Source: Dehalogenimonas lykanthroporepellens BL-DC-9 (lineage in GTDB: Bacteria; Chloroflexota; Dehalococcoidia; Dehalococcoidales; Dehalococcoidaceae). Taken from it: a stretch of 64,000 nucleotides of DNA. Below, one piece after another: positions 1-64,000 of the stretch. The stretch covers positions 310,001 through 374,000 of the forward strand of contig CP002084.1 in assembly GCA_000143165.1 (NCBI GenBank). The letters run 5' to 3'. The translations under genes and the position numbers were made by a program. Within the stretch, counting starts at the first letter, position 1. Each line of letters starts with the position of its first letter. The notes beneath the pieces are model-generated. The model was not told where the DNA came from, ran no database searches, and saw only the letters and a list, made by a program, of their open reading frames with translations.

Positions 1-756
1 TTTCCGCGGGCGGTGCTGGCGCCGGGCAACGCCCAGGAAGGTTTCCGGGCTACGGTCAAGGCGTTCAACCTGGCGGAAAAATTCCAGACGCCGGTCATCG
101 TGGCCACCGACCACCAGATGGCAGACTCCTACTACACCGTCGCCCCCTTCGACCTGGAGGCGGTCACCCTGGAGCGGGGGGAATGGCTGTGTGACCAGGA
201 CGCCGACAGCCAAGGCGCGGATTACAAACGCTACGCCTTTACCGATTCGGGTATCTCGCCGCGCGCCCTGCCGGGGATTCACCGGGCGCTGGTATCGGCG
301 GACTCGGATGAACATTCCGAGGCCGGCCACATCATCGAAGACGCCGCAACCCGTCGACGCATGGTGGAAAAACGCCTGCGCAAGCAGGTCGGGCTGGCCG
401 GGGAGATAGCCCCGCCGCTGTCGGCTCGTGTCGAAGGCGCTGACTATACGCTCATCTCCTGGGGTTCCGGCAACGGCCCGGCCATGGAAGCCAGCGGCAT
501 GCTGACCGGGCGCGGCCACCGAATCAACACGCTTCGGTTTACCGAACTCTGGCCTTTCCCGGCGGAAAGAGTCCGGCAGGAACTGGAAAAAAGCGGCAAG
601 TCGATAGTCATCGAAAGCAACGCCACCGGTCAGCTGGCGCGTCTTATCCGGGCGGAAACCGGTATCCAAGCCGATATCCGCGTCAATCGCTACGACGGCC
701 GGCCGCTGTCGGCGGAATATATCGTGGCTCAGCTGGAACAGGAGGCCGGATTATGA
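1..756 (+). CDS. korA: 2-oxoacid:ferredoxin oxidoreductase, alpha subunit (C-terminal part)
   Basis: The gene enters from the left edge; about 251 C-terminal residues are visible and the frame is open to base 1. With the beta subunit it would oxidise a 2-oxoacid (probably 2-oxoglutarate) to the acyl-CoA and reduce ferredoxin, or run in reverse. The visible start (PGNAQEGF, then ATDHQMADSYYTV) is typical of the pyrimidine-binding domain of KorA-type alpha subunits, followed by the C-terminal transketolase-like domain. It overlaps korB by 4 nt (ATGA), so the two are translationally coupled. Substrate preference (2-oxoglutarate, pyruvate or branched-chain) cannot be settled from this fragment; the isocitrate dehydrogenase further on makes 2-oxoglutarate a reasonable guess. 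Confidence 0.9.
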   Translation, partial: FPRAVLAPGNAQEGFRATVKAFNLAEKFQTPVIVATDHQMADSYYTVAPFDLEAVTLERGEWLCDQDADSQGADYKRYAFTDSGISPRALPGIHRALVSADSDEHSEAGHIIEDAATRRRMVEKRLRKQVGLAGEIAPPLSARVEGADYTLISWGSGNGPAMEASGMLTGRGHRINTLRFTELWPFPAERVRQELEKSGKSIVIESNATGQLARLIRAETGIQADIRVNRYDGRPLSAEYIVAQLEQEAGL

Positions 757-1625
757 AGGATAAAGCAAAAGTAACCCTGGATGACTTTACTCCGGCTTCG
801 GAAAACGCCTGGTGTCCCGGTTGCGGCAACTTCGGTATTCTGAAAGCGGTCAATCAGGCGCTGGTGGCGCTTGAACTGGAACCCCACCGGGTGCTGATGG
901 TCTCAGGTATCGGCCAGGCGGCCAAACTGCCGCACTACACCCGGTGCAACATTTTCAACGGACTGCACGGGCGGCCTCTGCCGGCGGCCATCGGCGCCAA
1001 GACGGTCAACAATGCCCTGACCGTCATCGCCGAAAGCGGCGACGGCGACGCCTACGGCGAAGGCGGCAACCATTTCATCCACACCATGAACCGCAATCCG
1101 GACATCACCTGTCTGGTGCACAACAACCAGGTGTACGGGCTGACCAAGGGGCAGGCATCGCCGACCACCGACCTGGGCTTCACCACCAAACTGAATCCGG
1201 AAGGTGCCTGGACGGCTCTGCACCCGCTGGCGCTGGCGGTGGCGGCGGATTGTTCTTTCATTGCCCGCGGTTTCGCCGGCGACCCGGATTATCTGGCCGG
1301 CCTTATCGCTGAGGCAGTGCGCCATCCGGGCTTCGCTCTGGTGGAAGTGCTTCAGCCTTGCGTCAGCTTCAACAAGAAGAATACCTTCCAGTGGTATCAG
1401 GAACGGGTCTATAAGGTGGAAGAAGAAGAAGGGTATGACCCGGGCGACCGGGCGATGGCTTTTGCCCTGGCGCTGGAGTGGGGGACGCGGATTCCAATCG
1501 GCGTCATCTACCGCCGGGAGCGGGAAACCTTCGATGAATATCTGGGCACCGCCGGCAGGGAACCGCTGGTGACCGCCGCGCCCGACCCCCGCCGGGTGAA
1601 GGAACTTTTCGCCGAGTTCGCCTGA
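753..1625 (+). CDS. korB: 2-oxoacid:ferredoxin oxidoreductase, beta subunit
   Basis: 290 residues, the usual size of the thiamine-diphosphate-binding beta subunit. Seen: the N-terminal WCPGCGNFGILKA motif (residues about 22-34), SGIGQAAKLP, and the ThDP/Mg motif GDGDAYGEGGNHF followed by HNNQVYGLTKGQASPTT. These are standard for KorB/PorB proteins. It starts inside the korA stop codon. No separate ferredoxin-like delta subunit follows, which fits the two-subunit Kor type. The next gene lies about 95 nt away and is probably a separate unit. Confidence 0.93.
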   Translation: MKDKAKVTLDDFTPASENAWCPGCGNFGILKAVNQALVALELEPHRVLMVSGIGQAAKLPHYTRCNIFNGLHGRPLPAAIGAKTVNNALTVIAESGDGDAYGEGGNHFIHTMNRNPDITCLVHNNQVYGLTKGQASPTTDLGFTTKLNPEGAWTALHPLALAVAADCSFIARGFAGDPDYLAGLIAEAVRHPGFALVEVLQPCVSFNKKNTFQWYQERVYKVEEEEGYDPGDRAMAFALALEWGTRIPIGVIYRRERETFDEYLGTAGREPLVTAAPDPRRVKELFAEFA

Positions 1626-1635
1626 CCGGTCTGAT

Positions 1636-1664
1636 TTGGCTTCAGGCGGCAAGAGTAGTATCCT
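1636..1664 (+). promoter_or_regulatory. possible sigma70-type promoter before the CoA-binding gene
   Basis: TTGGCT (1636-1641), 17-nt spacer, TATCCT (1659-1664). Each box matches the consensus at four of six positions. It lies after korB and about 55 nt before the next start codon. Support is moderate at best. Confidence 0.35.
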
Positions 1665-1719
1665 TTAATTATCTATTCATCAACCGGCCTCACCGGCCGG
1701 AAACGGAGTTTTTCAGCGC

Positions 1720-2124
1720 ATGCGCAGGGAACAGAAGATACTCAAGGAAGCTCACACCGTCGCCGTGGTCGGCGCCTCCCCCGATATTTCCCGTCACTCC
1801 AACGCCGTCACCGCCTACCTGATGGCCGCCGGGTTCCGGGTGATACCGGTCAACCCCAACGTCGATACGGTGCTGGGGCAGAAAACCTATCCTGACCTGG
1901 CGTCCATACCGGAAAAAGTCGACATCGTCAACGTCTTCCGCGCCTCGGAATACACGCCGGGTGTGGCTGAAGAGGCCGTGGCCATCGGCGCCCGGGTGCT
2001 GTGGCTCCAGCAGGGCATCGTCAACGACGAAGCCGCCGATATCGCCATGCAGGGCGGGCTGGAGGTCATCATGGACCGCTGTATCGCCCGGGCGCACGCC
2101 GCCATGAACGGGGTCGCCCACTAG
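1720..2124 (+). CDS. CoA-binding domain protein (YccU-like)
   Basis: 134 residues forming a single Rossmann-like CoA-binding domain: VAVVGASPDISRHSN near residues 14-28, then VIPVNPN and the C-terminal IMDRCIA segment. Stand-alone proteins of this family (YccU/YneT type) are common and resemble the CoA-binding domain of succinyl-CoA synthetase alpha and acyl-CoA synthetases; their role is unknown. The ATG at 1720 has a GGAG-like element about 14 nt upstream. It is a short free-standing gene between korAB and the glycosyltransferase group. Confidence 0.85.
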   Translation: MRREQKILKEAHTVAVVGASPDISRHSNAVTAYLMAAGFRVIPVNPNVDTVLGQKTYPDLASIPEKVDIVNVFRASEYTPGVAEEAVAIGARVLWLQQGIVNDEAADIAMQGGLEVIMDRCIARAHAAMNGVAH

Positions 2125-2127
2125 GCG

Positions 2128-2156
2128 GTGACAATCAGCGTTTTCCGTGTTATTCT
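2128..2156 (+). promoter_or_regulatory. sigma70-type promoter, apparently leaderless
   Basis: GTGACA (2128-2133), 17-nt spacer, TATTCT (2151-2156). The ATG of the next gene is at 2165, 8 nt after the -10 box, so the predicted transcript starts at or a base or two before the start codon. No ribosome-binding site is present. Confidence 0.5.
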
Positions 2157-2164
2157 TAATTAAT

Positions 2165-3139
2165 ATGCCTTGTACTCTCACACCCGTTACTCCGGCGGAA
2201 CTTTCGGCGCGATGGGGCCAAACCGGCCTTTCAGCACCTTTTCCTTTCGTCACTCCCGGCTGGCTCGACGCCTGGTGGCGGAGCTTCGGCGGTGGGGACG
2301 AACTCTGGTTGCGTCTGGTTGAAAGCAACGGACAGGTCATCGGCCTGGTGCCCCTGCGCCGCTCCGGTGATACGGCGCGCTTCATCGGCAACGCCGACGT
2401 CTGTGACTATCTTGATTTCATTGTGCTTCCCGGTCGGGAAGAGGAGTTTTTCGGGGCCGTTCTTGATGGCCTGGCTGATGCCGGCATCGTCCGGCTGGAG
2501 CTGGAATCGCTCCGCGAGGAGTCCGTCGCCCTGCGATATCTGGCTCGGCTGGCTACCGACCGGGGTGCTGAGGTGAAAGTGACCGATACCGATGTCACCC
2601 TGGAGATGCCTTTGCCGGAGTCCTGGGAGGACTACCTGATGAGCCTTGAGCCCCACCAGCGGCACGAAGTCCGGCGCAAGGGACGGCGGCTGGAAGCCGC
2701 CGGACAGATGGTATTTGACATAACAGAACCACAGGATGTCTCTGCCGACCTTTCGACCCTCATCCGCCTCCTGCGGATTTCCCGCCGGGATAAGGCGGCG
2801 TTCATGACGCCGGAGATGGAAGCCTATTTCCGTCGGCTGGCCGGGGCCATGGCCTCAGCCGGCTGGCTGAAGTTCGGCCGGGTTCTGCTGGACGGGACGG
2901 TCGTCGCCGCGGTGATGTGTTTCGATTATAATAACACCCGTTACCTGTACAACAGCGGCTATGAGCCGGAGTACTCCCGGCTGAGCGTCGGGCTGTTGTC
3001 CAAGCTATACTCCATCAGGGACGCCATCGACAACGGCATGAAAGTTTATGACTATCTCAAAGGCGCTGAAATCTACAAATACCACCTGGGCGGGCAGGAA
3101 AAGCCGGTCCGCCGGGCGGTGATGGAACTGAGCCGATGA
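2165..3139 (+). CDS. GNAT-fold acyl/aminoacyl transferase (BcsL/CelD, FemAB-like)
   Basis: 324 residues from the ATG at 2165; a GTG 18 nt upstream is possible but would lie inside the proposed promoter. The protein resembles the 'acetyltransferase involved in cellulose biosynthesis' group: an N-terminal GNAT-like half, then a conserved second half with LEPHQRHEVRRKGRRLE (about residues 160-175), a Met/Lys-rich helix and a C-terminal YDYLKGAEIYKYHLGG motif. The true substrate is unknown. Its stop codon overlaps the start of the glycosyltransferase (ATGA), so it belongs to a three-gene unit with the glycosyltransferase and the PIG-L deacetylase and may acylate their product. That link is inference from overlap. 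Confidence 0.78.
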   Translation: MPCTLTPVTPAELSARWGQTGLSAPFPFVTPGWLDAWWRSFGGGDELWLRLVESNGQVIGLVPLRRSGDTARFIGNADVCDYLDFIVLPGREEEFFGAVLDGLADAGIVRLELESLREESVALRYLARLATDRGAEVKVTDTDVTLEMPLPESWEDYLMSLEPHQRHEVRRKGRRLEAAGQMVFDITEPQDVSADLSTLIRLLRISRRDKAAFMTPEMEAYFRRLAGAMASAGWLKFGRVLLDGTVVAAVMCFDYNNTRYLYNSGYEPEYSRLSVGLLSKLYSIRDAIDNGMKVYDYLKGAEIYKYHLGGQEKPVRRAVMELSR

Positions 3140-4359
3140 AGGAACGGTCACTGCGTATTGCCATGCTGTCGGTCCATTCCTGCCCGGTGGGTCAGCCGGG
3201 TAGCCGGGACACAGGGGGCATGAATGTCTATATCCGGGAACTGGCCGCGGCACTGGGCCGGCAGGGACACCGGGTCGATATCTTCACCCGGGCTCACGAC
3301 CCGCGCGACGCCGCTGTTGAGCTACTGGCTCCCGGTGTGCGGCTCGTTCATCTGCGGGCCGGCGCCGTCGAGGAGATGGGCAAGCTGACGCAGTACAATC
3401 ACCTGGCAGAGTTCGAGGCCAACCTGGAAAGTTTCATTGCCGGGACGCACTATGACCTGATTCATTCCCACTACTGGCTGTCCGGTGAAGTGGGGCGGCG
3501 TCTGGCGGCGCGTCTGGGTATACCGCATGTTTTTGCCTTCCACACAGTCGGCGCCGCCAAGGATGAGCTGGGTCTGGGTGAGGCCGAGCCAGCTCTGCGC
3601 CTGCTGACCGAGGCCGAAATCTCAGCCGCCTGCCACCGGGTGCTGTGCGGTACCGAAAAGGAAGAACTGACAGTGCGACGTCATCATCCCGGCGCGGCCG
3701 ATCGCATCGTCATCTCGCCCTGCGGCGTTAATCCGGTACTTTTCCGGCCGATGGACCGGACGGGGTCTCGCCGCATCCTGGGTCTGCCGGAGCGCCCGCT
3801 GGTGCTTTACGTCGGGCGGCTGGACAAACTCAAGGGCATAGACCGGCTGGTGACGGCGCTCGGCCTGATGCAAAATAACTCGGCGGGACTGCTGGTGGTC
3901 GGCGGCGATGACTATTCCCGGGCTACTCAGGAAAGACTCCGCGCCCAGGCGTCAGCCGAGGGCGTCGCTGACCGGGTCGTTTTCCACGACGCCGCGCCGC
4001 AGTCACGCCTGCCGTACTATTACGCCGCCGCCGACGTGGTGGCGGTGCCGTCCTACTCCGAAACTTTCGGCATGGTGGCCCTGGAGGCACTCTCCTGCGG
4101 CCGTCCGGTGGTATCGACCGATGTCGGGGCGGCGCGGGATATTATCAAAGAAGGCATTTCCGGAACGGTGACCGCGGGTAATGTCCCGGAAATGATGGCG
4201 GCGGCGCTGGATGGCTGGCTGGATCAGCCCGCGCCGCCGGCGGAGGAGTTACAGCAGTCGGTGGCGGCTTTCCGCTGGGACGCCGTGGCCGCCAGGGTGA
4301 CCGCGGTGTACCTCAGTGTTGCCACAGAAGAAGAAATGGAGGTGTGTACTAATGGATAA
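3136..4359 (+). CDS. GT4 glycosyltransferase, MshA-like
   Basis: 407 residues with the GT-B fold of family GT4. The N-terminus reads LSVHSCPVGQPG and then GGMNVYIRELA, and further on HSHYWLSGEVG. These strings closely resemble MshA, which joins GlcNAc to inositol 1-phosphate in mycothiol synthesis, but sucrose-phosphate-synthase-type enzymes share parts of them. The C-terminal nucleotide-sugar domain shows VGRLDKLKGIDRL and the E-x7-E loop in YSETFGMVALEALSCG. It overlaps the transferase before it by 4 nt and the deacetylase after it by 8 nt. A role in making an amino-sugar glycoside, deacetylated by the next gene, is plausible; the acceptor is not known. Confidence 0.85.
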   Translation: MKERSLRIAMLSVHSCPVGQPGSRDTGGMNVYIRELAAALGRQGHRVDIFTRAHDPRDAAVELLAPGVRLVHLRAGAVEEMGKLTQYNHLAEFEANLESFIAGTHYDLIHSHYWLSGEVGRRLAARLGIPHVFAFHTVGAAKDELGLGEAEPALRLLTEAEISAACHRVLCGTEKEELTVRRHHPGAADRIVISPCGVNPVLFRPMDRTGSRRILGLPERPLVLYVGRLDKLKGIDRLVTALGLMQNNSAGLLVVGGDDYSRATQERLRAQASAEGVADRVVFHDAAPQSRLPYYYAAADVVAVPSYSETFGMVALEALSCGRPVVSTDVGAARDIIKEGISGTVTAGNVPEMMAAALDGWLDQPAPPAEELQQSVAAFRWDAVAARVTAVYLSVATEEEMEVCTNG

Positions 4360-5059
4360 CAGAACTGTTGAAAAAGCCGATGTACTGGTAATCATGGCCC
4401 ACCCGGACGACCCGGAGTTTTCCTCCGGCGGCACCATCGCCCGGTTGACCGGAGAGGGCAAGCGGGTGGTCTATGTCATCTGCACCGCCGGGGACAAGGG
4501 CTCCGATGACCGCACCATGACGCCGGCCGGGCTGGTGAAACTGCGCATGGCCGAACAGCGGTCAGCCGCCGCTTCCCTGGGCGTGGCCGATGTGGTCTTT
4601 CTCGGTCAGCCCGACCAGGGTCTGGAAGCCACGCCGGAATTGCGCAAGGAGCTGGTTCGGCTCATCCGGGCCTATCGGCCGGAGCTGGTCATCACCCATT
4701 CACCGTATCAGCGCTATATGTGGTGGCATCGTGACCACCGCAAGTGCGGCGAGTCGGTCATGGACGCCGTCTTCCCCTACGCCCGCGACCATATGGCCTA
4801 TCCTGATCTGCTGGCCGACGGTTACGAACCCCATAAGGTGGGGGAGATCTGGCTGGCGGGGGCTGAGGACGCCGACTATCGCTCCGACATCGAAGGCTTC
4901 TTCGACCGTAAGCTGGCCGCCATCCAGTGTCACAAGAGTCAGCTGGGGCCGGATTTCACCGAACGGCTGGAACGCCTGAAGGCCCGGGCAGAGGCCGCCG
5001 CCGAGGGTGAGGCCTTTCTGAAGGGGGAATCCTTCAAAAAAGTGGAGATACCTTGGTAG
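4352..5059 (+). CDS. LmbE/PIG-L family N-acetylglucosaminyl deacetylase
   Basis: 235 residues from the ATG at 4352, with a GGAGG box at 4338-4342. The zinc-binding signature AHPDDPEF lies near residue 14, with GGTIA just after it, and HRDH (the second metal-binding segment) near residue 130. Enzymes of this family (MshB, BshB, Mca, PIG-L) deacetylate GlcNAc glycosides or cleave related amides. Its start lies inside the upstream glycosyltransferase gene, which strongly suggests that the two act on the same compound. It could be an MshB-like step, or part of lipid or polysaccharide tailoring. Confidence 0.85.
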   Translation: MDNRTVEKADVLVIMAHPDDPEFSSGGTIARLTGEGKRVVYVICTAGDKGSDDRTMTPAGLVKLRMAEQRSAAASLGVADVVFLGQPDQGLEATPELRKELVRLIRAYRPELVITHSPYQRYMWWHRDHRKCGESVMDAVFPYARDHMAYPDLLADGYEPHKVGEIWLAGAEDADYRSDIEGFFDRKLAAIQCHKSQLGPDFTERLERLKARAEAAAEGEAFLKGESFKKVEIPW

Positions 5060-5090
5060 CGACGCCGATGGTGTCTTCAAGGCTGTATCC

Positions 5091-5120
5091 TTGACTCAGC
5101 CTCATCATATTTCTTATAAT
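5091..5120 (+). promoter_or_regulatory. promoter for the tRNA-Thr/tRNA-Tyr pair
   Basis: TTGACT (5091-5096), 18-nt spacer, TATAAT (5115-5120). The predicted start is about 45 nt before tRNA-Thr. The near-consensus boxes suit a stable-RNA promoter. Confidence 0.65.
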
Positions 5121-5172
5121 ATCTTTCTGTTTGTAAGCAGACCGGTATTTTGTGCCAAAAAAACCGGATTCT

Positions 5173-5245
5173 GCCCGAGTGGCGCAATGGTAGCGCAACC
5201 GACTTGTAATCGGTAGGTTAGCGGGTTCGAATCCCCTCTCGGGCT
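5173..5245 (+). tRNA. tRNA-Thr (anticodon TGT)
   Basis: 73-nt cloverleaf. Acceptor arms GCCCGAG (5173-5179) and CTCGGGC (5238-5244) pair, the anticodon stem ACCGA/TCGGT encloses the loop CTTGTAA, giving TGT, and the T-arm contains GGTTCGAATCC. The 3' CCA is not encoded. Confidence 0.95.
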
Positions 5246-5257
5246 CGGCTGTCACAT

Positions 5258-5342
5258 GGAGAGGTGCCGGAGTGGTTAATCGGAGCAGTCTGTAAAACTG
5301 CCGCTCGAAAGGGCTTCACTGGTTCGAATCCAGTCCTCTCCA
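5258..5342 (+). tRNA. tRNA-Tyr (anticodon GTA)
   Basis: 85-nt type II tRNA with a long variable arm. Acceptor arms GGAGAGG/CCTCTCC, anticodon stem GCAGT/ACTGC with loop CTGTAAA, so the anticodon is GTA. It begins 12 nt after tRNA-Thr and is probably co-transcribed with it. CCA is not encoded. Confidence 0.95.
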
Positions 5343-5360
5343 GTTTTCTGCTTCAAACGC

Positions 5361-5389
5361 TGGACAACGTAAAGGGTAAAACCTATAAT
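5361..5389 (+). promoter_or_regulatory. promoter of the tRNA-Thr-tuf operon
   Basis: TGGACA (5361-5366), 17-nt spacer, perfect TATAAT (5384-5389). The predicted start is about 3 nt before the tRNA, so the tRNA heads the transcript that continues into tuf, rpmG, secE and nusG. Confidence 0.75.
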
Positions 5390-5398
5390 ACAGGGGTT

Positions 5399-5474
5399 GC
5401 CCACATAGCTCAGTCGGTAGAGCACGTTCTTGGTAAGAACGGGGTCATCGGTTCAAATCCGATTGTGGGCTCCA
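5399..5474 (+). tRNA. tRNA-Thr (anticodon GGT)
   Basis: 76 nt including an encoded CCA (5472-5474). Acceptor arms GCCCACA/TGTGGGC, anticodon stem CGTTC/GAACG with loop TTGGTAA, so the anticodon is GGT. A tRNA-Thr directly upstream of tuf is a classic bacterial arrangement. Unlike the other two tRNAs of this cluster, its CCA is templated. Confidence 0.95.
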
Positions 5475-5509
5475 TCATGAGAACTTAATAAGGGGGAAGA
5501 TAAAAATAA

Positions 5510-6712
5510 ATGGCAAAACAGAAATTTGATCGCTCGAAACCTCATGCCAACGTAGGCACCATCGGTCATGTCGATCACGGCAAGACCACTCTGACCGCGG
5601 CCATCACCACTGTGCTGGCCTCAGCCGGTCTGGCTCAGAAGCGGAGTTTTGACTCTATCGACAACGCTCCGGAAGAAAAAGCCCGCGGTATGACCATCGC
5701 CATCTCGCATGTCGAATATGAGACCGCCAATCGGCACTACGCTCACATCGACTGCCCCGGCCATGCTGACTTTGTTAAAAACATGATCACCGGCGCCGCC
5801 CAGATGGATGGCGCCATTCTGGTGGTCAGCGCTCCCGACGGCCCCATGCCGCAGACGCGCGAGCATGTTCTGCTGGCCCGCCAGGTGCAGGTGCCGGCCA
5901 TCGTCGTCGCTCTCAATAAGGTCGACATCATGGAAGATGAGGAACTGCTGGAGCTGGTTGAGCTCGAGGTTCGCGAACTGCTTAACAAATACAAGTTTCC
6001 CGGTGATGACACCCCTGTTGTCCGCGTCGCCGCCGTCAAGGCGCTGGAATGCGCTTGCGGCAAGGCTGAATGTGAATGGTGCGGTCGTATCCTGAAACTG
6101 ATGGATGCCGTCGATACCTTCGTTCCCATGCCGGAACGCCCCAAGGACAAGCCGTTCCTGATGCAGGTTGAAGACGTCTTCTCCATCAAGGGCCGCGGTA
6201 CCGTGGCCACCGGCCGTGTCGACCGTGGTATCGTCAAGGTCGGCGACGAAGTTGAAATCGTCGGTCTGCACCATGAACCCCGCAAGTGCGTGGTCACCGG
6301 TGTGGAAATGTTCCACAAACTGCTTGATTCCGCTGAGCCCGGCGATGCCGTCGGTCTGCTCCTGCGCGGCGTTGAGCGCACCGATGTCGAGCGCGGTCAG
6401 GTACTGGCCAAACCCGGCTCCATCAAGCCGCATACCAAGGCCGAAGCCGAGGTCTACGTTCTGTCCAAAGACGAAGGCGGCCGCCATACTCCGTTCTTCA
6501 ACGGCTACAAGCCCCAGTTCTACATCGGCACCACCGATGTTACCGGTAACATCGAACTGCCGGCCGGCGTCGAAATGGTGATGCCCGGCGACAACGTCAA
6601 GATGAAGATCAACTTAATCTACCCGGTTGCTATGGAAAAGGGTCTTCGGTTCGCCATCCGCGAAGGCGGCCGCACCGTAGGCGCCGGCGCCATCACCGAA
6701 ATTCTGGAGTAA
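5510..6712 (+). CDS. tuf: Elongation factor Tu
   Basis: 400 residues, the normal length. All GTPase motifs are present: GHVDHGKTT (residues about 19-27), RGMTI, DCPGH and NKVD, followed by beta-barrel domains 2 and 3 ending in [13 protein letters not shown]. It delivers aminoacyl-tRNA to the ribosome. A GGGGGAAG-type ribosome-binding site precedes the ATG. The gene is rich in GCC/GGC codons and looks highly expressed. It sits between tRNA-Thr and rpmG, a conserved order. Confidence 0.99.
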
Positions 6713-6713
6713 T

Positions 6714-6878
6714 ATGGCTAAAACGGAAAACAGGATCGTCATCACCTTCGCCTGCACCGAGTGCAGTGAGCGGGTGTACACATCCTCGAAAAACAAGCGC
6801 AACGACACCAGGCGGCTGGAGATCAACAAGTATTGTCCTCGTTGCCGCACCCATCGCCTGTTTCGGGAGACCAAGTGA
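6714..6878 (+). CDS. rpmG: 50S ribosomal protein L33
   Basis: 54 residues; start ATG at 6714, one base after the tuf stop, stop TGA at 6876-6878. The sequence has the two CxxC zinc-ribbon pairs of the C+ form of L33 (CTEC near residues 14-17 and CPRC near 41-44), plus the characteristic YTSSKNKRN stretch. A small protein of the large subunit. Its stop overlaps the GTG start of secE (GTGA). The tuf-rpmG-secE-nusG order is common in bacteria. Confidence 0.96.
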
Positions 6879-7129
6879 CGGCGCAGTCAGGCAAGCAAGC
6901 CGTCGCCAAGACCAGTGCCCGGCCGCCGGCAAACAAGCCGGCGGCCAGGGGCCGGTTCGGTTTTTTCAGTAACATCATCGCCGAACTGAAAAAAGTTACC
7001 TGGCCGACGCGTCCTGAAATCCGGAAGCTGACCATCATGGTTCTGGCAGTGGCCTTGGCTGCCGGGCTGTTTCTTGGTGCCATTGACTACGGGCTGTCGT
7101 TCTTGGTGGACACTTTCCTGCTGGACTAG
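6875..7129 (+). CDS. secE: Preprotein translocase subunit SecE
   Basis: 84 residues with a GTG start overlapping the rpmG stop. A basic, Ala/Pro-rich N-terminal tail of about 30 residues is followed by the SecE signature [16 protein letters not shown] and one transmembrane helix (about residues 55-75). SecE clamps SecY in the membrane. Short single-span SecE is the usual form outside Enterobacteria. Its position between rpmG and nusG confirms the assignment. Confidence 0.95.
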
Positions 7130-7158
7130 CCGGCAGACTGATAGGGACATAACCAAAG

Positions 7159-7704
7159 GTGCAAACTTTGACTGAAATCGATAACAAGAAGTGGTATGTG
7201 GTTCACACCTACTCCGGACATGAAGAGCGGGTGCGGAAGAACCTCAACGAGCGCATAGAAACGCTGTCTCTGGAAGATGAGATCAGTCGTGTCGAAGTGC
7301 CTACTGAAGAGGAAGTTGAGGTCAAGAACGGCCAGCGCCGCACCGTTCGGCGCAAGATTCTGCCCGGCTATGTCATCGTCCAGATGGTGATGAATGACCA
7401 GAACTGGAATATCGTACGCCATACCCCCGGCGTTACCGGGTTCGTCGGCATCGAAGGCAAACCGACGCCGTTACAGCAGAATGAAGTTGACCGCATTATC
7501 ACCCAGATGGAGGCCGAAGCGCCGCGGATTAAGGTCGGCTTCAAGATCGGGCAGAGTGTCCGGGTGGTGGACGGCCCGTTTGTTGATTTCATCGGCATGG
7601 TGGACGAAGTCCACGCCGACAAGGGCAAGGTGAAAGTACTGCTGTCGCTGTTCGGCCGGGAAACCCCGGTGGAACTGGACTTTTTACAGGTGGAGAAGCT
7701 CTAA
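7159..7704 (+). CDS. nusG: Transcription termination/antitermination protein NusG
   Basis: 181 residues from GTG 7159; a TTG at 7168 is the alternative start. The N-terminal NGN domain begins [16 protein letters not shown], and the C-terminal KOW domain reads [15 protein letters not shown], ending FLQVEKL. NusG binds RNA polymerase and couples it to Rho or the ribosome. Standard position between secE and rplK; the 29-nt gap after secE contains no terminator. Confidence 0.97.
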
Positions 7705-7736
7705 AGGGCCTCTTCCGGATTCAAGGAGAAACCGCT

Positions 7737-8159
7737 TTGGCTAAAAAGATAAAGGCAATCATCAAACTGCAGATTCCCGCCGGCAAGGCTAATCCGGCGC
7801 CGCCCATCGGTCCGGCGCTCGGTCAGCACGGCGTCAATATCATGGGCTTCTGCAAGGAATATAACGAACGCACCGCCTCTATGGAAGGCACGGTGGTGCC
7901 GGTGGAAATCACCGTTTTCGATGACCGGTCTTTCACCTTCATCACCAAGACGCCGCCGGCCGCCGACCTGCTTAAAAAAGCGCTTGGAGTTCCCAAGGGC
8001 TCTTCCACTCCCGGCCGGGAAGGTCAAATGACGATTCCCCGGGCCAAGGTGCGGGAAATCGCTGAATTAAAAATGAAAGATCTCAACGCCATTGACGTGG
8101 CCGGCGCTGAAAAGATAATCGAAGGCTCCGCCCGTAGCATGGGGATAAAGGTAGAATAA
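7737..8159 (+). CDS. rplK: 50S ribosomal protein L11
   Basis: 140 residues with a TTG start, supported by an AAGGAG box at 7723-7728 and by the mature N-terminus [17 protein letters not shown]. The [16 protein letters not shown]-type motif (here [16 protein letters not shown]) and the C-terminal rRNA-binding domain are intact. L11 forms the GTPase-associated centre with L10/L12, encoded just downstream. Confidence 0.98.
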
Positions 8160-8160
8160 T

Positions 8161-8874
8161 ATGGCAGACCGTGGCAAACGTTTTGAAGCAGTAGAAAAGC
8201 TGGTCGAATCCGGCAAGGAATATACCCCAGCCGAGGCGGTAGCCCTGGCCAGGCAGGCGGCGACCTGTAAATTCGACGAAACCGTCGAAATGCATCTCAA
8301 GATGGGGCTCGACCCGCGTAACTCCGCCCAGGTAGTCCGGGGCGTGGCACTCATGCCTCACGGTCTGGGCAAGGAAGTACGCGTTCTCGTCTTCGCCCAG
8401 GGTGACGCCGAAAAGACCGCCCGTGACGCCGGCGCCGATATCGTCGGCGGCGATGAACTTGTCGAAAAGATTTCCGGCGGTTGGCTGGAGTTCGACGTCG
8501 CCATCGCTACTCCGGAGATGATGGGCAAGGTCGGTAAGCTGGGTAAGGTGCTGGGCCGCAAGGGCCTGATGCCCAATCCCAAGGCCGGTACCGTGGTACC
8601 CGCCTCCGATCTGGCGGCCACCATCAACGAAGCCCGCATGGGCCGGGTGGAATTCAAGCTGGACCGCACCGGTATCATTCATGTCATTCTGGGCAAAGCC
8701 TCCTTCGAAGAGGAGAAACTGCTGGGCAACATGAGTTCACTGGTCGAAGCAGTCGTCAAGGCCAAACCGGCCGCCGCCAAGGGGCAGTATATCCGGAGCG
8801 CCTTCCTGACCACCACCATGGGCCCCGGTATCAAGCTGGATACCCGCACTGTCATGTCACTGGCCAGCGGCTAA
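8161..8874 (+). CDS. rplA: 50S ribosomal protein L1
   Basis: 237 residues, starting one base after the rplK stop. It has the L1 signature MGKVGKLGKVLGRKGLMPNP and ends in TTTMGPGIKLD followed by a short tail. L1 forms the mobile stalk at the E site and in many bacteria represses its own operon. Translation is probably coupled to rplK. Confidence 0.98.
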   Translation: MADRGKRFEAVEKLVESGKEYTPAEAVALARQAATCKFDETVEMHLKMGLDPRNSAQVVRGVALMPHGLGKEVRVLVFAQGDAEKTARDAGADIVGGDELVEKISGGWLEFDVAIATPEMMGKVGKLGKVLGRKGLMPNPKAGTVVPASDLAATINEARMGRVEFKLDRTGIIHVILGKASFEEEKLLGNMSSLVEAVVKAKPAAAKGQYIRSAFLTTTMGPGIKLDTRTVMSLASG

Positions 8875-8876
8875 AA

Positions 8877-8905
8877 TTGCCGGGCTCGCATCTTAATGGT
8901 AAGAT
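8877..8905 (+). promoter_or_regulatory. promoter of the rplJ-rplL unit
   Basis: TTGCCG (8877-8882), 17-nt spacer, TAAGAT (8900-8905), directly after the rplA stop and before the L10 leader. It would allow rplJL to be made separately from rplKA, as in many bacteria. Confidence 0.5.
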
Positions 8906-8924
8906 AGCGCGGTTAACAAGTTAA

Positions 8925-9004
8925 TATTCCGAAGACAGCCGGTGTCCCTCACGGGACTTAATTGATGCCTGCCGAGGAAATCTGAGACCGATACACGGTT
9001 AATG
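8925..9004 (+). promoter_or_regulatory. ribosomal protein L10 leader
   Basis: The stretch contains the pattern typical of the L10(L12)4 binding leader in front of rplJ: CCGAAGACAGCCGGTG, a small hairpin, then TTAATTGATGCCTGCCGAGG. In other bacteria excess L10-L12 complex binds this RNA and lowers rplJL expression. Here it is followed by a terminator-like hairpin, so control may be by attenuation. Assigned from sequence pattern and position, not from a covariance search. Confidence 0.75.
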
Positions 9005-9033
9005 AAGTCCTTGCGCATGCGGGGACTTTTTTA
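9005..9033 (+). terminator. attenuator-type terminator before rplJ
   Basis: AAGTCC (9005-9010) pairs with GGACTT (9023-9028), with a GC-rich interior, followed by a run of T. It lies between the L10 leader and rplJ, so it is more likely a regulated attenuator than a simple end of transcription. Confidence 0.7.
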
Positions 9034-9060
9034 TTATAGAATCGAAAAGAGGTGAATTAG

Positions 9061-9603
9061 ATGGTAAACGCCAAAATAAGACTGAAGAAACAGCAGACAA
9101 TCGATGAGCTTCAAAAGATCATCACCGAGTCCAGCGTGGCGATTATCACCAACTATCGCGGCGTCAGTACCGCTGAGCTGACTACTCTGCGGGGGAAACT
9201 GCGTAAGGCCGAGGTTGGTTACAAGGTGGTCAAGAACACGCTGGTCAAAAGCGCCGCCAGCCATGCCGGCAAGGAGGACCTGACCTCACTGCTGGACGGG
9301 CCTATCGCCCTGTCCTGGGGTTACGGCAGTGACGTGGCCGCGCCGGCCAAACTGCTTCTGGAGCATATTACCAAGTCCAAGTCGGTGATGACCGTCGAGG
9401 GCGGCTTCCTGGGTAACCGGGTGCTGACCGCCGAGCAGGTCACCACCCTGTCCAAACTGCCGCCCAGGGAAGTCCTGGTGGCCAGGGTGCTGGGTGGTAT
9501 CCAGGCACCGCTCTACGGGCTGGTCGGCACTCTTAACGCCCCCATTCAGGGTCTGGTGACCGTACTCAACGGTCGGGTCAAGCAAATGCAGGAAGCCGGT
9601 TAA
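9061..9603 (+). CDS. rplJ: 50S ribosomal protein L10
   Basis: 180 residues. The N-terminal rRNA-binding domain is typical (TNYRGVSTAELTTLRGKLR and YKVVKNTLVKSA), and the C-terminal helix that carries L7/L12 dimers ends the protein. The ribosome-binding site GAGGTG precedes the ATG at 9061. It is cotranscribed with rplL and probably controlled by the leader just upstream. Confidence 0.98.
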   Translation: MVNAKIRLKKQQTIDELQKIITESSVAIITNYRGVSTAELTTLRGKLRKAEVGYKVVKNTLVKSAASHAGKEDLTSLLDGPIALSWGYGSDVAAPAKLLLEHITKSKSVMTVEGGFLGNRVLTAEQVTTLSKLPPREVLVARVLGGIQAPLYGLVGTLNAPIQGLVTVLNGRVKQMQEAG

Positions 9604-9632
9604 ATACAGAATAATAAAATTGGAGGATAAAC

Positions 9633-10010
9633 ATGGCTGTTAACGACATTATTTCCCAGATCAAGGAACTCAACGTGATGGAACTCTCCGAGCTGGTCAA
9701 GGCTCTGGAAGAGGAATTCGGCGTCAGCGCCGCGGTGCCTATGGCCGCCGCCGCTCCGGCCGCTGGCGGTGGTGAAGCCGCGGCTCCGGCCGAGGAACAG
9801 ACCGAGTTCGATGTCATTCTGAAGGACGTCGGCGCCAACAAGATCAACGTCATCCGGGTGGTTCGCGAACTCACCGGCCTGGGACTGAAAGAGTCCAAGG
9901 ACCTGGTGGAAGCCGCTCCCAAAGCGGTCAAGGAAGGCGCCAGCAAGGAAGAATCCGCCAGCATCAAAGAGAAGCTGGAAGCCGCCGGCGCCACCGTCGA
10001 AGTCAAGTAG
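9633..10010 (+). CDS. rplL: 50S ribosomal protein L7/L12
   Basis: 125 residues: N-terminal dimerisation domain ([20 protein letters not shown]), an Ala/Pro/Gly-rich hinge (about residues 38-55), and the C-terminal factor-binding domain with [16 protein letters not shown]. Strong ribosome-binding site TGGAGGA. It is the last gene of the cluster and is followed by a strong hairpin terminator. Confidence 0.98.
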
Positions 10011-10037
10011 CCGATACCCTTGACAGACTGTTCGAAA

Positions 10038-10069
10038 AAATCAGCCCGCCGAAACTGGCGGGCTGATTT
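10038..10069. terminator. bidirectional rho-independent terminator
   Basis: Inverted repeat AAATCAGCCCGCC (10038-10050) and GGCGGGCTGATTT (10057-10069), loop of 6. It lies between the convergent ends of rplL and the stress-protein gene, with A/T flanks, so it can serve both. Confidence 0.85.
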
Positions 10070-10090
10070 CATTGTTGGATGAGTCCCGGC

Positions 10091-10948
10091 TTACTGGCGG
10101 ACGACCAGCAGGGGCAGTTCGCTTTCGGCCAGCAGTTTGTGGGTGACCGATTTAGCCCGCCAGGTGGAGACCACCGAGGCAGTGGCCATGACCACCAGAT
10201 CGGCCTCCATCACCCGGGCGGCGGCGGTTATCAGCTGAGCGGAATCATTACCGATGTCCACGCGGGCATTGACCTCCAGTCCTTCCAGGCGGAGACGGCG
10301 AACCAACTGTTCGAGGTATTCTCCGACCTTCTCCTGTTTCTTGAGCGATATTTCCCGGTCGTACAGGCCGCGGTCGCCGACCAGGTCTGACTCCGGCTCG
10401 GCGTCATAGACTTCCCGGGCCATGCTGAACAGGGTTATTTCGGCTTCGGCCGCCTGGGCCAGGGCAATAGCCGGTGCCAGTGATTTCTCTGAACCCGGAG
10501 TGCCGTCCAGTGCCACCATGATATGGGTGAAGGGCGCCCGGCCCGGCTCCGGAGGCTGGGCCGACACCAGCAGTGACGGGCAACTGACTGATTTGAATAC
10601 CTCGTCGAAGACAGCCGTCGAGCGTTGTTCCGGCCGTGACTCCCGTACCATGATTATAAGGTCGACGCCATTCTGGTTGACATAGTCGGTGACCACCGTC
10701 ACCGGCTCGCCGAACAGGGTAACTGCCGTGACCGCGGGTGAAGTGCCCTGGCTGGTACCGGCGGCGATAATTTCAGCCCTCTTTTCCAGGTAAAGGCGAT
10801 GCATGGTGTGATATCGGTTGTGTTCCTCGGTACAGGCATGCAGAAGCACCAGTTCGGCTCCGGTTTGGCGGGCCAGTGACTCACCGTAAGTGATGGCGGC
10901 TTCGGCCACGTCCGTACCGTCCAGCGGCAAGAGGATTTTCTTGAACAT
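10091..10948 (-). CDS. Tandem universal stress protein (UspA family)
   Basis: 285 residues from the ATG at 10948, which has AAAGGAG 6 nt upstream. Two UspA domains: the first begins FKKILLPLDGTDVAEAAI, the second begins FTHIMVALDGTPGSEKSL (about residue 150). The glycine-rich ATP-binding loop of the second domain is poorly conserved (MATASVVSTW instead of a G-x2-G-x9-G motif), so ATP binding is doubtful. The family is linked to survival under stress; the specific role is unknown. Single gene, convergent with rplL. Confidence 0.88.
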   Translation of the reverse strand: MFKKILLPLDGTDVAEAAITYGESLARQTGAELVLLHACTEEHNRYHTMHRLYLEKRAEIIAAGTSQGTSPAVTAVTLFGEPVTVVTDYVNQNGVDLIIMVRESRPEQRSTAVFDEVFKSVSCPSLLVSAQPPEPGRAPFTHIMVALDGTPGSEKSLAPAIALAQAAEAEITLFSMAREVYDAEPESDLVGDRGLYDREISLKKQEKVGEYLEQLVRRLRLEGLEVNARVDIGNDSAQLITAAARVMEADLVVMATASVVSTWRAKSVTHKLLAESELPLLVVRQ

Positions 10949-11036
10949 TTCAGCTCCTTTACGACAGAGTAACACCAGAATACCGATTTACTGTCCTTGC
11001 GTCAATATGCCGCTATTTTCGTCCGTTCCTGGTGGT

Positions 11037-11065
11037 TTGATTGGCGGTTTACGAGGTGTTAGACT
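11037..11065 (+). promoter_or_regulatory. promoter of coaE, very short leader
   Basis: TTGATT (11037-11042), 17-nt spacer, TAGACT (11060-11065). The ATG is at 11077, so the 5' untranslated region would be only about 5 nt, too short for a ribosome-binding site, and none is seen. Confidence 0.5.
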
Positions 11066-11076
11066 CTGCCTCTATC

Positions 11077-11670
11077 ATGAAAACCATCGGACTGACCGGC
11101 GGTATCGGTAGCGGCAAGAGTACCGTCGGCGCTATGCTCAAGGATATGGGGGCCGCCTTCATCGATGCCGACAAGGTCGGCCACCGGCTGTTGCGGGAAG
11201 ATGCAGTGTTGAAACGGGAGCTGGTGTCCATATTCGGTGAAGGCATCATCAACGGGGACGGCCAGATAAACCGGCGTCGGCTGGCGTCTATTGTCTTCGC
11301 CAACCGGGAAGCGCTCCATCGGCTCAACGCGGCCACCCATCCGCGCATCAACCGGGCGATTGCCGCCGAAACGGCCGCCTGCCGCAAAGCCGGTTTCCCG
11401 GCGGTGGTCATTGAGGCGCCGCTACTCATCGAGGCCGGCTGGGCGGGTGAGACTGACTTTATCTGGTTGACGGAAGCGCCGCCGGCGGTGGTCCTCCGCC
11501 GGTTGGTAGAGGGCATGGGTTATACCTCAGCCGAAGCCTCAGCCCGCATCTCAGCCCAGATATCCAATGAAGAGAGACGCCGCTACGCTACAGCGGTTAT
11601 TGACACCGACGTGCCCCTGCCGGAATTGCGCCACCGGGTGGAAACGCTGTGGCGGGAGATTACCGACTAG
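11077..11670 (+). CDS. coaE: Dephospho-CoA kinase
   Basis: 197 residues. The P-loop GGIGSGKST is at residues 8-16, DADKVGH follows near residue 32, and the lid and base-binding segments are standard. It phosphorylates the 3'-hydroxyl of dephospho-CoA, the last step of CoA synthesis. The ATG at 11077 is preferred over an in-frame GTG at 11041 because the P-loop then sits at the usual distance. Its stop codon shares bases with the stop codon of the epimerase gene on the other strand (CTAG), so the two genes converge with a 4-bp overlap. Confidence 0.95.
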   Translation: MKTIGLTGGIGSGKSTVGAMLKDMGAAFIDADKVGHRLLREDAVLKRELVSIFGEGIINGDGQINRRRLASIVFANREALHRLNAATHPRINRAIAAETAACRKAGFPAVVIEAPLLIEAGWAGETDFIWLTEAPPAVVLRRLVEGMGYTSAEASARISAQISNEERRRYATAVIDTDVPLPELRHRVETLWREITD

Positions 11671-12551
11671 GACCTCAGGTACCCCAGCCCATCCCGGAGC
11701 GGCATCGGCTTGAAGTCGAACTGTTTCTCCACTGCGTCAGGGTCGGTAGTATTCTCTATTTCCATGGATTTGAACTCGGCCATGCTGATGGGTGGATTGG
11801 AAAACAGCTTGTCCATGACCGCCACCGCCGGTAGCATCAGGGGGCGGGGAATTTTTATCTTGAGCTGTTTCTTGCCCATGGCTCGCAACAGTTCATCCAA
11901 CATCGTCTCGTAGGTCATAATCTCCGGGCCGCCCACCGGACAGCTTTCGCCGCTTTTCTCGCCGGCTACCAGTTTCATGACGCAGGTGACCACATCGCCC
12001 ACCCAGATGGGTTGTAACCGGCTTTTGCCATTACCGGCGATGGGCACAATGAACGGCACCATGTTGACCGAACGCACCAGTGAAGCGATGAACCCGGCGC
12101 CCTGGCCGAACATCACTGACGGCTGAAGAATGGAATAGTCCAATCCGGAATTGCGCACCGCTTCCATGCCCAGCCACTTGGAATGGAGATAGGTGTAGCG
12201 CGGGTCGGCCGAAGCGCCCAGGATGCCCATGTGAATGAACCTCTTGACGCCGGCCTCCCTGGCGGCATTGACCACGTTCTGGGTGCCGACCACGTTGACC
12301 TGGTGATAGGTGGCCCGTTTGGATTCCCGGATGATGGCTACCAAGTGGATTACGGTATCGACACCGGCCATGGCTGAACGCAGGCTGTCGGGGTCGGCGA
12401 CATTGCCGACGGCCAGTTCGGCCCCGGGCGCCTGGATGTGACTGCCTTCGGCTTCGCTGGTGACCAGACAACGCAGTCTGTGCCCATCCTTGTGCAACCG
12501 CGGGATGAGGTGGCTGGCAACGAACCCACTGGCTCCGGTAATCAGTATCAT
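11667..12551 (-). CDS. NAD(P)-binding epimerase/NDUFA9-like protein
   Basis: 294 residues. The start ATG at 12551 has GGGAGG 7 nt upstream. The N-terminal Rossmann motif is ILITGASGFVASHL, followed by VIHLVAIIRE and a YTYLHSKWLGM segment near residue 140 where the extended short-chain dehydrogenases carry Y-x3-K; here the spacing is H-S-K, so catalysis by the usual Tyr-Lys pair is uncertain. The pattern is that of the complex I NDUFA9/39-kDa group, often quinone- or lipid-related. Specific substrate unknown. Confidence 0.8.
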   Translation of the reverse strand: MILITGASGFVASHLIPRLHKDGHRLRCLVTSEAEGSHIQAPGAELAVGNVADPDSLRSAMAGVDTVIHLVAIIRESKRATYHQVNVVGTQNVVNAAREAGVKRFIHMGILGASADPRYTYLHSKWLGMEAVRNSGLDYSILQPSVMFGQGAGFIASLVRSVNMVPFIVPIAGNGKSRLQPIWVGDVVTCVMKLVAGEKSGESCPVGGPEIMTYETMLDELLRAMGKKQLKIKIPRPLMLPAVAVMDKLFSNPPISMAEFKSMEIENTTDPDAVEKQFDFKPMPLRDGLGYLRS

Positions 12552-12629
12552 ACGTCCTCCCTTCACTCGGTTATTGAGTGCATTATAGCGTTATCCGGCT
12601 CGAGCCGGTAGAGGTAGGTTTTCGCCGGG

Positions 12630-12638
12630 TGATATAAT
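12630..12638 (+). promoter_or_regulatory. extended -10 promoter of amrS
   Basis: TGATATAAT: a perfect TATAAT (12633-12638) with the TGn extension. No convincing -35 box is seen, as is common with extended -10 promoters. Start of transcription would be about 15 nt before the amrS ATG, leaving room for AGGGGA as ribosome-binding site. Confidence 0.55.
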
Positions 12639-12658
12639 TATCATATGAGGGGAACGTC

Positions 12659-13678
12659 ATGAACCATCCGGCGCTGTTATGGGAAAAACTGCCGTCCGGT
12701 CAGGTGCGTTGCCGCGCCTGCCAGTGGTTCTGTCGTATAAATGCAGGGCAATACGGCGTCTGCCGGGTGTACCGCAATCGGGCCGGGGAGCTGGAAAACC
12801 TGAACTATGCCCTTGTTTCCTCATTGGCGGTTGACCCCATTGAAAAAAAACCGCTGTTTCATTTCCATCCGGGGACTCAGGTATTCTCCCTGGGCAGTTG
12901 GGGCTGTAATTTCCATTGTGCCGGCTGTCAGAACTGGGAAATCGCCTGTCCTGAAAGCGATGACTGGCAGAGCCTTTCCCGGGAAATTACTCCGGAGCAG
13001 GCGGTAGCCATGGCCCGGCAGTCCGGCAGTGCCGGTATCGCCTGGACCTACAACGAACCTTCTGTCTGGCTGGAATACGCGCTGGACACGGCGCGGCTGG
13101 CTAAGGCCGCCGGTCTGTACACTGTGTATGTCACTAATGGATATGCCTCGGAGGAGCAACTGGACGCCATCGGGCCGTGGCTGGACGCCTGGCGGGTGGA
13201 CGTCAAGGGTTTCACCGGCGCCGCCTACCGGCAAATCGCCAGGGTCCGCCGGTTCGAGGGTATTCTGCGGGTGGCCGAAAGAGCCCGACACCGATGGGGG
13301 ATGCACGTTGAAGTGGTCACCAATATCATTCCGGGCCTCAACGATGACGACGCCCAGCTGAAGGGTATCGCCGGCTGGATAGCCGGGCGGCTGGGGCCGG
13401 AAACGCCGTGGCATTTGACCCGGTTTTTCCCCCGGCGTAACATGACTGAGGGTGAGCCGACGCCGCTGTCGACATTGGAAAAGGCACGGGCTATCGGCCT
13501 GGTTGCCGGACTACGGTTCGTTTACCTGGGCAACGTGGCTGGCGGTGATTCCAGTGACACCTTTTGCTACAATTGCGGGCGCCGGGTGGTGAAGCGCTCC
13601 GGTTTTGCGGCCTCGATTACCGGACTGGAGCGCGGTAATTGCCGGCGTTGCGGCGCCGACTTGAATATCAGAACCTGA
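12659..13678 (+). CDS. amrS: AmmeMemoRadiSam system radical SAM enzyme
   Basis: 339 residues. The radical SAM cluster motif C-x3-C-x2-C is CNFHCAGC at Cys83, Cys87, Cys90. An N-terminal Cys cluster (CRACQWFC, then GVCRVYRN) is typical of the AmrS group, which resembles pyruvate formate-lyase activating enzymes. A C-terminal zinc-ribbon-like domain shows CYNCGRR and CRRCGAD. This family travels with Memo (AmrB) and AMMECR1 (AmrA) proteins; the fused B-A gene follows after 38 nt. The reaction of the system is unknown; a role in modifying an unidentified molecule is assumed. Confidence 0.9.
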   Translation: MNHPALLWEKLPSGQVRCRACQWFCRINAGQYGVCRVYRNRAGELENLNYALVSSLAVDPIEKKPLFHFHPGTQVFSLGSWGCNFHCAGCQNWEIACPESDDWQSLSREITPEQAVAMARQSGSAGIAWTYNEPSVWLEYALDTARLAKAAGLYTVYVTNGYASEEQLDAIGPWLDAWRVDVKGFTGAAYRQIARVRRFEGILRVAERARHRWGMHVEVVTNIIPGLNDDDAQLKGIAGWIAGRLGPETPWHLTRFFPRRNMTEGEPTPLSTLEKARAIGLVAGLRFVYLGNVAGGDSSDTFCYNCGRRVVKRSGFAASITGLERGNCRRCGADLNIRT

Positions 13679-13716
13679 CGGGCGGTGTGACCGCTTAATG
13701 GACAAAGAGGCTTGAT

Positions 13717-15039
13717 ATGGTAATGGTCAGACACCCGATTGCATCGGGCAAGTTTTATCCTGGTACCGCTGAACAGCTTCGGGCGTTTATCGAATCGTTC
13801 GCGGAACGCCATGAACAGCGGGTAACGGCGTTGGGCGTGGTCTCGCCCCATGCCGGGTATATCTATTCCGGTGGTGTAGCCGCCGCGGTGTTCGGGCGCA
13901 TTGAAACGGCGGACACCTATGTAATCATCGGCCCCAATCATACCGGCATGGGCAAACCCTTCAGCATCATGACCGTAGGCGCCTGGCAGACGCCGCTGGG
14001 AGAAGTCGCCATCGACTCGTCGCTGGCCCAGAATATCCTGGCTAACTCCAAATACCTGCAGGAAGATCGCACCGCTCATCAGGGTGAGCACTCGGTCGAA
14101 GTGCAACTGCCGCTTCTGCAGTACCACCAACCCCAACTCAAGATCGTCCCAATTGTCCTGGCGGTGGCTACGCTGGACATCTATCGGGAAATCGGCGCCA
14201 GTATCGCCCAGGCCATTCAGGAATCCCCGGACAAAAAGGTTGTCATCGTGGCCTCTTCCGATATGACGCATTATGAAGCCCAGGACATCGCTACCGCCAA
14301 GGACCAGCGCGCCATAGAGTCCATAATAGCGTTGGATGAGGCCCAACTGCTGGAGCGGGTCATCAAGGAACGCATCTCAATGTGTGGCTACGCCCCCACC
14401 GTAACTATGATGGCGGCCGCCCGGGCGCTGGGAGCCCGGAGTGCTGAACTGGTCCGATATCAGACCTCCGGTGATGCTTCCGGTGATTACACGGCAGTAG
14501 TCGGCTATGCTGGCATAATTGTACACAAACACGCGGTATCGCCACTGGCGGCGCTGGCGCGGAAAGCGGTTGAAAGCTGGGTGGTCGATGGCATCGTCAT
14601 TGGGCCGCCAGCTGAATCCGTACCGGAAATGGAAGCTCAAGCCGGCGTTTTCGTCTCCATCAAAAAGGATGGCAAACTCCGGGGTTGTATCGGCACGTTC
14701 GAGCCTTCCCAGTCCAGCGTCGCCGAGGAAATCATCGCCAATGCCATCGCCGCCGCTTCCCGTGACCCCCGGTTTTCGCCCGTAGCCCGTGATGAACTCG
14801 ACCAGCTTACCTACTCGGTGGATGTCCTGACCGAACCGGAACCGGCCGAATATGACGAGCTGAACCCGAAGAAGTACGGTATCATCGTCGAGAGGGGCTG
14901 GAGGCGCGGTCTGCTGTTGCCTGATCTGGAAGGCGTCGATACCGTGGCGGAACAGGTGGCCATTTGCAGACAGAAGGCGGGTATCGGCCCCGAAGAGCCG
15001 GTCAAGCTTTACAAATTCAAGGTAAAACGCTACCGTTGA
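13717..15039 (+). CDS. amrB: AmmeMemoRadiSam system protein B-A fusion (Memo + AMMECR1)
   Basis: 440 residues. Residues about 1-270 form a Memo domain, related to class III extradiol dioxygenases, with [31 protein letters not shown] and SSDMTHYE carrying the expected His/Asp residues. Residues about 275-440 form an AMMECR1 domain with the [19 protein letters not shown] signature. The two are often separate genes; here they are one protein. Ribosome-binding site AAAGAGG at 13704-13710. It directly follows amrS, so all three parts of this conserved but uncharacterised system are present in two genes. Confidence 0.9.
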
Positions 15040-15174
15040 CAATCAGGTATGCTTCCGCTACCAGTTATCCGGAAAAGAGAAGCGACTGGCCGATTTTATG
15101 ATAAGGCTATATCACGTCTTGCCGGCCGCCTGTACTCTCGGCGGATGTGAGAGGTGACCCGAACGGAGGCCGGC

Positions 15175-15696
15175 ATGTCCGCTGTAATACCACTGGGTGA
15201 CGAAATCTACCGGGAAGAAATCAATGTACCGTTGATGCGCTGGATGATGACCATCATGATGGTCATCGGCCTGGTGTTCATGTTGCTGGTTTTCAGCGAC
15301 GATGCCGTTACCGAGCCGCCCAAGCTGGTGTCGGTGATTCTGTCGGTGGTTTTTCTCGGTGGCGCCTGGCTGGTGTCCAATTTTCTCAAATTCACCGTGA
15401 CCGTCACCCCGGAAGCGGTCAATCTCAGTTCGGGACGTTTTCGTACTTCCATTGATATTGCCGATATCCATGAGTGTCGCTACAATCGAAGCCGGTTTAT
15501 ACTTTTCGGGGGCTGGGGTTTGAGGATCGCCCGCTTCAGGGATGGCTGGGTCAAGGCCTATATCTTCGGCCGGTCGAAACTGGACCTGGCCATGAAACAT
15601 GGGGCTTATCGCCATATTGTCTTTTCCACCGAGAATCCTCAACGACTGGCTGAAATCATCAGGGAGATTCAGGTTAATGGCCCAGGATATGTTTGA
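15175..15696 (+). CDS. Membrane protein with PH-like domain, function unknown
   Basis: 173 residues from the ATG at 15175 (GGAGG 6 nt upstream). Two adjacent transmembrane helices at about residues 20-40 and 50-65, then a soluble C-terminal half of beta-strand character (FTVTVTPEAVNLSSG, then RIARFRDGWVKAYIF) that looks like a bacterial PH-like domain. It weakly recalls DUF3093-type proteins (YRE...VPL at the N-terminus). No catalytic motif is seen. It overlaps the start of rarA by 20 nt, so the two are expressed together, but no functional link is evident. Confidence 0.6.
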   Translation: MSAVIPLGDEIYREEINVPLMRWMMTIMMVIGLVFMLLVFSDDAVTEPPKLVSVILSVVFLGGAWLVSNFLKFTVTVTPEAVNLSSGRFRTSIDIADIHECRYNRSRFILFGGWGLRIARFRDGWVKAYIFGRSKLDLAMKHGAYRHIVFSTENPQRLAEIIREIQVNGPGYV

Positions 15697-17005
15697 GGCC
15701 CATTTTGAAAAGCTTCGGGAGCAGTCTGCGCCGCTGGCCGCTCGGATGCGGCCCCGAACGCTGGATGAATACGTCGGTCAGGAGCATCTGGTCGGGCAGG
15801 GTACCGCATTACGGCGCGCTTTGGAATCCGGCAAATTGCCGTCGCTGATCCTCTGGGGGCCGCCCGGCTCCGGGAAAACCACCCTGGCCAATCTGCTGGC
15901 CAGGGCTACCTCTGCCCATTTTTCACCGGTCAGCGCGGTCAGCGCCGGGGTGGCGGACCTGCGTAAGGTAATCGAGGAAGCCCGCCAGCGCCGTCTCGGC
16001 GAAGGCCGGGGCACCATCCTTTTCATCGATGAGATTCACCGCTTCAACAAGTCCCAGCAGGATACCATTCTGCCATTCGTTGAGGATGGCACCGTAGTAC
16101 TCATCGGTGCGACCACTGAAAATCCGTCCTTCGAAGTCATTTCTCCGTTGTTGTCGCGGGCCCGGACCTTCGTCCTCAAGGGTTTGAGTGAAACAGACAT
16201 GAAGTCCATTATTGAGAGGGCCGTTTCCGACCGTGATCGGGGAATCGGCGAATCCAGGGTCGATCTGTCACCCGAGGCCATGGACCGGATTATCAGTCTG
16301 GCTTCCGGTGACGCTCGCATTGCGCTCAATATTCTTGAACTGGCGGCCGGCGTCACGCCGGTAGATGAATCCGGCCGGCGCAAGGTATCCCGGCAGACCG
16401 TGGATGAGGCCGCCCAGTCCAAGACCCTCCTGTACGACCGGGCCGGGGAACAGCATTTCGATATCATATCGGCACTGCACAAATCCATGCGGGGATCAGA
16501 CCCTGACGCTTCGCTTTATTGGCTGGGCCGGATGCTGGAAGCCGGTGAGGACCCGATGTATGTCGCTCGCCGTCTGGTGCGTTTTGCCGCCGAGGATGTC
16601 GGGCTGGCTGACCCTCAGGCTCTGGTAATAGCCGTCGCCGCTCAGCAGGCGACGCACTACATCGGCATGCCGGAAGCCAACGTTATTCTGGGGCAGGCGG
16701 TGGTTTACCTGGCAACCGCCCCCAAAAGCAATTCGGTGTACGCCGCCTATAAACGTGTGCAACGTACAATTGCGGAAAATCCCCTGGAACCGGTTCCGCT
16801 ACACCTGCGCAATGCCCCGACCGGGTTGATGAAGGAACTGGGATACGGCAAGGGCTACAAATACGCCCATGATTATCCGGAGCATTTTGTCAGACAACAG
16901 AATCTGCCGGAGGCATTGAAAGACAGCCGCTTCTATATACCATCGGAACAGGGTGAAGAAAAGCGTATCGGTGAACACCTTAAAAAACTCGAAGAAACCG
17001 GATGA
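15677..17005 (+). CDS. rarA: Replication-associated recombination protein A (AAA ATPase)
   Basis: 442 residues from ATG 15677. N-terminal LAARMRPRTLDEYVGQEHLVG is the usual RarA/MgsA start; Walker A is GPPGSGKTT, Walker B is LFIDEIHRFNKSQQD, followed by sensor 1 (IGATTENPSFE) and the C-terminal tetramerisation domain ending GYKYAHDYPEHFV. It acts at stalled replication forks, displacing DNA ends. Length and motifs are complete. Confidence 0.95.
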   Translation: MAQDMFEAHFEKLREQSAPLAARMRPRTLDEYVGQEHLVGQGTALRRALESGKLPSLILWGPPGSGKTTLANLLARATSAHFSPVSAVSAGVADLRKVIEEARQRRLGEGRGTILFIDEIHRFNKSQQDTILPFVEDGTVVLIGATTENPSFEVISPLLSRARTFVLKGLSETDMKSIIERAVSDRDRGIGESRVDLSPEAMDRIISLASGDARIALNILELAAGVTPVDESGRRKVSRQTVDEAAQSKTLLYDRAGEQHFDIISALHKSMRGSDPDASLYWLGRMLEAGEDPMYVARRLVRFAAEDVGLADPQALVIAVAAQQATHYIGMPEANVILGQAVVYLATAPKSNSVYAAYKRVQRTIAENPLEPVPLHLRNAPTGLMKELGYGKGYKYAHDYPEHFVRQQNLPEALKDSRFYIPSEQGEEKRIGEHLKKLEETG

Positions 17006-17171
17006 TGCCTCCTGGTGGCCGGTTTTCGGCCGGGACACGCCTGACCGGTGATTTTGGAAAATTTTGCCGACTTTCCCGCCAGTATTACAAAATACCCCCG
17101 CTACCCTATTATCTGGATAAATTCATCACTGACCCTGAAAAGCCCCATATGTATTGGGCCCTTACACCCTC

Positions 17172-17201
17172 TTGACATTGTCCAATATTTTCATTTATAA
17201 T
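17172..17201 (+). promoter_or_regulatory. consensus sigma70 promoter of the 55-residue gene
   Basis: Perfect TTGACA (17172-17177), 18-nt spacer, perfect TATAAT (17196-17201). One of the strongest promoter matches in the window, yet it drives only a 55-codon gene ending at a terminator. The stretch from 17006 to 17171 before it shows no gene. Confidence 0.8.
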
Positions 17202-17270
17202 AACTTGTTCCTGATTCCCCCATTTCTGACAGGAAATCGAAGCACACACAGATAGGGAGGAACCAAGCAT

Positions 17271-17438
17271 ATGAAGCAGTCAAGTTTTCAGGTAGCTACT
17301 TCGCATTGTGGTCTATGTCACTACTCCGGTTATTCCAATCGGTGCACTTTTTTCGAGGGCGGAGTCTGTCCCTATATTCAGAGCGTTCGCGATATCCGGA
17401 AAGGTCGCGCCAGCAAAGACAACGAAGCCAAAGCCTAG
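17271..17438 (+). CDS. Small Cys-rich protein, unknown
   Basis: 55 residues; ATG 17271 with GGGAGG at 17255-17260, stop TAG at 17436-17438. Four cysteines occur as CGLC (13-16), then Cys25 and Cys33 in a GGVCPY segment, with His12 and His17 nearby; the C-terminal third is basic and charged. This looks like a small zinc- or metal-binding domain. A consensus promoter, a good ribosome-binding site and a tight terminator around the frame argue that it is a real, well-expressed gene. No family is recognised. Confidence 0.7.
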   Translation: MKQSSFQVATSHCGLCHYSGYSNRCTFFEGGVCPYIQSVRDIRKGRASKDNEAKA

Positions 17439-17462
17439 TTATCAGTAAATAGAAGATCGTCA

Positions 17463-17500
17463 AAAATGCGGCAGAGTTAATCTCTGCCGCATTTTCTATT
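17463..17500 (+). terminator. rho-independent terminator
   Basis: AAAATGCGGCAGAG (17463-17476) pairs with CTCTGCCGCATTTT (17482-17495), 14 bp with a 5-nt loop and T-rich tail. It closes the 55-residue gene. Confidence 0.9.
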
Positions 17501-17510
17501 GCCTCAATGT

Positions 17511-17540
17511 TTGCTGTGTGTTAAGATAGCGGTATCTTAA
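17511..17540 (+). promoter_or_regulatory. promoter with palindrome over the -10 box (carboxyltransferase operon)
   Basis: TTGCTG (17511-17516), 16-nt spacer, TATCTT (17533-17538). A perfect palindrome with 8-bp arms, TTAAGATA-GCGG-TATCTTAA (17521-17540), covers the spacer and the -10 box, as expected for a repressor site. The regulator is not identified. Confidence 0.5.
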
Positions 17541-17559
17541 TTTGGTGAATGACCGTTCA

Positions 17560-19107
17560 ATGAAAAATAAATTCGATCTTCTTTCATCCAAAAAACAGCA
17601 AATCTCCCAAGGGGGCGGCGAAGCCCGGATAAAATCCCAGCATGCCCGGGGAAAGCTGACCGCCCGGGAGCGTATTGAAAAACTGCTGGATAAGGACTCC
17701 TTTATGGAGTTGTCGTCTTTCTGCACTCACCGGTCCAACGATTTCGGTCTCGATAACCAGAAGCATCCCGGCGATGCCGTAGTCACTGGTAGCGGCACCA
17801 TTGATGGTCGCAGGGTCTTTATCTATTCTCAGGATTTCACGGTACTGGGTGGTTCCATTTCGGAAGTGGTAGGGCAGAAGGTACGCCAGGTGGTGGAAAT
17901 GGCCATCGATTCCGGCTCGCCCCTGATCGCCGTTAACGATTCCGGTGGCGCCCGTATTCAGGAAGGCGTTGCCAGTCTGTGCGGCGTCGGTGACATCCTG
18001 CTTTTGAACGCGCTGGCTTCCGGTTCCATTCCACAGATTTCGATTATCGTCGGGCCTTCGGCCGGCGGCGCGGTGTATGGGCCGGCACTGACTGATTTTG
18101 TCTTCATGGTCAAGGGGATGGGCCAGATGTATATTACCGGTCCTGATGTGGTCAAGGCGGTGACCGGCGAAGAGGTTACTCATGAGGCCCTCGGCGGTGC
18201 AGACGCTCATGCAAAAAAAAGCGGGGTGGCCCATTTTACAGCCAGCGGGGAAAAAGAGTGTTTCGAACAGGTAAGACGTCTCATCGGGTTTTTACCCTCT
18301 TCGTTCCGGGAAGAACCGCCACGCCTGCCGTTCAAAAAAGGCGCCGAGAGTCATCAGGATGATTCCCTCAATTCCATAGTCCCGGATGACCCGAGGCGGG
18401 CTTATGATATGAAAAAGATACTGACCACCATCGTAGATAACGGGGACTTCATGGAAGTTCAATCGGCTTTTGCCCCTAATATGATAGTCGGTTTCGGCCG
18501 CCTCGACGGCCAAAGTGTCGGCTTTGTCGCTCAACAACCCGGTTATCTGGCGGGAGTTATCGATATCAACGCTTCTGTCAAGGCCGCCAGATTTGTCCGC
18601 TTCTGTGACGCCTTCAATATTCCGCTGGTCAGTCTGGTGGACGTCCCCGGTTTTCTGCCGGGAGTGGATCAGGAACACGGGGGTATCATTCGTCACGGAG
18701 CCAAGCTGATTTACGCTTACGCCGAAGCGACCGTGCCCAAAATCACCGTCATCACCCGCAAGGCTTACGGTGGCGCCTATATCGTGATGAGTTCCAGACA
18801 TCTGCGCGGTGATATCAATCTGGCCTGGCCATGTGCCGAAATCGCGGTCATGGGCGCGGAGGGCGCGGTTGCCGTTATTCACCGCAAGCGTATCGCCGAA
18901 TCGGCTGATCCTCAGGCTGAGCGGGGCCGCTGTGTTACCGAATACCGGGAAAAGTTCGACAATCCTTATCAGGCCGCCGAACTCGGTTATGTGGATGACG
19001 TTATCGTGCCCGCGGAAACAAGAGACCGACTGGTCAAAGGATTGCGGGCGTTGGACGGCAGGAAGAAAACAAACCCGCCTAAAAAGCACGGCAACATTCC
19101 GCTGTAA
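17560..19107 (+). CDS. Acyl-CoA carboxyltransferase (propionyl/methylmalonyl-CoA type), 12S-like
   Basis: 515 residues from ATG 17560; a GTG at 17545 lies where transcription should begin and is the alternative start. It belongs to the crotonase-fold carboxyltransferases (PccB, AccD5, MmdA, 12S subunit of transcarboxylase). Seen: HARGKLTARERIEKLLD, GARIQEGVASL and GPSAGGAVYGPALTDF (acyl-CoA oxyanion loop), and in the C-half the biotin-side motif RKAYGGAYIVMSS. It transfers CO2 between biotin and an acyl-CoA. It is followed by a 59-residue gene and by a pyruvate carboxyltransferase with its own biotin domain. No biotin carboxylase and no membrane decarboxylase subunit is nearby. Confidence 0.9.
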   Translation: MKNKFDLLSSKKQQISQGGGEARIKSQHARGKLTARERIEKLLDKDSFMELSSFCTHRSNDFGLDNQKHPGDAVVTGSGTIDGRRVFIYSQDFTVLGGSISEVVGQKVRQVVEMAIDSGSPLIAVNDSGGARIQEGVASLCGVGDILLLNALASGSIPQISIIVGPSAGGAVYGPALTDFVFMVKGMGQMYITGPDVVKAVTGEEVTHEALGGADAHAKKSGVAHFTASGEKECFEQVRRLIGFLPSSFREEPPRLPFKKGAESHQDDSLNSIVPDDPRRAYDMKKILTTIVDNGDFMEVQSAFAPNMIVGFGRLDGQSVGFVAQQPGYLAGVIDINASVKAARFVRFCDAFNIPLVSLVDVPGFLPGVDQEHGGIIRHGAKLIYAYAEATVPKITVITRKAYGGAYIVMSSRHLRGDINLAWPCAEIAVMGAEGAVAVIHRKRIAESADPQAERGRCVTEYREKFDNPYQAAELGYVDDVIVPAETRDRLVKGLRALDGRKKTNPPKKHGNIPL

Positions 19108-19193
19108 GCTTTCCGGTTATGGCAATAATCCCCTGAAAGTTCCCTTCAGCGCCGTTTTCCAGTAAAATAGGCGCGGTATCATTTGATGTTATT

Positions 19194-19373
19194 ATGAACA
19201 GGGAAACAATCACCGTTATCAGCGCCGCCATCAGGGCCTGGGAGGAATCTGAAGGTTTGACGGCGTCTGCGGTTTTGGATCGCACACGCCTGGTGACCGT
19301 AATCACTATGGCGCTGAATGCCTATATGGACCCAGGGGAGATAAGCTTGAAAGGGAGGAAGCATGCCGGCTAA
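19194..19373 (+). CDS. 59-residue protein between carboxyltransferase subunits
   Basis: 59 residues, ATG 19194, TAA 19371-19373. It overlaps the next carboxyltransferase gene by 11 nt, which suggests coupled translation and a shared complex. The segment ITVISAAIRAWEES recalls the short helical C-terminus of the delta/epsilon (OadG/MmdD/MmdE) subunits of biotin decarboxylases, but the N-terminal membrane helix of OadG is missing. A possible TAAAAT -10 box lies at 19163-19168. Assignment as a small assembly subunit is inference from position and weak similarity. Confidence 0.6.
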   Translation: MNRETITVISAAIRAWEESEGLTASAVLDRTRLVTVITMALNAYMDPGEISLKGRKHAG

Positions 19374-21336
19374 TCCTGTAAAAATTACCGACCTGACCTT
19401 AAGAGACGGGCACCAGTCACTGCTGGCCACTCGTATGAGTACCGATGATATTCTGGGTATCGTCGGTGAAATGGACAAGGCGGGGTTTCATTCACTGGAA
19501 GTATGGGGCGGCGCCACGTTCGACGTGCCGATCCGGTTTCTGAACGAAGACCCCTGGGAAAGACTGCGCCTGATAAAAGAGGCGGCGCCGAATACCCCTT
19601 TGCAGATGCTTCTGCGAGGCCAGAATCTGGTAGGTTATCGTAATTACGCTGATGATGTCGTCGAAGCGTTTGTCGAGCATGCCGCCGATTGCGGTATCGA
19701 CATATTCAGAGTCTTTGACGCCGTTAACGATGAACGTAATTTTGAAACCGCCGTCAAAACCATCAAGAAAAAAGGCAAACATATCCAGCTGGCCATCAGT
19801 TACTCGCTGACTGAACGCACTATGGGCGGGCCCGTCTATAACCTGGATTATTATGTCGCCAAGGCCCAGGCTTTTGAGGCTATGGGCGCTGACAGCATCT
19901 GCATCAAGGATATGGCCGGTCTGATCTCACCGGCGGATGCCTATAACCTGGTCAAGGCTCTCAAGAAAGCGGTCAAGGTGCCGATTCAGTTCCACAGTCA
20001 TTACACCAGCGGTATGGCTTCGATGAGCATGTACAAGGCTATCGAGGCCGGTGTGGACATGGTGGATACCTGTCTGGCTCCATTCGCTCTGCGTACTTCT
20101 CATCCGGCCTCGGAACCGGTGGTAGCGGCGCTGGCGGGTCAGCCGCGTGACACCAAGCTTAATCTTCATGACTTGCTCAAATTTGGTGAGTATTTCGAAA
20201 CCATCGCTCCCAAGTATCGTGATTTCTTGGACAACACCAAAATGGCCGTTATCGATACTGCTGTTCTGGAGCACCAGGTGCCCGGCGGCATGATCTCAAA
20301 TCTGGTCAGCCAGTTACGGGAAGCCGGAGCGCTGGACAGGATTGACGAGGTATACGCTGAGATTCCCCGGGTCCGCAAAGACATGGGTTTTCCACCGCTG
20401 GTTACGCCAACCAGTCAGATTGTCGGCATTCAGGCGGTTCAGAATGTCCTGTTCGGCCGTTACAAGGTAATAACCGCTCAGGTCAAGGATTATTTTTACG
20501 GTCTCTACGGTCAGCCGCCGATGCCGGTTGATGCGGAAGTCCAGAAGCTGGCTCTCAAAGGCTATGACCGGGGCGAAGAACCGGTCATCGTCCGTCCGGC
20601 CGATGTTCTGGAGCCGGAGATGGAAGCCGCCAGAGAAGCTACCGGTGATATCGCCAAGGATATCGGTGATGTCCTGACCTATGCCCTTTATCCTCAGGTC
20701 GGTATGCGTTTCCTCAAGTGGAAATACGGACAGGAAACCCCACCGCCGGATATCAAGGCAAAGACACTTGAAGATATCAAACAGGAGGACGAACTGATCG
20801 CCAAAGCCAAGGCCGGACAACTGGTGGCGAAAGGCTCGGAAAACGCTGTCGCCAGCGTTGCCCCGGCTCCAGCTCCGGCTGGCGGACTGAGGTATTTTTA
20901 CGTTCACCTGGATAACCAGGTATATCATGTCGGCGTGGAGCCGTCGGCCGCCGGCACTCCGGTTCAAATCACCGCCGCCCCGGCACCGGCTCCGGTTGAT
21001 AAATCACCGCAACCAGCCGCGCCTCCCCCGTCACAACCGGCCGCCGCGAAGGAAGAAAAGCCAGCCGGACAACCGGCGCCTCAGGCTTCGCCTGCATCCG
21101 ATGCCGGTCCCGACCCGGCCGGCGAAGGTGTCATAGCTCCCATGCCCGGTGTCGTCCTGCGTTATGAAGCTGAAGTCGGTGCCCAGGTGAAGTCAGGTGA
21201 TACGGTGGTTGTGCTGGAGGCGATGAAGATGGCTATCGATCTGCCTGCGCCGGTTGACGGTACCATTGCCGCCATCAAGTTCGGGGTCGGCGACCGAGTA
21301 TCCCGTGATGATGTTCTGGCTATTATCGCGCCCTGA
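19363..21336 (+). CDS. Pyruvate/oxaloacetate carboxyltransferase with biotin domain (PycB/OadA)
   Basis: 657 residues. An N-terminal TIM barrel begins ITDLTLRDGHQSLLATRM and carries the metal-binding HSHYTSG segment and the catalytic Lys loop (SICIKDMAGL). A conserved PYC/OADA domain follows to about residue 480, then a Pro/Ala linker (about 500-585) and a biotinyl domain with VLEAMKMAI, whose Lys is biotinylated. It moves CO2 between biotin and pyruvate/oxaloacetate. GGAGG precedes the ATG. With the 12S-like gene upstream it resembles a transcarboxylase; it could instead be subunit B of a two-part pyruvate carboxylase whose biotin carboxylase is elsewhere. Confidence 0.92.
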   Translation: MPANPVKITDLTLRDGHQSLLATRMSTDDILGIVGEMDKAGFHSLEVWGGATFDVPIRFLNEDPWERLRLIKEAAPNTPLQMLLRGQNLVGYRNYADDVVEAFVEHAADCGIDIFRVFDAVNDERNFETAVKTIKKKGKHIQLAISYSLTERTMGGPVYNLDYYVAKAQAFEAMGADSICIKDMAGLISPADAYNLVKALKKAVKVPIQFHSHYTSGMASMSMYKAIEAGVDMVDTCLAPFALRTSHPASEPVVAALAGQPRDTKLNLHDLLKFGEYFETIAPKYRDFLDNTKMAVIDTAVLEHQVPGGMISNLVSQLREAGALDRIDEVYAEIPRVRKDMGFPPLVTPTSQIVGIQAVQNVLFGRYKVITAQVKDYFYGLYGQPPMPVDAEVQKLALKGYDRGEEPVIVRPADVLEPEMEAAREATGDIAKDIGDVLTYALYPQVGMRFLKWKYGQETPPPDIKAKTLEDIKQEDELIAKAKAGQLVAKGSENAVASVAPAPAPAGGLRYFYVHLDNQVYHVGVEPSAAGTPVQITAAPAPAPVDKSPQPAAPPPSQPAAAKEEKPAGQPAPQASPASDAGPDPAGEGVIAPMPGVVLRYEAEVGAQVKSGDTVVVLEAMKMAIDLPAPVDGTIAAIKFGVGDRVSRDDVLAIIAP

Positions 21337-21429
21337 AGCCGAAAACACAGCTTCTCCAGTGCCGGTTGTACCTTCAAGGTAACGGCTACTTGTGTGGCGC
21401 TTTCCTGAGAATAATGCGAGGAATCTGAC

Positions 21430-22683
21430 ATGGTAAAAAACTTGACGCAAAGAATCTTATCGACTAAAACCGGCGGGGATGTCGCGCCGGGTGATATCGT
21501 CGTGTCCCCTGTGGACTGGGCGCTGGTACAGGATACCACCGGGCCGTTGACGGTTCGGGAGTTTCTGGGCCTTGACCTGCCGAAGCTGGCCAATCCCGCG
21601 CACACCATTCTCTTTATAGATCATGCGGCGCCTTCGCCTCAGAAGCAATTGTCCTGTGATCACACCTTCCTGCGGAAATTCGCCCGCGACTACGGTGCGG
21701 TGTTGTCGGATGTAGGCGAAGGCGTCTGTCATCAGATAATGGCTGAAAAATACGCCCGTCCGGGTGATGTCATCGTCGGGGCGGACTCTCATACGGTTAC
21801 TGCCGGCGGACTGGGTGCCTTTGCTACCGGTATGGGGTCGTCAGACGTCGCCGCGGCTTTTGGTCTGGGCAAGACCTGGTTCCGGGTACCGGAGAGTATT
21901 CTGGTGAAACTGACCGGTCGGTTGCAGAACAATGTAACCGCCAAGGATATCATACTGCACCTGATCGGGTTGATCGGGGCTGACGGCGCAACCTACAAAG
22001 CCCTGGAATTCGGTGGTGACGGGGTGACCGTCATGTCGGTGTCCGACCGGTTGACCATCGCCAATATGGCAGTCGAAGCCGGGGCCAAGGTGGGGCTGTT
22101 CCCTTCGGATGAAAAGACCCGGGAATATCTTGAAGGACTGGGCCGGGGGCAGGATTACCAGCCGCTGACGGCCGATAACGGCGCGGCTTATGAAAAGGTC
22201 ATTGACATCGACCTGTCATCTCTGGCACCAACCGTGGCCAGACCTCACACTGTCGATAATACGGCAACGGTGTCCGAACTGGCCGGTACCAGAATCGACC
22301 AGGTTTTTATCGGTACCTGCACCAATGGGCGTTTGTCCGACTTGAAGCAGGCGGCTGATATCCTGAAAGGCCATCGGAGACATCCGGATATCAGACTGCT
22401 GGTGGCTCCGGCCTCGCCTCAGGTGATGCTGGCCGGAATGAAAATGGGTTATATTCAAACACTGGTAGAAGCCGGCGCGGTTATCCTTCCGCCCGGTTGT
22501 GCCGGGTGTCTCGGTGTTCACCAGGGGGTTCTGGGCGACGGGGAAAGGTGCCTGTCGACCGCCAACCGTAATTTTCTGGGCCGGATGGGTAATCCCGAGG
22601 GTTTCATTTATCTGTCCAGTACGCCCACAGCGGCGGCTTCAGCCATCACCGGTGTCATCACTGACCCGCGGGAGGTAATCTGA
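21430..22683 (+). CDS. Aconitase/isopropylmalate isomerase family, large subunit
   Basis: 417 residues, of the short LeuC-like type. The three cysteines of the 4Fe-4S cluster are seen in FIGTCTNGRL and PPGCAGCLG, and substrate/metal-site motifs DHAAPSPQ and GADSHTVTAGGLGAFATGMGS are intact. The next gene is the matching small subunit, overlapping by 1 nt stop/start. Placed with isocitrate and malate dehydrogenase genes, it most likely acts as aconitase (citrate to isocitrate), as proposed for similar proteins in Dehalococcoides; isopropylmalate or homoaconitate activity cannot be excluded by sequence. Confidence 0.88.
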   Translation: MVKNLTQRILSTKTGGDVAPGDIVVSPVDWALVQDTTGPLTVREFLGLDLPKLANPAHTILFIDHAAPSPQKQLSCDHTFLRKFARDYGAVLSDVGEGVCHQIMAEKYARPGDVIVGADSHTVTAGGLGAFATGMGSSDVAAAFGLGKTWFRVPESILVKLTGRLQNNVTAKDIILHLIGLIGADGATYKALEFGGDGVTVMSVSDRLTIANMAVEAGAKVGLFPSDEKTREYLEGLGRGQDYQPLTADNGAAYEKVIDIDLSSLAPTVARPHTVDNTATVSELAGTRIDQVFIGTCTNGRLSDLKQAADILKGHRRHPDIRLLVAPASPQVMLAGMKMGYIQTLVEAGAVILPPGCAGCLGVHQGVLGDGERCLSTANRNFLGRMGNPEGFIYLSSTPTAAASAITGVITDPREVI

Positions 22684-23177
22684 TGCTCAAAGGCAAGGCT
22701 TTTAAATTCGGCGACAATATTTCTACCGACCTTATCGCTCCGGGACGACTGGTGCATTTGAGGAGTAATCTGCCGGAACTGGCCAAGCATGTGCTGGAAG
22801 ATGCAGACCCGACATTCGCCGCCAGGGTCAAACCCGGAGATTTCGTTGTCGGCGGCAGTAATTTCGGTCTGGGTTCATCGCGGGAACACGCGCCGGTCAT
22901 CATCAAGATGTCAGGGGTGGCGGCGGTGCTGGCGAAATCGGTTGCCCGAATCTTTTTCCGTAATGCCATCAATGTCGGTCTGCCGGTGCTGGTGTGCGAC
23001 ACCGACAAAATAAACGATGGTGATGAACTAGAGGTTGATCTGGCATCCGGCGTTATCAGGAATAGAACCAATGGTGAAGTGCTGAGTTCCGGCAAGATTC
23101 CTGATGCCATGCTGTCAATTCTCAATGAAGGCGGTCTGAAGCCTTATATCAAGAAACACGGTGATTTCAAGCTTTAA
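22683..23177 (+). CDS. Aconitase/isopropylmalate isomerase family, small subunit
   Basis: 164 residues, the usual LeuD-like swivel domain. It shows [15 protein letters not shown] at the N-terminus and the [16 protein letters not shown] loop, which supplies substrate-binding Ser/Arg residues; the loop YLRS/T-type specificity region is not clearly that of LeuD. Its ATG overlaps the stop of the large subunit. Forms the heterodimeric hydro-lyase with it. Confidence 0.9.
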
Positions 23178-23227
23178 GCAGTTCAGGGACAAGAGCTGGC
23201 CTGTATTCAACCAGAATGAGGAGAAAC

Positions 23228-24301
23228 ATGAGTCATAATGTTACATTAATCCCGGGAGACGGTATCGGCCCGGAGATTTCCGAAGCCACCCGGCGGGTAC
23301 TGGAAGCCACCGGTGTCGAGTTCAACTGGGAGGTTGTGCATGCCGGTAGTGATGTCATCGATAAGTACGGTACACCCCTGCCGGATCATGTACTGGAGTC
23401 CATCAGAACCAATAAGACCGCTATCAAAGGACCTATCACCACTCCGGTCGGTTCCGGGTTCCGCAGTGTCAATGTGGCCATCAGGAAGGCTTTGAACCTG
23501 TACACCTGTCTGCGCCCCTGTAAATCATATCCCGGCATTCCTTCGAGGTATTCGGATATTGACCTGGTGATTGTTCGAGAAAATATGGAAGACCTCTATG
23601 CCGGTATCGAATTCGAGCGGGGCACCGACTGGGCCGGCAAACTTGTACACATGCTTAAGGAGAAAGGTGAAAAACAGATTCGGGATGATGCCGGTTTTTC
23701 CATCAAGATGATTTCCGAAACCGGTTCCCGCCGGATCGTCAAATACGCTTTCGAATATGCTCGACGTTATGATCGTCGTAAGGTCACCGCGGTTCACAAG
23801 GCCAACATCCTGAAGTTTTCCGACGGACTGTTTCTGGCTACCGCCCGGCAGGTTGCCGAAGAATACCCGGACATTGAGTTTGAAGACCGCATCGTCGACA
23901 ACATGAGCATGCAGCTGGTCAGGAATCCGGCTCAGTTCGATGTCGCCGTTTGCCCGAATCTCTATGGTGATATTCTTTCCGACCTGTGCGCCGGGCTTGT
24001 CGGCGGGCTGGGTGTCGCTCCCGGCGGTAATATCGGTGATGAATACGCCGTGTTCGAACCCACCCACGGTAGCGCGCCCAAGTACAAGGGTTTGAACAAG
24101 GTCAATCCCATGGCCATGATGCTCTCCGGCATGCTGATGCTGAGGCATCTGGGTGAGAATACCGCCGCCGACCGGCTGGAGTCGGCGATTGCCGCAGTCG
24201 TCGCTGAAGGCACTTCGGTCACATATGACCTGGTTGCCGAAGGTGTCCGACCGGTGGGTACCGCTGAAACAGCCGATGCCATTATCGCCAAAATGAAATA
24301 G
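23228..24301 (+). CDS. Isocitrate dehydrogenase (isocitrate/isopropylmalate family)
   Basis: 357 residues from ATG 23228 (GAGGAG just upstream; an ATG at 23216 overlaps that site). Motifs: [10 protein letters not shown], the substrate loop with [30 protein letters not shown], the Lys in VHKANILK, and [16 protein letters not shown] with metal-binding Asp residues. It oxidatively decarboxylates isocitrate to 2-oxoglutarate. The short form resembles NAD-type IDH3-like enzymes, and the cofactor region near the C-terminus ([12 protein letters not shown]) is compatible with NAD. Context with aconitase supports isocitrate rather than isopropylmalate. Confidence 0.88.
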
Positions 24302-24391
24302 ACCCGCCTGCCCTGTGATAGCGGGCTTGACTGATTGAACACGAGTGACGGATAAGGATTCCGAATCACACTCGCGATGGGTGGATGACTT

Positions 24392-25312
24392 ATGAAAATT
24401 ACTGTTGTCGGTGCCGGCAATGTCGGCGCCACTCTGGCCCAAAGACTCATAGAGAAAGATTTCGCCGATGTTGTTCTGATCGACGTGGTAGAGGGCATAC
24501 CACAGGGAAAGACCCTGGATATGCGTCAATCTGCGAACGTTATCGGTTTTACCCACCAGCTTGTCGGCACCAACGACTACCAGGATACTGCCGGTTCCGA
24601 TGTCGTCGTCATAACCGCAGGAATCGCTCGTAAACCGGGCATGACCCGGGATGAACTCATCGGTATCAACGCCGACATCATCCGGGAGGTGACCGAGCGG
24701 TCTCTGGCCGTTTCCCCGGAAGCCGTTTTTATCATTGTCACCAATCCCGTCGATGCCATGACCTATCTGGCGCTCAAGACATCAGGACTGCCTCGTGAAA
24801 GGGTGTTCGGCCTCTCAGGAGTGCTTGACGGAGGCCGGCTGGCGGCTTTTCTGGCAGAGAGATTCGATGTTTCCGCCGCTGAGATATTTCCCTGCGTTAT
24901 GGGTGAACATGGCGGTAATATGGTCGTCTATCCCCGTTTCACCACCGTTCAGGGAAAACCGATGTCGGATATCATGGATAAGGACGAACAACGGCGTTTC
25001 ATAGAGCGTACCGTCAATGGGGGAGCCGAAATCGTCGGCTACCTGAAAAACGGTTCGGCTTTCTATGCGCCCTCGGCTTCGGTGGCTTACATGATCGATG
25101 CGGTGACCAACGATACCGGTATTCAGATGAACTGCGCTGTTTATCTCGACGGCGAATACGGGCTGTCGGATGTGGTAATCGGGGTGCCGGTTCATCTGGG
25201 CGCCGGCGGCGTCCGGGAAATCGTGGAACTGGCATTGAACGCCGAAGAAAAGGCTGACCTGGAAGCTTCAGCCGCGGCGGTCAGGAAAACCATCGACTCT
25301 CTGGGAATCTGA
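24392..25312 (+). CDS. mdh: Malate dehydrogenase (LDH-like)
   Basis: 306 residues of the LDH-like malate dehydrogenase type. The NAD site is VVGAGNVGATLAQRL; ITAGIARKPGMTRDEL carries the Arg that selects malate over lactate; NPVDAMTYLALK and the catalytic His in VMGEHGGNM are present. It interconverts oxaloacetate and malate. It follows isocitrate dehydrogenase and precedes fumarase, giving the oxaloacetate-malate-fumarate branch. Confidence 0.95.
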   Translation: MKITVVGAGNVGATLAQRLIEKDFADVVLIDVVEGIPQGKTLDMRQSANVIGFTHQLVGTNDYQDTAGSDVVVITAGIARKPGMTRDELIGINADIIREVTERSLAVSPEAVFIIVTNPVDAMTYLALKTSGLPRERVFGLSGVLDGGRLAAFLAERFDVSAAEIFPCVMGEHGGNMVVYPRFTTVQGKPMSDIMDKDEQRRFIERTVNGGAEIVGYLKNGSAFYAPSASVAYMIDAVTNDTGIQMNCAVYLDGEYGLSDVVIGVPVHLGAGGVREIVELALNAEEKADLEASAAAVRKTIDSLGI

Positions 25313-25362
25313 CACTACTCAATTATCCGGCCGGCCCCGCTTGTGGTGGGAAACAGCTTTCC

Positions 25363-25392
25363 ATGACAGTCACCGGCCGTCTGTCTTATAAT
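25363..25392 (+). promoter_or_regulatory. leaderless promoter of the fumarase operon
   Basis: ATGACA (25363-25368), 18-nt spacer, perfect TATAAT (25387-25392). The ATG of the fumarase alpha gene begins 6 nt after the -10 box, at the expected transcription start. No ribosome-binding site is present. Confidence 0.6.
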
Positions 25393-25398
25393 GGCCTC

Positions 25399-26244
25399 AT
25401 GCGAGATATTCAGGCTTCGGAGATAACCGCAATGGTGGCTCGTTTGGCTGATGAAGCCTGCCACCGGCTTGAGCCCGACGTTGTGGAAGCCCTGATTCGG
25501 GCGCGCGATGCCGAAAACTCAGCCCTTGCCCGTGAATTGCTGGCCAGTCTTCTGGAAAATGCCCGCCTGGCTCCGCAATTACAGCGTCCCCTGTGCCAGG
25601 ATACCGGGGTCGCGGTAGTGTTCATCGATGTCGGCCAGGAAGCTCATGTTGTCGGCGGCAGTCTGGAAGACGCCATAGTCGATGGGGTTCGACAGGGATA
25701 TGACCGGGGTTATCTGCGCAAGTCGATGGTGACCGATCCGGTGAACCAACGGCGGAATACCGGTGACAATACGCCGCCGGTTATTCATTACCGTGTAGTG
25801 CCGGGCAACGAAATCAGGATCAACCTGATGGCCAAGGGTTCCGGAGCTGAAAATATGAGCCGATTGTTCATGCTCAAACCGGCCGAAGGTCGTTCCGGGG
25901 TTATCGAAGCCGTTCTGACCACGGTTACCGAGGCCGGAGGCAAAGCCTGCCCCCCGGTCATTATCGGTATCGGTATTGGCGGTACCGCTGAAGCGGCAAT
26001 GATAGGCGCCAAACGTTCGCTGTTGCGAAAGACCGGGCAACCTGCCCGGGACAGCGATGTCGCCGATCTGGAAAGGGAAATCCTGGACCGGGTCAACCTC
26101 ACCGGTACCGGCACCCTTGGTCTGGGTGGAACGGTAACGGCTCTGGCGGTACATATAGATATGATGCCCAGCCACATTGCCAGTCTGCCGGTGGCTGTCA
26201 ATCTGCAGTGCCACAGTGCCCGTCACAGGGGAGCGACGATATGA
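25399..26244 (+). CDS. Fumarase (class I), alpha subunit
   Basis: 281 residues from the ATG at 25399; an in-frame ATG at 25363 falls inside the -35 box. It is the N-terminal part of a two-subunit class I 4Fe-4S fumarase: RPLCQDTGVAVVF and the N-P-x-R-R segment VTDPVNQRRNTGDNTP, AKGSGAENMSR, and a Cys in GKACPPVIIGIGIGG; these three regions carry the cluster cysteines. It hydrates fumarate to malate. The gene overlaps the beta subunit gene by 4 nt (ATGA). Confidence 0.92.
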   Translation: MRDIQASEITAMVARLADEACHRLEPDVVEALIRARDAENSALARELLASLLENARLAPQLQRPLCQDTGVAVVFIDVGQEAHVVGGSLEDAIVDGVRQGYDRGYLRKSMVTDPVNQRRNTGDNTPPVIHYRVVPGNEIRINLMAKGSGAENMSRLFMLKPAEGRSGVIEAVLTTVTEAGGKACPPVIIGIGIGGTAEAAMIGAKRSLLRKTGQPARDSDVADLEREILDRVNLTGTGTLGLGGTVTALAVHIDMMPSHIASLPVAVNLQCHSARHRGATI

Positions 26245-26816
26245 CCGAACCTCAATGGCGCGAAATAAGATTGCCACTGCCTCAAGAGGTATTAGACGGA
26301 TTACGAGCCGGAGACAGACTCCTGTTATCCGGGACGATATATGCCGCTCGTGACGCGGCGCATAAAAAGTTCATTGAAACACTGGATAAGGGTCAGGAGT
26401 TGCCCCTGGAGCTGGCCTCGTCAGTTATTTACTATATGGGTCCGACGCCAGCCCGGCCTGGAGAAATCATCGGTGCCTGCGGGCCGACCACCAGTGCCCG
26501 CATGGATAGATATACCCCTCGCTTAATTGCCGGCGGCTTGAGGGTGATGATGGGCAAGGGTGACCGTTCTGCCGAGGTCATCGAGGCGATGAAAAAACAC
26601 GGGGCAGTCTATCTGACCGCCATCGGTGGCGCCGGCGCTCTGTTATCCCTTCGGGTGTCCTCGGTGGAAACAGTGGCATACCCGGAACTGGGCACCGAAG
26701 CGGTTTTGAAAATGGAAATTGAAAGGTTTCCCGCTGTGGTGGCCATAGATGCCGAGGGCAATAATCTTTTCGATACGGGGCCGCGGCAATATCGGGTGAT
26801 CTCTGAGGAGGTATGA
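26241..26816 (+). CDS. Fumarase (class I), beta subunit
   Basis: 191 residues from ATG 26241, overlapping the alpha gene. Shows LLSGTIYAARDAAHKKF, the PTPARPGEIIGACGPTTSARMD catalytic region with its loop of conserved G-P-T-T residues, and MMGKGDRSAEVIEAMKKHG near residue 100. It supplies the second half of the active site. Standard length for the split enzyme, which is typical of archaea and anaerobes. Confidence 0.92.
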   Translation: MTEPQWREIRLPLPQEVLDGLRAGDRLLLSGTIYAARDAAHKKFIETLDKGQELPLELASSVIYYMGPTPARPGEIIGACGPTTSARMDRYTPRLIAGGLRVMMGKGDRSAEVIEAMKKHGAVYLTAIGGAGALLSLRVSSVETVAYPELGTEAVLKMEIERFPAVVAIDAEGNNLFDTGPRQYRVISEEV

Positions 26817-26817
26817 T

Positions 26818-27159
26818 ATGGGCTGTATTTTTTGTCAGATAGCCGCTGGAGAGACCCCTGCGGAAATATTACATAAAGATAAATCAGTAATTGCGATTCG
26901 AGATATTTCTCCACAAGCCCCGGTTCATGTGCTGGTTATGCCTGTCGCTCATATCGACAGTCTGGCGAGCCTTGGCGACGGAGAGGTTGACCTTGTCGGG
27001 CATGTTTTTGAAGTGGTCAATGAAATCGCTCGCCGTGAAGGAATAGTCGCTACCGGATATCGGGTGGCGGTTAACTCTGGTCAGGAAGGCGGACAGGTAG
27101 TGGGACACCTGCATTTCCATCTTCTTGGTGGCCGGCAACTATCCGGGCAACTGGGATAG
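26818..27159 (+). CDS. HIT family hydrolase
   Basis: 113 residues with the histidine triad GHLHFHLLGG at about residues 98-107 and the N-terminal zinc-like CIFCQIAAGE segment seen in Hint/HinT proteins. Such enzymes hydrolyse nucleoside phosphoramidates. It starts one base after the fumarase beta stop and is therefore in the fumarase operon, without an evident metabolic link. Confidence 0.92.
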   Translation: MGCIFCQIAAGETPAEILHKDKSVIAIRDISPQAPVHVLVMPVAHIDSLASLGDGEVDLVGHVFEVVNEIARREGIVATGYRVAVNSGQEGGQVVGHLHFHLLGGRQLSGQLG

Positions 27160-27216
27160 GCCGTTTATCGATCAGGCCCAGGAATGAGCATGGGGTTCTT
27201 CAAACAGGAGTAATTA

Positions 27217-27933
27217 TTGAGCAATACCATCCGGGAAGGCCTTAAGGCGGCTTTTCCCATCGTACTGGGTTACCTGCCTGTCGGCATGGCTTACGGGGTT
27301 CTGGCCAGGAGCGCCGGTCTGTCGGTAATGGAGACGACCGGCATGAGCCTTTTCGTTTTCGCCGGAGCGTCTCAATTCATCGCTGTCAGTATGTTGGGAG
27401 CCGGCGCCGGAGTTTATTCGGTTGTTTTGACTACGTTTGTGGTCAATTCCCGGCATATGCTCATGACCTCCGCTCTGGCCCGCTATTTCCCGGGCTTGGC
27501 GCTAAAGAAGATGATACCGTTGTCCGGCCAGGTAACTGACGAATCATTTGCGTTAGCTATGTCGGATACCTCGCGTATTGCCGGCAAACCTGATTATCTG
27601 CTGGTTTTGCAGATGACCGCTTACGGGGCATGGGTTACCGGTTCAGTTGCCGGGGCGCTGTTCGGTTCTGTAATCGATTCCGCTTCCTTTGGTATCCCTT
27701 TCGCTATGACGGCGCTTTTTATCTGTCTGCTGGTGATGCAGGTCACGAAACGTCTGCACTTGGTTGTCGCAGTGACCGCAGGCATAATCGCTCTGGGTTT
27801 ACAAGGAGTTCTGCCGAACAATCTACATATCATCATTGCCGCCGTCGGCGCCTCAGCAGTCGGCCTGTGGTTGTCATCGCGACGTACCGATTCGGATAAT
27901 GGTTGGCCGGAGATTGAGGTCGGGAACCGATGA
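27217..27933 (+). CDS. azlC: AzlC family amino acid permease
   Basis: 238 residues, TTG start with AGGAG at 27206-27210. Seven or so hydrophobic helices; the N-terminal AFPIVLGYLPVGMAYGVLA and SQFIAVSMLGAG segments are typical of AzlC. With AzlD it exports branched-chain amino acids in characterised cases. It overlaps azlD by 4 nt. Confidence 0.9.
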   Translation: MSNTIREGLKAAFPIVLGYLPVGMAYGVLARSAGLSVMETTGMSLFVFAGASQFIAVSMLGAGAGVYSVVLTTFVVNSRHMLMTSALARYFPGLALKKMIPLSGQVTDESFALAMSDTSRIAGKPDYLLVLQMTAYGAWVTGSVAGALFGSVIDSASFGIPFAMTALFICLLVMQVTKRLHLVVAVTAGIIALGLQGVLPNNLHIIIAAVGASAVGLWLSSRRTDSDNGWPEIEVGNR

Positions 27934-28244
27934 GGCCGGAAATCGCTTTCATGATCGCCGGTATGACTCTGGTCACTTTTATACCCAGATTCTTGCCGAT
28001 GGCCCTGATGAGCCGATTGAAGATATCAGGAAAGCTGAGTCTTTTTCTGGAATTTGTCCCGGTGGCGGTGCTGTCGGCACTGGTTTTCCCCGCTGTTTTT
28101 GTCGGTGACGACAGGAGCCTGAGTCTTTCGCCTCAACTGTTGGTCCCGGCAGTCATGGTGTTATTGTTTGCCCACCGGACACGAAATCTCTGGGGTTCGG
28201 TTGTCCTCGGTATGGCGATATACTGGTTACTGAGCGAATTATAA
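27930..28244 (+). CDS. azlD: AzlD family protein, branched-chain amino acid transport
   Basis: 104 residues, three to four transmembrane helices; contains the AzlD signature FIPRFLPMALM near residue 20. Small partner of AzlC. Its stop lies 11 bp from the convergent Nudix gene, with no clear terminator between them. Confidence 0.88.
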   Translation: MRPEIAFMIAGMTLVTFIPRFLPMALMSRLKISGKLSLFLEFVPVAVLSALVFPAVFVGDDRSLSLSPQLLVPAVMVLLFAHRTRNLWGSVVLGMAIYWLLSEL

Positions 28245-28255
28245 CGAAACGAAAA

Positions 28256-28810
28256 TTACCGGGCGCCGTTGTTTTGGAGATAGAACAGCAGGCCGGCAAT
28301 ACTTTTTCCGTCACGGATGCGTCCGTCCTTTATCATGCGCAGGACTTCCTGTTTATTGGCCTCGATGACGGTTATTTCGGCGGTATCTTCGGCGGTCAAT
28401 CGGTCAGGGGTCAGGTCCTCAGCCAGGAACAAGTGCAGTAATTCGGTCGAATAACCGGGAGCGGAATAAAACGAAGTCAGCCTGGTAACGCGTTCCGGGC
28501 GGTATCCGGTTTCTTCTCTGAGTTCTCTTCGCACCGCAGTTCCCGGTGATTCTCCCGGCTCAATGCCGCCGGCAGGTATCTCCAGAAGTTCCTGGCCGAC
28601 CGGGTGGCGGTACTGGCGAACCAGCAACAGCTTACCTTCGTTATTCACGGTCACCACTGCCACCGCTTCGGGGTATTCCACTACATCCCAGACTTTATTC
28701 CGGCCGTCCGGACTTCGGATTATATCCTGACTGACGGTAATCATTCTGCCAGTGAAGACTGTATGTCTGACAGGTTCGGGACTATCAGACACCGGCCGGC
28801 ACCTTTGCAT
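28256..28810 (-). CDS. Nudix hydrolase, ADP-ribose pyrophosphatase type
   Basis: 184 residues if it starts at ATG 28810; a GTG at 28792 has a better AAAGG spacing. The Nudix box G-x5-E-x7-REUxEExGU is complete, running from GGIEPGES to RREL and REETGY near residues 96-118. The domain arrangement (VVEYPEAVAVVTVN, LLVRQYRHPVGQELLEIPAG) matches ADP-ribose/ADP-sugar pyrophosphatases. It overlaps the acetyltransferase gene upstream by 26 nt and belongs to the nadK-acetyltransferase-Nudix unit, which fits a role in NAD-derived metabolite clean-up. Confidence 0.88.
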   Translation of the reverse strand: MQRCRPVSDSPEPVRHTVFTGRMITVSQDIIRSPDGRNKVWDVVEYPEAVAVVTVNNEGKLLLVRQYRHPVGQELLEIPAGGIEPGESPGTAVRRELREETGYRPERVTRLTSFYSAPGYSTELLHLFLAEDLTPDRLTAEDTAEITVIEANKQEVLRMIKDGRIRDGKSIAGLLFYLQNNGAR

Positions 28811-29255
28811 GGAAGGTCATGGCTGATTCATCGCAATCGGGGAACTTGGGACAACGGTAGCATTCACCCCAGACTTTATGGGGCAGTTCCTTTTTTTCAA
28901 CAGCCTGGAAACCGCAAGTGCCGAAGAACACCGGCTGGTATGTAAGACAAAAAACCGTGTTGATTCCCAGGGACGCGGCTTCATCCAGGCAGGCGTTAAC
29001 CAGGGCGGTGCCCATTTTCTGGCGTCGTCTTTCTGTTTCCACCGCCAGAGACTTGACTTCGGCCAAATCAGCCCAGCTTATATGAAGGGCGGCGCAGGCC
29101 AGAACCTTATCGCCATCCTTGATAACGAAGAAGTCGCGGATATTTTCATATATCTCGGACAGGGGACGAGCCAGCATCTGCCCCTGCTCGGCGTGTGAAT
29201 TTACCAGTTTGTGGATTTGCTTGGCGTCGGCAATGGTGGCCTTTTCTACTTTCAT
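28785..29255 (-). CDS. GNAT acetyltransferase, short N-acetylglutamate synthase-like
   Basis: 156 residues. A GNAT fold with IADAKQIHKLVNSHAEQGQML at the front (split here by the IHKLVN helix), the acetyl-CoA loop ERRRQKMGTALV, and the C-terminal Cys-containing RCPKFPDCDESAM motif. These features match the short ArgA-like N-acetylglutamate synthases of bacteria that lack the kinase-like domain. It would make N-acetylglutamate for arginine synthesis. It starts in the stop of nadK. Function by similarity only. Confidence 0.75.
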   Translation of the reverse strand: MKVEKATIADAKQIHKLVNSHAEQGQMLARPLSEIYENIRDFFVIKDGDKVLACAALHISWADLAEVKSLAVETERRRQKMGTALVNACLDEAASLGINTVFCLTYQPVFFGTCGFQAVEKKELPHKVWGECYRCPKFPDCDESAMTFHAKVPAGV

Positions 29256-30103
29256 CAGTTTCGGTTACCTTTCAGTTTATGGGCGGTTTTGATATAAAAA
29301 GAGTCAGGGTCGCTCAGCCGGAGGAATCTCAGCCGGTGATGACTGGTACGGACCTGTATCACATCCCCGGTGGCCGCATCGATGTTGATATGGCCGTCAA
29401 TGCACAGAGTTGCCTGATGATTGGTGCTGACATTCAGACTGACAGGCTTGTCACCGGGTACCACCAGTGTATAGCTCTGTTCCAAGTGGGGAAGAATGGG
29501 GGTCAAGAGCATATCCGGGGATTGAGGATGCATCACCGGTCCCCCGGCGGCAAAGTTGTAACCAGTGGAACCGGTTGCCGAAGCGACGATCACGCCATCA
29601 CCATTGTAAGTGGCATAATGTACTTTGTCGATATGGCAATCGACACTGATAATCCGGGCAATTCCGCCGCGGGCGACGACGACGTCGTTGACGGCAAAGA
29701 AGTTTTGTGTTTGGGACTGCCGTCCGTCATGAGGAATATAATCGGCTTCGAGCACGGTGCGCCAATCGTCCCAACCCTCGCCGGCTATCAGTCGAGGCAA
29801 CATTTCCAAGGCCTGGTCGGCGGAAAGCTCGGTCATGAATCCCAATTTGCCCAGATTGACACTGGTTATCGGGATATCGAGTGGCAGGGCCGCCTGAGCC
29901 GCCCTCAGGATGGTACCGTCGCCTCCGGTGGTAATGATGAGTTCGGTACCGGCTATTTTATCTTTCAATTTCGGCCCGTCCCAGGCTGAGCATAACCAGT
30001 GGTCACCGGCGACACTCGTCAACTCCCGGGCAATCTGTTTGGCGATATCCAGTGCTGACTGGTTCAGGGGATGATATACGATGCCGATACGTTTGAATTT
30101 CAT
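29255..30103 (-). CDS. nadK: NAD kinase
   Basis: 282 residues. The GGDGT motif (TTGGDGTILRA, about residue 60) and the second conserved TGSTGYNFAAGGP motif are present, as is AVNDVVVARG. It phosphorylates NAD to NADP. It heads a three-gene minus-strand unit with the acetyltransferase and the Nudix gene, with start/stop overlaps. Confidence 0.95.
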   Translation of the reverse strand: MKFKRIGIVYHPLNQSALDIAKQIARELTSVAGDHWLCSAWDGPKLKDKIAGTELIITTGGDGTILRAAQAALPLDIPITSVNLGKLGFMTELSADQALEMLPRLIAGEGWDDWRTVLEADYIPHDGRQSQTQNFFAVNDVVVARGGIARIISVDCHIDKVHYATYNGDGVIVASATGSTGYNFAAGGPVMHPQSPDMLLTPILPHLEQSYTLVVPGDKPVSLNVSTNHQATLCIDGHINIDAATGDVIQVRTSHHRLRFLRLSDPDSFYIKTAHKLKGNRN

Positions 30104-30160
30104 GAATTACCTTCTGTCTAAAATGAATGTAACACCGGTCCCTAAAGGTGCCAAAGCCGT

Positions 30161-30499
30161 CTAACGGCGACGGGCGAGGATAATGAAGGCAATACCGAAA
30201 GCGGCAATGCCGATGCCCACGAGTGACAGAAAGGTGACGTCCGGCTGGCTCATCAGGTAGCCGATGACCGTGGTGGCGGCGCCTCCCAGGATGATCAGGA
30301 TGCCCAGCAATTGGAGTTGAGGATATTTAATACCCGATCTAGCCGCGGTATTACCTGCTCCGCCGGTGGCAGGGCGCGCCGACTTAGCGGCTTTGCTTTG
30401 TCGCTGGACTTCCTGCGTTACCGATTTCATACGGCTGGCGCCGACAAGAAGCAGAATGACGGCCAAGACCAGTAACAGCTCACCAGGTCCGATTTTCAT
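30161..30499 (-). CDS. TatA/B-like N-terminus plus membrane hairpin, unknown
   Basis: 112 residues. The N-terminal helix IGPGELLLVLAVILLLVGA strongly recalls the TatA/TatB signature (Gly-Pro-x-Glu followed by a hydrophobic helix and a Gly), then a basic amphipathic stretch and an Ala/Gly-rich linker. Unlike TatA, two more transmembrane helices follow (about residues 62-83 and 90-108). It may be a TatA paralogue fused to a membrane anchor, or an unrelated membrane protein that happens to share the motif. No tatC is nearby. Confidence 0.5.
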   Translation of the reverse strand: MKIGPGELLLVLAVILLLVGASRMKSVTQEVQRQSKAAKSARPATGGAGNTAARSGIKYPQLQLLGILIILGGAATTVIGYLMSQPDVTFLSLVGIGIAAFGIAFIILARRR

Positions 30500-30577
30500 A
30501 ATGTAACGGTGTAATCACTCCCAACGTATTGAAGCTAATGATAGCATAATACAGCTGAAAAATATAATACCCTTTCT

Positions 30578-30607
30578 TTGACACGGCTCCCGCACTTCGG
30601 CTAATCT
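30578..30607 (+). promoter_or_regulatory. leaderless promoter of the MaoC-like pair
   Basis: Perfect TTGACA (30578-30583), 18-nt spacer, TAATCT (30602-30607), then 6 nt to the ATG at 30614. The transcript should start at the A of the start codon. No ribosome-binding site is present. Confidence 0.6.
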
Positions 30608-30613
30608 TTAACG

Positions 30614-31036
30614 ATGGAACGTATCCCCATCGAGGAATTAAAAGACCGAGCCGGTTACGATTTGTCCGTATTGACTTTTGACATTGAAAAAGGATTGGCG
30701 GGCAGGTTCACCGCCGCGGTCGGTGACGAAAATCCGTTATGGCTGGAGCAGGCTCCGCCCTCTATGATACCGGCTCTGGGTTTCGATAGCATATATGAGA
30801 TTCTGTCTTCCGCGGATGATGTTGCCGTTCTGCACGGGGCTACCGATGTGGAGTTTCACAACCCTGTCATGATTGGTGATACTATAACTATGGTGGCCAG
30901 AATAGCATCGACCCGGGAAAGACGCACATCACGGGGCTTGACGGTATTCGTTAATTTCGATATCGCCTATACTAATCAGAGAGGCGACGCTGTGGCATCC
31001 TGCCGCCAGACTGCGCTGGTGAATCGGGATGGGTGA
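30614..31036 (+). CDS. MaoC-like dehydratase, first subunit (HadA/FAS1-N type)
   Basis: 140 residues with a hot-dog fold pattern: FTAAVGDENPLW near residues 33-44 (in place of the catalytic A-x-D-x-N-x-x-H), then DVEFHNPVMIGDTI. The catalytic His is replaced by Leu/Trp, as in the non-catalytic HadA-type subunit. With the next gene, which overlaps it by 8 nt, it forms a two-part (R)-3-hydroxyacyl dehydratase. Pathway unknown; fatty-acid synthesis or degradation is likely. Confidence 0.78.
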   Translation: MERIPIEELKDRAGYDLSVLTFDIEKGLAGRFTAAVGDENPLWLEQAPPSMIPALGFDSIYEILSSADDVAVLHGATDVEFHNPVMIGDTITMVARIASTRERRTSRGLTVFVNFDIAYTNQRGDAVASCRQTALVNRDG

Positions 31037-31451
31037 ACGTCTGCTGTTCTCTAAAATCTGTATTGAGCAGGAGATTCCCGAACTGGTCAAGTATCCAACT
31101 TCCCGTCAACTGGTGATGTACGCCGGGGCCTCCGGTGATTATAATCCGATTCATTATGACCGGGCTGTAGCCTTGGCTCGAGGATTGCCGGGCATAGTGG
31201 TTCATGGCCAGCTTGTCAGCGCCTGGCTGATGCAATTGCTGACTGACTGGCTTGGTGTTTCCGGCTGTGTTCGGAAGTTTTCCGTCGGCTACAAGGCCAT
31301 GACTTTTCCAGGAGAACCTTTGACCTGCCGTGGCCGGGTAACCGGCAAGTCGGAAACGGGCGACAACCAGATAACGATATCAGTTTGGGCGGAAAATCCG
31401 CGCGGCGAAAAAACCGTTACCGGAACTGCTGTTGTTGAGCTTTCCTCATAA
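31029..31451 (+). CDS. MaoC-like dehydratase, catalytic subunit (HadB type)
   Basis: 140 residues. The hydratase-2 motif YAGASGDYNPIHYD (Asp and His catalytic, residues about 33-46) is intact, followed by GIVVHGQLVSAWLMQ. It dehydrates (R)-3-hydroxyacyl thioesters or hydrates enoyl thioesters. It overlaps the first subunit gene. The bipartite arrangement matches HadAB-type dehydratases. Confidence 0.85.
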   Translation: MGERLLFSKICIEQEIPELVKYPTSRQLVMYAGASGDYNPIHYDRAVALARGLPGIVVHGQLVSAWLMQLLTDWLGVSGCVRKFSVGYKAMTFPGEPLTCRGRVTGKSETGDNQITISVWAENPRGEKTVTGTAVVELSS

Positions 31452-31507
31452 GGTCGGTTGTATTCTTCCTGTTTCCATTCGCTTATCTTGAAGTATCTTA
31501 CGTGTGA

Positions 31508-31536
31508 TTGACACCCAGGAATTCCGAAGTTAAACT
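31508..31536 (+). promoter_or_regulatory. promoter of the tldD operon
   Basis: Perfect TTGACA (31508-31513), 17-nt spacer, TAAACT (31531-31536); TSS about 31543, and AAGGAAG before the tldD ATG serves as ribosome-binding site. Confidence 0.6.
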
Positions 31537-31564
31537 AAAATATAGCCTGTATTAAGGAAGTATT

Positions 31565-32941
31565 ATGTTCGACATAGACCAGGCCTCAGCATATCTTCAC
31601 GACCGATTGGCGCGTTACAAGGCCGACCACATTGAAATCCATCTTGAGGAAACCGAAGCAACTGCCGTATCCTATCGTGGACGTGAACTGGAAACGGTTA
31701 CCCGTACCCGGGACGGTGGCGGTAATGTCAGAGCTTTGGTCAATGGAGGCTGGGGTTTCGTCAGCTTTAATTCACTGGAGGACATGGATCATCGAATAGA
31801 GCAGGCGGTGGAAAGAGCCCGGCTTGCCGGCGATGGCAACAGCGAATTCGCTCAGGTTGCGCCGGTTAACGACAAGGTCGTCATCGATGATGAGCATGAC
31901 CCTCGTCTGGTAAGTCTGGATGAAAAGAAGAAGCTCCTTGATGAATATAATGAGGCGATGTGGTCGGTATCCGGCCTGCGAACCAGCGTCATCGGTTACG
32001 GGGATTCATTTCGCCGCACGATACTCCTGAACTCCTCCGGCAGTCATATCAGTCAGGAACGGGCCGATGTCACTCTGCGGGTCAATGCTGTCGCCGCCGG
32101 TGATGGCGATGTTCAGCAGTCCGGTATTTCGCTGGGCAGTCGAGGTTCCTTTAATGCGGTTCGGGGACTTCATTCGCAGGTGACAGAAACTGCGGAAAAG
32201 GCCCGGGCGCTGGTAGTCGCTCCTCAGGCGAAGGGCGGTGAATATACCGTGGTTCTGGACCCGGTACTGGCCGGTGTGTTTGTTCACGAAGCATTCGGCC
32301 ATCTGTCGGAAGCCGATCATATCTACGAAAACCCTCAACTGCGAGATGTAATGGTACTGGGACGCGAATTCGGGGGACAGCATTTGAACATCACAGATGA
32401 CGCTACTTTGACCCGGTTGCGCGGTGGTTATGCCTTTGACGACGAAGGAACTCCCGGACAGAAGGTTGAACTGATAAAAGAAGGTCGGTTGAACGCGAGA
32501 TTGCACTCCAGGGAAACAGCCGCCAGAATGAAAGAAGCCCCTTCGGGAAATGCCCGTTCCATTTCCTTCCGTCATCCTCCCATAGTTCGTATGGGTAATA
32601 CTTTCATCGAACCGGGAGACGTGACTTTTCAGCAGATGATCGGAGATATAGAAGAGGGCATCTATGCCCGTAACTGGTATGGGGGCACCACCTCGATGGA
32701 AATGTTTACCTTCTCCGCCGGAGAGGCTTATATGATACGCAAAGGCCGGGTCGAAGAACTCATCCGTCCGGTGGTTCTGTCCGGAAATGTGTTCGAAACG
32801 CTCAAGCGCATTGATGCCATCGGGGATGACCTGGACATGAATCAGGGTGGCGGTTGCGGAAAAGGCGGCCAGTCACCGCTGGCTGTTTCCAACGGGTCGC
32901 CACACATTCGAATCCGGCAGTGCCTGGTAGGAGGCCGATAA
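31565..32941 (+). CDS. tldD: TldD-family metalloprotease
   Basis: 458 residues. The zinc site HEAFGH (H-E-x3-H) is at about residue 241, and the C-terminal G-G-T-T-S-M-E-M-F and GNVFETLKRIDAIGDD segments are as in TldD. TldD pairs with TldE/PmbA to form a cage-like protease that cleaves unfolded or modified small peptides. The tldE partner follows after 2 nt. No peptide-antibiotic precursor is seen next to it. Confidence 0.93.
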   Translation: MFDIDQASAYLHDRLARYKADHIEIHLEETEATAVSYRGRELETVTRTRDGGGNVRALVNGGWGFVSFNSLEDMDHRIEQAVERARLAGDGNSEFAQVAPVNDKVVIDDEHDPRLVSLDEKKKLLDEYNEAMWSVSGLRTSVIGYGDSFRRTILLNSSGSHISQERADVTLRVNAVAAGDGDVQQSGISLGSRGSFNAVRGLHSQVTETAEKARALVVAPQAKGGEYTVVLDPVLAGVFVHEAFGHLSEADHIYENPQLRDVMVLGREFGGQHLNITDDATLTRLRGGYAFDDEGTPGQKVELIKEGRLNARLHSRETAARMKEAPSGNARSISFRHPPIVRMGNTFIEPGDVTFQQMIGDIEEGIYARNWYGGTTSMEMFTFSAGEAYMIRKGRVEELIRPVVLSGNVFETLKRIDAIGDDLDMNQGGGCGKGGQSPLAVSNGSPHIRIRQCLVGGR

Positions 32942-32943
32942 TC

Positions 32944-34251
32944 ATGGACAACAGAATGGAGTCATTGCTGGAAAAAGCCTCAAAATCGGCTGAGCAGGCG
33001 GATGTATTTATTGTTGAGAGCGAAGAGACGCCGGTAAATTTCGAAGCCAACCGTTTGAAGAGTTTAGAGGCACGTCAGAGTTCCAGTATTACCGTCCGGG
33101 TCATAAAGGACGGTCGCCTGGGTCTGGGCGTCAGTGCCAGACCCGATGATGATGATCGCGTACTGGAAATGGCACTGGAAACAGCGGCTTTCGGTCAGCC
33201 GGTGGGTTTCGAGCTACCTGGGATTCAGGAGTATCCTCAGGTGCCGACCTGGGATGACGCGGTAATCGAAGTCCTCGTAGCCGACATGGTGGATATGGGA
33301 CAACAGATGATCGAGGCGGTGACCAGCCGGTATCCGGATGTTCTGTGTGACGGCGGGGTGGAAACCGCCCGGGTAAGCGTGAAAATCATGAACACTCGAG
33401 GCGGTTTCTCTGAATATCGGAAAACCGTCATGGGGGTAGGGCTACAGGGATCCCGGATCAGGGGAACCGATATGCTGTTCGTTGGTGATGGACACGATGA
33501 CTGCAACGTCATCACCGGAACAGACGAAATTATCGCCAATGTCCTGACTCAGCTGGAAAGAGCGGAAAAAAACGTCGGCATTCATTCTGGCGAAATGCCT
33601 GTCATTTTCACTCCCTCCGGGGTGGCCAGCGCCTTCGTTCCGGCTCTGGCCGCGGCTCTCAACGGCAAGCTGGTCATGGAAGGCGCCTCACCACTGGCCG
33701 GCAAGCTTGGTGAGCAGGTATTCGATACGGGTTTTTCTCTGGTCGATGACCCGACGCTACCGATGAGACCGACCTCCAGGCTGGCCGATGACGAAGGTAT
33801 TGTCAGTAGGCGGACACCCCTGGTGAATCAGGGGCGGATAGCTTCTTTTTATTATGATCTTAAAACAGCCGCCCGGGCCGGGGCGGTAAGCACAGGTAAC
33901 GGTTCCCGTGGACGGGGAGGCGCTCCTTCACCTTCGGTCAGCGCTTTGACGGTTACTCCGGGACAGGTGAGTTTCGAAGATATGCTGGCCGGTATCCAGG
34001 AAGGGCTGGTTGTCGAATATCTCATGGGCGCCGAACAGGGTAACGTGCTGGGCGGAGATTTTTCCGGTAACGTTTTACTGGGCTATAAAGTGGAGAACGG
34101 GCAGATCACCGGCAGGGTCAAAGATACAGTAGTGGCCGGAAACATATACAAATTACTTAAAAACATCACCATCGGTTCCGATATCCGTTGGCAGGGAGGT
34201 TTGTTCTCGCCTTCGATTTTGTGTCCGGCGGTTTCGGTGGCGTCCCGGTAG
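32944..34251 (+). CDS. tldE: TldE/PmbA-family partner protein
   Basis: 435 residues from ATG 32944, two bases after the tldD stop. It has the TldD/PmbA fold but, as expected for TldE, no HExxxH motif. The segments SVKIMNTRGGFSEYRKTVMGVG and the C-terminal GNSSRGRGG-like loop (NGSRGRGGAPSPS) fit the family. It completes the heterodimeric peptidase. Confidence 0.9.
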   Translation: MDNRMESLLEKASKSAEQADVFIVESEETPVNFEANRLKSLEARQSSSITVRVIKDGRLGLGVSARPDDDDRVLEMALETAAFGQPVGFELPGIQEYPQVPTWDDAVIEVLVADMVDMGQQMIEAVTSRYPDVLCDGGVETARVSVKIMNTRGGFSEYRKTVMGVGLQGSRIRGTDMLFVGDGHDDCNVITGTDEIIANVLTQLERAEKNVGIHSGEMPVIFTPSGVASAFVPALAAALNGKLVMEGASPLAGKLGEQVFDTGFSLVDDPTLPMRPTSRLADDEGIVSRRTPLVNQGRIASFYYDLKTAARAGAVSTGNGSRGRGGAPSPSVSALTVTPGQVSFEDMLAGIQEGLVVEYLMGAEQGNVLGGDFSGNVLLGYKVENGQITGRVKDTVVAGNIYKLLKNITIGSDIRWQGGLFSPSILCPAVSVASR

Positions 34252-34275
34252 GCGACGCCTGCGGAGGTATTTATT

Positions 34276-35094
34276 TTGAAGGGTTTAGTCAAAACACTTG
34301 CCAGGCCCAGGCTCAGAGAGCCGTATATGCTGGCCGCCTGGCCGGGTATTGCCAACGTAGCCATGATTGTCGGTACGTTTCTGGCGCATAAATTGAACCC
34401 CAAACCACTGGCTGAAGTGGTAGCTCCGTATTTTTTCGACCCGATAGGCGTACTGGTTCAGGATAATCTGGTGGAATCTCCTCAGTTTCCTGAAAGCCGG
34501 TTTTTTTACTGGAAGAATCGGGTAGGTAAGCGGGATATTATTCTCTTCCTGGGTGACGACCAGCCTCAAAATAAGACTTATGATCTGGCTCATACGGTTG
34601 TCGACGTGGCCGAAAAATACGGAGTAAAAAGGATTTATACCTGTGCCGCGGCTTTGACCCGCATCCACCATTCGGAAGACTCGAAGGTCTGGGGAGTGGC
34701 TACAACACCGAATCTGCTTGAGGAGATCAAGGCGTATGACCTGGTATTGGGGGGCAACCTCCAGATAGCCGGTTTGAACGGGCTTTTACTTGGAGTCGCC
34801 AAGGAACGGGGTATGGATGCCATGTGTCTGCTGGGAGAAGTACCCCAATACGCTTCCCGCTTTCCCAACGCCACAGCGGCACTGGCCATAACGGAAGTCC
34901 TGTTGAAGATGCTTGAAGTTGATGTGGAACTGGATGAATTGAAGGAGCAGGCAGTAGAAGCGACCGGACGCCTCAAGGAACTGGCGGCAGAGGCCATGGG
35001 GGATTACATAGATTACTTTACCGAGCCGATTTGGGAAAGCGGCGCCGAATATGAGGATGATGACCAGGATGAAGAAGCCGGATCTCAGAACTGA
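34276..35094 (+). CDS. PAC2 family protein (proteasome-assembly-chaperone-like)
   Basis: 272 residues with a TTG start (GGAGG at 34263-34267). PAC2-domain motifs: MLAAWPGIANVAMIVG, VAEKYGVKRIYTCAA, and GLNGLLLGVAKERGMDAMCLLGE. The last 20 residues are highly acidic. PAC2 proteins in archaea and actinobacteria relate to the proteasome assembly chaperone; the bacterial role is unknown. Its position after tldDE hints at a link with proteolysis. It overlaps the next gene by 44 nt. Confidence 0.85.
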   Translation: MKGLVKTLARPRLREPYMLAAWPGIANVAMIVGTFLAHKLNPKPLAEVVAPYFFDPIGVLVQDNLVESPQFPESRFFYWKNRVGKRDIILFLGDDQPQNKTYDLAHTVVDVAEKYGVKRIYTCAAALTRIHHSEDSKVWGVATTPNLLEEIKAYDLVLGGNLQIAGLNGLLLGVAKERGMDAMCLLGEVPQYASRFPNATAALAITEVLLKMLEVDVELDELKEQAVEATGRLKELAAEAMGDYIDYFTEPIWESGAEYEDDDQDEEAGSQN

Positions 35095-36055
35095 CAATGC
35101 AGAAACCGATCCTGTTTTCCGGGAGGTTGTCCGGAAACTGGCTGAAACCACGGAGCGGTTGTCCAGCTCTGAGATTGCCGCTATGAGCCTGGCCTCACCG
35201 GAAGACGCGCGGCTGTTCCGGGAATATTGGGCCGGGACTACCGCCGAACGCAAGGCGGCCGTACTTGGCCGTATGCTGGAGCTGGCTGAAGATGATCCCA
35301 ATCTGGAATTCAGTCCGCTGTACCTGGTGATGCTGGATGATGAAGTGCCGGCGGTCAGGGTCGGTGCGGTGAAGGGGTTATGGGAAAACGAGGATCCGTC
35401 CCTGATAAGGCGGTTGGTACCGCTCATGGAGGATGATGCGGAAAGCTCGGTCAGGGCCGCCGCCGCGCAGGCTTTGGGTAAGTTCGTTCTGCTGGCTGAG
35501 CATGGCAAAATCCGGGTCGGGTTGAGAGATTTGTTGTTGTCCAGGCTTCTGGATGTTTTTCAAAATGATTGTGAAACCAATGAAGTTCGCCGACGCGCTC
35601 TGGAATCGGTAGCTTATCTGTCGTGTCCTGAGGTGCGGCAGGCTATCATGGATTCCTATGATTCCCCGGAACCTTCGATGCGCTCGTCAGCGTTATTTGC
35701 CGCCGGGCGAAATCTGGCGCCGGAATGGCTGGAACTGCTGGTCGACGAGTTATCCTCCGATAGTCCGGAACACCGGTTTGAAGCGGTTGTTGCTTGCGGC
35801 AATTACGAGGATGAACAGGCGGTGCCCCAGCTTATCCGCCTGACGGACGACCCGGACCCGGAAATCAGACTGGCGGCGATTACCTCACTCGGTAAAATCG
35901 GCGGGCCGGATGCCCGGAGCCATCTGCGGGGATTGACGGAGAGCGCCGATGAAGCGGTCGCTGAAATGGCGGAACAGGCGCTCCAGGATATGGTATCGGA
36001 AGACCAGATGTTGGAATTGTTGCAGGATGGCAGGGACATTACCGGAGCGGGTTGA
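35051..36055 (+). CDS. HEAT-repeat protein
   Basis: 334 residues if started at ATG 35051; ATG 35069 is equally possible. An acidic N-terminal part is followed by at least five HEAT-like repeats from about residue 85 onward (PAVRVGAVKGLWE, SSVRAAAAQALGK, EVRRRALESVAYL, HRFEAVVACGNY, PEIRLAAITSLGKIGG). Such alpha-solenoids are protein-interaction scaffolds. It overlaps the PAC2 gene deeply and so is cotranslated with it. No enzymatic motif. Confidence 0.82.
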   Translation: MRMMTRMKKPDLRTDNAETDPVFREVVRKLAETTERLSSSEIAAMSLASPEDARLFREYWAGTTAERKAAVLGRMLELAEDDPNLEFSPLYLVMLDDEVPAVRVGAVKGLWENEDPSLIRRLVPLMEDDAESSVRAAAAQALGKFVLLAEHGKIRVGLRDLLLSRLLDVFQNDCETNEVRRRALESVAYLSCPEVRQAIMDSYDSPEPSMRSSALFAAGRNLAPEWLELLVDELSSDSPEHRFEAVVACGNYEDEQAVPQLIRLTDDPDPEIRLAAITSLGKIGGPDARSHLRGLTESADEAVAEMAEQALQDMVSEDQMLELLQDGRDITGAG

Positions 36056-36142
36056 ATAAAAAGTTTCCGGTTTATTTAACAGATTTCACAGGCGGAAACA
36101 TATCTTACGATTGAAAGGCGGTTTCAGACGCCGCCCGAAGCC

Positions 36143-36172
36143 TTGACACGCCTTTTTCGCTTATGGTATTAT
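36143..36172 (+). promoter_or_regulatory. 16S rRNA promoter
   Basis: Perfect TTGACA (36143-36148), 18-nt spacer, TATTAT (36167-36172). It lies 25 nt before the upstream arm of the processing stem. Confidence 0.75.
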
Positions 36173-36196
36173 TTTTCTTCGTCAGCGATTGACGGG

Positions 36197-36238
36197 GCAC
36201 CTTAACAACTGGATAGCGGAAGGAAAAATAAGCCAATT
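36197..36238 (+). repeat. 16S processing stem, 5' arm
   Basis: This 42-nt segment is the near-perfect reverse complement of 37826-37866; both contain the CTGGATAGCGGAAGGA core or its complement. The pair encloses the 16S gene, as the RNase III processing stem does in pre-rRNA. Confidence 0.85.
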
Positions 36239-36266
36239 TTATTGCAGCGTAAATTCGTTTTAAAAT

Positions 36267-37775
<1,509 letters not shown>

Positions 37776-37825
37776 TGAGAGATTTCTCTCTATCCCAGGT
37801 CGATCTCCGGCCTAGCCGGAGTTTC

Positions 37826-37866
37826 AATTGGCCGATTTTCCTTCCGCTATCCAGGGGTTAAGGTGC
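37826..37866 (+). repeat. 16S processing stem, 3' arm
   Basis: 41-nt segment complementary to 36197-36238. Between the 16S 3' end and this arm a small GC hairpin (CTCCGG...CCGGAG, 37806-37821) is also seen. Confidence 0.85.
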
Positions 37867-37960
37867 TATTGTTTTCAAGCATACCGGCATGCCGCCCGAA
37901 GCGTGCCGCTTGATTTCAGTCCCGAGCCTGGGTTAGAATTACCTTCGTTCAAGAGCCCCC

Positions 37961-38037
37961 GGGCCATTAGCTCAGTTGGTTAGAGCGCGGTCCTGATAAG
38001 ACCGAGGTCCCTGGTTCGAGACCAGGATGGCCCACCA
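37961..38037 (+). tRNA. tRNA-Ile (anticodon GAT)
   Basis: 77 nt including an encoded CCA (38035-38037). Acceptor arms GGGCCAT/ATGGCCC; anticodon stem CGGTC/GACCG with loop CTGATAA, so the anticodon is GAT. It lies about 195 nt after the 16S gene and may be part of the same transcript, as tRNA-Ile often is in rRNA spacers, although the 23S gene is absent here. Confidence 0.96.
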
Positions 38038-38212
38038 GTTTTTCAGTCTGTTAACTCTTTCTTGCCCTCTTGAGTTTACTGATAACCTCTCTTATTTACC
38101 TGTATGTCGGAAACGTTGCTTTGCAACCTGGAGACTATTTTCTTCATCCGGGAGCAGCCCGCGCAAAGTCAGCATCAACCGTACACTTCCAATAGTAGCG
38201 GTATGAAAGCTA

Positions 38213-38241
38213 TGGCATACTATATTGGAATTTGGTAGAAT
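38213..38241 (+). promoter_or_regulatory. promoter of the kamA-like gene
   Basis: TGGCAT (38213-38218), 17-nt spacer, extended -10 TGGTAGAAT (-10 box 38236-38241). Predicted start near 38248, giving a leader of about 125 nt. The stretch 38038-38212 before it holds no recognised gene. Confidence 0.5.
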
Positions 38242-38274
38242 AGACTGCTTTACGCGAATACAAAATTGCCCTTA

Positions 38275-38370
38275 CCGGGCGTCACTTCAGTCCCGCGTTT
38301 TTTTTTAATACCCCTTTTTCCAATCAAAGCGCGGGATGTTTCGCGCCGGTTGGCCGCAAGGAGATATTTT
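38275..38370 (+). other. structured leader of the kamA-like gene
   Basis: The leader contains TCCCGCG (38291-38297) followed by nine T, and CGCGGGA (38330-38336), which can pair with it; the same CGCGG stretch can instead pair with CGCGC at 38342-38346 near the ribosome-binding site AAGGAG (38358-38363). Two exclusive pairings around a T-run suggest control by attenuation or by masking the ribosome-binding site. No known riboswitch class is recognised. Read by eye, without folding energies. Confidence 0.4.
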
Positions 38371-38372
38371 GT

Positions 38373-39695
38373 ATGCAATACAAACCGTTCACGTTAAACA
38401 ATTTTAGGGAGATTCCTCAGGTTGAAGCATTAAGTCTTCAAAAAATCCGGGACATCGAGGTAGTCGGCACCGTTCTGCCGTTTCGTACCAATAACTATGT
38501 TGTCGATAACCTTATAGACTGGGAGTGTGCGGAAACGGACCCGTTGTTCATTGCCACCTTTCCGCAGAAGGGTATGCTGTCGCCAGAAGATTACCACCGG
38601 GTCGATACCTTGTTGCGAGAGGGGGCTGGTCAGGAAGTTATTCTCCGAACTGTAACCGAGATTCGTCAGAAGATGAATCCTCATCCGGCGGGACAACTGG
38701 AGTTGAATGTACCTGTCCTGAATGGTGAAAGTCTGCCGGGTATACAACATAAATACCGGGAGACGGTTCTATTCTTCCCCAGCCAGGGCCAGACCTGCCA
38801 CGCTTACTGCACCTTCTGTTTCCGCTGGCCGCAGTTTGTCAAAGGCATGGAAGACCTTAAAATAGCCAGCCGGGAAATCGATACGCTGGTGGAGTATCTC
38901 AAATCACGCCCGGAAGTGACCGACGTTCTGGTGACCGGGGGAGACCCCCTGGTCATGAAGGCCGGCCTGCTGGCCAGGTACATCGAGCCCCTTCTGGTAC
39001 TCCCCGGTATCCGAACCATTAGAATCGGGACTCGAAGTTTGTCGTTCTGGCCTTATCGATACGTTACCGACGATGACGCTGAAGAACTGCTGACCCTTTT
39101 TCGCAGGGTCAGGGAGGCCGGCAAGCATCTGGCTTTCATGGCGCATTTCAATCATCCGGTGGAACTGCTTCCGGAGATAGTGCCAGAGGCTGTCAGGCGC
39201 ATAAGGGAGACCGGAGCTGTCATCAGAACCCAATCACCCCTGTTGCGGCATATCAACGATTCTGAGGCGTTATGGGCCCAGATGTGGCGGCGTCAGGTCG
39301 ATATGGGATGTGTGCCTTATTATATGTTCATGGCCCGGGATACCGGGGCTCAGCGGTATTTTTCAGTCACTCTACAGGATGCCTGGCGGGTGTACCAGGG
39401 AGCGTTTCAGGCCATAAGCGGTATCTGTCGTACTGCCGAAGGGCCGGTGATGTCAGCTCTTCCCGGAAAGGTGCAGGTCATGGGAACTGCCACCATCGGT
39501 GGCGACAAGGTTTTTGTGTTACGCCTGGTTCAGGGTCGTAACCCGGATTGGGCTGACCGGCCTTTCTTCGCCGCTTTCGATGAATCGGCTATCTGGTTCA
39601 ATGATCTGAAGCCGGCTTTCGGAGAGAAAGAATTCTTTTTCAACGAGGAACTGAAGGCTTTGCTGTTAACCGGCGAAACGGAATCCGAATTCTAG
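38373..39695 (+). CDS. Lysine 2,3-aminomutase-family radical SAM enzyme (KamA)
   Basis: 440 residues, near the usual length for this family. The radical SAM motif is CHAYCTFC (Cys142, Cys146, Cys149), and the downstream TGGDPLVM segment and PLLRHINDS match the PLP/substrate region of KamA, although the family signature around the PLP lysine was not confirmed residue by residue. Characterised members move the alpha-amino group of lysine to the beta carbon, the first step to the osmolyte N-epsilon-acetyl-beta-lysine. The glycine betaine uptake genes next door support an osmotic role, but the acetyltransferase AblB is not seen nearby. An EpmB-like or glutamate mutase role is possible. Confidence 0.83.
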   Translation: MQYKPFTLNNFREIPQVEALSLQKIRDIEVVGTVLPFRTNNYVVDNLIDWECAETDPLFIATFPQKGMLSPEDYHRVDTLLREGAGQEVILRTVTEIRQKMNPHPAGQLELNVPVLNGESLPGIQHKYRETVLFFPSQGQTCHAYCTFCFRWPQFVKGMEDLKIASREIDTLVEYLKSRPEVTDVLVTGGDPLVMKAGLLARYIEPLLVLPGIRTIRIGTRSLSFWPYRYVTDDDAEELLTLFRRVREAGKHLAFMAHFNHPVELLPEIVPEAVRRIRETGAVIRTQSPLLRHINDSEALWAQMWRRQVDMGCVPYYMFMARDTGAQRYFSVTLQDAWRVYQGAFQAISGICRTAEGPVMSALPGKVQVMGTATIGGDKVFVLRLVQGRNPDWADRPFFAAFDESAIWFNDLKPAFGEKEFFFNEELKALLLTGETESEF

Positions 39696-39802
39696 CAGTT
39701 ATACTCGATTAAACTTTTCAATCAAAGGCATATCCTGTAGCCATAGAGATTCAACCCAATCCTTTGACTGGTATTTATTCAGTTACAGGTTGGAGAAAAA
39801 AG

Positions 39803-39838
39803 AAAAAGAGGGGTGGCAATTTGCCACCCCTCTTTTTT
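39803..39838. terminator. strong bidirectional terminator
   Basis: 17-bp inverted repeat: AAAAAGAGGGGTGGCAA (39803-39819) and TTGCCACCCCTCTTTTT (39821-39837), with a minimal loop and A/T tails on both sides. It separates the convergent kamA-like and proX genes. Confidence 0.92.
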
Positions 39839-39859
39839 AAAGCGCACCCTGTGACAGGA

Positions 39860-40939
39860 TTAGTCGGCGGCGTCTATCGCCCCCTCAATCCAGGCATCGA
39901 AGGTTGACTGATTGGCCGCTATCCACGCCTCGGCATGGGCAACGATATCTTCGGGTCTGTCTTCACCCTGGTACATCTGGTAATTCTGTTCAAAGATGTC
40001 TTCCAGAGGAATCTGAATATTTTCGAAGAGATATGCCGCCGCCGGGTTGGCATCCAGGAAGGCGGAATTGGCCACTACCTGGATGTCATTGGCCGGCCAG
40101 CCCATGTTATAGGGCTCGCTATCGCCGGCTTTACCGACGAGGTTGGCAACGAAGGTTTCGTCTTCGAGGTCTGCCTGGTCTGCGGGAAGTGATGAGAAGG
40201 GGACCTCAAGCCAGACTACGTCTTCACCGGGTACCAGGGCGTTGACCGTCCAGTTGGGCGTCCAGGTATAGAAGAATACCGGCTCACCGGCATTGTACCG
40301 GGCTACGACATCGGCCATGGCTACATCGTAGCCAGCCTGGTCGGCGTTTACCCAGTCAGCCAGTTCATAGGCTTCCATGTGGTGGTTGATGACTGTCTCA
40401 CAGCCCCAGCCGGGCGGGCAGGCGACCATGTTGGCCTTACCGTCACCGTCTGTATCGAACAGCGCGGCGATTTCCGGGTCCTTGAAGTCCTCGATGCTGG
40501 TGATGCCGTATTCAACGGCGGTGGCTTTATCTATCAGGTAACCCTGAAGCGCGCCGCCCATGGCGAACTCACCGACTACCTCGGCTTTACCCTCGATGAT
40601 CGGCAGGTACTGATTGTGCAACGGGAACCAGCCGTCCGCCCAGAAATCGACGTCTCCGTTGGCGACGGAGTTATAGAATATGGGATTGTCGAGGGCGATT
40701 GCGTCTTCAACATTGTACCCCAGTTCTTCCAGGGCTTTGATGAAAACTTCGGTCTGGAACCAGCCGGTTGACCATGTCGGTTTGGCCGGGCTCATAGTTA
40801 CCCCCTGGCCAGGTTTCTGGTTGACCGATTGGGTCGGGTCGGGTTCATCCGTCGTGGAGTCACAACCGACGACCAGCGCTGACATGGCCAGCACCATGAC
40901 AAAACCGACCATCATGAGTTTACGCAAGTGTTTTTTCAT
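39860..40939 (-). CDS. proX: Glycine betaine ABC transporter, substrate-binding lipoprotein
   Basis: 359 residues. A signal peptide ends in a lipobox (LVVGC, Cys26), so the mature protein is a membrane-anchored lipoprotein. It follows the ProX type: aromatic residues that cage the betaine ammonium group are seen in TWSTGWFQTE, WADGWFP, and YTWTPNW; the CPPGWGCE loop matches ProX of E. coli. It binds glycine betaine or related quaternary amines. It is the last gene of the proV-proW-proX unit read on the minus strand. Confidence 0.92.
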   Translation of the reverse strand: MKKHLRKLMMVGFVMVLAMSALVVGCDSTTDEPDPTQSVNQKPGQGVTMSPAKPTWSTGWFQTEVFIKALEELGYNVEDAIALDNPIFYNSVANGDVDFWADGWFPLHNQYLPIIEGKAEVVGEFAMGGALQGYLIDKATAVEYGITSIEDFKDPEIAALFDTDGDGKANMVACPPGWGCETVINHHMEAYELADWVNADQAGYDVAMADVVARYNAGEPVFFYTWTPNWTVNALVPGEDVVWLEVPFSSLPADQADLEDETFVANLVGKAGDSEPYNMGWPANDIQVVANSAFLDANPAAAYLFENIQIPLEDIFEQNYQMYQGEDRPEDIVAHAEAWIAANQSTFDAWIEGAIDAAD

Positions 40940-41023
40940 GTTTTCCTCCTTCTAAATAGTTTATTTCCAATATTCTCCTCAGGTGCGCAATCCAGGAGAA
41001 TTCGGCTGGTGATAATAAAGCGG

Positions 41024-41938
41024 CTAATTCCGGCGGTTTTTGTTCAGCCGGGACCTGAGCCAGTTGATGCTCCGCCCCAGTAATCCGGGTTGCTTTTTTC
41101 CGGTCGGAGATTTACTGAAAGACTGTGACAGACGGTCCAGAATGATGGCAATGGCCACGATGCCGATACCGCCTATGGCGGCATAGCCGACATCGTTGCG
41201 GCCCAAGCCGGTCCAGACCACCAGGCCCAGGCCGCTGGCGCCAATCAGGGCGATGACGACAGCCATGGACATGGCCAGCATCAGTGTCTGGTTGAGTCCG
41301 GCCATGATTGTGGGCATGGCCAGTGGTATCTGAATATTGAAGAGTATCTGGTTGTTGGTGCCACCGAAGGAACGGCCGGCTTCAACGACGTCTTGCGGTA
41401 CCTGGCGGATGCCCAGGTCGGTCAATCGGATGATGGGTGGCAAAGCGAACACGATAACGGCAATCAAACCGGGGACCAGACCGACACCGAAAAGCATGAC
41501 CACCGGAACCAGATAGACGAAGGCGGGGATGGTCTGCATGGCATCCAGTAACGGTCGCAGGATACCGGCGAACTTGTCACTTCGGGCGGCCAGAATACCC
41601 AGAGGAATCCCCACAATGGCGCAAAATATTAACGCCGCCAGCACCAGAGACAATGTAGTCATGGTCGGCGCCCACAAACCGAGGAAACCCACGAACAGCA
41701 TGGTGAGGGTGGAGATAGCGGCGAACTTCCATCCTTTGATCTGCCAGGCAATCAGGAATATCAAACCCAGTACTACTACCGGCGGCAACCAGAGCAGAAA
41801 ATCCTCGGTACCGCTGAGGGTAAAATCGAAAGGTGTTTTTACAATCTGGAAAAAGGAACGGAAATTCTGGCTCAGCCAGTTGACTCCTGATTGAATCCAG
41901 TCATCCAGGGGGATGGTATATAAATTGAACGGCCACAT
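41024..41938 (-). CDS. proW: Glycine betaine ABC transporter, permease
   Basis: 304 residues with about six transmembrane helices. The region from ARSDKFAGILRPLLDAMQT to IMAGLNQTLMLAMSM is very similar to ProW, and the EAA loop reads DVVEAGRSFGGTNNQILF. It forms the channel with ProV. It starts 3 nt after the proV stop. Confidence 0.95.
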   Translation of the reverse strand: MWPFNLYTIPLDDWIQSGVNWLSQNFRSFFQIVKTPFDFTLSGTEDFLLWLPPVVVLGLIFLIAWQIKGWKFAAISTLTMLFVGFLGLWAPTMTTLSLVLAALIFCAIVGIPLGILAARSDKFAGILRPLLDAMQTIPAFVYLVPVVMLFGVGLVPGLIAVIVFALPPIIRLTDLGIRQVPQDVVEAGRSFGGTNNQILFNIQIPLAMPTIMAGLNQTLMLAMSMAVVIALIGASGLGLVVWTGLGRNDVGYAAIGGIGIVAIAIILDRLSQSFSKSPTGKKQPGLLGRSINWLRSRLNKNRRN

Positions 41939-41941
41939 GGA

Positions 41942-43177
41942 TTAAACAGCCTCCTTGTCCGGAGCGCCGGCTGGAGGTTCTTCTTCGGCCTCTTTGGTTT
42001 CATCGGATGCTTCGTTATTGACCGGAGCCACACTTGTGAGCACATCGAGCGGTTCCAGTATGCCCCGGAACCGTCCCTTGTCGGATACCACGGCAATCGG
42101 CAGGCTGTCGCCGCACAGAGTCAGCACTTCACCCAGGGGTGTCGTCTCTTCTGTCTGGGGGAACTCGGTCATCATTACTTCTTCCAGTTTCAGTTCACCT
42201 TTGCGAACCGCCCTGGCGATATCCTGGTCGGTCACCAGACCTACCGGCTTGCGCTGGCGGTCAACCACATACATGGCGTCTGATTTGGTCTGTCGCAATC
42301 GCACCGACGCGGTTTTGACTGTATCGTGAGTGATAACCAGAGTATCGGCAGGTTTCATAATGGAGGAAGCGGTAAAAACCAGGCCGCGGTTGACGTCTGA
42401 GGTAAAAGCCGCGACGTAATCGTTCGCCGGGTTACTGACAATATCTTCCGGAGTTCCTATCTGGACGATACGTCCGTCCTTCATCACCGCGATATGGTCG
42501 CCCATCTTCAGGGCTTCGTTGAGGTCATGGGTGATGAATACGATGGTCTTCTGAAGGGTCTGTTGCAGATTGATCAACTCGTCCTGCATGTCCCGGCGGA
42601 TCAGCGGGTCCAGGGCTGAGAACGGTTCGTCCATGATCAGTATTTCCGGGTCGGTAGCCAGCGCGCGCGCTAACCCCACCCTCTGTTGCATACCGCCGGA
42701 AAGATCGGAAGTCAAACGGTCGCCCCAACCGCGCAGGCCGACGATTTCCAGGGTATCCTCTGCCTTTTTTCGGTCCGCTTCGGTCAGAGTGCCTCTGATT
42801 TTAAGTCCGAATTCAACATTTTCCAGCACGGTCTTGTGAGGCAACAGGGCGAAATGCTGAAACACCATGGCAATCTTGGTACGACGAATCTGTCGTAATC
42901 TCTCAGGGTCGACCCGGGTGATGTCTTCATCATCGATAAAAACACTGCCGGCACTGGGTTCGTGCAGGCGGTTGAGACAACGGATGATGGTAGACTTGCC
43001 GGAACCCGACAGACCCATAATCATGAAGGTTTCGCCTTCGGTGACGGAAAAATTGGCGTCTATCACCGCTGGGACGTTACGGGAATTCTTCATTATATCT
43101 TCCCGAGTGGTTCCCTTTTGCAGTTTCTTGATCGTGTCTTTAGGGTCAGGGCCGAAAACCTTGAAAAGCTTTTCCAC
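41942..43177 (-). CDS. proV: Glycine betaine ABC transporter, ATPase with CBS domains
   Basis: 411 residues, GTG start (the frame closes just upstream and no ATG precedes). Walker A GLSGSGKST (about residues 54-62), the ABC signature LSGGMQQRVG, and Walker B ILIMDEPFSALDP are intact. The C-terminal third holds two CBS domains (about 275-385), which in OpuA sense ionic strength and gate transport, and the last 25 residues are acidic. It powers betaine uptake. The first gene of the proVWX operon; the ribosome-binding site is weak. Confidence 0.95.
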   Translation of the reverse strand: MEKLFKVFGPDPKDTIKKLQKGTTREDIMKNSRNVPAVIDANFSVTEGETFMIMGLSGSGKSTIIRCLNRLHEPSAGSVFIDDEDITRVDPERLRQIRRTKIAMVFQHFALLPHKTVLENVEFGLKIRGTLTEADRKKAEDTLEIVGLRGWGDRLTSDLSGGMQQRVGLARALATDPEILIMDEPFSALDPLIRRDMQDELINLQQTLQKTIVFITHDLNEALKMGDHIAVMKDGRIVQIGTPEDIVSNPANDYVAAFTSDVNRGLVFTASSIMKPADTLVITHDTVKTASVRLRQTKSDAMYVVDRQRKPVGLVTDQDIARAVRKGELKLEEVMMTEFPQTEETTPLGEVLTLCGDSLPIAVVSDKGRFRGILEPLDVLTSVAPVNNEASDETKEAEEEPPAGAPDKEAV

Positions 43178-43274
43178 CCTTACTTTTACGGTACTGATGG
43201 CTACCTCGCTTTCGTGTCAGTAAGTGGACCGGCATTGCCGGAATCAGGCCGTATCCGCGAAGGTTGACCTTTAA

Positions 43275-43303
43275 ATACTATAACATATTGATAATATATG
43301 CAA
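43275..43303 (-). promoter_or_regulatory. promoter of proVWX
   Basis: On the minus strand: TTGCAT (43303-43298), 17-nt spacer, TAGTAT (43280-43275). TSS about 43268, giving a leader of about 90 nt before the GTG. The surrounding A/T-rich DNA is unusual for this window, as is often seen near osmoregulated promoters. Confidence 0.5.
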
Positions 43304-43340
43304 GCTGAGAATCGCAAGATAAACGCAACGATACGATAAT

Positions 43341-43390
43341 GCGGATGTCCGCTAACCGCTCTGGATGTCTGCAAATACTTGCGGATGACA
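43341..43390. repeat. three GCGGATG-type direct repeats, 20 bp apart
   Basis: GCGGATGTCC at 43341, CTGGATGTCT at 43361 and GCGGATGACA at 43381, spaced exactly 20 bp (two turns of the helix). They lie between the divergent proV and LOG-family genes, about 40 bp upstream of the proV promoter. The phasing suggests sites for a regulator binding one face of DNA. The 303-bp gap holds nothing else except the proVWX promoter. Confidence 0.4.
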
Positions 43391-43480
43391 ATATGTGAAT
43401 TTCAATGGTCAGCCTGCCCGCTCGGACTGGCGTCAGCCGCCGGATTCTGATTAAATTGGCGTAGCTTGGCAGGAGGGTTT

Positions 43481-44167
43481 ATGGTCAACAACTATGAGAT
43501 TAACGAACTCGGCAAGGAAGAGTCCTGGCGGATGTTCCGCATCATCGGTGAATTCGTCGAAGGCTTCGACAAGCTTTCAGGTGTTCAGCCGGCCGTAACT
43601 ATTTATGGTTCGGCCAGAGTCAAACCCGAAGACGAATTGTACCGGACGACCGAGGATATCGCCTGGCGGCTGGGGCAGGAAGGATTCTCCGTCATTACCG
43701 GGGGTGGGCCGGGATTGATGGAAGCCGCCAACAAGGGCGCCGCCCGGGCCGGGGTAGTTTCGGTCGGGCTCAACATCCAACTGCCGGACGAACAGGAGCC
43801 GAACCGTTTTGCCACCAGGTCGCTTTCTTTTAACCATTTCTTCACCCGCAAGGTCATGCTGGTTAAATATGCCACTGCCTTCGTCATCATGCCCGGTGGG
43901 CTGGGGACCCTGGATGAATTGACCGAGGTGCTGACCCTGATGCAGACCGGTAAGATAAAACCTTTCCCGGTGGTGCTTTTCGGTGGAACGTACTGGAACG
44001 GGTTTCTGGAATGGTTGCAGGGAATCGTCATGGGAAGCGGTTATATATCGAAGATTGACTGTGACTTACTGAGAGTAACCGATGACCCGGACGAAATCGT
44101 CGGCATCATTAAACAATGGTACCAGGAGCACCGTCTGGTCGGCAGTGGAGCGGTCAACGACAAATAA
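43481..44167 (+). CDS. LOG family protein (cytokinin riboside phosphoribohydrolase type)
   Basis: 228 residues from ATG 43481 (AGGAGG upstream). The LOG family signature PGGLGTLDELTEVLTLMQ is intact near residues 140-157, and GGGPGLMEAANKGA near residue 73. Related proteins were long annotated as lysine decarboxylases but hydrolyse nucleoside 5'-monophosphates. The physiological role in bacteria is often unclear. A single-gene unit closed by a terminator. Confidence 0.88.
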   Translation: MVNNYEINELGKEESWRMFRIIGEFVEGFDKLSGVQPAVTIYGSARVKPEDELYRTTEDIAWRLGQEGFSVITGGGPGLMEAANKGAARAGVVSVGLNIQLPDEQEPNRFATRSLSFNHFFTRKVMLVKYATAFVIMPGGLGTLDELTEVLTLMQTGKIKPFPVVLFGGTYWNGFLEWLQGIVMGSGYISKIDCDLLRVTDDPDEIVGIIKQWYQEHRLVGSGAVNDK

Positions 44168-44178
44168 ATATGTTGCAG

Positions 44179-44210
44179 AAAAAAGGCCTGCCTTGTGGCA
44201 GGCCTTTTTT
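44179..44210. terminator. bidirectional terminator
   Basis: AAAAAAGGCCTGCC (44179-44192) and GGCAGGCCTTTTTT (44197-44210) form a 14-bp stem with a 4-nt loop. It lies between the convergent LOG gene and iscU, and serves both. Confidence 0.92.
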
Positions 44211-44212
44211 CA

Positions 44213-44647
44213 TCAGTGGTGGTGTTCGTCCGAAGAAGGTGTCGTTTCGAACGGTGGTTTTTCCCCCTGTCTTTCATAATAGTTTTCAATGGCCTTTTTG
44301 AGAGCTTCTTCGGCCAGTACCGAACAGTGCATCTTGACCGGTGGCAGTCCACCGAGAGCGTCGGCTACCGCCTTGTTGGAAATCTCCAGGGCTTCTTTGA
44401 TGGTTTTGCCCTTGACCATCTCGGTGACCATGGAACTGGTAGCAATGGCGGCACCACAGCCGAAGGTCTTGAAGCTGGAGTCGGTGATGATGCCGTCCTT
44501 CACCTTGATATAGAGTTCCATGACGTCACCACATACCGGGTTGCCTACCCGTCCGACACCGTCGGGATTTTCCAATTCACCGATGTTGCGCGGGTTTTTG
44601 ACGTGTTCGATAACCTGTTCGGAATAAGATGCAGGCCCGTTGTTCAT
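44213..44647 (-). CDS. iscU: Fe-S cluster assembly scaffold IscU/NifU
   Basis: 144 residues. The three cluster-ligand cysteines are Cys39 (GNPVCGD), Cys64 (TFGCGAA) and Cys108 (KMHCSV), with the assembly Asp41 present. The C-terminus carries a His-rich tail. It assembles 2Fe-2S clusters with the cysteine desulfurase encoded just upstream. Last gene of the Rrf2-met-cys-isc operon. Confidence 0.95.
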   Translation of the reverse strand: MNNGPASYSEQVIEHVKNPRNIGELENPDGVGRVGNPVCGDVMELYIKVKDGIITDSSFKTFGCGAAIATSSMVTEMVKGKTIKEALEISNKAVADALGGLPPVKMHCSVLAEEALKKAIENYYERQGEKPPFETTPSSDEHHH

Positions 44648-44659
44648 GTATTTCTCCTG

Positions 44660-45832
44660 TTATTCAGCCGCGCCCGGCGCCAGGGGCGACATGGCTCTTA
44701 ATTTTTTCACTATCCCAGGCAGGGTTTCGATAACCCTGTCGATGTCTTCTTCGTTGTTGAATTTACCGAGACTGAACCGTATGGACCCGTGGGCGTCTTC
44801 GGCCAGGCGGCCGCAGGCCAGCAGGACATGGGACGGTTCCAGGCTGGAAGAGGAGCAGGCAGAACCGGTAGAGGCAAAGATACCCTCGAAATCCAGATGC
44901 AACACCAGTGACTCTCCTTCGACATATCTGAATGAAATATTGACGTTGTTCGCCAGCCTGTCGGTCGGGTGTCCATTCAGCGTGGAGTCGGGAATACGCG
45001 CCAACAGCTCTTTGGCCAGCCGGTCGCGCAGAGCTGTAATCCGGTCGGTCTCTGCCGTCATCTCAGACATGGCGATCTCCGCCGCGGCCCCGAAGCCGAT
45101 GATGCCGGCCACGTTTTCCGTGCCTGGACGTTTGTTGCGCTCCTGACTGCCGCCGGACAGCAGGGAGGCGATTCTGACTCCCTTGCGGATATACAAGGCG
45201 CCGATACCTTTGGGGCCGTAGAGCTTATGGCCTGAAATGGACATCAGATCGGCTCCGATTTCATTGACATCCACCGGCAGGTGGCCGGCGGTCTGGACGG
45301 CATCGACATGAAATATGGTGTCTTTGTTCCTGAGCAGGCGGCCGATTTCGGCCACCGGCTGAATCGTCCCGATTTCGTTATTGGCGTGCATCACCGATAC
45401 CAGAATTGTACCGGGGGTGACAGCCGCGGCAACCGATTCGATATCGACCCTGCCGTATTCATCCACCGGCAGATAGCTGACCTCGAAGCCGTGCTTCTCC
45501 AGATACTCGGCACTCTCCATTACAGCGTGGTGTTCGATACCGGAAGTAATCAGGTGTCTGCCCTTGTCGGCTTTAGCCCAGGCTGTACCCTTGAGAGCCC
45601 AGTTGTCGGCTTCGGTGCCGCCGCTGGTGAAGAATATCTCATCCGGTCTGGCACCGACCAGGGCGGCCACCTGGGCCCGGGCTTTTTCTACCGCCGCCCG
45701 GACTGTCTGTCCGGCGCTGTGTACCGATGAAGGGTTACCGAAAGATTCCTTCAAAAAAGGCAACATGGCATCCACAACCCGGGCATCCATCGGAGTCGTG
45801 GCGGCATTATCGAGATAGGTCTGCTTGGTCAT
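44660..45832 (-). CDS. iscS: Cysteine desulfurase (IscS/NifS)
   Basis: 390 residues. PLP-binding motif SGHKLYGPKGIGALYIRKG (catalytic Lys), SGGTEADNWALKG at the cofactor site, and the active-site cysteine loop GSACSSSSLEPSHVL. It takes sulfur from cysteine for Fe-S clusters and delivers it to IscU, whose gene follows after 12 nt. Standard NifS/IscS length. Confidence 0.96.
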   Translation of the reverse strand: MTKQTYLDNAATTPMDARVVDAMLPFLKESFGNPSSVHSAGQTVRAAVEKARAQVAALVGARPDEIFFTSGGTEADNWALKGTAWAKADKGRHLITSGIEHHAVMESAEYLEKHGFEVSYLPVDEYGRVDIESVAAAVTPGTILVSVMHANNEIGTIQPVAEIGRLLRNKDTIFHVDAVQTAGHLPVDVNEIGADLMSISGHKLYGPKGIGALYIRKGVRIASLLSGGSQERNKRPGTENVAGIIGFGAAAEIAMSEMTAETDRITALRDRLAKELLARIPDSTLNGHPTDRLANNVNISFRYVEGESLVLHLDFEGIFASTGSACSSSSLEPSHVLLACGRLAEDAHGSIRFSLGKFNNEEDIDRVIETLPGIVKKLRAMSPLAPGAAE

Positions 45833-45851
45833 ACGGTTATCTCACTTACTG

Positions 45852-46865
45852 TCAACTGACGGTTTGGCTGGCCGAGTATACATCCTGGAAAAGCCAGGTG
45901 GAAAGATAGCGCTCCCCGGTGTCAGGCAACACAGCCACTACCAGTTTGCCTTTCATTTCCGGTCTGCCGGCGACTTTCAGAGCGGCCCAGGCGGCGGCTC
46001 CTGAAGAAATACCGGCAAGAATACCTTCTTCTCTGGCCAGACGCCGGGCGGTGACTCCAGCGTTGTCATTACTCACCTGTATTATCTCATCAATGAGGTC
46101 GGTTCTCAAAACTTCCGGTATGAAACCGGCGCCGATTCCTTGAATCTTGTGTGGCCCCGGATTACCACCGGAGAGAACCGGAGAGGCCTCGGGTTCGACA
46201 GCGATGACCTTGAAAGACGATTTGCGTTGCTTGAGTACTTCGGCGACTCCGGTGATGGTACCGCCGGTGCCGACACCGGCAACCAACACATCAATTTTAC
46301 CTTCGGTATCCCGCCAAAGTTCTTCGGCGGTAGTCAGTCGGTGGATTTCGGGATTGGCTGGATTGGAGAATTGCTGGAGCATGATATAATCGGGGTTATC
46401 TGCCACCAGCTTCTGGGCTGAACGTATGGCGCCGCCCATACCTTCGGCCCCTGGAGTCAGCACGATTTCCGCTCCCAGAATGGCCAGCAACTGGCGACGC
46501 TCCATGGACATGGTTTCCGGCATGGTCAGAATCAACCGATAGCCACGGGCGGCGGCCGTGAAAGCCAGCGCGATTCCGGTGTTACCGGAAGTCGGCTCCA
46601 CAATGGTATCACCGGGCTTGATTTTACCCTGGGCTTCGGCGTCGGTCACCATGGCGACCCCGATACGGTCCTTGACGCTGTGAAGCGGATTGGACGATTC
46701 GAGTTTCACCGCCAGGTCGGCGACACCGCCGGCGTTCAACCGGTTAAGCCGAACCAATGGGGTATTGCCGATGGTTTCGGTGATATCATTGGCGATTCCC
46801 CTGGTTAAGACCGGAAAAACCCGATGGCGGAAAGACACTGTTGGAATATTGGTTTGTTCACTCAT
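45852..46865 (-). CDS. cysK: Cysteine synthase
   Basis: 337 residues from ATG 46865, with GGGAGG 8 nt upstream; this start lies inside the end of metW. PLP lysine in [11 protein letters not shown], the phosphate loop GTGGTITGV, and [10 protein letters not shown] are all present. It makes cysteine from O-acetylserine and sulfide. It lies between metW and iscS, so cysteine supply, methionine synthesis and Fe-S assembly are expressed together. An N-terminal extension of about 25 residues before the [11 protein letters not shown] core is unusual but modest. Confidence 0.95.
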
Positions 46866-47469
46866 CTGTTGCCTCCCTGTCAATATTTGATATCAGGTAA
46901 ATACCCGTTTGCGCCAGGATGTTGGGCAGAATTCGGACTCGGTTGGAATCCCTGAGATACACGGCTTCTTCTACTCTATAGCCATTTACCCGACAGAAAT
47001 CCCGGAAATCCGACAGGCTCAGGAAATGTAGGTTCGGTGTGTCATACCATTCATAGGGCAGGGCTTTGGTTATCGGGGCTTTGCCGATAACTCCCAGCCG
47101 CCATCTGGCGGTAATGTAGGCGAAATTCGGCACACCGACGACCGCATGTTTACCGACTCTTACCGCTTCGGCAATGACTTCTTTCGGTGCTTTCACCTGT
47201 TGCAGGCATTGGTTGAGGATTACGTAATCGAATGAGTCGGTGCCGTATTCGGCCAGTCCGTTGTCGATATCCTGGTGAGATACCGACAGGCCTCGGGCGA
47301 CACATCGGTAGATAGCCTGCTCCGATATTTCAATGCCTCGGCCTCTGGTATTCCTGTTTTCCGAAAGGTAAACCAGCAGGTCGCCGTCGCCACAGCCGAG
47401 GTCGAGGACACTGGCTCCCGGCTTGATGATACCGGCGATGACCTCGTGGTCTTTTCTGACTTTATCCAT
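46858..47469 (-). CDS. metW: Methionine biosynthesis protein MetW
   Basis: 203 residues. A methyltransferase-like fold with the SAM-binding loop [26 protein letters not shown], and the MetW-specific end [18 protein letters not shown]. In several bacteria MetX needs MetW to acylate homoserine. It overlaps metX (8 nt) and cysK (8 nt). Confidence 0.93.
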
Positions 47470-48628
47470 GACTTACCGCCGAACCGGCTTTTCCGTCACT
47501 TTGCCGACTGATTTTGTGCAGGAAATGAGAAATCAGGTGGTTTTCTTCTTCAATTTCCAGCAGGAAGGCGTCGTGTCCGTAGGTTGAGTTGATCTCGCAG
47601 AAGGTCACGTCGATACCAGCCAGCTTACAGCCCCTGACCAGTTCTCTGGACTGGTGAGCCGGGTACAGCCAGTCGCTTTTAAAGGCCAGTACCAGAAAAT
47701 GTACGTTTCTGGCCGGGGCCAGCGCTTCCGGGAGGGGTTTGTCACCAGCCAGGTCGTACAGGTCGATAGCCCGGGTAACATAGAGATAGGAATTGGCATC
47801 GAATCTTTTGACGAAGGCATCTCCCTTGTACTGAAGGTACCCGGCTACTTCGAAATCGGTTCCCATCTTGGTCCCGCCGTCACGTCTTTCCCGGAAGCGG
47901 CGGCCGAATTTATCAGCCATGGACTCGTCGCTCATGTAGGTAATATGGCCGACCATGCGCGCCATGGCCAGACCTCTTTCAGGCTTGCGTCCGTTATAGT
48001 ACCGTCCGTTGTTGAAATTGGGGTCACCCATGATTGCCTGGCGGCCGACCTCGTTGAAGGCTATCTGTTGAGGAGAGTGACGGGTAGTTGTAGCGATGGG
48101 GATAACCGACCGCATCCGGTCGGGGTAGCGCACCGCCCAGATCAGTGCCTGCATTCCCCCCATGCTACCGCCGGCCACCGCCAATAGTTGATCTATCCGG
48201 AGGTGGTCAATCAGCCTGACCTGGGCGGATACCATATCGCCGATGGTGATCAACGGGAAATCCAAACCATATGGTTCACCTGTCGCCGGATTTGGCGAAG
48301 CCGGTCCGGTAGATCCCTGGCAACCTCCCAGTACATTGGAGCAGATTATGAAGTACTTGTCGGTATCAAAAGCCTTGCCCGGTCCGACCATGCTGTCCCA
48401 CCAGCCCTGCTTGCCGGTAGCCGCATTGATGCCGGCGACATGGGCGTCCCCGGTCAGAGCATGACAGATGAGTACCGCGTTGGAACGGTCTTCGTTCAGC
48501 CGGCCGTAAGTCTCATAGGCCAGGATAACCGGAGCGATTGCCTCTCCGGAATCCAGCACCAGCCGGTCAATGTTGAAATATTCCGTTTTGACCGTTCCGA
48601 TTTGGTTTTCAGCCAGCAGTCCCTTCAT
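47462..48628 (-). CDS. metX: Homoserine O-acetyltransferase
   Basis: 388 residues. An alpha/beta-hydrolase fold with the nucleophile Ser in GGSMGGMQAL, LICHALTGDAH, and the catalytic Asp/His region near FLVLAFKSDWLYP and STYGHDAFLLE. It acylates homoserine with acetyl-CoA (a succinyl preference cannot be excluded by sequence alone). It starts 3 nt after metY. Confidence 0.95.
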   Translation of the reverse strand: MKGLLAENQIGTVKTEYFNIDRLVLDSGEAIAPVILAYETYGRLNEDRSNAVLICHALTGDAHVAGINAATGKQGWWDSMVGPGKAFDTDKYFIICSNVLGGCQGSTGPASPNPATGEPYGLDFPLITIGDMVSAQVRLIDHLRIDQLLAVAGGSMGGMQALIWAVRYPDRMRSVIPIATTTRHSPQQIAFNEVGRQAIMGDPNFNNGRYYNGRKPERGLAMARMVGHITYMSDESMADKFGRRFRERRDGGTKMGTDFEVAGYLQYKGDAFVKRFDANSYLYVTRAIDLYDLAGDKPLPEALAPARNVHFLVLAFKSDWLYPAHQSRELVRGCKLAGIDVTFCEINSTYGHDAFLLEIEEENHLISHFLHKISRQSDGKAGSAVSHG

Positions 48629-48631
48629 GAA

Positions 48632-49963
<1,332 letters not shown>

Positions 49964-50407
49964 TTAGATATAATACATGTCGCTATCATTGGACATCTTG
50001 GCCTGCTGACGGCTTACCAGGTCGGCCAGTGTCGTCTGCCCCAGCACCTCGGTGATGGCTCGTCCCATGTCATCCCAGATATCTCTGGTTGCGCAGAATA
50101 GGGAACGGTCGCATTTTTCCGGATTGTGGATACATTCCACCGGCTCGATGGGGCCTTCCAGCAGGCTGACCACCTCACTCAGTTTGATAGCTTCAGGAGA
50201 TTTAGCCAGTTTGAGTCCGCCCTTGGCGCCGCGAACCGATTGAATCAGTCGCGCGTCCACCAGCGGCCCTATCAGATGCTCCAGATAAGACAGGGATATC
50301 TGTTGCCGCCGGGCGATATCCTTGATGGGGATTACCTGGTCGCCGTAATTCTGGGCCAGGTCCAGCAAAGCGCGGGTGCCGTAGCGGGCTCGGGTGCTCA
50401 ATTTCAT
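49964..50407 (-). CDS. Rrf2 family transcriptional regulator with Cys cluster
   Basis: 147 residues from ATG 50407, with GGAGG 6 nt upstream. A winged-helix N-terminus starts MKLSTRARYGTRALLDLA, with YLEHLIGPLVDARLIQS as recognition region. Three cysteines at 92, 99 and 105 lie where IscR holds its Fe-S cluster (92, 98, 104), so this protein probably senses Fe-S status rather than acting like the cysteine-free CymR. It heads the metY-metX-metW-cysK-iscS-iscU operon and most likely controls it. Confidence 0.88.
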   Translation of the reverse strand: MKLSTRARYGTRALLDLAQNYGDQVIPIKDIARRQQISLSYLEHLIGPLVDARLIQSVRGAKGGLKLAKSPEAIKLSEVVSLLEGPIEPVECIHNPEKCDRSLFCATRDIWDDMGRAITEVLGQTTLADLVSRQQAKMSNDSDMYYI

Positions 50408-50425
50408 ATGATACCTCCGGTAAAA

Positions 50426-50479
50426 GTTGATGAAACCCATCAACAAACTGATGTTATCAGGTTGCTCATGCTGTGTCAA
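50426..50479 (-). promoter_or_regulatory. promoter and candidate operator of the Rrf2-met-cys-isc operon
   Basis: On the minus strand: TTGACA (50479-50474), 17-nt spacer, TAACAT (50456-50451), TSS near 50444. Directly at the start is a palindrome, GTTGATG and CATCAAC with a 5-nt centre (50426-50444). A repressor bound there would block early transcription, so it is a good candidate for the Rrf2 autoregulatory site. Confidence 0.6.
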
Positions 50480-50524
50480 ATAGCTTTGCCGGGGCAGTTG
50501 GGGCGCAGATGCTACACACGCTGG

Positions 50525-50953
50525 CTAGTTCAGCGTCGGCATGGAAAGCGGGGGGCTGACATATCTTCTTCCGGCCATGGCGTGGCGGATGGCTGTGGCG
50601 AGATGCTCGATGCCGAAGTCCTTGAGCAGATAACAGCTGACACCGGATTCCAGAGCGTGCAATATATAGGGCTCGTCTTTGTGCATTGACAGAATCACGA
50701 TGCGTGTTTGAAGCCGGCTGGCCTTGATTTTTCGGGCAATTTCTATTCCGGAGTAATAGGGCATCGACAGATCGGTTACCAAGATATCCGGACTCAACCG
50801 GTTGACCATTTCCAGTGCTTCAGACCCGTCGCCGGCTTCGCCGATGACCTGAAAATCGGTCTCGTTTTCCAGCAGACTGCGGATGCCCTGCCGGACGATT
50901 CTATGGTCGTCGGCCAGGACGATTCTGATTATCTTTGAATGACTGAACTTCAT
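50525..50953 (-). CDS. Response regulator, receiver domain only (NarL/FixJ type)
   Basis: 142 residues. A complete receiver domain: DD at residues 15-16 (VLADDHRIV), phospho-acceptor Asp61 (TDLSMP), Thr/Ser position and Lys in the YLLKDFG segment (about residue 110). The linker AGRRYVSPPLS is that of NarL/FixJ regulators, but the frame ends immediately and no LuxR-type HTH is found in any frame downstream. It is probably a remnant of a two-domain regulator and, with the broken kinase, a decaying system; a stand-alone receiver role is possible. Confidence 0.75.
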   Translation of the reverse strand: MKFSHSKIIRIVLADDHRIVRQGIRSLLENETDFQVIGEAGDGSEALEMVNRLSPDILVTDLSMPYYSGIEIARKIKASRLQTRIVILSMHKDEPYILHALESGVSCYLLKDFGIEHLATAIRHAMAGRRYVSPPLSMPTLN

Positions 50954-51020
50954 ATGTCCAATATATTACAAGCACCGGTGAAATAAAAATCCGTAATTAT
51001 TCCTGTTTTGGGATTATCGG

Positions 51021-51548
51021 TTACTGAATTTTCGATATCGGTATCGACACATTCACAATAGTCCCCTGGCCCGGTCTGGATATGATGGCGAACTGTCCAC
51101 CGAGTAAGGCCGCCCTCTCCCGCATGGCCGAGATGCCGGTAGATTGGCCGGCGCCTATACTTGAGCTGTCGAAGCCTTTGCCCCGGTCGGCAATGTGGAT
51201 CAACAATACTTCCTCCCTGATGGTCAGTTTCACCTCCGCTTCGAGAGTTCCGGCGTAACGCAGAACGTTGGTCAAGGCTTCCTGAATTATTCTGAATACC
51301 CCGATATTAACGTCGTTCGGTAACGCAGGAGAGTCGTCGTGACTGAACTTCACCACCAGACCTGTCTGCTCGTTCAATTGCTTGAACAGCCATTCCAGCG
51401 CCGGAATCAGCCCCAGGTCATCCAGAATCCCCGGCCGCAGGGATAACGACAGATTCCGAACCTGGCGGATTATCTGGGTGACCATCTCGGAGATTTCCGA
51501 CAGGAGCGCCCTCATCTCCTCAGGCGCCGTCCGGTCAGCCTTCCCTAA
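51021..51548 (-). pseudogene. Sensor histidine kinase, 3' part (IS-interrupted)
   Basis: C-terminal part of the kinase that begins at 55028. It holds the end of the HisKA_3 domain (IRQVRNLSLSLRPGILDDLG) and the HATPase domain with N-box (IIQEALTNVLRYAG) and G1/G2 boxes (DRGKGFD, GISAMRERAALLGG). It is separated from its start by the IS element at 51549-52852. When the IS and one copy of the CTAA duplication are removed, this frame joins the N-terminal part without a shift. Confidence 0.88.
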
Positions 51549-51567
51549 CAGGGTGCTGAAAAAGTCG
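51549..51567 (+). repeat. IS left terminal inverted repeat
   Basis: Begins CAGGGTGCTGAAA; 16 of the first 19 positions match the inverse of the right end. Confidence 0.88.
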
Positions 51568-51621
51568 TCATTAATCCGCGATTGGGGTAAAATATATCAT
51601 CCCATTGACGGAGGCTGTAGA

Positions 51622-52704
51622 TTGCGCGGCAAGGTAGAAAATCAATCCCTCATGCTCTGCTCGCTGACACCAGATCAGCTTGTACCCCAGGGCCATCCTA
51701 TCCGGCGAATCAAACCCCTTGTTGACCAAGCTCTCAAAGAACTCTCTCCCGTTTTCAACAAGATGTACGAAGACTTTGGCCGGCCATCAATACCGCCGGA
51801 GCGTCTGCTCAAGGCGTCGTTGCTTATCGCTCTCTACTCGATCCGCAGTGAGCGGCAGTTCTGTGAACGGCTACGGTATGATCTCCTGTTCAAGTGGTTT
51901 ATGGATCTCAACATCACGGATCCAGGTTTTGACGCCTCGAGTTTCTCAAAGAACAGGCAGAGACTGATAGAGCATCAGGTAGCACGTGAGTTTTTTGGCG
52001 CGGTGGTGAGTCAAGCGCGGCGGCAGAAGTTGCTATCGGATGACCATTTCACCGTGGACGGCACCTTGCTGGAAGCCTGGGCTTCGTTGAAGAGCTTTCG
52101 GCCGAAGGACGGTGGGGAACCGCCGAAAGGCGGCGGCAAGAATCCGAGTGTGGATTTCCACGGCGAACGCCGGGTCAATGCTACGCACCGGTCAACCACC
52201 GACCCAGAGGCCCGGCTGGCCAGAAAAGGGGCGGGCAAAGAAGCCAGATTGTGTTTTGCCGGACATGTCCTCATGGAAAACCGCACCGGGCTGGTAGTGG
52301 ACGTGGTGGTAAGCACGGCGACCGGGACAGCGGAAAGAGACACCGCACTTGAGATGCTGGAGAGGGTACCGGGGAAACATCGGATAACGGTGGGTGCGGA
52401 CAAGGGCTACGACACAGAGGATTTTGTGACTACCTGCCGGGATTTCAACACCACACCACATGTAGCCTGTAAGAAGTGGTCGGCGATAGATGGACGTACC
52501 ACCCGGCATGCCGGTTACAGTGTCAGCCAGAGGGTGCGCAAGCGCGTTGAGGAGATATTCGGTTGGGTCAAGACAGTGGGAGGAGGTCGAAAGCTTAGGT
52601 ACAAAGGTGTCAATCGCAACCAACTCTGGGCGGAATTGACGGTGGCGGCTTACAATCTGGTGCGGATGGCCAAATTGGTGCCCGCCAGTCCGGCACAGGG
52701 GTGA
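51622..52704 (+). CDS. IS5/IS1182-type DDE transposase
   Basis: 360 residues. The TTG start at 51622 is supported by GGAGG at 51610-51614 and by the usual N-terminus MRGKVENQSLM; longer readings run outside the IS. Domains: N-terminal helical region with GRPSIPPERLLKASLLIALY, then the DDE fold with Asp146 (TVDGTLLEAW), Asp260 (GADKGYDT) and Glu311 (VEEIFGW). All three catalytic residues are present, so the enzyme is likely active. Confidence 0.93.
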   Translation: MRGKVENQSLMLCSLTPDQLVPQGHPIRRIKPLVDQALKELSPVFNKMYEDFGRPSIPPERLLKASLLIALYSIRSERQFCERLRYDLLFKWFMDLNITDPGFDASSFSKNRQRLIEHQVAREFFGAVVSQARRQKLLSDDHFTVDGTLLEAWASLKSFRPKDGGEPPKGGGKNPSVDFHGERRVNATHRSTTDPEARLARKGAGKEARLCFAGHVLMENRTGLVVDVVVSTATGTAERDTALEMLERVPGKHRITVGADKGYDTEDFVTTCRDFNTTPHVACKKWSAIDGRTTRHAGYSVSQRVRKRVEEIFGWVKTVGGGRKLRYKGVNRNQLWAELTVAAYNLVRMAKLVPASPAQG

Positions 52705-52833
52705 AGTGTGTCCTTTCAGGGCTTACAGGATCAAAAATGGGGGTGCTAAAGCCCCGGGAGGGATAAAAATCATCTAAAATAGGCCGCAGAGTTTGGTTAT
52801 ACTGGCATTTGTTCCTGTATAATCGTTGCAAAC

Positions 52834-52852
52834 GGCCTATTTCAGCACCCTG
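52834..52852 (+). repeat. IS right terminal inverted repeat
   Basis: Ends TTCAGCACCCTG, the inverse of the left end CAGGGTGCTGAA. The 130 bp between the transposase stop and this repeat carry no further gene. Confidence 0.88.
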
Positions 52853-55028
52853 CTAAAAGTAATTTCAAGACAGTCAGACTCTGGCCGGTCTGGTCGTGCA
52901 GTTCCCGCGCAACCGCCCTTTTTTCCTCTTCCTGTACCTTCAACAAGCGGTTTGATAGAGATCGGAGTGATTCCTCCGCCGTAACCCGTAATTCCAACTG
53001 CTCCAGCAGTTTGTCATGGGCGGCTACCAGTTCCCGGGTGCGCTCACGGATGCGATTTTCAAGTTCGCCGGTCAGATTTTGCAACAACTCCTCAGCTTGC
53101 TTTCGTTTAGTGATATCGCTGAAGACCCCGACATTGGCGATAATATCCTTATCATCATTCCTGACCGGAGCTGTCGCCCCGAGAACGGTCATCGGTTCCT
53201 CACCTTCCTTTAATATTTTTATCTCTTCGCCGGTAACCGTTTCGCCGGTTGTCACCGTCCGTGACATCGGCCAGTCGTTTCCGGTGTATCGCCGCCCGTC
53301 GGTCTGATAACAATTCAAGGTAGCGAACTCGGAAATATGTGCGGGCAGAGGTCCGAAGATCCGGATGATCTCGCTGTTGGCTATGAGCAGATTGCCGTCG
53401 GGATCGCGGACGACGACTCCGGACGGTAACTGGTCCAGGGTATGCTGAAGCAGGTGTCGCTGATTTTCCACCTGTCTTAACAGGTTCTCCCGCTCGCTTT
53501 CAGCTGTTTTTCGCTCATGGATGTCCTTGATGATATGGACACTGCCGATGCAACTTCCGGATTTGTCCAGAATGGGAGACGTCGTTGCTTCTATATACCG
53601 GTTGATGCGGGGTTCGAACAACTCTTCGGACACTGTTATCCCGTCACTCATGGTTCGCCTGTGGGGACAGAGCAGGTGCGGCCGGGTGGTGCCGTGAATT
53701 ATATCGTGGCAGTAACGGCCGACAGCCTCCTCCGGGCTGAAATTGAAGAAGCCAGCGAAAGCGCGGTTAGCCCTGACTATGTGGTGCTGGCTGTCCAGCA
53801 GGATAACCGCGTCCTGGATGGAGTCGAAAGTAGATTGCCACTCCTCGGCGGAGCGGCGCAACTCCTGCCGGTATTCAACCTGAGCAGTGATATCACGGTT
53901 GGAAGCTCTTCGGCCGGCGTAGTCACCGTTGTGGTCGAAAACCGGGCGGCAGACATGCCCCAGCCAGATGACCCGGCCGTCCCGATGGATGATGCGATAC
54001 TCCATCTCGTTGTCATCCAGCTTGGACAAATTGGGGTCGTTCAGATGTTCCCGAACCCTTTCGACGTCATCTTCATGGATAATGCGGAGGAACAGGTCCG
54101 GGTCGGCGAAAAATTCATCTCGAGTATAACCCGTTAACCGGTCGCAGGACGAGGACATGAAAAGAAACTCGCGCCGGGGGGAAACCCAGTACTCCCAGGT
54201 ATAGGTAAAATCGGTGACGATGCGAAGTTTCTGTTCACTCTCCTTGAGGTTTCTGAACATCAAATCAAAAGGTCGTGAGATGCCGGTTTCTATCAGGCTT
54301 TTGTAAATGAAATAGTAGGAAATCACCAGGGATAGGTGACCCAGAGCGTTGGCGATGCCGTAGGCGTCGGTGTAGATGGTAAATGCCATTTCAGCAACGA
54401 TATTCATTACCATGGCGATTATCAGATATCTGACGACACCGCCGGAAAAACTGGTACGGCGGCGATATATCAACCAGATGGCGAATATCAGGATAAAAGC
54501 AATGAAGTATTCGCTGGCGATCTTGAAGCTGGTCAGGCCTGTTTCCAGCGAGAAAGTCAGCGGAAAAGTCTCCCAGACCAGGATGGACCAGATGACCAGG
54601 AAGGTAGCCAAAGCAAATCCGGAGAAGGCCAGGCCGATATTCAGGCGCCGAAAGATGAAAAGAGGGGCGGTCAATAGTACAAGACTTTGCAGGTATCTGG
54701 CGGTTATCCAGAACTGGGCGGCCAGGTTGGTCGGTTCGAAATCCTGGAATATGCCCATGCCTCGGTAGGACAGCGTGTGGAAGGCATTGAGTATACTGAC
54801 AAACAGAAAACCGATGCCGACCAGCAGGAGGTAATGGTTGTCCAGAAAGCGTCGGGAGTTCCAGGCGATGATGAATACCGAAAAGGCGACCACTATCCCG
54901 AACAATTCTATCAGGCTATGGAATAAAAGATAATCGGTTCGGCTGAGCAGATAAAACCCAACGAAAATAACCGCGGCTGAAAGCCAGCTTATCCAATATC
55001 GGGCAATGTTGGTTTTCAAAGAACTCAC
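52853..55028 (-). pseudogene. Sensor histidine kinase, 5' part (MASE3-PAS-PAS-PAS)
   Basis: GTG start at 55028, one base after the HAD stop. About 725 residues remain before the IS. An N-terminal membrane sensor domain of six to seven helices (about residues 15-235) resembles MASE3 (FHTLSYRGMG), followed by three PAS domains (roughly 265-385, 395-510, 520-650) and the beginning of HisKA_3 with the phospho-acceptor His711 (ARELHDQTGQSLT). The IS cuts immediately after LKLLL. The restored protein would have about 899 residues. The truncated protein ends in a few IS-derived codons and cannot phosphorylate. Confidence 0.9.
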
Positions 55029-55029
55029 A

Positions 55030-55785
55030 TCATTGTACGCTGGCGATTCGGTTCAGGCCGGCTATCCGACGTTCGATGATTTCAGTTACATCTTCCGGGC
55101 GGTGAATGATCCATTTATCATCGACCAGTTTGCTGGCGTGGATGGCGGCTCCGGTAAAAGGGGTAGCCATGGCGATGACATTCATACCGGCGCGGGTGGC
55201 CGCCGTAATACCGTTGAGCGAGTCTTCCAGAACCAGGCATTCCGCTGGTGCCATGCCGAGGAGTTGCGCCGCCTTCAGGTAGATTTCCGGATCCGGTTTT
55301 CCCCGGGAGATATCCTCGGCGGTCAGCACCAGATCCAGGAGATAACGGATATCAAGGGCGGCGATAACCCGTTCGACATCAGGGCGCTTCGAAAGGGTAG
55401 TCAGAGCGGTGGAACAACCCATCCGTCGCGCCATTTTCAGGACGGCGACATTATACGGCCACCGGTTATCGCGCAGAACCCGGGGGTCGGCCACCATGCG
55501 GTCGTAAATTCGATATCGCGCCGCGGTCAGGGCATCCCATGGAGTCGACACCCCGTATTGTCCCATAATAGCCCGTAAGGGTTTCTCCAGCCCCAGCTTC
55601 TCCATCACGTATCGTGATGTTGTCTCACGGCTGGCGCCGATGACTTCGGCGTACGCCTGACCTGCCCGCTGGTCGGGCGCTTTTGTTCCCAGTATTTCCT
55701 GAACCGCCAGATCGTAGGCGAGGGCTTTCAATTTTTCCGTCTGTACCAGCACGCCGTCCAGGTCGAAGATGAAAGCGCGAATCAT
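55030..55785 (-). CDS. HAD-family hydrolase (beta-phosphoglucomutase/phosphatase-like)
   Basis: 251 residues. HAD motif I is FDLDGVLVQTE (Asp8, Asp10), motif II Thr/Ser is in TALTTLSKRP, and motif III/IV are GKPDPEIYL and VLEDSLNGI. The alpha-helical cap type places it with beta-phosphoglucomutase, GpmB-like and sugar-phosphate phosphatases. Its gene precedes the kinase gene by one base and is divergent from the GH38 gene, so it may act on a sugar phosphate. Substrate unknown. Confidence 0.85.
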   Translation of the reverse strand: MIRAFIFDLDGVLVQTEKLKALAYDLAVQEILGTKAPDQRAGQAYAEVIGASRETTSRYVMEKLGLEKPLRAIMGQYGVSTPWDALTAARYRIYDRMVADPRVLRDNRWPYNVAVLKMARRMGCSTALTTLSKRPDVERVIAALDIRYLLDLVLTAEDISRGKPDPEIYLKAAQLLGMAPAECLVLEDSLNGITAATRAGMNVIAMATPFTGAAIHASKLVDDKWIIHRPEDVTEIIERRIAGLNRIASVQ

Positions 55786-55790
55786 CCAGC

Positions 55791-55818
55791 TTTACCCCGT
55801 AAATATTTATTGTATAAT
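55791..55818 (+). promoter_or_regulatory. promoter of the GH38 gene
   Basis: TTTACC (55791-55796), 16-nt spacer, perfect TATAAT (55813-55818). TSS about 55825, giving a leader of about 40 nt with GGGAGGAG as ribosome-binding site. Confidence 0.55.
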
Positions 55819-55863
55819 GCTAAAACAGCTCACCTTCAAGGTCAACCGGGCAGGGAGGAGAGA

Positions 55864-58458
55864 ATGAAAAATATTTACCTGGTTCCTCATAGTCATTACG
55901 ATGCCGTTTGGGCCTTCACCAAGGAAGATTATTTTTACATAAATATCGAAAAGATATTAAAGCCGGCCATTGAACTGATGGCTGATCCCGGATATCGGTT
56001 TCTGATAGAGCAGGTAGCCCTGCTTGAAGAAATCGAACACCGAAACCCCAGTCTCTTTGCCGATATCAAGAAGTATGCCGCCAGCGGTCAACTGGAAATA
56101 GCCGGTGGTGAATACCTGATGTCCGATACCATGCTTCCCGGCGGGGAAACTCTGGTTCGTCAGATACTGGTCGGGAAAAACTATGCGAGGGATAAACTGG
56201 GCATCGCTGAGTTGCCGGTCATGTGGGGGGCCGACGCTTTCGGTTTTAATGCCCAGATGCCGCAAATCTATCTGAAGTCCGGATACCGATATTTCGCTTT
56301 CCGGCGTGGCGCCACTCGATCGGCGCCGACTGAATTCTGGTGGCAAGGACTGGATGGGAGTCGGATACTTGCTCATTGGATGCCGCTTGGGTATCGTGCC
56401 GGTCTGTTTCTCAACGAACTCCCTGAAAGTTTCCGTCAGCTGGAACCGGTGGCGGCCACCGGCAATATTCTGATGCCCTCCGGGAGTGGTTCGATTCCAC
56501 CCCAACCGGAAACTGCCTCGGTCGTACGCCGGTGGAACCGGCGGCACCGGGATTCTCGGATGATGATTGCCCGGGCCAGGGACTTCTTTCAGGCGCTGGA
56601 GCAGGAAAGCGACAGCCTGGAGGTCAGAATCGGCGAGCAGTATTCCGGCAAGTATTCCAGGGTTTTTCCGCACTGCACCTCATCCCGCATGTGGTTGAAG
56701 CAGAAACAACGCCACTATGAGCAAAAGATTATTTCTGCTGAAAAATGGGTGACCATGGGTTGGCTTTTGGGGGTGCCCTATCCGGTAGACGCCTTCCATG
56801 ACAGTTGGAAGAAGGTTCTCTGGGGCGCGTTTCACGATGTGGCGCCCGGTACCGGCATGGACGAGGGTTATGAAGAGGCTCATCATAATTACAGTTATCT
56901 GGATAGCCACCTCTCCCAGGTACTGATTGAGTTTCGTGAACTGATACAGGACAACCTGACCGGAGCCGGTGACGTGATCGTTTTCAACCCGTTATCCTGG
57001 CCGGTCAGAAACTGGGTGGAGGCCGAACTCAGTTTTGACCGCGGCGTCATCAGGCGCATTGCCGGTCTGGCCAGCAATGGATTAGATACCGAAGTGGAAA
57101 TACTGGAATCAACCCGTTATTCCGATGATTCCTATCATACGGTCAGATTGGGTTTTGTGGCCGAGGTGCCGCCGTTCGGTTACCGCACCTATTCTCTGGT
57201 TCGCAACGGCCTCAAACCAGCCTCCCGTTCCCGGTTGAAGACCCGGGGCAACACCATCCAGAATCAGTTTTTCAAAATGGATATCGACCCCGGCAACGGG
57301 CTGATAGACCTGTATCTGGATGGTGAGCATCTGTGTTTCGGCAATGAACTGGTCGTTGAGGAGGAAACCGGAGACCTTTACTATCACCGCCAGAACATGA
57401 CCGGCGATATTCGTACCGAAAGCGAAGCCGGAGTAACGTTCGGCCGGTTCCGCATGAAGCACTTCGAAATCGCCAAAACCCCCTTGCGCCGGGTGGTCAG
57501 GATGGAGAGTGATTATTATTCCCTCATCTGGCCTTACCGGCTCCAGGACAAGTTACGGCCGGTTCTGTGGCGACATTCCTATCTGTCCGTCTCCAAAACC
57601 ATAATCGTGTATCATGATATACCCCGGATTGATTTCGTCACCACCATTGAAAACCGTCATCCTCAGATGCAACTCAGGCTTAAATTTACCACCGATATCC
57701 AGGCGCCGGAATACACCTCGGAAATTCAGTTCGGTGCTTTGTCACGTTCGGTTAATCTGGTCGGAGAGCCAGCTGAACCGACCGACGTTGAACGGCCTTC
57801 CGGCATCTTCCCTGCGCAGAATTGGGTGGATTACTCCGATAATGAGCGGGGACTGACCTTGATAAACAAGGGCCTGCCGTCGCATGAGGTTCGAGACGGA
57901 GCGGTGTATGTCACCCTGCTACGCTCTATCATGATGCTTTCATCGGACGGTATAACCGGTCCGGCGGTGCCGACTCCCGATGCCCAGGAGTTCAAGAAAT
58001 ATACCTATGAATATTCGGTCTATCCTCACCGCGGAGATTGGCGCCAGGCCAGGTCATACCGGGCGGGTCATGAAGTGAATACCGGCTTGACCGCATTTCA
58101 ACTGCAGTTGTCGCCCCATCGCCGCAAGATTCTGCCGGAAGCGTTTTCATTCATCGAAGCCTCGCCTGACAACATCATCGTCTCGGCCTGTAAAAGGGCT
58201 GAAGACGGCAGTGGTGTCATTCTGAGACTGTACGAAGCCGGCGGCGAGGAAACCGAGGCGGTAATCAGGATGTTCCATCCGGTTAACGGTGCTTCTGCTG
58301 GCATAGAGCCAATGGAGAATGACCTCATCCGCCAGCCCTCGGCAGTAAGGCTGGTGAATTTGATGGAACAGGATATCGGCCCGGTGACCCATGAACAGGG
58401 TCGTATCGTGCTGGAGTTCAAGCCTTTTGAAATTATTAGCCTGAAACTGGTTTTCTAA
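55864..58458 (+). CDS. Glycoside hydrolase family 38 alpha-mannosidase
   Basis: 864 residues from ATG 55864. The N-terminal zinc site of family 38 is seen in VPHSHYDAVW (His9, His11, Asp13), and the nucleophile Asp124 in MWGADAFGFN. The C-terminal half is the usual beta-sandwich region (LGFVAEVPPFGYRTY, FKPFEIISLKL). It removes alpha-mannose, and such enzymes are retained in the cytoplasm when no signal peptide is present, as here. Its presence beside glycosyltransferase and radical SAM genes suggests turnover of a mannose-containing compound (possibly mannosylglycerate-like or a glycoconjugate). Substrate unproven. Confidence 0.9.
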   Translation: MKNIYLVPHSHYDAVWAFTKEDYFYINIEKILKPAIELMADPGYRFLIEQVALLEEIEHRNPSLFADIKKYAASGQLEIAGGEYLMSDTMLPGGETLVRQILVGKNYARDKLGIAELPVMWGADAFGFNAQMPQIYLKSGYRYFAFRRGATRSAPTEFWWQGLDGSRILAHWMPLGYRAGLFLNELPESFRQLEPVAATGNILMPSGSGSIPPQPETASVVRRWNRRHRDSRMMIARARDFFQALEQESDSLEVRIGEQYSGKYSRVFPHCTSSRMWLKQKQRHYEQKIISAEKWVTMGWLLGVPYPVDAFHDSWKKVLWGAFHDVAPGTGMDEGYEEAHHNYSYLDSHLSQVLIEFRELIQDNLTGAGDVIVFNPLSWPVRNWVEAELSFDRGVIRRIAGLASNGLDTEVEILESTRYSDDSYHTVRLGFVAEVPPFGYRTYSLVRNGLKPASRSRLKTRGNTIQNQFFKMDIDPGNGLIDLYLDGEHLCFGNELVVEEETGDLYYHRQNMTGDIRTESEAGVTFGRFRMKHFEIAKTPLRRVVRMESDYYSLIWPYRLQDKLRPVLWRHSYLSVSKTIIVYHDIPRIDFVTTIENRHPQMQLRLKFTTDIQAPEYTSEIQFGALSRSVNLVGEPAEPTDVERPSGIFPAQNWVDYSDNERGLTLINKGLPSHEVRDGAVYVTLLRSIMMLSSDGITGPAVPTPDAQEFKKYTYEYSVYPHRGDWRQARSYRAGHEVNTGLTAFQLQLSPHRRKILPEAFSFIEASPDNIIVSACKRAEDGSGVILRLYEAGGEETEAVIRMFHPVNGASAGIEPMENDLIRQPSAVRLVNLMEQDIGPVTHEQGRIVLEFKPFEIISLKLVF

Positions 58459-58469
58459 CCTTTTATTCT

Positions 58470-58504
58470 GTTGCCGACACGGGCAACCGGTTATCGCCGG
58501 CTCA
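58470..58504 (-). promoter_or_regulatory. candidate SECIS element following an in-frame TGA
   Basis: On the minus strand the TGA of the arsS-like gene (58504-58502) is followed after 14 nt by GTTGCC (58487-58482), loop CGTGTC, GGCAAC (58475-58470): a 6-bp stem with G as second loop base, about 21 nt from the TGA. Size and distance agree with bacterial SECIS hairpins. The hairpin has no T-run, so it is not an obvious terminator. Confidence 0.4.
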
Positions 58505-59473
58505 GCCGCTACCGGCGCCGGCGGCACAACCGAAACAATGGTCAGCAAATCTTATTTTTCGGCGGCATAATGCCTCGTAGTCGAAATCGAAAATAGTCTG
58601 CGATGCCGGTTCATCCAGTGTCATTCGCAATGCCTGATTGAAGTCACAGTCATACAACTTCCCATCCGGGCCGACGCTTATCGTGTGGCGGCACACAGCG
58701 GCAGTGATGGTGTCGGGGCTGGCGGCCTCCGCCAGTGTATCCAGATACTCCTCCAGACGGCCACTTGAATGCAGATAAGCTGACTGACGGCCGACAGGCA
58801 TATTGGTGATACTGAGAAGCTCGTTGAACTCGATGCCATAGTGGTTGAGAGTCTGCCGGTATTCGTTTTCCAGAGGCAGTCTGCGTGCTACCGATATCGG
58901 TCCCTCCTGATTGGTTACCAGTTTCAGCACCAGTCCGGGGATTCGTCCGTATCCGGCGTCGCGCAGTCTTTTCAGGGATTCGATACTTTTAGCAAATACC
59001 CGCCGGCCTCGGATAGCATCGGTGACCGTCGGCTGGCAACTGGGCAGGGATGCCAGTATTTCCACCCGGTGGGCGGCGAAAAACCCGGGCAGATGAGCCA
59101 GCGAACGTCCGCCGACGCTATCGCCATCGAGAGTGACTGTCAGGTTGTGACGGACTACAATTCTTTTACCCATTTCGCTCAAGGCTGATACCAGGGATTC
59201 GAATAAGGGATTCAGCTCCGGAGCGCCGCCGGTGATATCAACTGTGGTGATGCCGGGTTCCCGCCTCAGGAGTTCCAGACAGGCGGATAAAATTCCATGT
59301 CCCATCTGGTCGCCAGCTTCCCTGGAACCGACAACATGACAATGTCGGCACGATTGATTACAGCGGGTGGTGATGTTCAACCACAGGGTGTCGATACACT
59401 TCGGTTCGACGTCCGGTTTGACCTCAGCCAGCCATTCGGTGAAGCGGGATGAACAGGCCATGTTGTTACCCAT
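58502..59473 (-). CDS. arsS: ArsS-type radical SAM protein (possible selenoprotein)
   Basis: 323 residues to the TGA; ATG 59473 overlaps the glycosyltransferase end, and ATG 59461 is an alternative. Radical SAM cluster Cys38, Cys42, Cys45 (TRCNQSCRHCHV); DITGGAPELNP and the C-terminal DUF3641-like Cys domain with AVCRHTIS, DCDFNQAL and HCFGCAAGAGSG. Relatives end in a GSS-Cys-G pattern, sometimes with selenocysteine. Here the TGA sits exactly at that position, and 12 more codons follow to TAA at 58463. The family is tied to arsenosugar synthesis with ArsM, which is not seen here. Confidence 0.85.
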   Translation of the reverse strand: MGNNMACSSRFTEWLAEVKPDVEPKCIDTLWLNITTRCNQSCRHCHVVGSREAGDQMGHGILSACLELLRREPGITTVDITGGAPELNPLFESLVSALSEMGKRIVVRHNLTVTLDGDSVGGRSLAHLPGFFAAHRVEILASLPSCQPTVTDAIRGRRVFAKSIESLKRLRDAGYGRIPGLVLKLVTNQEGPISVARRLPLENEYRQTLNHYGIEFNELLSITNMPVGRQSAYLHSSGRLEEYLDTLAEAASPDTITAAVCRHTISVGPDGKLYDCDFNQALRMTLDEPASQTIFDFDYEALCRRKIRFADHCFGCAAGAGSG

Positions 59474-60809
59474 AAACGACATCGGTGGTTTTCTCAGTTT
59501 GAATGGCAGATAATCCTTTTTCGAACTCTCTCCAGTCATCGACGGTATCGATGTCGGCCAGTTCGGTCAGTCTGTGGATGGACATTCCGAGTTCTTTCGC
59601 CCGGGCTGAGGTTGCCGCCAGAACCTCGCCGGAACTCCACGGGATGTCTTTGAAAAGTTTCGGGGCATCTCGCCGCAGTCCGATTAGATAATAACCTCCG
59701 TCCGGTGACGGCCCGATGACAATGTCACTGTCGTTGAGACCGTTAAGCGCCTGCTCCAGTATCGCCGTATCAATGGCCGGTACATCTGAAGCCGTTATTA
59801 TCACTTTTTTGAATCCGGCTTTAAAGGCATCCGCGAATCCTTTCTCCAGCCGTGCGCCCAGGTCTCCTTCCGGCTGAATGACTACGGCGTATCGGTGGCC
59901 GGACCAACGGCGCAGACCCGGGGCATCGGCCGCCGAGGCGGCGTAAATCCTTTTTTCGATATGAAGCTGTAGTTCATCGACCGCCGCAAACAGCGTTTCG
60001 ACACAGCGGGAGTATATCGCCGTTGCCTGGTCGGCGCCTAAACCGGCCGCCAGCCGGGTCTTGACTCTGCCGGGTATCGGCAGGCGGCACATCATCAGCA
60101 CACAGGCTTGTCCAGCCCGATTGTTGCCTTTTTCATAAACCGCCGCCAGTTTTCCGGCCGGCGTGCCCAGCATGTACCGCAACGTCAACCAGGCATTTTT
60201 CAGTGATTGTCTTACGGGTCCGGTTCTGTCGAAACGGCGCGCTGAAGTAACTACACTGAGCTGGAAGCGGCGGATCGGGCTGATGCGGCTGGCTTTTTTC
60301 AACAATTCAAAGTCTTCGAACAGCCGCTGATTCGGGAAACCACCGATATCTTTAAATAATGATTTTCTGATGGTTATCCCCGAATCCCCGAACCGGATTC
60401 GGCCCCGGTGGCGGCGCGTGTACCAGCTGATTATCCTTAAAAACCAGTGAGACCGGTCGAAATCCAAGGCGAAAGTCCCGATATTGTTTTTCGGGTTTTG
60501 GAAAAATGAGTCCAGGAATTCTCCCGTCTGTCCGGGTAGCCGTGTATCGGCATGGAGAAAAAGGAGGATGTCTCCGGTTGCCAGATTGCCTCCGACGTTA
60601 CATTGCCGGCCACGCCCGGCCGGCGCGACCTTAATCAGGCAGACTCCCATTTTACGGACGATATCCGGCGTCCGGTCGGTAGAACCGCCGTCGGCTATGA
60701 TTATCTCAGCGTCGGGCAGAACCGTTCTGACATTTTGAACACCGCGCCCGATTAATTCTTCTTCGTTCAGCGTCGGAATGACTACCGAAAACCTCAGCGG
60801 TTCGTTCAT
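59466..60809 (-). CDS. Fused glycosyltransferase (TIGR04283-like + TIGR04282-like)
   Basis: 447 residues from ATG 60809. Residues about 5-225 are a GT2-type domain (FSVVIPTLNEEELIG, DGGSTDRTPDIV, HADTRLP, GDSGITIRKSLF). Residues about 230-435 are the DUF2064/TIGR04282 nucleotidyltransferase-like domain (RLPIPGRVKTRLAAGLG, ASDVPAIDTAIL, GPSPDGGYYLIGLR). Both types occur together in arsenosugar-like gene sets beside ArsS, usually as separate genes; here they are fused. A TATAAT box lies 7 nt before the ATG. Donor and acceptor sugars are not known. Confidence 0.85.
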   Translation of the reverse strand: MNEPLRFSVVIPTLNEEELIGRGVQNVRTVLPDAEIIIADGGSTDRTPDIVRKMGVCLIKVAPAGRGRQCNVGGNLATGDILLFLHADTRLPGQTGEFLDSFFQNPKNNIGTFALDFDRSHWFLRIISWYTRRHRGRIRFGDSGITIRKSLFKDIGGFPNQRLFEDFELLKKASRISPIRRFQLSVVTSARRFDRTGPVRQSLKNAWLTLRYMLGTPAGKLAAVYEKGNNRAGQACVLMMCRLPIPGRVKTRLAAGLGADQATAIYSRCVETLFAAVDELQLHIEKRIYAASAADAPGLRRWSGHRYAVVIQPEGDLGARLEKGFADAFKAGFKKVIITASDVPAIDTAILEQALNGLNDSDIVIGPSPDGGYYLIGLRRDAPKLFKDIPWSSGEVLAATSARAKELGMSIHRLTELADIDTVDDWREFEKGLSAIQTEKTTDVVYG

Positions 60810-60816
60810 CTTCAAG

Positions 60817-60822
60817 ATTATA
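60817..60822 (-). promoter_or_regulatory. -10 box of the glycosyltransferase-arsS unit, leaderless
   Basis: Perfect TATAAT on the minus strand (60822-60817), 7 nt before the ATG at 60809. The -35 region is poor (T-rich). No ribosome-binding site. Confidence 0.45.
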
Positions 60823-60841
60823 ACAGCCGGACTTAACAGAT

Positions 60842-60873
60842 AAAAAAAGCGTCAGTTAATCTGCCGCTTTTTT
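60842..60873. terminator. bidirectional terminator
   Basis: AAAAAAAGCGTCAG (60842-60855) and CTGCCGCTTTTTT (60861-60873) form a stem with one mismatch and a 5-nt loop. Read on the minus strand it ends the 131-residue gene just before the promoter of the glycosyltransferase unit. Confidence 0.78.
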
Positions 60874-60886
60874 AACGATAACCGGT

Positions 60887-61282
60887 TTAGATAATCCTGG
60901 AATACTTCATGCCTCGGCCGAAACCTTCGGCTTTGATTCTGCCGTCAGCCACTGCGGCTTTCAGCAGACTCCGAATGACACTGTCGGAACACTCTGGAAC
61001 CGCATTCAGGACTTCCTTTTTGACGGCGGTGAAATTGCGTGGTCGGTTAAAAAATTTACCCGCAACCAGGCTGTCTACAACCGCTCGGCAGTTGGATTTG
61101 CGTTGTTTCCGAGTCATTTTGGCCGGGCGCCCTGGCTTCCTGTTAGAGGAGGTGGCACCGGCTTCGGCGGTTTCGAATTCGTCAGGCAAAAATCTTGACA
61201 TGTGTTTCTCAACGAATTCGACCGGCCCTTCGATTTCAATGAATCCTTCCTGTAAATCCAGCAGTATTCTTGCGTTAACCAT
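60887..61282 (-). CDS. Small basic protein with AT-hook-like motif, unknown
   Basis: 131 residues. An acidic N-terminal 30 residues (VNARILLDLQEGFIEIEG) are followed by a very basic stretch RKPGRPAKMTRKQRK (about residues 49-63), in which GRP between basic residues is the core of an AT-hook. The C-terminal part looks like a small winged-helix (FTAVKKEVLNAVPECSDSV and LLKAAVADGRI). It is likely a DNA-binding protein. No known family is recognised. It lies between a terminator and an empty region of 277 bp. Confidence 0.6.
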   Translation of the reverse strand: MVNARILLDLQEGFIEIEGPVEFVEKHMSRFLPDEFETAEAGATSSNRKPGRPAKMTRKQRKSNCRAVVDSLVAGKFFNRPRNFTAVKKEVLNAVPECSDSVIRSLLKAAVADGRIKAEGFGRGMKYSRII

Positions 61283-61471
61283 TAATTTTACCTTCTTTTT
61301 ATATTATTTCACCTTCCTCAGTAAGTATAACGATTGATAATGGTGAATGTAAAGAGAAAATTAAAAAGAAAACACTATCTGTTCAGGTAAGAATGTTATT
61401 GATTGATTGATGAGGGTGTATCACAAATGACGCTGAAAAGACGCAGTAATAGCCTTCATAACCAGCGGTAC

Positions 61472-61520
61472 TTGAACAATCCTTCAACGAAGGCCTATAA
61501 TACCCTGGTTCATTGAACCA
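61472..61520 (+). promoter_or_regulatory. promoter and palindromic operator of acyl-CoA dehydrogenase
   Basis: TTGAAC (61472-61477), 18-nt spacer, perfect TATAAT (61496-61501). TGGTTCA-T-TGAACCA (61506-61520), a perfect palindrome with 7-bp arms, sits on the predicted transcription start near 61508. This resembles a repressor site. Confidence 0.55.
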
Positions 61521-61559
61521 ACGCTCAATGGGATCATCGATTAAGGTAAGGAGCCGCGC

Positions 61560-62708
61560 GTGGAATATTTCTTGAATGAACTCCAATCAGAGGTCAGGAA
61601 TCTGGCCAGAACCATTGCCGAAGAAAAAGTTCTTCCTGTTCGGGCGGAACTGGATGAAAAAGAAGAATTCCCCGTTGAAATAATGAAGGATATAGCCGCA
61701 TCGGGACTTTTTGGCATCGCCATCCCTGAAGAACTCGGCGGTATCGGCGGCGGCGCTTTTGAGCTTTGTCTGGCTACCGAGCAATTTGCCCGGGTTTGTG
61801 GGGGGGTGGCAGTTTCTTACGCCGCCAATTTCCTGGGAGCCGAAATTCTTATCGATAACGGTTCTGAAGAACAGAAAGCCCGGTATCTGCCGGATATCGC
61901 CTCCGGTGGCCGGCTCTGCGCCTTCGCTCTCACCGAAGAGTCAGCCGGTTCGGATGCCGGCGCGGTCAAGACTACAGCTGTCAAAACCGAAGGGGGATAT
62001 CTGCTGAATGGCAGTAAGCGGTTTATCACCAACGGCGGTGACGCTGAGTTGTACACGGTTATCGCCTGTACTGACCCGGGCAAAGGCGCTCGTGGTCTGT
62101 CGGCCTTCATCGTAGAGAAAGGAATACCGGGTTTTACCTTCGGCCGCAAAGAGAAAAAAATGGGAATCAGGGCTTCATCCACCCGTGAGCTTTTGTTCAA
62201 TGATTGTCTGGTGCCGGCAGAAAACCTGATCGGTCGCGAAGGTATGGGTTTTTTCCATACCATGAAACTGTTCGAAAAATCACGTCCGGGAATCGGCTCT
62301 CAGGCTGTCGGCATCGCCCAGGGCGCCTTTGAGGCGGCCATCGACCATGCCCGGAACCGGGTGCAGTTCGGTGAGCCGGTTTTCAATTTTCAGGCGGTTC
62401 AGCACATGCTGGCCAACATGGCCATGGATATCGAGGCCGCCCGGGCTCTGGTTTACGCCAGCGCCCGAACCATAGATTCCGGTTTGCAAAAAAGCGGCAA
62501 TCTGGAATCGGCGATGAGCAAGGTTTACGCTTCGGACGTTTCCATGCGGGTAGCCACCGATGCCGTTCAGATTCTGGGTGGGGTCGGTTATATGCGGGAT
62601 TATCCGGTAGAAAAGTTCATGCGGGATGCCAAAATAACTCAGATTTATGAAGGAACCAACCAGGTTCTGCGCAACATTATCGCCAGCGAATTACGAAAAA
62701 AATACTAA
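61560..62708 (+). CDS. Acyl-CoA dehydrogenase
   Basis: 382 residues, GTG start with AAGGAG 6 nt upstream. Motifs: FALTEESAGSDAG (FAD/acyl site), RFITNGGDAELY, and the catalytic glutamate in QIYEGTNQV (about residue 364), as in short/medium-chain enzymes. It oxidises acyl-CoA to enoyl-CoA with FAD and passes electrons to ETF, whose genes are not in this window. No adjacent beta-oxidation genes are seen; the substrate could also be a branched-chain or glutaryl-type acyl-CoA. Confidence 0.93.
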   Translation: MEYFLNELQSEVRNLARTIAEEKVLPVRAELDEKEEFPVEIMKDIAASGLFGIAIPEELGGIGGGAFELCLATEQFARVCGGVAVSYAANFLGAEILIDNGSEEQKARYLPDIASGGRLCAFALTEESAGSDAGAVKTTAVKTEGGYLLNGSKRFITNGGDAELYTVIACTDPGKGARGLSAFIVEKGIPGFTFGRKEKKMGIRASSTRELLFNDCLVPAENLIGREGMGFFHTMKLFEKSRPGIGSQAVGIAQGAFEAAIDHARNRVQFGEPVFNFQAVQHMLANMAMDIEAARALVYASARTIDSGLQKSGNLESAMSKVYASDVSMRVATDAVQILGGVGYMRDYPVEKFMRDAKITQIYEGTNQVLRNIIASELRKKY

Positions 62709-62728
62709 AACCTGGGTGGCAATGACAG

Positions 62729-62759
62729 AGGGCCGGTTCATTACCGGCCCTTTATTTTA
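62729..62759 (+). terminator. rho-independent terminator
   Basis: AGGGCCGGT (62729-62737) and ACCGGCCCT (62743-62751) pair with a 5-nt loop and a T-rich tail. It ends the acyl-CoA dehydrogenase transcript; purF converges from the other side. Confidence 0.85.
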
Positions 62760-62775
62760 GGTTTTTACCGAGGAA

Positions 62776-64000
62776 TCAGTAGTTGACCGCTGGTACTTCC
62801 TCGGCGTCAAAGGTGTCATCCAATCCCGAAGGTTTCTTTTTGCGGGAGGCCATGTTTTCCAGAGCCAGCTTGTCCATTTCCAGCTGAACGGGAACCGGGT
62901 ATTCTCCGGTAAAACAGGCCAGACAGAAATGGTCTTTGGGAGCGCCGACGGCCCGAATCAACCCGTCTGTTGAAAGATAGCCCAGCGAATCAGCGCCGAT
63001 ATATTTGCTGATTTCCGGAACGGTCATCCGGGCGGCAATCAGTTCCCGGCGCGTGGCCATATCCACACCGAAGAAACAGGGATGACAGATGGGCGGGGCG
63101 CAGACCCGCATGTGAACTTCTTTGGCCCCGGCTTTTTTCAGCAGGCTGATTACCTTGGGGGTGGTGGTACCCCGGACGATGGAATCATCCACCAGCACCA
63201 CTCTTTTCCCTTCCAGAATGGATTTCAGGGGATTGAATTTTAACTTGACTCCCAGGTCGCGCATCCGCTGGGTCGGTTCGATGAAAGTACGGCCCATGTA
63301 ACGGTTCTTGATCAGACCTTCCGCCGGGGGAATGCCGCTTTCCAATGCATAACCGGCGCCGGCCGCGGTGGCCGAGTCAGGCACTCCGACTACCAGATCC
63401 GCTTCGACCGGGTGCTCCTTGGCCAGTTCAGCCCCCATGGCTTTACGGGCGGAATAAAGTAGCTGGTCATTCATGACGGAATCGGGACGGGCAAAATAAA
63501 TATATTCGAAAATACAGAGGGCTCGTCTACCGCAGTCTTCCTTGTAGCTTTCCAATCCATTGGCGTCAATTCGGATGATTTCCCCCGGTTCGATTTCCCG
63601 GACGAATTCGGCGCCGATATGCCCCAGGGCGCAGGTTTCCGAGGCTACCACCCAGCCGTCTCCGCCGATAGTGCCCAGGCACAGCGGCCGCACTCCCAGC
63701 GGATCACGCATGGCGTACAGAGAATCCTTGGTCAGGATGGTACCGGAATATGCGCCGTGAAGCCGGCCCATGGCATGACGGATACGTTCGGTCAGATCGG
63801 AATAGGGGGCGGCTATTATCAGGTTGGCGATTACTTCGGAGTCGGTAGTGGTATGGAATTCGTAACGGAGGTCTTCAAGTTCCCGGCGGAGCTCTTCGGC
63901 GTTGGTGATGTTGCCGTTATGAGCCAGTGCCATCCGATTGTCGCCCTCACCGACCAGAATCGGTTGCGCGTTGTGGGAACAGCTCGAACCTGAAGTGGAA
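62776..64000 (-). CDS. purF: Amidophosphoribosyltransferase (N-terminus outside window)
   Basis: About 408 residues are visible; the frame is open to the right edge, and the catalytic N-terminal Cys lies outside. Seen: LAHNGNITNAEEL of the Ntn-glutaminase domain, MRDPLGVRPLCLG, and the PRPP-binding motif VVLVDDSIVRGTT in the phosphoribosyltransferase domain. The catalytic segment CFFGVDMATRRELIA is present. It catalyses the first committed step of purine synthesis. The C-terminus is complete, ending 17 nt from the terminator of the convergent gene. Confidence 0.96.
   Translation of the reverse strand, partial: STSGSSCSHNAQPILVGEGDNRMALAHNGNITNAEELRRELEDLRYEFHTTTDSEVIANLIIAAPYSDLTERIRHAMGRLHGAYSGTILTKDSLYAMRDPLGVRPLCLGTIGGDGWVVASETCALGHIGAEFVREIEPGEIIRIDANGLESYKEDCGRRALCIFEYIYFARPDSVMNDQLLYSARKAMGAELAKEHPVEADLVVGVPDSATAAGAGYALESGIPPAEGLIKNRYMGRTFIEPTQRMRDLGVKLKFNPLKSILEGKRVVLVDDSIVRGTTTPKVISLLKKAGAKEVHMRVCAPPICHPCFFGVDMATRRELIAARMTVPEISKYIGADSLGYLSTDGLIRAVGAPKDHFCLACFTGEYPVPVQLEMDKLALENMASRKKKPSGLDDTFDAEEVPAVNY

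Follow-up and report, generated by a model that had tools for sequence, protein, structure and literature searches.

A predicted selenocysteine in place of the last invariant cysteine of the radical SAM protein ArsS in Dehalogenimonas lykanthroporepellens

Introduction

TIGR04167 has been listed as a family of predicted selenoproteins (PMC13188914, PMC9312934), with GxxU as the predicted selenoprotein motif and AAR34688.1 as an example (PMC13188914). In Synechocystis, according to work cited in PMC8552651, arsenosugar synthesis involves the family protein SsArsS together with SsArsM. The published model of the bacterial SECIS element (bSECIS) has a loop of 3-9 nt, a stem of 4-16 bp, a G in the first two loop positions and a distance of 16-37 nt from the UGA (PMC13188914). 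The sel genes, as well as Sec in SelD and in formate dehydrogenase (FDH), are reported for Dehalogenimonas in two genome papers (PMC4918011; PMC13390414), and a term search of these two papers returned no match for 'radical SAM'.

Here we analyze a stretch of 64,000 nucleotides of D. lykanthroporepellens BL-DC-9 (the window), which lies in a single contig of 1,686,510 bases. We conclude that the window very probably codes for an ArsS of organoarsenic (arsenosugar-type) synthesis that has Sec in place of its last invariant C-terminal Cys. The gene thus predicted adds one member to an already predicted selenoprotein family.

Results

Reading frame of arsS

On the minus strand, the ORF that opens with the ATG at 59539 comprises 345 codons and reaches the TGA at 58504-58502. 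The likelier start is the ATG at 59473, in an 8-nt overlap with the end of the upstream gene (ATGGGTAA); residue numbers below follow the 59539 reading. An earlier note, made from the sequence alone, had placed the TGA directly after HCFGCAAGAGSG and counted 12 sense codons from there to a TAA. On rereading of the minus strand its coordinates, peptide, codon count and hairpin were all correct. If the TGA (residue 346; 58502..58504, minus strand) is read as a residue, the protein gains AGDNRLPVSATE and ends at the TAA at 58465-58463; this tail with its stop occupies 58463..58501 (minus strand) and contains the invariant Gly of the family at position +2 from the TGA. The whole CDS, with the TGA read as Sec, spans 58463..59473 (minus strand), as judged from the profile matches described below, the read-through translation and the context of the start.

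Just 4 nt separate the arsS TAA from the end of a convergent mannosidase-like gene (55810-58458, plus strand). This gene resembles mannosylglycerate hydrolase, but its 283.6 bits fall far short of the equivalog cut-off (1138), and a homolog of it adjoins arsS at two other loci (L148 and L149).

Protein family and arsenic gene context

The protein scored 360.1 bits against the NCBIfam model TIGR04167, 'arsenosugar biosynthesis radical SAM (seleno)protein ArsS' (cut-off 300), with residues 45-348 matching positions 3-301 of the 303 in the model. It also matched DUF3641 (141 bits) and the Radical_SAM Pfam family, which bears out the ArsS/DUF3641 identity suggested in the earlier note; the family C-terminus given there, GC-x-AG-x-GSS-Cys-x-G, proved correct as well. 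The closest named homologs belong to Dehalococcoidia. Relatives found in a plasmid search were all below 60% identity, several of them annotated with the ArsS name of the TIGR04167 model.

In an alignment of 39 proteins, made with TGA translated as Cys, the invariant positions included C60, C64, C67, C283, C298, C335, C338, residue 346 and G348. The protein therefore has both the CxxxCxxC radical SAM motif (C60-x3-C64-x2-C67; 59339..59362, minus strand) and the Cys-rich C-terminus of DUF3641, with the set C283-x9-G293-x4-C298 ... C335-x2-C338 (58526..58693, minus strand).

Upstream, and overlapping the start of arsS, lies a fused glycosyltransferase gene (59466..60815, minus strand) with profile matches to TIGR04283 and TIGR04282, both of which are named arsenosugar biosynthesis glycosyltransferases. 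A full-length homolog of the fused gene adjoins arsS in three other genomes of the genus (G006, G007 and G010; the fusion is profile-confirmed in G010), and a stand-alone TIGR04282 gene adjoins arsS in two more (G079 and G121). The arsM gene, at 1393565-1394383 of the contig (357.9 bits, cut-off 263), is not adjacent to arsS and lies about 1 Mb away. The arsenosugar gene context is thus present, with arsM elsewhere in the genome.

At three loci (L147, L108 and L113), in one genome of the same class as the window and in two Omnitrophota, the ArsS frame runs on for about 350 residues with a YYG...DLKTSACC segment. This segment, recognized by eye as the start of ArsM, makes these genes apparent in-frame ArsS-ArsM fusions. 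Together, the gene context and the apparent fusions point to the order of steps, ArsM and then ArsS, reported for Synechocystis in work cited in PMC8552651.

The Cys/TGA column among homologs

We observed at the column of residue 346 in 97 homologs the codons TGC (52), TGT (28) and TGA (17). These homologs came from a scan of genome contigs (80) and from genus and phylum searches (17); two pairs were identical, which leaves 95 distinct sequences. The TGA therefore falls, as the earlier note claimed, exactly on the Cys/Sec position, with Cys in 80 of the 97 and TGA in the rest. The note had also said that close homologs with TAA or TAG at this position and no downstream Cys would refute Sec; none of the 97 had either codon.

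The 17 TGA genes comprised four from the genus, the window's gene included, nine from the Chloroflexota family f40, three from Nitrospirota and one from Bacillota. In a tree built without the column of residue 346, the Cys/TGA label needed five changes, with at least four forced by well-supported branches. The genus clade was the sister of Cys-bearing Dehalococcoidia.

An ordinary stop, with the terminal Cys lost in this lineage and the protein ending in ...GAGSG, would cost just the last 13 residues, and a protein so truncated could stay active. Also, more of the long ORFs in the window end in TGA than in any other stop (19 of 38), and the hairpin behind it is thermodynamically unremarkable in isolation. 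Nonetheless, we consider this reading very improbable. All four genus members keep TGA, never TAA or TAG, as well as the Gly at +2 and a hairpin with a CGTG loop at equal spacing, even though the other three proteins are so diverged as to have only 164-177 identities with the window's ArsS over 318-342 residues. Besides, the Sec machinery is present, and no homolog shows anything but Cys or TGA at this position.

Two further readings have a negligible probability. A Cys codon, TGC or TGT, is one base away from TGA and could have been misread by sequencing or mutated in a decaying gene, but relatives have TGA as well (three further genomes of the genus and nine from a different Chloroflexota family), and the arsS frame is intact and scores above the equivalog cut-off. 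Some UGA readthrough occurs in many bacteria, and the TGA could be read as another residue (e.g., Trp) by leaky readthrough or general recoding; however, roughly one in two long ORFs of the window terminates at TGA, so that codon is not generally recoded, homologs have Cys in the aligned position, and a dedicated set of Sec genes exists. We therefore rejected all three of these rival readings. The UGA of arsS is almost certainly a Sec codon, judging from these sequence comparisons.

The candidate SECIS hairpin

The candidate SECIS element (58470..58487, minus strand) has a 6-bp stem, GTTGCC/GGCAAC, and a 6-nt loop, CGTGTC. The stem starts 14 nt and the loop 20 nt after the TGA. This confirms the hairpin that the earlier note had read by eye, and as RNA (loop CGUGUC) it agrees with the published bSECIS rules. 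Since the tail after Sec has 12 codons, the hairpin lies wholly within the CDS.

Of the TGA trinucleotides in the window, 5.4% are followed by a bSECIS-like hairpin whose stem has 6 or more Watson-Crick pairs, and 15.7% if 5 pairs suffice; therefore, the arsS hairpin by itself is weak evidence. Hairpins with a CGTG loop follow only 0.25% of these trinucleotides. Single-sequence folding of a 42-nt stretch gave an alternative structure at -12.6 kcal/mol (z = -0.98) and did not single out the hairpin, and RNAfold z-scores were uninformative; the MFE fold of a 75-nt stretch does include the hairpin. A search of Rfam at the hairpin found no family, only one chance match of 16.7 bits compared to a gathering score of 36. 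What lifts it above chance is that relatives conserve the hairpin along with the TGA and the Gly that follows.

The other three genus members have, at equal distance, ACTGCC-CGTGTA-GGCAGT, CTGCC-CGTGCC-GGCAG and ACTGCC-CGTGCC-GGCAGT, with two stem pairs of the genus hairpins altered on both sides. Covariation among the four was suggestive only, not significant (68 of 500 shuffles). Beyond the genus, the loops were CGTGA in the nine f40 genes, CGTGT in L127 and CGTGG in L081; altogether, 15 of the 17 TGA genes, across three phyla, had a CGTG-loop hairpin at 19-25 nt. Of the 55 inner-stem cells in the 11 distinct CGTG hairpins, 54 were paired despite differing stem sequences, with stem changes that compensate each other, and none of 10,000 arm shuffles did as well, a count that leans towards pairing and a shuffle figure that is inflated, as the hairpins had been chosen by pairing. 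The arms were split by hand for this count, as MAFFT misplaced the 3' arms across lineages, whose loop lengths differ. Conservation of the f40 hairpin may owe partly to coding constraint, because the reading frame of a TIGR04282 gene overlaps it (L152).

We also observed that the terminating stop falls inside the apical loop in the f40 genes (L136-L145; CCG-TGA in the loop CGTGA), that in L026 a terminating TAG stands at the end of the loop, and that in L089 and L127 the hairpin lies wholly past the stop codon. The SECIS of these genes is therefore partly or wholly outside the CDS.

The SECIS candidates of SelD had mostly CGGG-type loops in f40 and neighboring families and GGGAC in the genome of the window. 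Since these loops differ, CGTG is seemingly no general requirement of SelB in the Chloroflexota lineages checked. It is conceivable, though we think it rather unlikely, that ArsS selenoprotein genes carry a SECIS type of their own (loop CGUG) across Chloroflexota, Nitrospirota and Bacillota, unlike the SelD SECIS of the Chloroflexota checked. If so, either Sec would be the old state of ArsS, repeatedly lost to Cys, or the gene would have moved together with its SECIS.

Selenocysteine machinery

The earlier note had asked for the sel genes elsewhere in the genome. All were found: selC (tRNA-Sec), selD, selA and selB stand in a row at about 1469900-1474350 of the contig. Downstream of selB, a gene that is transposase-like by sequence (L003:12686-13957, minus strand) is split into two adjacent ORFs (189 and 210 aa) that look like the outcome of a frameshift.

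Like arsS, selD (...SAYSG-U-AAKIG) and fdnG, the other genes of this genome found to contain a TGA, have it in frame and with possible downstream hairpins. One SelB would have to serve all three genes, whose candidate apical loops differ: GGGAC in selD and AGTTT or similar in fdnG, compared to CGTG in arsS.

Among Chloroflexota, selA was above the cut-off in 13 of 13 genomes with TGA-ArsS. Four genomes had Cys-ArsS; G231 and G301 had selA, while G188 and G079, the latter holding the nearest Cys-ArsS relative (L140), were without it. Three genomes of the sister genus (G001-G003) had neither ArsS at the search threshold nor selA. Within the genus itself, ArsS was lacking in G004, G005, G008 and G009. 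The association of selA with TGA-ArsS is supportive and no formal test, because the genomes compared are kin.

Discussion

We propose that SelB bound to the hairpin would deliver Sec-tRNA to the UGA of arsS, and that translation would end 12 codons past Sec, at the TAA. In the enzyme, a [4Fe-4S] cluster held by C60, C64 and C67 would cleave SAM, the 5'-deoxyadenosyl radical would be coupled to methylated As(III) made by ArsM, and the fused glycosyltransferase would act next. This predicted arsenic chemistry is, in our estimate, likely for the window's ArsS.

The invariant C283-x9-G293-x4-C298 fits the motif CX9-15GX4C of twitch/SPASM radical SAM enzymes, and C335-x2-C338 would complete the ligand set of an auxiliary cluster, as in BtrN. 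The fold of the predicted model matched SkfB (Z 20.1), anSME (Z 17.6), BtrN (Z 15.4) and SuiB, but viperin-like enzymes matched too (Z about 16). These four Cys may together hold a single auxiliary [4Fe-4S] cluster of the twitch type. Since they would already complete it, Sec346, eight residues on, would be left as a free selenol near the cluster, not as its ligand, and would most likely bind or reduce the arsenic substrate. The mean pLDDT of the model is 85 overall but falls to a block mean of 55 near residue 346, and because of that poor segment we can only infer the role of this residue; going by motif spacing and related enzymes, we give the free selenol an even chance.

If the Sec reading holds, ArsS would be a third Dehalogenimonas selenoprotein beside SelD and formate dehydrogenase, in a genus of obligate dechlorinators, which suggests a capacity to synthesize complex organoarsenicals in some Dehalogenimonas. 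If gene calling ends arsS at the TGA, an invariant, maybe catalytic, residue is cut off.

Compared to the described TIGR04167 (rSAM_SeCys/ArsS) family, the protein of the window belongs to the same equivalog, with a C-terminal GxxU (here GSGU) and a hairpin directly downstream. It differs from the example of the family in being a Dehalogenimonas member with a tail of 12 codons after Sec. In most species the homologs of TIGR04167 carry Cys. For example, the Dehalococcoidia homologs L055, L056 and L140 have the radical SAM core and the C-terminal Cys set seen here, and the Cys-form L151 has a TIGR04282 gene next door. These three homologs, as well as the Synechocystis SsArsS (as cited in PMC8552651), are of the Cys form, whereas the ArsS of the window would have Sec. 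Such Sec/Cys pairs of ArsS within one phylum lend themselves naturally to a comparison of what residue 346 does.
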